A stretch of 38,742 bases of DNA from an uncultured Verrucomicrobiales bacterium (GTDB taxonomy: Bacteria; Verrucomicrobiota; Verrucomicrobiia; Verrucomicrobiales; Akkermansiaceae). Positions 1 through 38,742 of the stretch are shown here, in pieces. Both the position numbers and the translations under genes were made by a program. Location of the stretch: contig CALGLJ010000114.1 in the NCBI GenBank assembly GCA_937930235.1, positions 1 through 38,742 on the forward strand, written 5' to 3'. Every line of letters begins with the position of its first letter. Position 1 is the stretch's first letter. The notes beneath the pieces are model-generated. The model was not told the DNA's origin and did not search any database. It worked only from the letters and a program-made list of their open reading frames with translations.

Positions 1-80
1 TACGTGTCAGGTGCCATGAGGTTGTTACTTTAGCATTTTCGGGGTTTGCACCAAGGCGAGATCGTCTACCTTCCCATCAC

Positions 81-731
81 ATGATTTCGGTAAGTCACCT
101 TTCGCATCAATATGAAACTCAGGGGGAGTCGGTGGAAGTTCTCAAAGACTTAAACTTTTCCCTCAGCGAAGGGGCTGCTGCTACGGTGACTGGGCCTTCT
201 GGCAGTGGTAAAACAACGTTCTTAAATATTCTCGGGGCCATGCTTTCTCCGACTCAGGGCGAAGTGAAAATCGGTGGAAAAGACATTTCTTCCTTTTCTG
301 AAGAAGAAGCGACCCATTTTCGTAATCGTCATTTAGGCTTCGTCTTTCAGCAGCACCATCTCCTTCCACAGCTGACAGTCATGGAGAATCTCCTCGTGCC
401 ACGCCTGGCGGGAGGCTGGGAGGAAAGTGAAAAATCCACTCGGGAACGAGCACATGAATTGCTCGATTATGTGAATCTCAGCCATCGTATGGATCATCAA
501 CCATCAGAACTTTCTGGAGGAGAAAAGCAACGCACCGCTGTTGCTCGTGCCTTGATGAATCAGCCCAAAGTTCTCTTAGCAGATGAACCAACCGGGGCTC
601 TTGATGAAGAGACAGGAGCAAAGGTCACCGAGCTCCTGCTCAAGGTGCAGCGCGAGCACGCGGTCACTCTCGTGGTGGTCACTCATGATATGAAACTCGC
701 AGAGAAGGTCGGCGGGATTTTTCAAATGTAA
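81..731 (+). CDS. ABC transporter ATP-binding protein (LolD/MacB/YbbA-like)
   Basis: Walker A GPSGSGKTT, signature LSGGEKQR, Walker B VLLADEPTGALD, H-loop THD; followed by an FtsX-type permease on the same strand. Confidence 0.95.
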   Translation: MISVSHLSHQYETQGESVEVLKDLNFSLSEGAAATVTGPSGSGKTTFLNILGAMLSPTQGEVKIGGKDISSFSEEEATHFRNRHLGFVFQQHHLLPQLTVMENLLVPRLAGGWEESEKSTRERAHELLDYVNLSHRMDHQPSELSGGEKQRTAVARALMNQPKVLLADEPTGALDEETGAKVTELLLKVQREHAVTLVVVTHDMKLAEKVGGIFQM

Positions 732-819
732 GCGCCAGCGTTGGATCTGCTTTCTCAATTCTCTTGGAATGGCCTTCATCAGACGATCAATAAAAACCGA
801 TATGACAAATCTCTAAAAG

Positions 820-3800
820 ATGACGAGTTGGAAATTTATTCTCAAAGGAGTGCGTCACTATCGAGCCACTTATCTCGGGGTTCTTGCTGGAGTCGCGGTG
901 GGAGCGATGGTTTTACTGGGAGCATTGATGGCTGGGGATTCAGTCGCTGAGAGCTTACAGCAGGCTGCCAAGTGGCGAACCGGGAAGGTGAATCAGGTCT
1001 TTACCGGAGGGGAACGGTTTTTCCGGAGTGCGCTCGCAGAAGACGAGCAGGCGCCTGTGCTCTTCCTAAAAGGGCAGGTGAATGTGGGTGAGCGAGGCGA
1101 AGGGCAAGTGCAGGTGTTGGGGGTAGATGAGCGATTCTTTGCGCTCGCTCCGGGTGAGGGAGGGGCCGCTCCGAGTGAGCGAGGCGTTGCGATTAGCGAG
1201 ACTTTGGCTGTGGGGTTAGATTTAAATGTCGGAGATGATCTCGTCATCCGCGTCCCGAAACCTGGGCTGCTTTCCCGTGATGCACCCCTCTCTGGTGAAG
1301 GAGAAACGATTCTATCAATGCGGGGCAAAGTGGAGCGCATTGTGACGAACGAAGCCTTTAGCCGCTTCAGTCTCGAGGGCACTCAGATTCCTCCGTCTTC
1401 AGTTTTTTTACCGCTCACACGTTTACAGGAAGAAACTGAGCTGACTGGCCAAGCGAATCTCATTCTTCTACCACCCGGTGACGGTGAGCTTGGTGATCTT
1501 CTGTTAGAGGATTACGGGATTTCCGTTGTTGAGGTTCCCGAAGGGGTCGAGATTCGCTCTCAACGCATTTTTATGGAACCACGCATCGTGGATGCCATTT
1601 CGGAAAAATTCACCGTCAATCGGGTGCTGACTTATTTGGTCAATACCTTTCAATCTGCGCAGGGAGAGACTCCATATTCGATGGCTACGGCAGTTGAGCA
1701 GGCCAGTTTCCTCCCAGAACTCCAGCGGGGAGAGATCATTCTCAATGACTGGCTTGCGGAGGATCTTCAGGCAAAAACCGGAGATCAAATCACGCTCTCG
1801 TATTTTTCCCTCACGGCTGGAAATCAGCTAGAAGAAGTCGATGCGTCTTTTCGGGTCAAAGGGGTCATTCCCCTCACCGGAGCTGCTGCTGATCAGCGCT
1901 GGATGCCAGATTTTCCTGGCGTCGCTCAGGTCAAAAGTGCTCGTGACTGGGAACCTGGACTCCCACTCGATCTCAAGCGTATTCGTGACAAAGATGATGA
2001 CTACTGGGACAAATATCGGGGCACTCCAAAGGCTTGGACCTCCTATGACGATGGTCTCGCACATTGGCAGAACCGTTGGGGGAGTGTCACTGGCCTTCGG
2101 ATCGCGGGAGAAAGTAAGTCAGAGGTGGAAGCTACGGTCACCTCCCTCTTGGATCCCTCGCTTGCTGGAATGCAAACTCTCGCTTTTAAAACACAGGCGC
2201 TGACCGCTGCCAAATCTCCCGTGAATTTTGCCAGCCTCTTTTTAAGTATGGGGTTCTTTCTGATCTTGGCGGCCTTGGCTCTTATGGCGATGCTCTTTCG
2301 TTTTAATATGGAACAGCGAACCGAAGAGGGAGGGCTCTTGGCTGCTCTTGGAGTGGGTTCAAAAAAGATCCGGAACTGGCGACTTGGTGAAGCCTTTTGG
2401 GTGATCTTGCTGGGAGGGATTTTGGGCATGATTCTCGCGGTGGCATTTTGTGCCATTGTTTTGAAAGTCATCGGCTCCATCTGGGGAAATGCGGCCTTCC
2501 GTCTGCACCTGAGCGCTCCCAGTCTTGTGGGAGGGTTCTTTGCCCTCATGGTGATCAATCTCGGAGTCGTATGGTGGGTCTCGAAGAGGCAGACTCAACA
2601 GAGCGTCAGCCTTCGTCTTGGGGGAGGCTCTCTGAAGGAATGGCAAAAGATGGGAAAATGGGGGTATGCAGGATTCTTACTTGGAGGACTGTTTTTAGGA
2701 GGGGGACTGTTCCTCGGCCCTCCCTTTGGATTCTTTCTCATGGGAACCGGGGGACTCCTCATCGGCCTGTCACTTTTTCGACTTCGCTTACAGAAGCAGG
2801 CTTCACTTCAGAGATTGAATCTGAAGTCTCTCGCGATGGTGAATCTCGGTCGTCGGAAATCGCGTGGATACACTGTCGTCATGGCGCTTGCAATGGGCGT
2901 GTTCATGGTGCTCTCGGTCGCCGCTTTCCGGAAAGGAGTAGGGGATAGTTGGAGTGACCCAAAGAGTGGCACGGGAGGATTTGGCCTCTGGTTAGAAACA
3001 ACGGCTCCGGTCAATCGCCCTGCCGATGCGCTCGGAAAAGTTCGGTGGTTCGGCACTGATAAAACCGTTCCCATCCGCATTGGCACCGGAGATAATGTCG
3101 ATTGTTTTAATCTGAACTCTTCCCAGAATCCGAGGCTTCTGGGGGTCAATCCCGAGGCCTTAGCTCAGCGATTTAGCCCGAGTGAAGCATGGCATCATTT
3201 GAGAGAGAAAGGCGTTCCTGCATTTGTCGATGAGACCACCTTACTCTGGGTTTTAAAAAAGAAAGTAGGAGACACTCTGGAGTATCATGATGAATGGGGT
3301 CACCCCTTCGAAGTGACGATTGCAGGTGTTCTCAAGGATTCCATATTTCAAGGCTCACTGATCATTGATGAGCAAAAATTGTTAGAAAAATATCCCTCAA
3401 TCAGTGGTTACCAAATCTTTCTTGTGGAGGATGAAAACGACCGCATCGACCTGCAAACTGAAACTGCCGATCTGGGCGGCAAGGTCACGCACACAAAGGA
3501 TCGCCTCGCGGCTTTTCACGAGGTGGAAAATACTTACATCGCGATCTTTAATGTCCTGGGGGGACTGGGGATGATCCTCGCTAGCGTCGGGGTAGGAGTC
3601 GTCATGGCGCGGAATCTTCTCGAACGAAGAGAAGAATTTCAGGTCATGGAATTCATGGGTATTTCTAAAGATAAGCTAAAACAAATGACCATGACGGAAG
3701 CCAAATCACTCATTCTCTGGGGACTGGGAATTGGCTTTGTTGCTTCCTTGCTATCGATTCTCCCTTTATTCGGTCACACCATTTCACTGTTTGATTTCGC

Positions 3801-3921
3801 GCTCATGGGAGGGCTCCTTCTCCTTATGGGAGTCGTTGCTTGGGGGAGTTCGATCTTGGCGTATCGAAGGACGGTCTATACTTTCAGCCCAAGTGAAAAA
3901 AATCTGGACTCCCATTATTGA
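820..3921 (+). CDS. FtsX-like ABC transporter permease (large, YbbP-like)
   Basis: 1033 aa with N-terminal TM, large extracytoplasmic region, several C-terminal TM segments (e.g. NVLGGLGMILASVGVGVVMARNLLERREEFQVMEFMGIS); adjacent to its ATPase. Confidence 0.88.
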   Translation: MTSWKFILKGVRHYRATYLGVLAGVAVGAMVLLGALMAGDSVAESLQQAAKWRTGKVNQVFTGGERFFRSALAEDEQAPVLFLKGQVNVGERGEGQVQVLGVDERFFALAPGEGGAAPSERGVAISETLAVGLDLNVGDDLVIRVPKPGLLSRDAPLSGEGETILSMRGKVERIVTNEAFSRFSLEGTQIPPSSVFLPLTRLQEETELTGQANLILLPPGDGELGDLLLEDYGISVVEVPEGVEIRSQRIFMEPRIVDAISEKFTVNRVLTYLVNTFQSAQGETPYSMATAVEQASFLPELQRGEIILNDWLAEDLQAKTGDQITLSYFSLTAGNQLEEVDASFRVKGVIPLTGAAADQRWMPDFPGVAQVKSARDWEPGLPLDLKRIRDKDDDYWDKYRGTPKAWTSYDDGLAHWQNRWGSVTGLRIAGESKSEVEATVTSLLDPSLAGMQTLAFKTQALTAAKSPVNFASLFLSMGFFLILAALALMAMLFRFNMEQRTEEGGLLAALGVGSKKIRNWRLGEAFWVILLGGILGMILAVAFCAIVLKVIGSIWGNAAFRLHLSAPSLVGGFFALMVINLGVVWWVSKRQTQQSVSLRLGGGSLKEWQKMGKWGYAGFLLGGLFLGGGLFLGPPFGFFLMGTGGLLIGLSLFRLRLQKQASLQRLNLKSLAMVNLGRRKSRGYTVVMALAMGVFMVLSVAAFRKGVGDSWSDPKSGTGGFGLWLETTAPVNRPADALGKVRWFGTDKTVPIRIGTGDNVDCFNLNSSQNPRLLGVNPEALAQRFSPSEAWHHLREKGVPAFVDETTLLWVLKKKVGDTLEYHDEWGHPFEVTIAGVLKDSIFQGSLIIDEQKLLEKYPSISGYQIFLVEDENDRIDLQTETADLGGKVTHTKDRLAAFHEVENTYIAIFNVLGGLGMILASVGVGVVMARNLLERREEFQVMEFMGISKDKLKQMTMTEAKSLILWGLGIGFVASLLSILPLFGHTISLFDFALMGGLLLLMGVVAWGSSILAYRRTVYTFSPSEKNLDSHY

Positions 3922-4774
3922 AACATCGGAAGACTTCCAAAAGGCAGCTTCGAAGTTGATCGATGATGGAATAAGTTTTTTTCAGGGAACGTTTGGAAGC
4001 ATGCAGCTCTTTGCATCCAGTGAAGCTCTCGTGGGCTCGCAAAATATGGAGCGTGATGAGACTCACTATTTATTGATTCCTAATCGTTCCGAAGCAAATG
4101 GCTATTGCCTGTATTCTGCTCGGGTCCTCCCGCAAGGAGTAGGGCCTGAAAACAATCTTCCCAAAGCAAAAATATTTCAACTTCCAGGTGAGGGAGCGGA
4201 GCAACATCTCATCACCCTTTTGATGGGACAGTTAGAAGAGAAGGGGCTGGCAAAAGCGACATGCGATTCTCCCTTGGCGGACCGTCTCGAAATCATTGCA
4301 GATGAAGTCGACAAACAATCCACTCTGCTGTCCGGTGGCCTACTTTTGGTGGGAGGTGCGGTGGCTCTGGCTAATCCCATTCTGGGAGTCGGAATCGCGG
4401 CAAAAGCTTTTGCCCCCAATTTGGCTTCCAAAATATCAGTGCATGGAGTCAAACACGCCTCCAGTTGGCTCCGAACCCGACAAGAAAATTCGGTCAAAAA
4501 AGAGGTCGCAAAAACGGCTCAAAGGGAAGTCCGCCAGATCAAGCCAGAGCTGAGAGTGAATAGGATTTTAGAATTATTGGAGCAAGCTCTCAGTACCTCA
4601 GATGGTTCTTTCGATCCAGGACTTGCTTCAGAGAACTTGTTGGATGATCTTTCGACTCTTCCGGACCTCCGGCTAGCAGTTCAGGCTCTAGCTGCAGTCT
4701 ATGCTGAAAATGCCACTCTCGATCCTACTCTGCGATGCTGGATTGATTCTTTAACGGAATCCATTCTAACTTGA
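3893..4774 (+). CDS. Uncharacterised protein with a hydrophobic Gly/Ala-rich central segment
   Basis: Reading frame of the 3731..4774 ORF. GTG at 3893 (VKKIWTPIIETSEDFQKAAS...) overlaps the permease stop by about 29 nt; the listed ATG at 3731 would overlap the permease by about 190 nt. Confidence 0.6.
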   Translation: MKKIWTPIIETSEDFQKAASKLIDDGISFFQGTFGSMQLFASSEALVGSQNMERDETHYLLIPNRSEANGYCLYSARVLPQGVGPENNLPKAKIFQLPGEGAEQHLITLLMGQLEEKGLAKATCDSPLADRLEIIADEVDKQSTLLSGGLLLVGGAVALANPILGVGIAAKAFAPNLASKISVHGVKHASSWLRTRQENSVKKEVAKTAQREVRQIKPELRVNRILELLEQALSTSDGSFDPGLASENLLDDLSTLPDLRLAVQALAAVYAENATLDPTLRCWIDSLTESILT

Positions 4775-5036
4775 GATGTTTTTTAATTCATCTTGCATTC
4801 TGATTGAAAGTGCCTTGTAAAGAAAACGGCAAAAAAAATTAGTAAACATTGAGATTCGATCAAGGATTGGGCGCTTCTTTACTGTAATTTGTCCTATTTT
4901 GGGAATAGATTGAAATAATTGGAAGTGAGTGACCTCCTAGACGTGCATAGGGTAAAGCCTAAATCATTTGATTTTTTTATTTAAATGGAGTGGGGATAAT
5001 TTTTGCTTATGCAAGAAAATGATTTTTCCTGAGTAA

Positions 5037-6017
5037 ATGAAAGCAGAAATGTCCGAGCCACAAAATAAAACCAAAGCCAATCGGAAGCGCACGAAGACCC
5101 CATCGGCAGTGGGTCTCAGTGAGACCCTTGACATGCGTCAATTGCGGTACTTCGTCGAAGTGGCGAGACTGGGCTCGATGAGTAGTGCCGCGAGAGCGTG
5201 CGGGATGAGCCAGCCTGGAATGAGTTTACGGATGGCAGAGCTTGAGACTCGGATGGGTGAGCAGCTCCTTCGGCGAGGTAGCAAGGGAGTCGTCCTGACC
5301 GAGGCAGGGAGAGTGCTCCAGCATCATGCGGAGCGTATCCTCCTGGAAGAGTCCCGCTTACGGGAGCAATTTTCGGCACGGGAAGACTTGCAAGCAGGTC
5401 ATGTTGCCTTTGGGCTGATTCCGACCTTAGCGCCCTACCTTTTACCGTTAATGTTGGCAGAATTCCGATCCGAGTATCCTGACATAGAAATTGAAGTTGT
5501 CGAAAGTCAGACTTCCATTCTCATCGAGCGCATTGGTGCCGGAGAGTTAGAATTCGCAATTCTCAGCGATGTCACCTCGGCAGATCAAAGGAGGTATGGC
5601 TTGCAAACAAGAGAGCTCTTCCGTGAGCCTCTTTTACTTGCCGTTCCTCATCAGCATGAGCTCGCCCAGAAAGAAGAAGATCCCGTCCCTGCAAATTTGA
5701 ATCCCAAGGAGATTATCCATCTTTCTGACGGTCATTGCTTACGTGATCAAGTCCTCAAAGTCTGCCGTTTAGAGTCAGTCGAACGGAACTTACAATGTGA
5801 CCAACTTGATACCGCTTTAGCCATGGTTTCCGCAAATCTAGGAGTCTCACTCATTCCCAAACTTGCGGTCCGACGTGAGCTACAAGACCGTGTCACCATC
5901 CGCAGCTTTAGAAAACCTTGGCCTACTCGCACCATTTACCTCCTTAAAAAGAAGGGGGTCAAGTTGAGCAAAGCGTCTGAGAAATTAGTAAAAGTCCTTC
6001 AAGGCGAATCCATGTAG
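5037..6017 (+). CDS. LysR family transcriptional regulator
   Basis: N-terminal wHTH MRQLRYFVEVARLGSMSSAARACGMSQPGMSLRMAELETRMGEQLLRR, followed by a LysR substrate-binding domain. Confidence 0.93.
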   Translation: MKAEMSEPQNKTKANRKRTKTPSAVGLSETLDMRQLRYFVEVARLGSMSSAARACGMSQPGMSLRMAELETRMGEQLLRRGSKGVVLTEAGRVLQHHAERILLEESRLREQFSAREDLQAGHVAFGLIPTLAPYLLPLMLAEFRSEYPDIEIEVVESQTSILIERIGAGELEFAILSDVTSADQRRYGLQTRELFREPLLLAVPHQHELAQKEEDPVPANLNPKEIIHLSDGHCLRDQVLKVCRLESVERNLQCDQLDTALAMVSANLGVSLIPKLAVRRELQDRVTIRSFRKPWPTRTIYLLKKKGVKLSKASEKLVKVLQGESM

Positions 6018-6117
6018 CCTTCGCTGGGGCTTTCAATTCAGCTGAAGTGCTGAGGCTAGATTTTGTCGTTTCTGGAAGGTGATGCGCCTAGAATGGAGAG
6101 ATTTGGGTTAAAAATTT

Positions 6118-6140
6118 AACATTTATTAACAATAAATGTT
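6118..6140. promoter_or_regulatory. AT-rich perfect inverted repeat upstream of the Roadblock-kinase unit
   Basis: AACATTTATT-AAC-AATAAATGTT (10-bp arms) about 52 nt before the 6193 ATG. Confidence 0.4.
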
Positions 6141-6192
6141 GATTTATTAAAAAAATATCCTAGACTAATGGCCAGCGCTTCAAATTTTTCTA

Positions 6193-6549
6193 ATGTTCGC
6201 AAAAACTTCGATCCAACCTGTCTACCCTGCGCATATTGACGCAGATCCTTCCGTTCAGCATTCATTTCAGGCTGACACCTCATTTCGCCGGATTCATGTC
6301 AGCTCCAAGAAGGCGAGCCGGAGTTTCAAAGCAGCCCCTAACACGATTGCGGCAGCCTCACGCTTGGCGAACATTGCTGGTCTGCCAACCATCGAGCGAG
6401 TTGTGGCCACGTCTTCCGATGAGCGCCTCATGATTTTTTCTCTTGAAGCTCCAAACGCTTCTCCTCCTGGGCCGCGAATTTTTGGGCTCACTACTGAGCC
6501 TTCGGTCACGCTGGATCAGGCGATTCACTTCGTCCGTCCGCTTCTCTAA
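6193..6549 (+). CDS. Hypothetical protein, 118 aa, upstream of the kinase
   Basis: Open frame 29 bp upstream of the kinase ATG on the same strand; no family recognised. Confidence 0.5.
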   Translation: MFAKTSIQPVYPAHIDADPSVQHSFQADTSFRRIHVSSKKASRSFKAAPNTIAAASRLANIAGLPTIERVVATSSDERLMIFSLEAPNASPPGPRIFGLTTEPSVTLDQAIHFVRPLL

Positions 6550-6578
6550 TACACATTACTTTTAAAAAATTTTGAACC

Positions 6579-7889
6579 ATGGATGCTAAAGGAACAATCG
6601 ATCATATTATCACGCTCGATGGAGTGTATGGGGCATTTTTCTCCTCACATCGCGATCAGTCAATCATTGCGAAAGTTCCGCACGATTATCCGGCAGCGGT
6701 TCTTCAGGGGATTGCATACCATGGCGAAGATGTTCTGGAGCAAGTTCGGAAAGGGATGAAAGACTGCCACGAGGTGCGTCTGGATATGCAAAACATGAGT
6801 ATCCTCATGTTTTTAGTCACCGGGGGCATTGTATATGCCATGGTCTACAAGCAGGCCATCATTGAGCAGGTCCGGAATGCCGTTTATGGAATCTGCCAAG
6901 AAGCGGAAAAGGCGCATCAGCAAAATATGCTGCTCACTTCTCGGATCACTCCTGCCGACCTTCCTAAAGAGATCACCGAGCCTTCCTCAGAAGATTCCCC
7001 GCTGGCGATGGAGCCAATCAAAGCGGTTCAGCCCAAATCGATCAAAGAGTCACGTTATACTGACGAAGTCCTCATCGGAGAAGGTGGTTCCGCACAGGTC
7101 TTTCGAGCTTACGATACCAGGATCAAACGCCAAGTTGCGCTCAAGCGTTTCAAGGAAAATTTCAACACGAATTTGGATGAGGTCGCTTACTCCGAACTCG
7201 AATCAGCGTCTCGCATTCAGCACCATAACGTCGTGAGCACACATGATGTCGACATGGATGATCACGGACGTTTTCTCGTCATGGAGCTCATCCAGGGAGA
7301 TGATCTCGAAACGGTCCTCGAGAAGGGGCCTCTGGATCTGAATCGGTTCATAGGTCTTGCGATCCAATCTCTCGAAGCCCTCACGGCGACGCATGAAGCT
7401 GGTCTATTGCATCTCGATATCAAACCGGCTAACCTCATGTTTTCTGAAAACAGCAATGACCGGGTTCACGTCAAACTCATCGACTACGGCCAAGCAGCCT
7501 TAATGGAAGACCAGCCAAAAGGCGCTGGTCTCTCAGGCTCGATTCACTATGCCAGCCCAGAGTATCTGAGCGAAAAGGCAGTCGATCTTCGTTCAGATCT
7601 CTATTCTCTTGGCTGCGTATTCTATACCGCCCTTTCCGGGATTCGCCCTTTTGAAGGCGATAGCATCCTCGTCATCATGGCCGCTCATCTTCGTCATCGT
7701 GTGACCGATATTGCCGAAGTGGTGCCAGGTCTACCTGCTTGGCTGGCGGAGTGGGTCATGTCTCTCATGTCTCAGAATCCTGAAGACCGCCCTGCTTCTG
7801 CCGAAGTTGCCTTAGAATCACTCCTACAACGCGGAATGACTAAGTTCGAAATCGAGCAGAAAAAAGAGCGAGAGCTGGCCCAAGCCTGA
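6579..7889 (+). CDS. Serine/threonine protein kinase with N-terminal Roadblock/LC7-like domain
   Basis: Gly-rich loop IGEGGSAQVFRAYD, VALKRF Lys, HLDIKPANLMF catalytic loop, DYG in place of DFG, ASPEYL; N-terminal ~115 aa (IDHIITLDGVYGAFFSSHRDQSIIAKVP...IIEQVRNAVYG) looks Roadblock/LC7-like. Confidence 0.88.
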   Translation: MDAKGTIDHIITLDGVYGAFFSSHRDQSIIAKVPHDYPAAVLQGIAYHGEDVLEQVRKGMKDCHEVRLDMQNMSILMFLVTGGIVYAMVYKQAIIEQVRNAVYGICQEAEKAHQQNMLLTSRITPADLPKEITEPSSEDSPLAMEPIKAVQPKSIKESRYTDEVLIGEGGSAQVFRAYDTRIKRQVALKRFKENFNTNLDEVAYSELESASRIQHHNVVSTHDVDMDDHGRFLVMELIQGDDLETVLEKGPLDLNRFIGLAIQSLEALTATHEAGLLHLDIKPANLMFSENSNDRVHVKLIDYGQAALMEDQPKGAGLSGSIHYASPEYLSEKAVDLRSDLYSLGCVFYTALSGIRPFEGDSILVIMAAHLRHRVTDIAEVVPGLPAWLAEWVMSLMSQNPEDRPASAEVALESLLQRGMTKFEIEQKKERELAQA

Positions 7890-7922
7890 TCGCAAAAATC
7901 TTCCACGATCATTTCTAATCAC

Positions 7923-7958
7923 AAAAAAGGGCCGTGTTTCAAAATTGAAACACGGCCC
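7923..7958 (-). terminator. Rho-independent terminator, probably of the pckA transcript
   Basis: Perfect 14-bp inverted repeat GGGCCGTGTTTCAA-AA-TTGAAACACGGCCC (7929-7958); on the minus strand it is followed by TTTTTT. Confidence 0.85.
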
Positions 7959-8158
7959 GTGCTGTATCACGAGGATACTAGCTAGATCGCCCGTGCGCTT
8001 TAGGAAAACGCACATCTAGCAAAGACAAACGATCTGATGAAGGGCGCGACTCACGTCCTTCGCGGCACACTATAACTAAATTAGTGAGCAGCACTATCAC
8101 AAAAAATGGTTAGAGACGGAATAGTTCATGACCAAGGCGAGATCACCTGTTAGAAAAG

Positions 8159-9751
8159 TCAAAGCTCTCGGGGGCCGCCTTGGAGAACTTCTTGCGAGGC
8201 ACCATCAGCGTAGTTTTTAAAATTATCGCGGAAGAGATTGGCAAGGTTTTGAGCTGCCGCGCGATAAGCGGCCTCATCTGTCCAAGCTGCTTTCGGGATT
8301 AATATTTCAGCAGGAACATCCGGCACGGCCGTGATTGTTTCGAAACCAAAGGTATCGTCAATTTCACAGGGAGCATTCGCTAGGCGGCCATTGTAAATCG
8401 CTTCGACAATGGAGCGCGAGTAAGCGAGCTGAATGCGCTCACCCTCCCCATAGCCTCCTTTGATCCAGCCTGTATTCACCAGCCAGACATTGACTTGATG
8501 ACTTTGCATTTTTTCAGCTAGGATTTCTGCATACTCGGAGGGATGGCGGACCAGAAAGGGAGCCCCAAAACAGGCGGAAAATGTCGCCTCGGGTTCCGTC
8601 ACTCCCATCTCTGTTCCCGCGACTTTTGCGGTATATCCAGAGATGAAATGATACATGGCTTGCGCTTCATTGAGCCGGGCCACTGGCGGGAGAACGCCGA
8701 AAGCATCGCAGGTGAGAAAAATAATGTCGGTAGGATGCCCTGCGATACAGGGGATTTGCGCATTTTTAATAAACTCGATGGGGTAGGCTCCACGCGTATT
8801 CTGGGTGATCGAAACATCGGAGAAATCCACATGATAGTCCTCATCATAGACTACATTTTCCAGAACCGCTCCGAAGTGAAGGGCATGAAAAATATCTGGC
8901 TCCTTTTCCTCTGAAAGGTCGATGGCTTTGGCATAGCATCCGCCTTCGATATTGAAAATTCCTCGTTCCGTCCACACGTGCTCATCATCGCCAATGAGCT
9001 TACGCTTTGGATCAGCGGAAAGGGTCGTCTTCCCTGTTCCTGAAAGGCCAAAGAGGACTGCGCTCCGGTTCGTCTCGGGATCCGCGGTGGCACTGCAATG
9101 CATCGATAGGTGACCGTGAATGGGCATCAAGTGGTGCATGAGGGTAAACACTCCCTTTTTCATTTCTCCGGCATACTCTGTTCCGAGAATCACCATTTCT
9201 TTATCCTCAAAACACACATCAATCGAGGTCTTGGAGGTCATGCCGGTGCTCAAGCGGTTTGCCGGAAACCGTCCCGCATTGTAGATGGTAAAGTCAGGAG
9301 TGCCGAAGTCAGCGAGTTCTTCCTTACTCGGGCGGATGAGCATCGTATGCATAAAAAGAGCATGATACGGGCGGGAGCATATCACGCGGACTTTGATGCG
9401 CTCGTCAGGGTCCCATCCTGCAAAGGCATCAATGACATAGAGCTGCTCGCAAGTGTTAAGGTAATCTTTTGCTCGTTCACGATTGATCTGGAAGGTGCGC
9501 TCATCGATCGGGATATTCACATCTCCCCACCATACGGTGTCCTTTGAGGCGGCATTTTTTGTAATCCGCTTATCTTTTGGAGAGCGGCCTGTCTTTTCAC
9601 CTGAGTAGGCAATCAAGGCCCCGGAGTCTGAAAGAGAAGTATCGGGTTCATAGCGAATCGCTTCCATATAGAGAAAGGAGGGAGCTGGATTGCGTAAAAT
9701 GTTATCCGCTTCCAAGCCGATGGCCGAGAGATCAATTGTTTCCACGCTCAT
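8159..9751 (-). CDS. pckA: Phosphoenolpyruvate carboxykinase (ATP)
   Basis: GLSGTGKTTLSADPKRKLIGDDEHVW nucleotide-binding motif, YSGEKTGRSPKDKRI, full-length PEPCK. The MSVETIDLS start (9751) is preferred over 9796 because the latter lies inside a terminator hairpin. Confidence 0.95.
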   Translation of the reverse strand: MSVETIDLSAIGLEADNILRNPAPSFLYMEAIRYEPDTSLSDSGALIAYSGEKTGRSPKDKRITKNAASKDTVWWGDVNIPIDERTFQINRERAKDYLNTCEQLYVIDAFAGWDPDERIKVRVICSRPYHALFMHTMLIRPSKEELADFGTPDFTIYNAGRFPANRLSTGMTSKTSIDVCFEDKEMVILGTEYAGEMKKGVFTLMHHLMPIHGHLSMHCSATADPETNRSAVLFGLSGTGKTTLSADPKRKLIGDDEHVWTERGIFNIEGGCYAKAIDLSEEKEPDIFHALHFGAVLENVVYDEDYHVDFSDVSITQNTRGAYPIEFIKNAQIPCIAGHPTDIIFLTCDAFGVLPPVARLNEAQAMYHFISGYTAKVAGTEMGVTEPEATFSACFGAPFLVRHPSEYAEILAEKMQSHQVNVWLVNTGWIKGGYGEGERIQLAYSRSIVEAIYNGRLANAPCEIDDTFGFETITAVPDVPAEILIPKAAWTDEAAYRAAAQNLANLFRDNFKNYADGASQEVLQGGPREL

Positions 9752-9784
9752 CAACCTAACAAAATCATCATCAGTGTAAACAGG

Positions 9785-9816
9785 GAAGCCCTTCAAGCTT
9801 TCGCTTGAAGGGCTTC
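9785..9816 (-). terminator. Hairpin, probable terminator of the upstream minus-strand gene
   Basis: 13-bp inverted repeat GAAGCCCTTCAAG-ctttcg-CTTGAAGGGCTTC; on the minus strand it lies just downstream of the 9839 gene; no strong T-tract. Confidence 0.6.
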
Positions 9817-9838
9817 TCGGAAAGAGGAACTCAGATGT

Positions 9839-10774
9839 TTATCCTTGTTTGGCGGCAATGACTTTTCCGCTCGCATCAAAAGTGACTGCCGCTTTTCCTG
9901 ACTTCGCTGGTCCCTGACGGAGTCCGCCGACGAAGGTGGAGGCAGGGCCAAGCGCGGGCACCATATTAATCGCCGTTGATTTGATCTTCTTCATGATAAA
10001 GTTCGCATTTTCAAATACCCAGGTTTCTTCTCCCGCGATGTGATATTTGTAGCTGGGGCGTCCGAGGGCTTGCGTCACTTCTTCTGCCGACATGCCTTTT
10101 TTGATGTCAGCGTAAACTGGGCGGTTTACGAAAGGGGACTTCCACCATGGAGTCTTGGGAGCCTCTAAGGCATTGAGTTTTTTGTTAAAGGCAGACCCTT
10201 TAAGGCCTTTGAGTTCTGCAAGTTGAGGTGCTTTAAGATCTCGCAATTTGGTAAGCTCGGGAATGCTTAATTTCTTAAACTGTGGCGCTTCTAGCCCAGT
10301 CATCTGAGCGAGTTGTAACGCTTGTGGTTTGGAAATCCGCCCTCCTTTAAAGTCGGAGAATGCGGGGAGACCTTCTAAGCCAGGAAGCGTGGGCTTGCTA
10401 AAGCCGGGAAGGGCTGGTTTTTGGAACTTCGGAAGAGTTGGTTTCTTAAGCTCGGGCACCGTAGGGGTTCCGATCGTAGGGGTTCCGATACCAGTCAACT
10501 GTGAGGCGGCGACCTCTCCAAGTTTGTTTGCTAATTGAGGGCCTTTGAGACCTTTGAGTTGAGCGAGCTGCTCGACAGGTAATTTTTCAATCACCGCAAT
10601 CTGTTTCGGAGAGAGTCCGGCCAGTTGTGAGGCTTGTAAGCCAGTTGCTTTGGCCGCACTCGCTTGTGCTGCCGCAGCTTCTTGCGGACTTGCAAATTCG
10701 GCAGGGGGATTAATACCTCCGCAAGAGCAGAGGATGAACAATGGGGCTAGGGCGAAGATCGATTTCACCAGCAC
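9839..10774 (-). CDS. Putative lipoprotein with internal repeats and a C-terminal BamE/SmpA-like segment
   Basis: Frame of the 9839..10858 ORF. GTG starts at 10774/10768 place a signal-like segment VKSIFALAPLFILCSC at the N-terminus; the C-terminus has DIKKGMSAEEVTQALGRPSYKYHIAGEETWVFENA, resembling BamE/OmlA. Confidence 0.6.
   Translation of the reverse strand: MLVKSIFALAPLFILCSCGGINPPAEFASPQEAAAAQASAAKATGLQASQLAGLSPKQIAVIEKLPVEQLAQLKGLKGPQLANKLGEVAASQLTGIGTPTIGTPTVPELKKPTLPKFQKPALPGFSKPTLPGLEGLPAFSDFKGGRISKPQALQLAQMTGLEAPQFKKLSIPELTKLRDLKAPQLAELKGLKGSAFNKKLNALEAPKTPWWKSPFVNRPVYADIKKGMSAEEVTQALGRPSYKYHIAGEETWVFENANFIMKKIKSTAINMVPALGPASTFVGGLRQGPAKSGKAAVTFDASGKVIAAKQG
10461..10490. repeat. 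15-bp tandem duplication inside the repeat lipoprotein gene
   Basis: GTAGGGGTTCCGATC GTAGGGGTTCCGATA, encoding repeated IGTPT. Confidence 0.9.
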
Positions 10775-10878
10775 AGGATCAACTTGATTTTCAATCTGGC
10801 AAGCGATTGATCCAAATTTACCCAATTTTTCTCTCTGAGTTTTTTTCGTTGTCGACAAAGAGTATGGAAAAACAGCGC

Positions 10879-11376
10879 TTACTGCTCTGCCAACTTGCGA
10901 AATTTTTCTCCGAGTTCTTGTCCTCCCTCCACCGTTTGAAAACCGACTGCATATGCTGCAATGAGTGCATCGACGGTTTTTTCTGATTTTTTAATGAGGG
11001 CCTGAAGAGCTGAATCTTCCTTGATAATCTTTTGCATTTTGACCCCGATGTCGATGCGCTCAGGTGAAGCCGGAGGGAGCTTGGCGAGTTGGGAAAGAAG
11101 TGGCTGAATTTTTGGATGAGAGTTTTTCGTTTGATTGAATTCTTGGATTACCTCGTTGTGTCCACTTTTTGCGTTCATGACCTCAGGATGTTTCTCCACT
11201 TTCGGAAAAGCGGGATGAGCCATGGCCTCCGTGAGTAAGGCGATGTAATCTGTCTGTCTCTTCACGCGTGCAGGTGTCTTATGCTCCACCTCTTCTGCGG
11301 TTGTTTCTACGACCTCCTCTTTTTGGCAAGAAACTAAAGTGAATAGGATGGCGATGAATAGATGCTGGTAATTCAT
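10879..11376 (-). CDS. Putative lipoprotein, function unknown
   Basis: MNYQHLFIAILFTLVSCQKEE contains a lipobox-like LVSC; internal Met of the 10879..11415 ORF chosen as start. Confidence 0.65.
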   Translation of the reverse strand: MNYQHLFIAILFTLVSCQKEEVVETTAEEVEHKTPARVKRQTDYIALLTEAMAHPAFPKVEKHPEVMNAKSGHNEVIQEFNQTKNSHPKIQPLLSQLAKLPPASPERIDIGVKMQKIIKEDSALQALIKKSEKTVDALIAAYAVGFQTVEGGQELGEKFRKLAEQ

Positions 11377-11462
11377 TTTCAGGAATGCGTTATGAGGACG
11401 GGATTGCGAGATCACAATCGAGATTTTTTTAGTAGGGGGAGATTTTATTAGAGGAAGCGATG

Positions 11463-12506
11463 TTACGAACGATTTTCTTTTTCTTTCTTAAGTCGCAGTT
11501 GGCCGCAGGCGGCGTCAATATCGTGCCCTTTTTCTAAACGTAATGTTGCTGAGACTTGGTGCTTTGTGAGGATATTTCGAAAACGTTTGCAGTGGTCGTC
11601 TGAGGGACGAACCCACGGTAAACCTTCCACGGTATTGTAAGGGATCAGATTGACCTTCGCGTTGATCGAGCGAGCGCGTTTCGCAAGAATTTCTGCATGT
11701 TGTGGCGTGGCATTGATCCCGTCTATCAGGATGTATTCGAGGGTGATCTTTTGCTTCTTATTCGCATTCCAAATTCGTAAGGCCTCAAAAAGTTCCGCGA
11801 CAGGATACTTCTGATTTACGGGCATGATCTTCTCTCTTGTTTCATCATCTGGTCCATGCAGAGAAATCGCCAGTCGAATCTGCTGTGGCAGAAGAGCGAG
11901 TTTTTTAATCTGGGGAACGAGTCCCGAAGTTGAAACGGTAATGCGTCGAGCTCCAATGTGAAGCCCCCAATCTGATGTGATGATTTCCAGCGCTTGGGTC
12001 AGATTGGTGAAATTTGCCAACGGCTCACCCATTCCCATAAAGACGAGGTTGTTCACCTTTTCGCCTGAAAGTTCTTCCGCTAAGATAATCTGAGAAATGA
12101 TTTCAGAGGCTTTTAAATTCCGGGTAAAGCCATCGAGTCCGGATGCGCAAAATTTACAGCCGTAAGCGCAACCCACCTGAGAAGAGACACAGAGAGTGTG
12201 ACGATCAGACTTCTCACCATAAAGCGCAGGTGATGCTGGGATGAGAACCGTCTCAATGTAACGCTCGTCGGGAAGTTGAAGGAGGAATTTCCGCGTAGTA
12301 TCTGCCGAGCCCTTTGTCAGGGTGTGGGTGAGAGGTCGGAGTGGATACTCCGCAGCCAGAGCTTGGCGCAGGGCTGGCGGTAAATTGCTCATCTCTTCCC
12401 ATGATTGAACACGCTTTTGGTAAATCCAATCCAGGATCTGCGCGGCACGATAAGTCGGCTGCTGATGCTCTCCGAGGAGTTTGATCAGTTGGGTCTTGGT
12501 GAGCAT
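11463..12506 (-). CDS. rlmN: 23S rRNA (adenine(2503)-C(2))-methyltransferase RlmN
   Basis: Radical-SAM CAYGCKFC, VFMGMGEPLANF, RITVSTSGLVPQI, and C-terminal C residue context EKGHDIDAACGQLR. Confidence 0.96.
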   Translation of the reverse strand: MLTKTQLIKLLGEHQQPTYRAAQILDWIYQKRVQSWEEMSNLPPALRQALAAEYPLRPLTHTLTKGSADTTRKFLLQLPDERYIETVLIPASPALYGEKSDRHTLCVSSQVGCAYGCKFCASGLDGFTRNLKASEIISQIILAEELSGEKVNNLVFMGMGEPLANFTNLTQALEIITSDWGLHIGARRITVSTSGLVPQIKKLALLPQQIRLAISLHGPDDETREKIMPVNQKYPVAELFEALRIWNANKKQKITLEYILIDGINATPQHAEILAKRARSINAKVNLIPYNTVEGLPWVRPSDDHCKRFRNILTKHQVSATLRLEKGHDIDAACGQLRLKKEKENRS

Positions 12507-12687
12507 GGTGACGAGACTCAGGCTAAATAGAATAGAGAATGAAGGGGATCAAAATTTTAAATGAATTCCGACGGACGGGTGTGGCGAGCTGTTTCTTCGT
12601 GGCTCTTTACCCCATTTGAACCCGAAAGAGAAAATACGAGATGGAGTGCGCGGGGGCGGTCTGAAGGAATTCCATGAGTAAGAGATG

Positions 12688-13185
12688 TTATTTCTCAAAG
12701 ACAAAAAATTTACGGCAAACGAAATTCACCATTGCCGAGGAGATGATGAATGAAAGATCTGCGATTTTATTCAGGGCATTGAATGTTTGCACAAGCCAAA
12801 CTGGAAGGATGAGGCCCAGGGAAAAGCTGAGGAAAGAGATCAGAGTAAAGAGAGCGAACTCCTTTCTCACTTGGTGGCGGCCGGGAGTAAAAACCAGCCA
12901 ACGATTTAGAATGTAGGCGATCAGGTTGGAGGGGATAAATGCGATGAACTGAATCAGCGAATTGTTCCAAGATCTTGTGCTCTGAGAGAGATCGAGCGAA
13001 AAATGCTGGGGGTAAAGAGAGCGTCCAATCGTAGTCACCGTAATGAACACCAAGAGCGAAATCACGCCACAGATTCCATATTTACCAAACTGAATGAGAA
13101 AAGGAGTGTCGCGATCAAAAATGGTACGGCTGAGGCCGTATTTCCGGAAATAGTTCCAAGCTTTTCCAATTTCCTGCGTGATCAT
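12688..13185 (-). CDS. GtrA family membrane protein
   Basis: About four TM segments with QFGKYGICGVISLLVF and AYILNRWLVF, typical of the GtrA/DPMS family; overlaps argF by 4 nt. Confidence 0.8.
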   Translation of the reverse strand: MITQEIGKAWNYFRKYGLSRTIFDRDTPFLIQFGKYGICGVISLLVFITVTTIGRSLYPQHFSLDLSQSTRSWNNSLIQFIAFIPSNLIAYILNRWLVFTPGRHQVRKEFALFTLISFLSFSLGLILPVWLVQTFNALNKIADLSFIISSAMVNFVCRKFFVFEK

Positions 13186-14081
13186 TCGCTCACAAGAGTA
13201 GCCAGAACGGCCTTTTGAGCATGGAGGCGATTCTCCGCTTGTTGAAAAATGGTGTCAGCATGCTCTTCTAGGATTTCTTCGGTGATTTCTTTGCCGCGAT
13301 ATGCTGGAAGGCAATGGAGAACGATAAATTGATCCGCGCAATGGCGAAGGAGTTCGGAATTGATCTGATAAGCGCCAAAGAGGGCTTCTTTTTCATCCTG
13401 TCCTTCCTGGCCCATGGACAGCCAGACATCGGTATTGATGACATGCGAACCTCGCGCTGCTTCTACCGGATCGGTAGTCAGAGTGACTCGATCGGTATCG
13501 AGTCGGTTCATAAATTCCTGCGATGGAAGGCAAGATTCCGGAGCGGAAACCACGAGCTCAAACCCAAGATATTTAGCGGCCCACATCCAAGAGCGCGACA
13601 TGTTGTTATCACCATCGCCAATAAAGGCGATTCGTTTGCCATTCCAGGTGCCAAGTTTTTCTTTAATCGTAAGAAGGTCGGCGAGGATTTGGCAGGGGTG
13701 CTCTTCATCAGTGAGAGCATTGATAGTAGGGATTTTTGAGAAGCGGGCAAAGTCTTCCACATCTTGCTGCGCGAATGTGCGGATGATCGCGCCATGCACC
13801 ATGCGGCCTAGAACACGTGCCGTATCTTTGATTGGTTCTCCACGGCCGAGCTGGATATCATTCTTGGAGAGAAACATGACATGGCCCCCGAGTTCACGCA
13901 CTCCGACTTCAAAAGAAACTCGGGTCCGAGTAGAAGCTTTTGTGAAAATGATGGCCCAAGTTTGCCCGGCTAATGGTTGCGTCTGGTGCTTCTCCCGATT
14001 GGCCTTCATCTCGATGGCAAGATCGATAAGTGCATTGAGTTCGGTGGAGGAAGATTGTTCAATAGAGAGCAAGTTCATCAT
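13182..14081 (-). CDS. argF: Ornithine carbamoyltransferase
   Basis: STRTRVSFE carbamoyl-phosphate motif, LGRGEPIKDTARVLGRMV, HCLPAYRG. Confidence 0.94.
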   Translation of the reverse strand: MMNLLSIEQSSSTELNALIDLAIEMKANREKHQTQPLAGQTWAIIFTKASTRTRVSFEVGVRELGGHVMFLSKNDIQLGRGEPIKDTARVLGRMVHGAIIRTFAQQDVEDFARFSKIPTINALTDEEHPCQILADLLTIKEKLGTWNGKRIAFIGDGDNNMSRSWMWAAKYLGFELVVSAPESCLPSQEFMNRLDTDRVTLTTDPVEAARGSHVINTDVWLSMGQEGQDEKEALFGAYQINSELLRHCADQFIVLHCLPAYRGKEITEEILEEHADTIFQQAENRLHAQKAVLATLVSE

Positions 14082-14187
14082 GACTAGCGTGGAAACGAAG
14101 AGCGGACCGTGCCCGAATTTCCCGTTGAGTTCAAGTTTTGTGTGAAGACGATTGGTGGGTGTTCACGTGGAGGGTCAGTTTCCGACC

Positions 14188-15894
14188 TTATTTCTCTTTC
14201 CTCTTAGGGCCTTGATCGCGATCAATACGGAAGGTTCTTCCGCGCAGTTTTGCTCCTCGAAGGCCGCTCATAATTTCATCCACTTGATCTTCAGGAGCAT
14301 CAATCAGGGTGTGTTTGGGAAAGAGAGTGATTTTTCCCAATGAACCATCAGGAATGCGACATTCGCGATAAATCATTCCTGCAATGTCTCCGGGTTTCAC
14401 GTGCTGTGTTTTTCCTAAATTCATGAAAAGACATGTCATTCCTTTGGCGCCATTTCGCGCAGGGCGGTCACTCCGTTCTTTGCGATCACGTTCGAATCGA
14501 TTCGAACCACGTTCACGCTTTTGCTCACGCCAATTGGAGCGCTGGCGTTCATTCGTGAACGGTTCTTTCTGGCGGTCTTCATCAATTGATTCACCTTCTC
14601 GAGTGGTCGCTTCTCGGAGAAGAGTGATCGCCGCATTGGTAATGTCTGTCGCGGTGTGTCCCTGTTCCAATAGGCGGTCGAGATAAACTTGGTAGTCTCC
14701 CAAATTTTTCTTCTCTAGGCGTTCCCGCACAGATTCAAAGAGGTGATCTGCTCGTTTTCCTTCAACCTGTTCTTTGCTCGGAACTCGTTCGCGGCGAATC
14801 GTTTGGCGAGTAAATTTTTCAATGGTCTGGAGGCGGTAGATATCGCGTCCGTAAACGAAGGTGACCGCGCGTCCCTTACGTCCGGCGCGTCCCGTACGTC
14901 CGATACGATGCACATAGTCCTCTGGATCGTGTGGGATTTCATAGTTCACTACGAGCTCCACATCATCAATATCAAGTCCACGAGCAGCGACATCGGTCGC
15001 GACCAAGAGCTCTACTTTTCCTTCTCGGAAACGATTCAAGACCCGTTCGCGCATTTGCTGAGTGATGTCACCATGAAGTCGGTCTGCGGTATAACCGCGA
15101 GCGAGCAAAGATTCAGTCACTTCATCTACGAGACGTTTCGTATTACAAAAGACGACCGCGAGCCTTGGAGGATGAATGTCGAGAAGGCGAGAAAGGACCT
15201 CGATTTTAGAGCGCTGTCGTACTTCGTAGCAGGACTGATCAATAGAGTCCACGGTGAGTGCTTTGCGCTCAATTTCTACAACTTCAGGTTCATTTCCAAA
15301 ATTCTGGATCAGTTTAGACACGCCGCGATTCATGGTAGCGGAGAAAAAGAGAATTTGCCTCTCTTTCGGAAGAGAACCGAGAAGGTCTTCCATTTCCTCA
15401 CGAAATCCCATGTCCAGCATCCGATCCGCTTCATCCAGAATGACCGTTTTGACATTCCGGGGATTAAAGCTGCGGCGTTTCAGGTGGTCCAAGAGCCGAC
15501 CCGGAGTTCCCACGACGATATGTGCCCCTTGGCGGAAGCCTTTCAACTGACGATCGATGGGAGCGCCTCCGTAGACGGGCATCGCGCGCAGAAGTTTGAT
15601 TTTTTTCCCCAGACGATGCACTTCCTCGCAAACCTGTACGGCAAGTTCGCGGGTCGGGCAGACAATGAGTGCCTGAGTTTCATTGAGCGAGGTGTCAATC
15701 TGGGAAAGGACCGGGAGAGCAAAAGCAGCGGTTTTTCCTGAACCGGTCTGAGAGAGGCCGACGAGATCTCGACCTGTCATCGCGAGTGGAATCGTTTTCG
15801 CTTGGATCGGTGAGGGAGATTCAAATCCCATGTCTTGAATCGCGGCGAGAAGAGAATCGGGAAGGCCGAGTTCGGAAAAAGGAGGAGTATCCAT
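14188..15894 (-). CDS. DEAD-box ATP-dependent RNA helicase with DbpA-type RNA-binding C-terminus
   Basis: Q motif, [35 protein letters not shown]-terminal [45 protein letters not shown]. Confidence 0.95.
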
Positions 15895-16017
15895 GAAGTG
15901 CGTGTTGAGTGATGCCGCGCGGAGTTTATCTGCGAAAGGTGCAGGACCATCCGCACTGATTTCCTAATAGCAAGAAGGAAACGTCTTGAAGTGATCAATC
16001 TTTGCTCGAGGGCAAAG

Positions 16018-16185
16018 CTACTTTTTCCTCCAAATCAAGAAAAGAAGACCACAAATTCCACCGAGTACTGCCACCGAAGGTTCAGGGACGGTCGCGGCAG
16101 ATTGTGAAACCTCCGCTCCAGCAGACTGGGAGATAAGGCTCACAAATAGGGTGGCTTTGATGAAAGCGTAGCTGATCGATCTCAT
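16018..16185 (-). CDS. Miniature PEP-CTERM sorting-signal protein (55 aa)
   Basis: Hand-translated: MRSISYAFIKATLFVSLISQSAGAEVSQSAATVPEPSVAVLGGICGLLFLIWRKK*. Signal-peptide-like N-terminus, VPEP motif, hydrophobic helix, RKK end. Below the ORF-track length cutoff. Confidence 0.75.
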   Translation of the reverse strand: MRSISYAFIKATLFVSLISQSAGAEVSQSAATVPEPSVAVLGGICGLLFLIWRKK

Positions 16186-16489
16186 TAAAATTTATTCCAA
16201 ATATTTTCACTTTTGATCATTTAATTCAACGTCAAACTGTTTTCAGTTATGAGTGAAAATTCAAAAAATGAAAAAATGGGCCGCTACCGTCAATGAGTAC
16301 AATAAAAAAATCGCGGTTGCTCCGATTGATGTGGCGAGAATTTTTTGGAAATTTCATTCGAGAAGCAATTCCATATATTTAAGAAATCCGTAATGCTGGT
16401 AACTTCAAAAATATTGGTGCGAGCAAAGGCAGGAGAGTCCTTAGCAAATGTCACTTCCCCAAGACCGGATCATAGTTCAATTTCCGGGG

Positions 16490-17308
16490 GTGCCAGAATT
16501 AGCAGAAGTCGAACTCGCTCGTCGTCAATGGGCGGAGTTTCATCACGAGACAATCCTCGCCATCGAAAGTCACGGCCAGACGCGCATTTACCGAGATTGC
16601 CCCTCAGTCGCACTGCGTATCCTAAAAGGAAAAAAATTAACATCCTCGCGCACTCATGGGAAACGGATGTTCTTTACCTTTGAACCAGAATTGCACCTCG
16701 AAGTGCATCTCGGGATGACGGGTAAGCTTTACTGCGCTTCGGCGACACATGAAGCTCATCGGCACGATCACCTCATCTTTCGACTGAGTAATGCCTCCTT
16801 GGTGTTTTCAGATTATCGCCAATTTGGTCGCGTGATGTTGCATGATGTGGTGTCCCCTTGGATTGACTTTCCTCCTCAGCCTCAAGAAAGAAAATTCTCG
16901 GTGTCATACATTCAGCAAAAGCTCACTCGCCATGGTCGTAAACCCTTGAAAGGTTTTCTTCTGGATCAATCAATCTGCCCAGGCATCGGAAATTGGATGG
17001 CTGATGAGATTTGCTGGAAAATGGGCAGCCACCCTGCGACTCCCTCTGGTGAAATCAAAGCTTCAGCGATTCAAAAAGCGACCCGTTTTGTGACTTTGGG
17101 AGCTCTTAAATATATCGCAGATAAAAATTCGGGCCCCTCCACTGAGGGATTCGCTCCCGGAACTTATGTCGAACACGTTCCTCCGAAATCTTGGCTCTTC
17201 CAACATCGCTGGAAATCAGGCGGGCATTGCCCAAAATGTGGCACCGAACTGGAGCGTGCTACCATTGCGACCCGGACGACCGCATGGTGTTCTCAATGCC
17301 AAAAATAA
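16490..17308 (+). CDS. mutM: Formamidopyrimidine-DNA glycosylase (Fpg/MutM family)
   Basis: PELAEVE N-terminus, HLGMTGKL, SDYRQFGR, C-terminal zinc finger CPKCG...CSQC. GTG at 16490 chosen so that the catalytic proline becomes residue 2. Confidence 0.88.
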   Translation: MPELAEVELARRQWAEFHHETILAIESHGQTRIYRDCPSVALRILKGKKLTSSRTHGKRMFFTFEPELHLEVHLGMTGKLYCASATHEAHRHDHLIFRLSNASLVFSDYRQFGRVMLHDVVSPWIDFPPQPQERKFSVSYIQQKLTRHGRKPLKGFLLDQSICPGIGNWMADEICWKMGSHPATPSGEIKASAIQKATRFVTLGALKYIADKNSGPSTEGFAPGTYVEHVPPKSWLFQHRWKSGGHCPKCGTELERATIATRTTAWCSQCQK

Positions 17309-17319
17309 TTGATTTTTTT

Positions 17320-17363
17320 AAAAACGAAAACCGCTTGCGAAGGCTAGGCCTATTCGCAAGCGG
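17320..17363 (-). terminator. Rho-independent terminator for the 17410-17820 gene
   Basis: 10-bp stem CCGCTTGCGA (17331-17340)/TCGCAAGCGG (17354-17363); on the minus strand it is followed by TTTTCGTTTTTAAAAAAA. Confidence 0.75.
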
Positions 17364-17409
17364 CACACACTAGAGAAAATGATCCATCAATGATGGCTAG
17401 GCATTCGTT

Positions 17410-17820
17410 TTACCGTCTGGAACGACTGAGCGTTTTGCTGTATCGAATTCTGACATAATATCTGAGATCTGAGAGCTGCTTTGCGGTCATGCGGCCTGAA
17501 AGTCTGCGGACATTGATTCTTTTTGCGGCGCTCACGGAGTCTTTTTTGGCAATGATTTTCTGAATCGACCTCAGATCCTTGAGTTGTTTTTTGAGAAGAG
17601 ATTGTGAGACCACTTTGCTCGCGAGTTTTGCTCGGCCGTTGTAGACTTGCTGGCCTCTTTTATATCGCTCTTGATCGATAGAACGTCTTTTGGCTCCTCC
17701 GCTGCTGCCCGCGCTGCCAGAGCTTGTAGCTCCTCCGCTGCCTCGGCTTCCACCAGAGGCGGAGGCTGATGAATAAGTGAAAAGGGAGAAGATGAGGGCG
17801 AGAATAGTAAGTTTCTTCAT
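17410..17820 (-). CDS. Secreted basic Gly/Ser-rich hypothetical protein
   Basis: Signal peptide MKKLTILALIFSLFTYSSASA, Gly/Ser-rich stretch, Arg/Lys-rich C-terminal domain; dedicated terminator downstream. Confidence 0.7.
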   Translation of the reverse strand: MKKLTILALIFSLFTYSSASASGGSRGSGGATSSGSAGSSGGAKRRSIDQERYKRGQQVYNGRAKLASKVVSQSLLKKQLKDLRSIQKIIAKKDSVSAAKRINVRRLSGRMTAKQLSDLRYYVRIRYSKTLSRSRR

Positions 17821-17842
17821 AAGGGCGTTTTGTTAAGTGGAA

Positions 17843-19216
17843 TTACATATGAGAGTGAGGATCAGCAGTGGTATTCCTTTTTTTAGAATGCTTTTTCTGG
17901 ATATGAGAATTTTTTATATCCCAGAGCAGGGCGAGCATGATGCTGCCAAACTCGATTCCCTTGACCGCGAGTGGGATGGAGAAATTTTCTAGATCGTCAC
18001 GCTGAAGGTTGAGGCCGGTCATGTAGCTTAAGCTCACCACTGCCAGAGCTGTGATGGACCAACATTTTGGCCGAATGACTACGAAGGGTACCATCCAAAG
18101 AAGATACCAAGGGTTAATCACAGGGGAAAATAAGAAGAAGCACGCATACACCACATCTAAGGGCGCTGGTACGGGGTCTTTCCGATATTGTTTCCACCAA
18201 AACCATATGACCAATGTTCCGTAACAGAGCGCGAAGACGGTGAGAGCTGCCAGTCGTGCGAATTGAGATGGTAAGGCCGATCTCAGGAGCGAATATCCGG
18301 CAGCATTGAATTCCCAGTCTCCAGCCATGGCGCTGGTACTCGTCCACCCAGCATTACTTCCCTGAAGAAGGAAGGGGAGGTAAAGTAAGCTCATGACGCC
18401 AGCGAGAATGGCTGATTGTAAGGGCCAGTTTTTCCATTTAAGAGCAAAGGGCACGGCAAGGATGGCAAAGATCTTTGAGGCGATGGCCCATCCTAAAAAT
18501 AATGCAGAACGATATGATTTACCTTGGGTCATGGAGACGAGCGCGAAGGTAAGAAAGGCCACACCGATGATGTCGGGATGTGCTTGAAAGGATGTTTCAA
18601 AAACCATCAAGGGGCACCAGGCTGCGAAGAGGAATTGTTTCCGGGAGGTGATCTTGAAAAGGGCGAAGAGCATCATGGCTTCCGCTAAGACAAAGAGGAT
18701 TTTGAGTCCCCAAAGTTTTGCCGGCCAGAGATACCAACTCATGAGAAAGACAACTTCCAGAGGAGGTCCGTAGAGGGTGGGGTAATCGGGGTGATTAATC
18801 TGGCCTAAGACCTCATTGAGCTTTTCGGGGACATCGGGGTCGCCAAAGAAATCGAAAGGGGTTCCGGTGTAGGGATCACCAGATTCAGCGAATCGGTAAC
18901 CGTCCCAGAGGAAACGGAAATAGTCATCCTCGTACGTGGGAAGTGCTAAGATGCCTGCGAGACGAAAAAGAACGGCCCAGAAAATAATGCTACGGAGTGA
19001 AACTTTGAGGCCTTTTTTAAAGAAAAGAAAGAGGAGGCTGAGCCAGGGGATGGTCAGTAAAAGGTAAAAGATGTTGAGGTCCAGAGACTCTCCTGTCTCT
19101 CGCCCTTTCCATGCGAGAATGCCGTAGGAGACCAGAGAGAGCAGTCCAAGTGCATGCAGGCCCCACGATGGGGGATTTATTTCCGAGCGTTCTTTTTCAC
19201 GACTCAACTGACTCAT
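17843..19216 (-). CDS. Polytopic membrane protein, probable GT-C/GT87-type glycosyltransferase
   Basis: Many TM segments plus EDDYFRFLWDGYRFAESGDPYTGTP, typical of DUF2029/GT87-like mannosyltransferases. Confidence 0.65.
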   Translation of the reverse strand: MSQLSREKERSEINPPSWGLHALGLLSLVSYGILAWKGRETGESLDLNIFYLLLTIPWLSLLFLFFKKGLKVSLRSIIFWAVLFRLAGILALPTYEDDYFRFLWDGYRFAESGDPYTGTPFDFFGDPDVPEKLNEVLGQINHPDYPTLYGPPLEVVFLMSWYLWPAKLWGLKILFVLAEAMMLFALFKITSRKQFLFAAWCPLMVFETSFQAHPDIIGVAFLTFALVSMTQGKSYRSALFLGWAIASKIFAILAVPFALKWKNWPLQSAILAGVMSLLYLPFLLQGSNAGWTSTSAMAGDWEFNAAGYSLLRSALPSQFARLAALTVFALCYGTLVIWFWWKQYRKDPVPAPLDVVYACFFLFSPVINPWYLLWMVPFVVIRPKCWSITALAVVSLSYMTGLNLQRDDLENFSIPLAVKGIEFGSIMLALLWDIKNSHIQKKHSKKRNTTADPHSHM

Positions 19217-19249
19217 AGCCGTTGATAAGAAACAGATCGCCCCGAAAAA

Positions 19250-19278
19250 TTCCGGCGCAGAATGGTCGAGCGCCGGAA
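19250..19278 (-). terminator. Rho-independent terminator of the 19293-23591 gene
   Basis: 9-bp stem TTCCGGCGC/GCGCCGGAA with 11-nt loop; on the minus strand it is followed by TTTTTCGGGG. Confidence 0.78.
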
Positions 19279-19292
19279 GGGGTCAGAATTTG

Positions 19293-22200
19293 TTACTCTT
19301 TTTTCTCGGGCTGAGGGAATGGGTGTTCCTTGAGAAGCTCTTCGGCGGAGTAGAAGGTGGTCCGATCTTTCGTTGCTTCACGGATTTTTTCAACGAGTTT
19401 GGCTTCGATCGGGGCGCCTTCGTTCCCCCAGCTATTTCTCACGTAAGTGAGAACAGATGCCACCTCTTGGTCGGTGAGCATGGCTCCTACCGCCGTCATT
19501 GGGGGGACACCATTTTGTGGATCAAAGATCACTCCATTCACGTCAATTTTACCCCAGAGTCCATGGAGTGTGAGTTTGATCAGGCGTTCGACATCTCCGG
19601 TGACCCATTCGTTTTTGGTGAGGGGAGGGTAGACTCCTTTGAGTCCATTACCATCTGGTTGATGGCAGGTGGCGCAGGAGCCTTCCTTTTTGAAAACCGT
19701 AAGACCTTCAGAGTAAGCTTTCTTGAAATCTTTGTCGCTTGCGTATTTTTTACGCCGAGAAGGAGTCAGGCTACTTTGGCGAACTTCTTTTCCAGGGAGA
19801 CGATGTTTGAGGAGGAGGTCGAGATCGGAGATCGCGTAAGATTCGGTCTTGAGCAGTTTATTGACTTCCGGCTTGAGAAGATGGAGTGCAGAATTGAGAG
19901 CATTATTGATCCAGCGTCCGCGGTCATTGGATGCGACGTTGAGGAGAATTTTTGCTCCCATTTCCCCTCCAAGCCAGGAAGCTGCAGTGAGCGCTTCGAT
20001 GCGGACTTTCGCTTCGGGGTCATTGGCGGCTCGCAGGAGATAATTTTCAGGTTTTTCCAAAGTCAACAATGAGTGTCGGACGACTCTGACAGCGGCAGCT
20101 CTCACTCGAGCGTCTTTGGCCGAGAGGCATTTTTCTAACAGGTTTGTTGGAATTTTTTGATGGCCCCATGTGGCCCATAACGCCTCGAGAAGGAGTCGGT
20201 CAATGGCCTCATGAGCGGTGGCAAATTTCTTTGCATACGCGATGACCGCTTGAGGGTCTCTCCATCTGAGTTCGCGGTGGGAACGCTTTCGAGTTCGGAG
20301 TTCTGGTAGTTTTAAATTCTCAAAAAGTTGCTCGATGGAAGCTCCATGAATCTGGGGAGGGGTGACCAGAGGGCGGGAGGGGTAAGTGACGCGATAGATC
20401 CGACCATATTTTGATGAACGGTTGGGATCGCGGCTAGAGTGCTGCATGTGGCCGATGAGGGTATTGTGCCAGTCGAGAAAATAGAGTGAGCCGTCAGGTG
20501 CAAATTCCAGATCTGCGGGACGGAAATTTCCATCACTTGATTCGACGAGATGTTGGGAAAATTTTCCCTGAAGAGCGGGGCCATCATTTTCAAATTTGAG
20601 TTGGACTAAGCCACGCAATCCAATGGTGTTCCCATAGAGATAGTCGCCTTGGACATCATCTGGGAAGTGTGAGGATGAGATGATTTCACTGCCAGAAGTT
20701 GGGCGGACGCGATATTCGTAGTTAAACTTCCCAACTTTTGGCATTTCTGCTCCGTGAGGCATTTTAATCCCCATCCCGCCCATCCAGTAGTGGTGCCCTC
20801 CGGAAGCGTCGTTCAGAATGTTCTGGCCATATTCATCGTGGACGATTCCCCATGGGTTGGAGAGATCGAACTGGCAGACTCGTTCTAGTAACCAAGTTTT
20901 ATGATCAAAGCGCCATACTCCGCCATCGGTCATGCGCTGAGGACCGTGGGGGGTCTCAACTTGTGAATGAAGAAAGCGGCCTTCGAGCATGAAGAGTCCT
21001 CCGCCATTGTCGGTTTCAAAAGTGGAGAAAGAGTGGTGAGAGTCATGAGGATCGAAGCCATCAAGGAGGTATTCCCGCTTGTCTGCTCGCAGATCGCCAT
21101 CGGTATCTGAGAGCAGGACTAAACGGGAGCCTTCGGTGAGATAGATTTGATTTTCTCCGGCGAAATCAAAACCAATCGGAATGGAGAGACCATCAGCCCA
21201 GACGATTTCCTGATCTGCACGGCCATCACCAGTGGTGTCTTGATAGATGAGGATTTTATCGTTCGGTTTCGGATCTCCGGGGCGATAGTGCGGATAACTC
21301 GGCATGGTGGAGACCCAGAGGCGACCTTGATTATCAAATTGCATTTGCATCGGGTTCCCAAGGTTTGGAAATTCTTTTTCGGTGGCGAAGGTTTCAATCT
21401 GATAGCCTTCAGGTACAGTGATGGTGGAAAGGGCCTCGGCCTCATCGAGATATGTTAAGGAGCCACTTTTTTTACTGCGACCTCTATAGTTACTTTTGAT
21501 TTTAGAGAGGGGGCGAGTCGTCATTGGGAAGTCGACTTTGGTATCACGAGCCGTGGCCCAAATCTTTTGATCTCCAAGGACGGTGAGTTGTCTCACCTTT
21601 TCGATTTCCTCTGGATAGTTGACATTCCCGTAGGGTGCCCAGCGGCCACCATAGACGTGGACGCCATTGACGACCCGATAGTCATTGCGCCAGAACCAGT
21701 TTTTTTCTGCAACGGCTTCGACAAGTTTTGGAGAGGGGGATTTGGAAGGTTCTGTCAAAAAGAGATTTTTGAAGATCTTACTCGAGAGTTTTTCGTACCC
21801 CTGATCGTTGAGGTGGACTCCATTGATGGTGTGCCCTTGCCAGTTGTTCGTGATTTTAAAAAGATCGAGACAAGGTGTTTTTTTTCTTTTCGCAACATTG
21901 CGAATGACTTCGGAATATGCGGCTAAGAGCTTATTGCGCTCAGGATCTTCCGTTTGAGTTGGAGTTGCGATGACGAGTCGGGCCGCGTGCGTTCCGTTGT
22001 AGCCTTGTGCGAAGGTATGATCAACAAAGGCTGCGAGTTCTTTGCGGAAATTTTCAAGTCCCTCCATTTCGGCGAATGATTCATTAAAGCCGAAGAACGC
22101 GACAATGGTGTCGGCTTGCAGGATGGTGAGCCATTCGTCAGGAGAGGGGTAGTGGCCTTTGCCTAAGTGCCTCCTGATATCCGGACGATATTTTTTTCCT

Positions 22201-23591
22201 TCAGGGAAGGCCCAGGGCTCATCGCGGCCTGCTTCGGGCCGGTAGGCTGGCGTGTGGCCGGGAAATCCCATATTCCTGAAGGTGAGGTTGTGAGCAGGAA
22301 AGTTGGCGTGTAGAAGAGGTTCGAAGTGGTTGTAAAAGAGCATCCGCTCGGCGAGTGAGTTCCCGAGAAAGACAATGGATTCTCCTCGAGCTGGCGTGAC
22401 TGGCAGGGATACAGCCCCTCTGCGTTTAGATTTGAGCGGAGTGGGCTGATAAAACTTTGGGCGTTCCTTGCTTTTTTGCTGCTGTTGAACAGAGGTGATG
22501 GTGGAGATGATTTTCGGACCTGGAATGGGAGCATACTTGGCGCTCTTATTTTTTTTTGCCTGTTCCCATTGTTTGCGATTTCGCTCGATCATCACGCTGG
22601 CTTTCTCACCGATCATCGGGGATTTGCCATACTGGAAGTCAGCAGGTTTCAGGTTGAGTTTCTTAAAGTAGTCAGCCTTTTTAAAGAACTGAAAGCGTGA
22701 GGGTTCGAAGGGATCGACATAAGATACGTCAGCTTTTGGAGGAACCGGTAGACCTGTGAAATGAAATGCGGTGTTAATGAAAAGACGACGGAGACCTTCA
22801 TTATCGAGATCGCAAGAAGAGCCCATGGTGGAACACACTGCGGTGCCTTCCTTCCCTTGAGGAGTTTTGTATTTTCGGAGCCAGATGGCGGGTTGAGGTG
22901 ATTTTCCTTTGAGGTCGGGCGATGGGCTGAGAGATTCGGTGACGATGCCGTGCACGAGAATTTCCGCGTTTTGTTCATTAACGCGGCGCACTCCGTAGAC
23001 ATCACTTTCCGCGAAAATATCAGCTACTCCATTGAGGATCGGATGCTTTGCATGAGCGGCATTGATTTCTCCTCGGCAGCCTTGAGCGCCATGACGGCCG
23101 TAGTGCCCGGCCCATCCTTCTCCTAGGATATTGGGGCCGAAGTTGCTCCAATCAATTCCTGCGAGTTGATTTTTTTTCGTTCTAAATCCATGGGTCGAAG
23201 TTCGAAAGCCAAAGATCGGTTTTCCCGCAAGAAGGTAATCGGCCAGTGGTTGAAGCTGCTCATCGGGGAGGTTGCGAAAACGTAGGCCCAAGATGACAAA
23301 ATCAGCCGAGGCGAGAACGTCCATGCCAGGGATGTTTTTTTGAGCATTCGGGTCGATGAAGTGCCCCTCGGGATTGATGGAGAAGAGGACGGTCGTTTTG
23401 AATCCGTGATGTTTCGACAGAATTTTCGCCAGCATCGGGCAGGACTCTTCGGACCGGTACTCTTCGTCCCCAGCGATGAAAACAATATGTTTGCCGTTCC
23501 CTGCTTTGCCAGGAGTGCCTGGGAAGGTCAGAGCTGCTTGTTTTGCTCCAGCGGACAGCGTGATGAGAAAGAGAAAGAGAAGGAGTTTCAT
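19293..23591 (-). CDS. Multidomain secreted protein: ThuA-like + SGNH/GDSL hydrolase + PVC-type membrane-bound dehydrogenase + HEAT-like repeats + cytochrome c
   Basis: GKHIVFIAGDEEYRSEE... (ThuA-like), ESIVFLGNSLAERM...FFGFNESF (SGNH), VPEGYQIETFATEKEFPNLGNPMQMQFDNQGRLWVST (PVC dehydrogenase), repeat region, GSCATCHQPDGNGLKGVYPPL (CxxCH). Internal Met at 23591 starts a signal peptide (MKLLLFLFLITLSAGA). Confidence 0.88.
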   Translation of the reverse strand: MKLLLFLFLITLSAGAKQAALTFPGTPGKAGNGKHIVFIAGDEEYRSEESCPMLAKILSKHHGFKTTVLFSINPEGHFIDPNAQKNIPGMDVLASADFVILGLRFRNLPDEQLQPLADYLLAGKPIFGFRTSTHGFRTKKNQLAGIDWSNFGPNILGEGWAGHYGRHGAQGCRGEINAAHAKHPILNGVADIFAESDVYGVRRVNEQNAEILVHGIVTESLSPSPDLKGKSPQPAIWLRKYKTPQGKEGTAVCSTMGSSCDLDNEGLRRLFINTAFHFTGLPVPPKADVSYVDPFEPSRFQFFKKADYFKKLNLKPADFQYGKSPMIGEKASVMIERNRKQWEQAKKNKSAKYAPIPGPKIISTITSVQQQQKSKERPKFYQPTPLKSKRRGAVSLPVTPARGESIVFLGNSLAERMLFYNHFEPLLHANFPAHNLTFRNMGFPGHTPAYRPEAGRDEPWAFPEGKKYRPDIRRHLGKGHYPSPDEWLTILQADTIVAFFGFNESFAEMEGLENFRKELAAFVDHTFAQGYNGTHAARLVIATPTQTEDPERNKLLAAYSEVIRNVAKRKKTPCLDLFKITNNWQGHTINGVHLNDQGYEKLSSKIFKNLFLTEPSKSPSPKLVEAVAEKNWFWRNDYRVVNGVHVYGGRWAPYGNVNYPEEIEKVRQLTVLGDQKIWATARDTKVDFPMTTRPLSKIKSNYRGRSKKSGSLTYLDEAEALSTITVPEGYQIETFATEKEFPNLGNPMQMQFDNQGRLWVSTMPSYPHYRPGDPKPNDKILIYQDTTGDGRADQEIVWADGLSIPIGFDFAGENQIYLTEGSRLVLLSDTDGDLRADKREYLLDGFDPHDSHHSFSTFETDNGGGLFMLEGRFLHSQVETPHGPQRMTDGGVWRFDHKTWLLERVCQFDLSNPWGIVHDEYGQNILNDASGGHHYWMGGMGIKMPHGAEMPKVGKFNYEYRVRPTSGSEIISSSHFPDDVQGDYLYGNTIGLRGLVQLKFENDGPALQGKFSQHLVESSDGNFRPADLEFAPDGSLYFLDWHNTLIGHMQHSSRDPNRSSKYGRIYRVTYPSRPLVTPPQIHGASIEQLFENLKLPELRTRKRSHRELRWRDPQAVIAYAKKFATAHEAIDRLLLEALWATWGHQKIPTNLLEKCLSAKDARVRAAAVRVVRHSLLTLEKPENYLLRAANDPEAKVRIEALTAASWLGGEMGAKILLNVASNDRGRWINNALNSALHLLKPEVNKLLKTESYAISDLDLLLKHRLPGKEVRQSSLTPSRRKKYASDKDFKKAYSEGLTVFKKEGSCATCHQPDGNGLKGVYPPLTKNEWVTGDVERLIKLTLHGLWGKIDVNGVIFDPQNGVPPMTAVGAMLTDQEVASVLTYVRNSWGNEGAPIEAKLVEKIREATKDRTTFYSAEELLKEHPFPQPEKKE

Positions 23592-23842
23592 GAGTGGATG
23601 AGGGAGCAAAGAGCTCACAGCGAGTTACAGGTTGCAATGAGAATTTCTTTCATTTGCGACAAAAATGATCTTTTTGGTATTCCATAAGAATGTGTGCAGA
23701 TCAAGAGAGTGAATTTTTAGAATCTTCGCGAAAGTGAACCTCCCATTGGCTGAGGTTTTTACATTGATTTGTGCGTCTACGAGTCGCTGTGTGGACGGGG
23801 AAATCAGACAATTTTAAATTTAGAGGTTGACTTAAAATGAAA

Positions 23843-23860
23843 TTTCAATAATTACTGAAA
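23843..23860. promoter_or_regulatory. Palindromic operator candidate (copy 1), directly before the GbsR-like gene
   Basis: TTTCAATAATTACTGAAA, one mismatch from a perfect 18-bp dyad; ends 4 nt before the ATG; TTGACT (-35-like) at 23827-23832. Confidence 0.75.
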
Positions 23861-23864
23861 ATAG

Positions 23865-24389
23865 ATGAGCGAAAAAGCCACCACAAATCTTCAAAGCATC
23901 CGTGATGAGTTCGTCGCGCAGTGGGGGATTATGGGAACCCAGTGGGGGATTAATCGGACCATGGCTCAGATTCACGCTCTTCTCATGACCTCTCCCGAGC
24001 CGCTCAGCACGGACGAAGTGATGGATGAGCTTACGATTAGCCGGGGGAATGCTCATACGAATTTGAAAGAACTCGTTGGTTGGGGCTTGATCCGCATTCT
24101 GACGAAAAAAGGAGAGCGCAAAGAATTCTTCGAAGCAGAGAAAGATGTCTGGGAGATGTTCCGACGGATCTGCCAAGAGAGAAAACGACGCGAGATCGAT
24201 CCTGCTCTCGCGGTGTTGACCCGCTGTAAGGAAGAGACTGAGGGAATGGACTCTGCTGAAGCGATGGCCTTTAATAGCCAAATGAAAGAGCTGGAAGAAT
24301 TTGTCAGCTTCGGAGCAAAAATGAGCGAACGCGTCGGGGGAATGCAGCACGGGAAGGCGATGCAACTTGCAATGAAACTGTTTGGATAA
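23865..24389 (+). CDS. GbsR/MarR-like transcriptional regulator
   Basis: wHTH LSTDEVMDELTISRGNAHTNLKELVGWGLIRILTKKGERKEFFEAEKDVWEMF, characteristic of GbsR-family proteins. Confidence 0.85.
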   Translation: MSEKATTNLQSIRDEFVAQWGIMGTQWGINRTMAQIHALLMTSPEPLSTDEVMDELTISRGNAHTNLKELVGWGLIRILTKKGERKEFFEAEKDVWEMFRRICQERKRREIDPALAVLTRCKEETEGMDSAEAMAFNSQMKELEEFVSFGAKMSERVGGMQHGKAMQLAMKLFG

Positions 24390-24419
24390 AGACGAAGGCT
24401 AAAAAATTTTCCGCAAAAC

Positions 24420-24437
24420 TTTCAGTAATTACTGAAA
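24420..24437. promoter_or_regulatory. Palindromic operator candidate (copy 2), before the operon
   Basis: TTTCAGTAATTACTGAAA, perfect 18-bp palindrome, 17/18 identical to copy 1, 28 nt before the 24466 ATG. Confidence 0.78.
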
Positions 24438-24465
24438 AAACAAATCAAACAATATAGAAAAAGCA

Positions 24466-24951
24466 ATGAAGCTACCAATACACGTTAAAGAGATCGAAGT
24501 GTTCTACGATGGCCGGTGTGGGATGTGCTGTACTTTTCATGAGTGGGTTCAGGCTCAGGAACGAGCTTTTGTGATTCAGATGATCCCATATCAGTCAGAG
24601 CATGCGAAGGATGTCTTCCCAGGGCTCAGTGAGCTGGATCCGGCCCGAGAAATGGTCGTGCGAACTTGGGAGGGTGACATTTATCGTGGGGCTGAAGCTT
24701 GGGTGTGGTGCCTCTATAGCTGCGCGAATTACCGCGGAATCGCACAGCGTTTGGCGGGGCCGATGATGTTACCGTTAGCGATGCGGGCTTGTCGTCTTCT
24801 GGCAGCGAATCGCCGTGGTTTGAGCAAAGTATTTTTCCGCAAAAAAGATCAAGAGGTACGAAAAACCTTACACCAAATGAAGGCTCCGCGCTGTGTGGAT
24901 GATGTTTGCGAAAAAGATCAAGACGAATGGCGAGAGGAACTCATGCGCTGA
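24466..24951 (+). CDS. DUF393/DCC1-like thiol-disulfide oxidoreductase family protein
   Basis: EVFYDGRCGMCCTFHEW matches the YDGxCxxC signature of the family. Confidence 0.85.
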   Translation: MKLPIHVKEIEVFYDGRCGMCCTFHEWVQAQERAFVIQMIPYQSEHAKDVFPGLSELDPAREMVVRTWEGDIYRGAEAWVWCLYSCANYRGIAQRLAGPMMLPLAMRACRLLAANRRGLSKVFFRKKDQEVRKTLHQMKAPRCVDDVCEKDQDEWREELMR

Positions 24952-24992
24952 AGCATTTTTTAAATCTCAATAAAAAGAAAGGAACAAAACCA

Positions 24993-25340
24993 ATGAATGA
25001 TACTGTAACAACTTATGCTCTTTATTTAATCATCGCTCTCCCCGTAACCATCTGGGTAGCGAGAACCTTGCATCGAAACGGACGTGTGTTTCTGGTGCAG
25101 TGTTTCAGTGGAAACACGGAGATGGCAGATAGCGTGAATCACCTCTTAGTGGTGGGATTTTATCTCATAAACATCGGCTTCGTGACGCTGTTTCTCAGGC
25201 TGAATTACATCGTGAATGGGATGACGGGAGTATTTGAGGCCTTGAGTGAAAAGTTAGGAGTGGTGCTTTTGGTCCTCGGGGGGATGCATTTTTTGAATCT
25301 CATCATTTTTAACACCATGCGGAATCGAGGCGTGAACTGA
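24993..25340 (+). CDS. Small integral membrane protein (about 115 aa)
   Basis: Internal Met of the 24906..25340 ORF with upstream AAAGAAAGGAAC (SD-like); three hydrophobic segments. Confidence 0.7.
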   Translation: MNDTVTTYALYLIIALPVTIWVARTLHRNGRVFLVQCFSGNTEMADSVNHLLVVGFYLINIGFVTLFLRLNYIVNGMTGVFEALSEKLGVVLLVLGGMHFLNLIIFNTMRNRGVN

Positions 25341-25372
25341 AAGTTCATTGAAAATCAGTAGAAAAACTAGAA

Positions 25373-25462
25373 ATGAAATATTTGATAAACAAACTCTTTG
25401 GCCGAATTCCCAGAGCAAATAACAAGCGGCGTCGGCGTCTGACCAGAATGTTTGACGTGTAG
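25373..25462 (+). CDS. Candidate Arg-rich microprotein (29 aa)
   Basis: Hand-translated MKYLINKLFGRIPRANNKRRRRLTRMFDV* in the 156-bp gap of an otherwise compact operon; no strong SD. Confidence 0.3.
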   Translation: MKYLINKLFGRIPRANNKRRRRLTRMFDV

Positions 25463-25496
25463 AGTGTGAAGAGAAACGTGTGAACGAATCGAATCA

Positions 25497-25901
25497 ATGA
25501 CCTTGGATATATTATTTCTCTTTCGCCTCGTTGGTCTCGCGATGGTTGGTCTCTTGCTGGCGAATTTCATTGCGGCGAAGCGTTTGTCTTATGCTCAAAA
25601 TCTTGCGCAATCTGACCTCTTAGTACGGCAAATCTTTTATGTCCATTGCGGCTATATCATGCTGCTGATTGCGGGACTCGGATTTCTTTGTCTTGGCTGG
25701 CCACACCTTTTGCTCGAAGGAGCGATGGGCAGGGTGGTGTGTTATTTTTTCGGTGTTTTCTGGGCGAGTCGGGTCGTGGTACAACTCACTTACTATGATC
25801 CCGAGAGGCGTCGAGAAGAGCGTGGCTGGGATCTTTTCTTTCTGGTACTGTTTGCGACGATTGCGATCATCTTTTTCATCGGAGGGAGTATCACGAGATG
25901 A
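25497..25901 (+). CDS. Integral membrane protein (134 aa)
   Basis: About four hydrophobic segments; same strand; overlaps the next start codon. Confidence 0.75.
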   Translation: MTLDILFLFRLVGLAMVGLLLANFIAAKRLSYAQNLAQSDLLVRQIFYVHCGYIMLLIAGLGFLCLGWPHLLLEGAMGRVVCYFFGVFWASRVVVQLTYYDPERRREERGWDLFFLVLFATIAIIFFIGGSITR

Positions 25902-26326
25902 GAGTGTGGTTAGAGTTTGCATTGACCCTGGCTGGATTCTTTTTAGTGATTCTCAGCATTGCGAGTGTGTGGATACCCAAGGCTCTGGGATGGAAAGAGA
26001 AGTTAGTCGTTCTCACTCCGTTGATGCGGGAAATGTGGTGGACCTATTCTCTCTATGTTTGGGGGAGTCATGTGTTTTTTGCCGTCCTGACTTTAGGGTT
26101 CCGTGATTGGATTTTGAGTGCGACTCCTGCGGCGACTGCGATGACGGGATTCATCTTACTTTGGTGGACGGTGCGACTTTATTTGCAATTCTTCGGGTTC
26201 GATCTGACGGAGCTGGAAGACACACGCTTGAACCGGGTGGCAAAGCATTTGCTCACCTTACTCTTTCTGAGTTTAGTCCTCATCTTTGGACTCGCTTTGT
26301 GGTGGAATTTAGGAGGGCTTCGATGA
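25898..26326 (+). CDS. Integral membrane protein (142 aa)
   Basis: ATGA overlap with the previous gene; four hydrophobic segments. Confidence 0.75.
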   Translation: MRVWLEFALTLAGFFLVILSIASVWIPKALGWKEKLVVLTPLMREMWWTYSLYVWGSHVFFAVLTLGFRDWILSATPAATAMTGFILLWWTVRLYLQFFGFDLTELEDTRLNRVAKHLLTLLFLSLVLIFGLALWWNLGGLR

Positions 26327-27189
26327 TTCTCGGAATGATAGCCTGCATGCTGATTGGCTTGCTCGCGGGGCGTTGTTTGAGAAGCAGGAGCATGATCTGG
26401 CTCGTCATTGTGGGAGGTGTCATTTGCGGGCATTATTTGACTTTGGGAGAAGACCCGATTTTAAGAATGGGAGGTCTCTGCGTAGTGCTTCTGGCCGGAA
26501 TGAAGGGACTCGTTTACCATGCTTGGGGAGGGCGGTTGAGCTGGAGGCGCTACTTTATTTTCTCCCTTCTTTGGTTTGGCATGGATCCTGGAGCTTTCCG
26601 ATATCGTCGAGCTGGCCTGAGTTGGAAATCAGATGTGATGTGGGGATTCCTGCTCATGGGTGTGGGGACCATCGGAGCCTGGGTGGTCTGGATGATGGAG
26701 TGGCGGCAGATCTTGGTCATGTTTCTCCCGCTGAGTTTGGGCTTTCATTTTGGCGCATTGCGAGTGCTCAAAGGGATACATCGTTTGGCGGGGTTCCCCG
26801 TGCGCACCCTTTTTCCTAATTTGCTCAAAACGACGGGAGTCTCTGATTTCTGGAGCCGGAGGTGGAACGTGGGATACTCCCAGATGATGCAGCGAGTGAT
26901 TGGTCGCCCAGTCAGCCGTCGGTGGGGACGCCAAGGGGGAGTGTGCGCGGTTTTTGTGGTCTCAGGCTTACTGCATGAAGTGGCGATTACGCTCCCAGTG
27001 CAGGCGGGGTGGGGCTTGCCTAGCGTCTATTTTCTCGTTCACGGAGGGCTGACGATTTTGGAAGAAAAATTTCACTTTCAGTTGGGCCGGGTAGTAACGC
27101 TGCTTTTGGTCATGGCTCCGTTGGCAGTGCTTTTTCCTCCTGCTTTTCAAGAAGAGGTGATCGTGAGGTGCTTGATGATTTTTGAATGA
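26323..27189 (+). CDS. Wax-synthase/MBOAT-like membrane acyltransferase
   Basis: Internal ATG at 26323 overlaps the previous stop. Motifs SDFWSRRWNVGY and VVSGLLHEVAI match the Trp-rich and SGxxHE motifs of MBOAT/wax-synthase proteins. Confidence 0.75.
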   Translation: MILGMIACMLIGLLAGRCLRSRSMIWLVIVGGVICGHYLTLGEDPILRMGGLCVVLLAGMKGLVYHAWGGRLSWRRYFIFSLLWFGMDPGAFRYRRAGLSWKSDVMWGFLLMGVGTIGAWVVWMMEWRQILVMFLPLSLGFHFGALRVLKGIHRLAGFPVRTLFPNLLKTTGVSDFWSRRWNVGYSQMMQRVIGRPVSRRWGRQGGVCAVFVVSGLLHEVAITLPVQAGWGLPSVYFLVHGGLTILEEKFHFQLGRVVTLLLVMAPLAVLFPPAFQEEVIVRCLMIFE

Positions 27190-28133
27190 TGAAAACGATT
27201 GTAATATTTGGTGCGAATGGATTTTTGGGACGTTATTTGAGCGATTGGTTTGCTGAGTTGGGCTGGCGAGTGATCGGGGTGGCTCGGAAAAAGAGCGGGA
27301 TGTCGGAGCGAGCGCAATTCGAACCCTGGGACGCCCAGAGTTTGGGACCTTGGGTTGAAGCTCTGGAAGGAGCGACGGCGGTCGTTAATCTTGCTGGTCG
27401 CAGTGTGAATTGTCGATACCACCAAAAGAATCGTGATCTCATTCTCACTAGTCGAGTTCAAACGACCGAGCTGATCGATGCCGCGCTTCGTCAGAGTCAA
27501 AATCCTCCCGAAGTTTGGCTGAACTCCAGCACGGCAACGATTTACCGGCATGCGGAAGATCGGCCTCAGAGTGAAAGTACCGGCGAGATCGGGAAAGGGT
27601 TCTCCGTCGAAGTGGCTCAGGCGTGGGAGCAGGCTTTTTTTAAAAACGAACTCCCTGGGGTTCGAAAGATTGCCCTGCGCACGGCCATGGTTCTTGGGAA
27701 TGAACCTGGGACGGTATTTGATTACCTCTTCAAAATTAGCCAATTAGGATTGGGTGGCAAAATGAGTCATGGACGGCAGCGCGTGAGCTGGATCCATTTA
27801 GAGGATTTTTGTCGCGCCCTTTTGTTTTTGATCGAAAATAAACAGACCAGTGGAAGCTATAATATCGCCGCTCCAGAGGCGGTCACGAATGAGGAATGCA
27901 TGGCAGAGTTTCGCAAAATCAGTGGGAGGTCATTTGGGCTTCCTGCCTCTCGGTGGATGTTGGAAATTGGGACCTTTCTGATGCGAACGGAGACGGAATT
28001 GGTCCTGAAAAGCCGCTGGGTGGTCCCAGAAAGATTAAGCGAAGAGGGCTTTCGGTTTCGTTACTCAGACCTGAGAAGTTGTCTCGAAGACTTGATCAAG
28101 GATCAGGGATTGAAGATTTCACCAAAAAAATAA
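27186..28133 (+). CDS. TIGR01777/YfcH-type NAD(P)-binding epimerase/SDR protein
   Basis: IFGANGFLGRYLSDWF nucleotide-binding motif, VVNLAGRSVNCRYHQKNRDLILTSRVQTTELIDAAL, WIHLEDFCRALLFLI, GSYNIAAPEAVTNEE; ATGA overlap with the upstream gene. Confidence 0.88.
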   Translation: MMKTIVIFGANGFLGRYLSDWFAELGWRVIGVARKKSGMSERAQFEPWDAQSLGPWVEALEGATAVVNLAGRSVNCRYHQKNRDLILTSRVQTTELIDAALRQSQNPPEVWLNSSTATIYRHAEDRPQSESTGEIGKGFSVEVAQAWEQAFFKNELPGVRKIALRTAMVLGNEPGTVFDYLFKISQLGLGGKMSHGRQRVSWIHLEDFCRALLFLIENKQTSGSYNIAAPEAVTNEECMAEFRKISGRSFGLPASRWMLEIGTFLMRTETELVLKSRWVVPERLSEEGFRFRYSDLRSCLEDLIKDQGLKISPKK

Positions 28134-28230
28134 TACTAATTTTTCCACTTTATGAGATAATTTGTCTGGAGTCTGCAAATGAATTTCTGAACAATGGCAT
28201 TCCGCATGCTTGCTGCATCCCGCGAAACTA

Positions 28231-29403
28231 ATGACTAATAATAACAAGGCCGTCGAAGCGACACGAATACTCGTGACCGTGGCGTGCGTTATGATTGTGA
28301 TTGGTGGACTAAAATTGGCCCAGAGCTTCTTTATCCCAATCCTGCTGGCGGCCTTCATCGCGACAGTGAGTTTTCCAATTACGAGCTGGCTCCGCGCGCA
28401 TCGGGTGCCACGGTTTTTCGCGGTACTTCTTACGGTTCTCGTAGATTTTGCATTTCTCACTGGAATCGTGCTCATTGTGATCTCTCTGACGGGAGATTTA
28501 GAGACCAAATGGCAGCAGAAATATTACCCCGCAACGACTTCTAAGATCGAGTCGATCTCGAGTTCCGCCACCGAACTGCTGCAGCGTTGGGGAGTGGAGA
28601 ATGCGGAAGAGAAAGTCGAACTCGCAGGAGCGACACGCCTCCAGCAACAGCTTGCCGAATATATCGAATTTGGAAAAGTGCTCGATCTCGGAACGGATGT
28701 TGCGTGGAGAGCTGCATCCTTCTTTGGGACTTCCTTACTGGTCGCAATCATGACAATTTTCATGCTCAGCGAAGCGCGAATGTTTGGCCGGAGGGCCAAT
28801 GCCATTAATGCCGCACGTGGGCCAGATTTGGAACGAATCTTCAGCGCGACGCAGGATATTCAGCGATACCTTGCGATGAAGGTCGTAGTGAGCCTCGCGA
28901 CTGGTCTTCTTGCTGGATTCCTCTGTTGGGCTGCCGGTTTAGACTTTTTTGTTCTTTGGGGGATTGTCGCCTTTTTGCTGAATTTTATTCCAGTGCTCGG
29001 TTCTTTCATTGCGGGCGTGCCTCCAGTGGTCTTGGCTTTCCTCGTAGCAGGTAGCCCGAGTGCTCTGGCGGTCGGAATCGGCTACATCTCGATTAATATC
29101 TTTCTCGGAAATTTCCTTGAGCCCATGCTGATGGGAAGACGTTTTGGTCTCTCTACCTTGGTGGTAATTATTTCGGTCCTCTTTTGGGGCTGGATCTGGG
29201 GGCCGGTTGGCATGCTTCTGGCAGTGCCTCTCACCATGGTGGTGAAGGTGATGCTGGATAATACCGAGGAGCTGAGGTGGCTATCAGTGGCGATTAGTAA
29301 GGAAAAACGCCAAGCAATTCTTGTCCCTGATGGGGATGAGGAGGAGTCGGGAGATGCTATTGCAAGCGAACTTCCCGGGACCACTGCAGCCGAACGAAGT
29401 TAG
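28231..29403 (+). CDS. AI-2E transporter (PerM) family protein
   Basis: MTNNN start inside the 28210 ORF; AQSFFIPILLAAFIATVSFPI, LNFIPVLGSFIAGVPPVVLAFL, GNFLEPMLMGRRFGLSTLVVIISVLFWGWIWGPVGMLLAVPLT. Confidence 0.88.
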   Translation: MTNNNKAVEATRILVTVACVMIVIGGLKLAQSFFIPILLAAFIATVSFPITSWLRAHRVPRFFAVLLTVLVDFAFLTGIVLIVISLTGDLETKWQQKYYPATTSKIESISSSATELLQRWGVENAEEKVELAGATRLQQQLAEYIEFGKVLDLGTDVAWRAASFFGTSLLVAIMTIFMLSEARMFGRRANAINAARGPDLERIFSATQDIQRYLAMKVVVSLATGLLAGFLCWAAGLDFFVLWGIVAFLLNFIPVLGSFIAGVPPVVLAFLVAGSPSALAVGIGYISINIFLGNFLEPMLMGRRFGLSTLVVIISVLFWGWIWGPVGMLLAVPLTMVVKVMLDNTEELRWLSVAISKEKRQAILVPDGDEEESGDAIASELPGTTAAERS

Positions 29404-29494
29404 ATCTGCAAAAAGGGGACAATTTTTGTCCTGAACCTGCGCGTGAATGGAATCAATTCTTGCTCGCGAAAGCTGAGCGCCTCACGCTGCCCTT

Positions 29495-30460
29495 ATGAGA
29501 ATATTGACTGGACTCCAACCGAGCGGACGCCTGCATGTGGGGAACTATTTCGGGGCGATGAAGCCTGCCATTGAAGCGCAAGACGAAGGAGATGGATACT
29601 ATTTCATTGCCGACTACCATGCCATGACCACGATGGAAGACGCAGCAACTTTTCGGGAGAATGTGCGTGGTGTGGCCATCGACTTTTTAGCATGCGGTTT
29701 TGATCCAGCGAAGGCGGTTTTCTTTAAGCAAAGTGCAGTGCCGGAAGTGAATGAATTGGCATGGATCCTTTCGACGGTCTGTCCCATGGGATTACTGGAG
29801 CGTTGTCATTCATATAAAGATAAAATTGCTAAGGGGATTTCTGCCAATCACGCCCTATTTGCATACCCTGCGCTCATGGCAGCAGACATTCTCTTATACG
29901 ATTCAAACATCGTTCCGGTGGGTGATGATCAAAAACAACACCTCGAAGTGACGCGAGATTTGGTTGGCAAAATCAATGATCGATTCGGGGAAGGGACCCT
30001 CGTCATGCCGAAGGTCCGAATTCGTGAAGGAATGGCAAAGGTACCGGGGCTCGACGGCGAGAAAATGAGTAAAAGCTACCATAATACGCTGCCTATTTTT
30101 GGGGAAGAAAAGCCTTTGCGTAAGTTGATCATGCGCATTGAGACTGACTCTACACCAGTGGAAGATCCCAAGCCCACCGAAGGGTCGGTGATCTTGGATC
30201 TCTACAAGCTATTCGCTAGCGCAGCGGATTACCAACAAATGGTTACTGATCATGAAGCAGGCGGCTGTGGATATGGTGATTTTAAGAAACGTCTCTGGGA
30301 AGCGTATTGGGACTACTTTGCCCCGATGCGTGAAAGGCGTGCCGAATTGATGGCTGATCCAGCGCAAGTCGACGAGATCCTAGCTCAGGGGGCAGCCAAG
30401 GCGCGGATCGAAGCCGATAAAGTCCTCGCCCGTGTTCGCACAGCCGTGGGGCTTATTTGA
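29495..30460 (+). CDS. trpS: Tryptophan--tRNA ligase
   Basis: TGLQPSGRLHVGNYFGAM, FIADYHAMT, GEKMSKSYHNTLPIF (KMSKS). Confidence 0.96.
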   Translation: MRILTGLQPSGRLHVGNYFGAMKPAIEAQDEGDGYYFIADYHAMTTMEDAATFRENVRGVAIDFLACGFDPAKAVFFKQSAVPEVNELAWILSTVCPMGLLERCHSYKDKIAKGISANHALFAYPALMAADILLYDSNIVPVGDDQKQHLEVTRDLVGKINDRFGEGTLVMPKVRIREGMAKVPGLDGEKMSKSYHNTLPIFGEEKPLRKLIMRIETDSTPVEDPKPTEGSVILDLYKLFASAADYQQMVTDHEAGGCGYGDFKKRLWEAYWDYFAPMRERRAELMADPAQVDEILAQGAAKARIEADKVLARVRTAVGLI

Positions 30461-30568
30461 GCGAGGTCTTGTTTCGAATGCTTGCTCTTAGCTAACACAA
30501 ATCCTTGAAACCCAATCCAACGATCAATTTCTTGAGTCCGAGTTTTCTATTGAATCATTCAAGCTAGT

Positions 30569-31549
30569 TTAGCTCTCACCAAAGGTTTCTTGATAATGAT
30601 CAATGTAACCTTGAGCACACTTTTCAAGGGTGAGGTTTTCGATGATGTAATCGCGCGGCGAGTATTTCTCTGTTTTTTGATTTTCTTGCAGGAGGTCGAA
30701 GGCGGCTTCAAATTCACGATAATCAGTAAATTTTTCTCCACACCGCTCATCCCAATAAGGAACTGCCGAGACCGGACCATAGTCTACCCGATCTGGATAA
30801 TATTCTGGATCTTTCCATGGCCCACCGCGTTCCCAAACCAAAAGCGGGATATTACAGGCTAAGGCTTGTTGATAGGCAATTCCTTGCGTTTCATGCTCAC
30901 AAATGAAAATCATCGTGCGGCAGTCTTTGAGTGCTTGATGGAAGTTTTCCTCTTTGTAAGATCCATATTTAAGTTCGGTAAAACTCAAGCCACGTTTTCG
31001 TAGGCTCTCCCGAATGGGATTTAGGAGGACCTCATCGTAATGTTCGTGCTCCCAACGGATTTTATTGTAAAGAAGCACGTCTGTCGTTTTTTTCTCTTCG
31101 GGTACGGGAGACCATAACTCCACATCGATGCCAATCGGCCAAGGTTTTACAATATCGCCCCAGTGAGGTTCACACATTTCTCTCATCCATTCTCCTGGTA
31201 CGAGAATTCTCTGGATGGGGTGTCGATCAAGCAGAGTGGGATCCGCGAGGGGATGAGACATGATCGAGGCTCCAAACATGATGGGATTTTCCCATGTTAT
31301 TTCGTCTAGTAGGTGCGGCTTGCCGACAATTCCAACTGGGGCATTAGGATTCTTCTTAGCCCATGAAAATTGATTATCACGATATGGAATTTTGAGCCGA
31401 TCTAGCCCTTCTTTGAGGTTGAGATAGACGCGTTCTTGTCCACCAGGTCGTCGAGGGCCGCGCACAATTCGGCGTAAGAGCGCCCGTGGGTGGCGGTCTC
31501 CAGGAAACCACCGATCAGGATCTGGCTCTTTGTAGAAAAGATTGAGCAT
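30569..31549 (-). CDS. Glycosyltransferase-like protein
   Basis: GT-B-like C-terminal half (EHETQGIAYQQALACNIPLLVWERGG) with PWPIGIDVELW; stop 5-6 nt from the CotH gene unit. Confidence 0.6.
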   Translation of the reverse strand: MLNLFYKEPDPDRWFPGDRHPRALLRRIVRGPRRPGGQERVYLNLKEGLDRLKIPYRDNQFSWAKKNPNAPVGIVGKPHLLDEITWENPIMFGASIMSHPLADPTLLDRHPIQRILVPGEWMREMCEPHWGDIVKPWPIGIDVELWSPVPEEKKTTDVLLYNKIRWEHEHYDEVLLNPIRESLRKRGLSFTELKYGSYKEENFHQALKDCRTMIFICEHETQGIAYQQALACNIPLLVWERGGPWKDPEYYPDRVDYGPVSAVPYWDERCGEKFTDYREFEAAFDLLQENQKTEKYSPRDYIIENLTLEKCAQGYIDHYQETFGES

Positions 31550-31554
31550 AAAAT

Positions 31555-34500
31555 TCAGTTCTTCTGAACCTCGATACGAGCAAAACGTTTAATCCCAAGT
31601 GAAGGAAGCATTTGGTTATCACGATAGACGACTTCCTCAGATCCATTCCCGAGATCTCGGGAGCTTATAAAGACGGCATCGCGGACCCAAGGGTCTTCGA
31701 GGTCATTGGAAAATGCAGGAACTACTTCGAGGCCCCCAACTGCTTGGCGACGGATAAAGCTGATCGTGAAATAAGGGCCTGTGACTCCGCCAACTCGTAG
31801 ATCTTCTACGGTGGCAGTGATCAGAGGGGGATCGTTTCTCTCAAGGGGGCTTTGCCCCAAGCCGAGTTCTAGTAAATTACTGATCCCATCATTATCAGGA
31901 TCTGCTCCATCACCAGAAACAGAGGGGTCATTCATTTGCGCCGTTGTGAAGAAGGTTGATTTCCATTCCTCACAGAAGTCGACAAAGCTGACACCTGGGC
32001 TTCCGGTGTCGGAGACACTCGCACGCCAAGCGCTTGGCAAGTTCGGATTCGTTGAATTGCTGGGCTGATCAATGGTGAGAGAGGCTCCATTTCCTGCTGC
32101 CGCGAGCGGCCAGCCTTCATCTTCTTCGTTATCGTAGCTAAAGTCTGCGAGGAGCATCCCATCTGTTGCGGTGACAATGATGCGCTCTCCAGCGTCATCT
32201 AAATCTCCACTATCCCAAGCTGCTAATGGAGTGACTCCGGGATAGCGTGCTTGGAATGCAGCTAGGTTCTTAACTAAGAGTAGAGATGCATTTGAGGCCA
32301 AGGTGACGCCATTTGCGAAGGTATGCTCGATGGCACGGCTAATTGTGACTCCGCTGAGATCAATGGTCTGATTGGAAACATTACGAAGTTCAAGGTATTC
32401 AAAATCGGTGTCTGTAGTTGGAATTCCTCCGACATTTGTTTCTGCTCCAGTAGGCGCAGCTGGATGATACATGATTTCAGAAATTAGGAGGCTTCCAGGG
32501 CTTGCGATGTCTCCTATGACAAAGGTGCTGATTCGTGGGGCACTCCATATCCCTGAGCCATTTCTGGAACGAGCAAAGATGGTTGTGGTCTCGGTGATGG
32601 GAAGTGTCCCTGGAGTTGCGAGACTTACAGCGCCTGACTGAATTTCTCCACCAGGCTCTCGGGGGTCACTTCCATTTGTGGTGTAGTAGAGGACTCCTCC
32701 ATCTGGTCCTAAGTTGACCGTCTCATTCATCGCGACCGAGCGCCCTACGTCAAGGTTGGGTGGGCGCACTGTGATCAGTTGAAGATCCATCCAGTCAGCG
32801 CGTCGTGTTAACCATACACTGAAATGAGAAAGTTCTGCCTCCCAACCGGATAATCCATTGGCAGAAAAATCTCGGATTTCAGGTTGATTTTGAGGAAAAG
32901 CTGAAAAGTTACGACCTTGGAAGTCTTCAATTCTTTCGGAGAGGCCATCCACACGAGCCAAGAGATTGGTATTGCTAAATTCTCCTTGGCGTAGCTCTTC
33001 CCATCGGTCGTTGTAAGCTTGCACGAAATCAGGATCTAGGAAAAGACGTCCCCACCAATGGTAACCTCGTAACGAAACCCATGCACGACTTTGTAATCCT
33101 ACGGGGTCCCAGCCTTCGGGATCTGCCGAACGATCATCGGTGTTTGGAGAGAACCCGCGCTCCATATTTGAGATGGGGCCAAACTTCAGTCTTTCCCCTC
33201 GATTCTTCACAAGAAACGCTTTCAGACGTTGGCTATCAGGATCCTTCGCAAAGGCGGTCAAAATATGGAAATCAATGGCAGACTCCACATCTAAAAACTG
33301 ACGGTAGCCATTGACAGGATCAGTGAAATCTGGCCCAAACAAGGCGGCCTCAAGATCATCAATATACCCTCTAATGTAATCTGACTGAGACTGGTCTAGT
33401 TCACTCTCTGGGGGATCGACAAAGGTATAAAATGGGCGTGCATCATTGTTGACGGCTCCGGGCTGATCCTGCGCGCTTCTGAAGCCGACGTCTCCGGCTT
33501 CAGGCTGACCAATCCGGAGGATGTATCCTCCATCGATTTCGGGTGCGGCCCGATCAAATTTTTCCAGACGCTCAATGGCGACCCTTTCAGGATTTCGGGT
33601 GACAGATTCCTGCAAGGAGTAAATACCACGATAGTCTGCGGTGTCGACATTTCCTGCGGTATTAAAGTAGACCTCTACGAGACGAGTTCTGGGAGCATTA
33701 ATGCCAACATCATTACTGAGTTGGTGAATAAAGGGAAAACGTAATAGGGTCCGATCGAAGGCAAAAGGGGCGTCTAACAACCATTCCGTGTCAGTAGAGA
33801 GACCCAAAAGTTCACGCTCAGTGCTCTCATCCGTTCCTTGTTCACGGAAACGTAACTTATAACCCAGCTTGGCATCACCCGCAGACTTTAAAATATCGAC
33901 TTCGACTCGATTTGAGAGAGTAGGGGACGCTAGGAGATCTGTCATTCCACTTGTGGTATCAGGTTCAAAGATTGCCAAGCTTGCGGACTCAGCGCCATCA
34001 GTCCCAAGAGCACCTCCATTGAAGTTATCAATCACAATCACGGGTAGTTCATGCGTTCTGCTCGTGACGTTGTCATCGATTCTGAGGTAAGACTCGGTCG
34101 AGACTGGTCCAGGAGCGAATCCACTCTGATAAGCGCGCGCACGGATCGTGGTGGAAAAAGCGACCGCGATCGGGCTTCCGTTATAGGTGAAAGTGTCATT
34201 TGTTCCTTGAACAGGAATGGATCCATCTAAGGTGTAAAAAATCTGCGCACTCGGAGAAGAAGTCGCCAGAGGGATCGCGAGAGAGGAGGCAAAGGACTGT
34301 GATGGCTCGAGGATCTGCACTGCAGGAGCTAATAAGCCCGGAGCGGTGGTGTTTTCAGCGCCCGGTGTGGGATCAAAGAAGAAATTAAACCCGCTTCCAG
34401 CAGAGCCGTAGGAAACATCCTGTTGCTGTTGAGGGTAATTGATCTGCTGAAGAACCGTCGATCCATCACTATCCAAGAGAGCTAAGCGGCCTGGAGTAGA

Positions 34501-35553
34501 ATCCAAAGTAAAATCTGTATGGAGTTCCGAATCCGAGTCATTCCTATTTTTACCCGATGCAAAAATTGTCAAATAGCCGCCAGGAGCAATCGTAGTTCCG
34601 GCTGGGATGGGCCAAGTATTTGAATTCGTAGGATCATTTGTCAGTGAGATCCCACCGACCCCGACAACGACTGGGTTCGGATTAAATAGCTCGATCCAGT
34701 CAGAAGAATTCCCATCTTCATCGCACAGAGCGTCACGTGATCCATCTGTAAGAAATTCATTAATGACCACTGGGTCCGTATCACCAAAAAAGGCGATGAC
34801 CTCTCTCGTGACAACATTATCGCCCGTGGAGGCAGTCAGAGTATAAGTTGTCGTCGCCGTAGGAGAATCAGTAACACTCGTCACCGTAAGTGGGTTTGGA
34901 GGATTTGTGACTCCGCTGAGAGTCGCACTCGATGCGTTAGCAATGGTCCAATTGAGAGTCACTTGCCCTCCGCCTGCAGGAACGACAACTGAGGATCCGG
35001 TGAGGCCATTGAAGGTAATCGTAAAATCGACCTGAACCGCACTGTTGAGAGAAAGCTCGGGGATAAAGGTTTTACGAGCGGTTGTGACATCCTGGTCCGC
35101 ATTATCCCGATCATCGATCAAAATCCAGTTGGTCAGATCATCACTCCCTTCCAAGATCCAACGAATGGGATCACGCCAGTTTGCTGCATTCGCAGTAGCC
35201 CAGCGATAGCCATCAATGCTTACCTCGCTCCCAAAATCAAAAATCAAAGGCTGTCGTTCGAAGTCAAACCACTTTGTGTCAACAGATCCGTCATAAACAT
35301 TTTGGGGACCTTCACCCCCACCGTTAGCTCCATCGATTTGCGTTACCGTAGCCCCAGGTATTCGGCTCCCACCAATGAGAAACTCAAATTCCGAGATGTG
35401 AGTCCCCATATTGCTGGGTGTTCCTTGCGATAAATCTCTGAATTCTGTGGGAATCCAACGAAAATACCGGTAACTCACAGTTTGAGCCATGGCATGATTC
35501 AGAAAAAATAAGCTCCCTATAAGAGTGAGAAGAAAGCGGTTCGATTTGTTCAT
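31555..35553 (-). CDS. Secreted CotH-kinase family protein with lamin-tail, chitobiase-like and TSP3-like segments
   Basis: Signal peptide; VINEFLTDGSRDALCDEDGNSSDWIELFNP and ISEIMYHPAAPTG...YLELRNVS (lamin-tail domains); LRFREQGTDE...YRGIYSLQESVTRNPERVAIERLEKF (CotH); IFYTLDGSIPVQG / VLYYTTNGSDPR (chitobiase-type); DGADPDNDGISNLLELGLG. Confidence 0.85.
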   Translation of the reverse strand: MNKSNRFLLTLIGSLFFLNHAMAQTVSYRYFRWIPTEFRDLSQGTPSNMGTHISEFEFLIGGSRIPGATVTQIDGANGGGEGPQNVYDGSVDTKWFDFERQPLIFDFGSEVSIDGYRWATANAANWRDPIRWILEGSDDLTNWILIDDRDNADQDVTTARKTFIPELSLNSAVQVDFTITFNGLTGSSVVVPAGGGQVTLNWTIANASSATLSGVTNPPNPLTVTSVTDSPTATTTYTLTASTGDNVVTREVIAFFGDTDPVVINEFLTDGSRDALCDEDGNSSDWIELFNPNPVVVGVGGISLTNDPTNSNTWPIPAGTTIAPGGYLTIFASGKNRNDSDSELHTDFTLDSTPGRLALLDSDGSTVLQQINYPQQQQDVSYGSAGSGFNFFFDPTPGAENTTAPGLLAPAVQILEPSQSFASSLAIPLATSSPSAQIFYTLDGSIPVQGTNDTFTYNGSPIAVAFSTTIRARAYQSGFAPGPVSTESYLRIDDNVTSRTHELPVIVIDNFNGGALGTDGAESASLAIFEPDTTSGMTDLLASPTLSNRVEVDILKSAGDAKLGYKLRFREQGTDESTERELLGLSTDTEWLLDAPFAFDRTLLRFPFIHQLSNDVGINAPRTRLVEVYFNTAGNVDTADYRGIYSLQESVTRNPERVAIERLEKFDRAAPEIDGGYILRIGQPEAGDVGFRSAQDQPGAVNNDARPFYTFVDPPESELDQSQSDYIRGYIDDLEAALFGPDFTDPVNGYRQFLDVESAIDFHILTAFAKDPDSQRLKAFLVKNRGERLKFGPISNMERGFSPNTDDRSADPEGWDPVGLQSRAWVSLRGYHWWGRLFLDPDFVQAYNDRWEELRQGEFSNTNLLARVDGLSERIEDFQGRNFSAFPQNQPEIRDFSANGLSGWEAELSHFSVWLTRRADWMDLQLITVRPPNLDVGRSVAMNETVNLGPDGGVLYYTTNGSDPREPGGEIQSGAVSLATPGTLPITETTTIFARSRNGSGIWSAPRISTFVIGDIASPGSLLISEIMYHPAAPTGAETNVGGIPTTDTDFEYLELRNVSNQTIDLSGVTISRAIEHTFANGVTLASNASLLLVKNLAAFQARYPGVTPLAAWDSGDLDDAGERIIVTATDGMLLADFSYDNEEDEGWPLAAAGNGASLTIDQPSNSTNPNLPSAWRASVSDTGSPGVSFVDFCEEWKSTFFTTAQMNDPSVSGDGADPDNDGISNLLELGLGQSPLERNDPPLITATVEDLRVGGVTGPYFTISFIRRQAVGGLEVVPAFSNDLEDPWVRDAVFISSRDLGNGSEEVVYRDNQMLPSLGIKRFARIEVQKN

Positions 35554-35683
35554 AATGTTTGCTTAAGGTAAAGCTGTCATGACGAGAGTCAAAAAACAAC
35601 TCTGATGAGATATTGGACAGAATAGAACATACTCTCCCCTCATTCCGCGAGCAATCAAGCCTAAACCCGCTAACTAACAGCCA

Positions 35684-36067
35684 GTGCGCATCGATAAATA
35701 CCTCTGGGCCATCCGCCTTTTTAAAACCCGGACCCTCGCCGCGCGTGTCTGCTTAGCAGGGAAGGTCAAAAGAGACGGTAAAAACCTAAAACCAAGCACA
35801 AGTCTTAAGGAAGGAGATCGCATCGAGGTCCCCGCGGCAGACGGCTCGCATAAACGACTCATCGAAGTGGTGACCCTGCTTGAGAAACGAGTCTCTGCCC
35901 CCTTAGCGCAAGCTGCTTACCTCGACCTGACTCCAGCCGAAGTACTCGCAGAAGCAGAGCAGCGCCGGCTTCAGAACAAAGAAGCGAGAACCCACCGATT
36001 AGAAGGTGATCAAGGGCGTCTCACTAAGAAAAAACGCCGGCTTTGGGAGCGTGGCACAGGAAAATAA
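35684..36067 (+). CDS. S4-domain RNA-binding protein (Hsp15/HslR-like)
   Basis: GTG start; RIDKYLWAIRLFKTRTLAARVCLAGKVKRDGKNLKPSTSLKEGDRIEV; C-terminal KKKRRLWERG. Confidence 0.88.
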   Translation: MRIDKYLWAIRLFKTRTLAARVCLAGKVKRDGKNLKPSTSLKEGDRIEVPAADGSHKRLIEVVTLLEKRVSAPLAQAAYLDLTPAEVLAEAEQRRLQNKEARTHRLEGDQGRLTKKKRRLWERGTGK

Positions 36068-36321
36068 GACGACGCCCGCCACCATGTGACCAAATTATCA
36101 AAAAAAATCATTGGAAAGCACCTGCCAAAATCAGATAAATCTAACAGTTCCTCACAAAAAGCCAGTCAACCTCCATAAGTTAGCGCGATTCTTTTTTCTT
36201 GCGCTCCTTTCTCAAAGGCGCACAAATTGTCTGCAAACTGTAGGAGTTATCTTGCTTTCTTTAGAGGAAAAATTTTCATGCGCAGAAACAATCACCACCT
36301 TTTGTAATCAAATTCACGTAG

Positions 36322-38364
36322 ATGGTTCTCCGATTCCCCATACTGCTTTTTTTCATTTTCATCCACTTCCATGGAAGCACGGCTGCGCAAGAAAACTCAA
36401 ATGAGCGGATCACCTCCATTGCCGATCTGAGGCAGCTAGATTCAGAGGGCATCTCTCGCAATATCGATGTCGAGATCGAAGCCCAAATCACCCACATTTC
36501 CCCCACCCGAGACGGACTTTACCTCAATGACGGTGAACACGGCTGCTACGTCGCCCTGAAAACCGCAGAAACAAGAGAGATTTTTCAGCGCCCGGGACAG
36601 AGAGTCCTCGTCAAAGGCTTTTCAAACGCAGATTCCTATCTCCCTCACATCGAAGCCATCTCCATCGAGCCCAAGGGAAATGCCCCCCTTCCTCTCCCCG
36701 TTCCCCTGACTGCAGAAAACTTCATTCTCCCAGAGTCCGACTGTGCTTGGACCACCGTTAAGGGCCAGGTGATCAAGGGAACCTTTGACTCGCATCGTTT
36801 CATTCTAACAATTTCTGCCTTTGGCCAAGACATTGAACTCCACCTTCCTAACACCCTGGAAAGTAGCGCGCTTTCTAAATCACTTTTTGACGCCGAAATC
36901 GAAGTCAGCGGCGTCCTGATATCGGAATCTGATGACTCAGGTCAGCTCGTCGATCGTCATATCGGAGTGCCCTCGGTTCAGTATATCCGGATGACATCAG
37001 AAGATCGGAATCAAGAAATTCCATTAATTTCCATCGCCGAGCTCCTGCAAAGTGATACCCCTCGGAACGGCTCTCTTCGGACCAAAGGAATCATTACCTA
37101 CCGTGATAACTCCCGCGTTGTCCTGCAATATGATCGCTGCGGCCTCCTCGTTCGCACCACGACTCCCTGCCTCTTTGAACGTGGAGATCTTGTAGAAACA
37201 GTCGGACTCGCTTCCCGAGAATCCACCACCACCATCTTTAAGGCCCAATCCTTTAGACTCCTTGAAACAAGTGAACTCCCTGAACCCACTCGCATTGAAG
37301 ACCTTGGGAAAATTAACCGCGAAGAGCTCGATAACACCCTCGTTACCCTCAAAGCTGAAATTCATGAGAAACGGATCGCCGTCAACGGAGCCATCATTAG
37401 CGCCGAAGCGAATGGCAAAGTCTTCCAGATCGGTCTCCCGGTCTCCTGGACCGACCTGAGAGACACCCCCCCGCACTCTATCGCAGACATCACTGGCATC
37501 TTCCAACAAGCCACCGCCACTGCGCCTCTGAACCCTGTGGATCCAGATTCATTTCAACTCCTCGTCATGGACACCGAGGACATTACCATCCTCAAGCGCC
37601 AAGGCTGGTGGACTCCGAGGCGCTTCCAAACCCTCCTCACCATCTTTGCGATCGTAGGTGCCATTCTCGCCATGGCCCTCACCTGGGTATGGCTCCTCCG
37701 CCGGAAAGTGGCAGAACAGACCGACACCATTCGCGCGCAAATCGCCCAAGAGAGCTCAGCCTCTGAGCGTGAACGTGTCGCTCGTGAGCTTCATGATTCA
37801 CTTGAGCAAAACCTCGCCGCAGTTGCCCTTCAAATTGAAAACGTCATCCGTTTCCACAAAAACGAAAAATTTGATAAGCTGGGCCACGCCCTCGATGTCA
37901 CAAAAAAAATGGCCAAAGCCTGCCAGCGTGAATCTCGAGAAGCGATCTACGACCTCCGAGGCAGTGATGAAGAATCCGCCACCTGGCGTGATGAGATGCT
38001 CCTCAGCGAAGCCGAGCGTCTCGGGGCTGACATTCGATTAAAAATCAGCGGAAAATCCTACTCACTGGAAGCCGACGCAAAACGCCAGCTCCGCCGGATT
38101 GTCCGTGAAGCGACATATAATTCCCTCCGGCACGGCGAAGCCACCGAAGTCATCGTAGAATACGATTACACCCCAGAACTCTTCACTGCTAAAGTCATCG
38201 ATAACGGCTCAGGCTTTGACACAAAAGGCCCTAGGCCCGAAGGACACTTCGGTCTCGCAGGCATGGAAGAACGTGCCGGCCGTATCGGAGCAAACTTTCT
38301 GCTCGAAAGTGCGGTGGGATCTGGCACAACTGTATCAATACGACTCCCGGTAAAAAAAACATAA
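36322..38364 (+). CDS. Sensor histidine kinase (NarL-type, HisKA_3) with a long periplasmic region
   Basis: SERERVARELHDSLEQNLAAVALQIE (H-box), HATPase VIDNGSGFD...GHFGLAGMEERAGRIGA, TM at TLLTIFAIVGAILAMALTWVWLL; N-terminal signal. Confidence 0.92.
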   Translation: MVLRFPILLFFIFIHFHGSTAAQENSNERITSIADLRQLDSEGISRNIDVEIEAQITHISPTRDGLYLNDGEHGCYVALKTAETREIFQRPGQRVLVKGFSNADSYLPHIEAISIEPKGNAPLPLPVPLTAENFILPESDCAWTTVKGQVIKGTFDSHRFILTISAFGQDIELHLPNTLESSALSKSLFDAEIEVSGVLISESDDSGQLVDRHIGVPSVQYIRMTSEDRNQEIPLISIAELLQSDTPRNGSLRTKGIITYRDNSRVVLQYDRCGLLVRTTTPCLFERGDLVETVGLASRESTTTIFKAQSFRLLETSELPEPTRIEDLGKINREELDNTLVTLKAEIHEKRIAVNGAIISAEANGKVFQIGLPVSWTDLRDTPPHSIADITGIFQQATATAPLNPVDPDSFQLLVMDTEDITILKRQGWWTPRRFQTLLTIFAIVGAILAMALTWVWLLRRKVAEQTDTIRAQIAQESSASERERVARELHDSLEQNLAAVALQIENVIRFHKNEKFDKLGHALDVTKKMAKACQRESREAIYDLRGSDEESATWRDEMLLSEAERLGADIRLKISGKSYSLEADAKRQLRRIVREATYNSLRHGEATEVIVEYDYTPELFTAKVIDNGSGFDTKGPRPEGHFGLAGMEERAGRIGANFLLESAVGSGTTVSIRLPVKKT

Positions 38365-38371
38365 TATCCTC

Positions 38372-38742
38372 ATGATTAAAGTTCTCCTTATTGACGACCA
38401 CGTTTTAGTACGCATCGGCCTAAGCGGTGCCATCGAAGCAACAGATGAAATGACCCTTGTCGGCCAAGCCGGTAACAGCCTGCAAATTGTTGAGCAATAC
38501 GAAGAGTTGAAGCCCGACGTAGTCGTCATCGACTTTCGTATGCCTGAAGAAAACGGCGTTGCTGCAACCCGCCGCCTTTTGGAAGCTCATCCCGGAGCCC
38601 GCGTTCTTCTTCTCTCCGTTTACGAAGGGGAAGAGGATATCTGGCGCGCAGTCAAAGCTGGCGTGCGAGCCTACGTCACCAAAGGAGATGATACCGAAGA
38701 ACTTCTGGAAGGAATACGGACCGTCCACGCTGGCGAAGCCTA
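38372..38742 (+). CDS. Response regulator receiver (NarL/FixJ type), truncated at window edge
   Basis: Hand-translated MIKVLLIDDHVLVRIGLSGAIEATDEM...DVVVIDFRMPEENGVAATRRLLEAHPGARVLLLSVYEGEEDIWRAVKAGVRAYVTKGDDTEELLEGIRTVHAGEA; 7 nt after the kinase stop; runs off the window so missing from the ORF track. Confidence 0.92.
   Translation, partial: MIKVLLIDDHVLVRIGLSGAIEATDEMTLVGQAGNSLQIVEQYEELKPDVVVIDFRMPEENGVAATRRLLEAHPGARVLLLSVYEGEEDIWRAVKAGVRAYVTKGDDTEELLEGIRTVHAGEA

Follow-up and report, generated by a model that had tools for sequence, protein, structure and literature searches.

What can a PEP-CTERM tail do when almost nothing is attached to it? This question is raised by a 55-codon open reading frame (ORF) on the minus strand of a 38,742-nucleotide Verrucomicrobiales contig (referred to here as the window), which belongs to a 2.89-Mb genome bin that is 87% complete. 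PEP-CTERM proteins, found in genomes that have exosortase, carry an N-terminal signal peptide, a Pro-Glu-Pro motif, a short transmembrane (TM) helix and a basic C-terminal end (Haft et al. 2006, PMC1569441). A first-pass annotation had described the ORF as a miniature PEP-CTERM protein, in which the signal peptide is joined almost directly to the tail, and had considered that it might be a minimal substrate, a decoy for exosortase, a secreted peptide or what a deletion had left of a larger protein. PEP-CTERM proteins usually, although not by strict definition, have a passenger region separating the signal peptide from the tail; unlike them, the microprotein has none. The ORF was confirmed, with its translation exactly as claimed, and the features of the locus are as follows.

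16018..16185, minus strand: ORF of the miniature PEP-CTERM protein, 55 aa, stop codon included; translation, and homologues in 27/27 genus genomes
16114..16185, minus strand: N-terminal signal peptide, residues 1-24; predicted cut between AGA and E, motif-based
16090..16113, minus strand: linker, residues 25-32 (EVSQSAAT); unconserved
16021..16089, minus strand: PEP-CTERM tail, residues 33-55 (VPEPSVAVLGGICGLLFLIWRKK), the conserved module; PF07589 match, invariant columns, pN 0.15 and pS 0.70
16000..16017, minus strand: 6-bp hairpin directly after the stop; present, not conserved
15964..15977, minus strand: CTTCTTGCTATTAG block with CTTG (15971-15974), conserved 5' of the helicase; probable -35 element
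14188..15894, minus strand: DEAD-box RNA helicase (CshA/CsdA/DbpA-like), the constant downstream neighbour

The miniature layout was borne out: from a plausible signal-peptidase site to the PEP motif there are ~8-9 residues (the earlier estimate was ~10). A simple script, used in place of SignalP, located a small-x-small cut site closing the hydrophobic N-terminus in 26/26 homologues, the site chosen being implausible for three members; about 8-14 residues separate the predicted cut from the PEP motif in most homologues, and about 8-15 when the most plausible sites are taken. The order of signal peptide, short linker and PEP-CTERM tail is constant, and the linkers of the family are mostly acidic, Ser/Thr-rich, unconserved and variable in length. 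Once the signal peptide had been removed, the mature microprotein would consist of ~31 residues, a short stub plus the tail.

The PEP-CTERM profile check proposed by the first-pass annotation yielded a match: PF07589 (PEP-CTERM) aligned with residues 32-55 over all 24/24 positions at 19.6 bits (E 0.00097), slightly below its cut-off of 20.7 bits. Genome-wide, the window protein was the 21st best match to this model and the sole one in a frame of <100 aa, the 20 matches at or above the cut-off lying nearly all in frames of ~190-665 aa. PF07589 also matched 25/26 homologues at E<=1 (best E 6.7e-6), and TIGR02595 matched one member, weakly. The tail is very probably homologous to those of PEP-CTERM proteins. 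Its consensus across 26 sequences is [VI]PEPSxxxxGG[LI]CGxxFLxWR[RK]K, in which 25/26 homologues keep the Cys and 26/26 the Trp, with conserved GxxxG spacing and, in 25/26, a ~15-residue hydrophobic stretch that leads through WR[RK]K to the stop. By contrast, the 20-odd further PEP-CTERM tails in the window genome mostly read VPEPSS...RRRR and lack this Cys and Trp, and where they usually have PEPSS the microprotein tail has PEPS[VA]. The Pro-Glu-Pro motif itself is PEP in 25/26 homologues and PEL in 1/26 (species L068, genome G013), a change of one base in one assembly with the remaining tail kept. Since that genome has an exosortase and ~40 PEP-CTERM matches, the variant hints that cleavage is not essential to function.

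To follow up the proposal that related genomes be searched for conserved ORFs of 50-60 aa, a protein search was performed, and homologues of 50-61 aa were recovered, in short frames, from 27/27 genomes of one uncultured Akkermansiaceae (Verrucomicrobiota) genus at E 3e-7 or better. A family profile built from the homologue alignment matched the genus genomes at E 1e-18 to 1e-29. The relatives that carry the locus are uncultured Akkermansiaceae or Verrucomicrobiales bins, and a helicase search recovered most of the same loci. The profile search did not find the microprotein in any of the family's other 233 genomes; the best matches there were ~2e-8 and weaker, and nearly all were C-termini of ordinary PEP-CTERM proteins. 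No profile match at E<=1e-7 was found in a 387-genome sample from the rest of the phylum. According to Haft et al. (2006, PMC1569441), PEP-CTERM proteins rank with the fastest-evolving sets of proteins and are often gained and lost. From the window genome, two ordinary PEP-CTERM proteins, a small number, served as yardsticks for turnover; they were present in 12/27 and 1/27 genus genomes, which fits the published pattern. The microprotein is the exception: unlike the two ordinary genes tested, its gene is in every genome of the genus, of which it is a genuine core gene, and its tail evolves slowly.

Conservation is concentrated at one end of the protein. Nine columns of the homologue alignment are invariant, almost all of them in the tail, and across 26 sequences pN and pS were 0.15 and 0.70 in the tail, 0.52 and 0.73 in the signal peptide, and 0.48 and 0.64 in the linker (pN/pS ~0.75), ratios that are only ordinal because synonymous sites are near saturation. 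In the closest pairs, tail pN was 0 at a pS of about 0.1-0.6. The check for constraint at the protein level found selection on the protein, almost entirely on its tail. Because it is the tail that selection keeps, and the stub is free to vary, the working part is probably the tail. This pattern also weakens the idea of a functional released peptide, whose residues would come from the unconserved portion and not from the conserved tail. PEP-CTERM tails are usually treated as sorting tags of fast-evolving surface proteins. In the microprotein, the tag makes up nearly the whole mature protein, and the pattern of constraint suggests that a tail usually seen as disposable has a job of its own.

These data also bear on whether the frame is a gene at all. 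Its shortness and a PF07589 score just below the cut-off would suit a chance ORF, or a larger PEP-CTERM gene of which deletion had left only a remnant, but the short layout in 27/27 genomes, the purifying selection on the tail and the lack of a long version leave this explanation a negligible probability. Chance was ruled out by the conservation together with the tail constraint. As for a remnant, every relative examined for a longer version was short, with no long ORF at the locus, and the earlier suggestion of a deletion is refuted because all share the same short layout. The ORF is almost certainly a real protein-coding gene.

At every locus read, the microprotein gene lies 5' of the RNA helicase on the same strand, with 82-150 nt from its stop to the helicase start; the outer neighbours on both sides differ among genomes and the helicase is constant, which at first sight resembles functional linkage. 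Within this gap, CTTG[CT] was found in 25/25 genus loci tested (12 expected). Among loci from other genera without the microprotein, 54/54 also had CTTG 5' of the helicase (21 expected). It probably serves the helicase promoter as its -35 element, and its retention in genera without the ORF indicates that the helicase probably does have a promoter of its own. The linkage of the two genes may be passive, since there is room for a breakpoint only in the about 20-60 nt from the stop to CTTG. No conserved RNA structure was found in the gap between ORF and helicase, with no consensus pairs across 16 sequences, and an Rfam search for known RNA elements returned no match. The hairpin that the first-pass annotation had noted directly after the stop (CTTTGC-CCTCGA-GCAAAG) is present, but a functional element it does not appear to be, as relatives do not conserve it; a role as terminator or regulatory element was rejected, the hairpin having neither conservation, nor a T-run, nor a consensus fold. 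Separately, CTTG 5' of the helicase could be a useful promoter signature for Akkermansiaceae-related genera. Many relatives (e.g. L048, L050, L059, L061) also have a short dyad just 5' of CTTG, for example GTAAAC-TTTT-GTTTAC or GGAAC-TTTC-GTTTCC, which could be a regulator site and is not clear in the window.

An exosortase, the presence of which had been proposed as a further check, was detected in the window genome as one match, in a 433-aa frame, at 83 bits, far above the cut-off. Across the genus, exosortase was found in 25/27 genomes, including 13/13 of the most complete, and each genome has 15-60 PEP-CTERM matches. In a clade of nine species the gene order is, where the contig allows, microprotein, helicase, exosortase, EpsI-like protein and EPS sugar transferase, with the exosortase directly 3' of the helicase (L052:4734-5720, and the same place in L049, L051, L053, L054, L056, L058, L060 and L061); the adjoining exosortase scored 136.8 bits against a TIGR02602 cut-off of 105.55. 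In 16/25 exosortase-bearing genomes it is sited away from the microprotein locus. Because the nine exosortase-adjacent genomes form one clade in the helicase tree, by which the arrangement arose once, the adjacency counts as a single observation and was rejected as repeated independent evidence. It is nevertheless suggestive, as exosortase is the partner that would have been named beforehand. At least two exosortase types occur genus-wide (e.g. G000:C171:17575-18282), one of ~330-370 aa at roughly 120-158 bits and one of ~430-510 aa at 77-97 bits. Only the second, more divergent type was seen in the window genome, of which 87% is recovered.

Several functions could be proposed for such a protein. 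SecM, VemP and MifM are export-coupled arrest leader peptides, each a short exported ORF with a conserved C-terminus 5' of another gene. The microprotein resembles them in being short, predicted to be exported, conserved at its C-terminus and upstream of another gene, so that export-linked stalling of the ribosome on the C-terminus of the nascent chain might control the helicase, an idea that the fixed order and strand, the 82-150 nt spacing and the changing outer neighbours would suit. Such a role is nonetheless improbable because, unlike the genes downstream of those leaders, the helicase comes with a conserved promoter-like element of its own, kept in all 25 genus loci and all 54 ORF-less loci elsewhere; the gap also lacks conserved RNA structure or an Rfam match, and a constant linkage may be passive where breakpoints are rare. 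To our knowledge, the tail, a PEP-CTERM homologue, resembles no known arrest motif. Alternatively, the microprotein might be a minimal exosortase substrate, cut at PEP as other PEP-CTERM proteins are; its product, the stub, would be a tiny peptide or cap that is either exported or attached to exopolysaccharide. A complete layout (signal peptide, PEP motif, TM and basic end), PEP in 25/26 homologues and exosortase in the genomes are consistent with this, and the resemblance to PEP-CTERM proteins extends to a PEP motif at the predicted periplasmic face. However, the part that would be exported is unconserved (pN/pS about 0.75, near saturation) and variable in length, the tail is conserved beyond the level of ordinary PEP-CTERM tails and in one species the second Pro of PEP is missing, all of which make a minimal substrate rather unlikely.

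CydX, AcrZ and KdpF are small single-TM accessory proteins in which the TM sequence is the conserved part. The microprotein is likewise tiny, single-span and conserved in its TM, although its probable cleavable signal peptide and PEP motif set it apart. By analogy, it could be a small inner-membrane protein derived from a PEP-CTERM tail and serving as a subunit or regulator of some other complex, with a function unrelated to exosortase. The special tail with its conserved Cys, Trp and GxxxG spacing, the PEL variant, the distance from exosortase in most genomes and the constant RNA helicase linkage argue for this alternative; the PEP motif, needless for such a subunit and otherwise kept, and the exosortase adjoining the locus in one clade argue against it. 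We consider it somewhat unlikely, yet less so than a minimal substrate. Over these alternatives we tentatively favour a reading, itself short of an even chance, in which the microprotein works by means of its membrane tail: it would most likely sit at exosortase in the inner membrane and take part in PEP-CTERM sorting as a dedicated partner, regulator or pseudo-substrate. We prefer a tail-acting protein because constraint falls on the tail and spares the part that would be released, whereas a surface peptide would need the opposite.

Under the exosortase-partner reading, the microprotein would be exported by Sec and its signal peptide removed, leaving a short periplasmic stub, a PEP-CTERM-type membrane tail and a basic end in the cytoplasm. 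The tail itself would then act in the inner membrane at exosortase, and no peptide would be delivered to the surface. We infer export, cleavage, topology, exosortase binding and regulation from sequence. In its more specific form, which we regard as unlikely, the free-standing tail would be a genus-wide exosortase regulator that occupies or gates the enzyme or monitors its load. Against an exosortase partner stand the restriction of the adjacency to one clade, the location of exosortase elsewhere in 16/25 genomes, the presence in the recovered window genome of only the second, more divergent exosortase type and PEL in L068; the constant RNA helicase linkage is left unaccounted for. If it bound exosortase, the microprotein would give an enzyme family that has seen little biochemistry a natural minimal ligand, and would offer a handle on the regulation of sorting. 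If it were a regulator, a normally disposable sorting tail would have been turned into a functional protein.

A literature search, for which subscription journals were largely out of reach, found no paper describing a PEP-CTERM microprotein. Short-ORF filters are likely to miss a conserved microprotein gene of this kind. Further short frames were also considered. A wider miniature PEP-CTERM family in the same genus was rejected: of five other short frames, three are cut at contig ends and two seem to be broken ends of longer genes. In another genus (g8), a 62-aa miniature PEP-CTERM ORF of genome G141 (L159:138-326) has a signal peptide, short linker and tail; unlike the microprotein, it has no Cys or Trp in its tail and no helicase beside it. 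As no full-length relatives of it were found in the 72 other genomes of its genus (73 in total), a second conserved family was rejected there too. Within the window, a 136-aa ORF at 17410-17820 on the minus strand, near an Fpg-like gene, has a signal-peptide-like start, a Ser/Gly-rich stretch and then a basic region.
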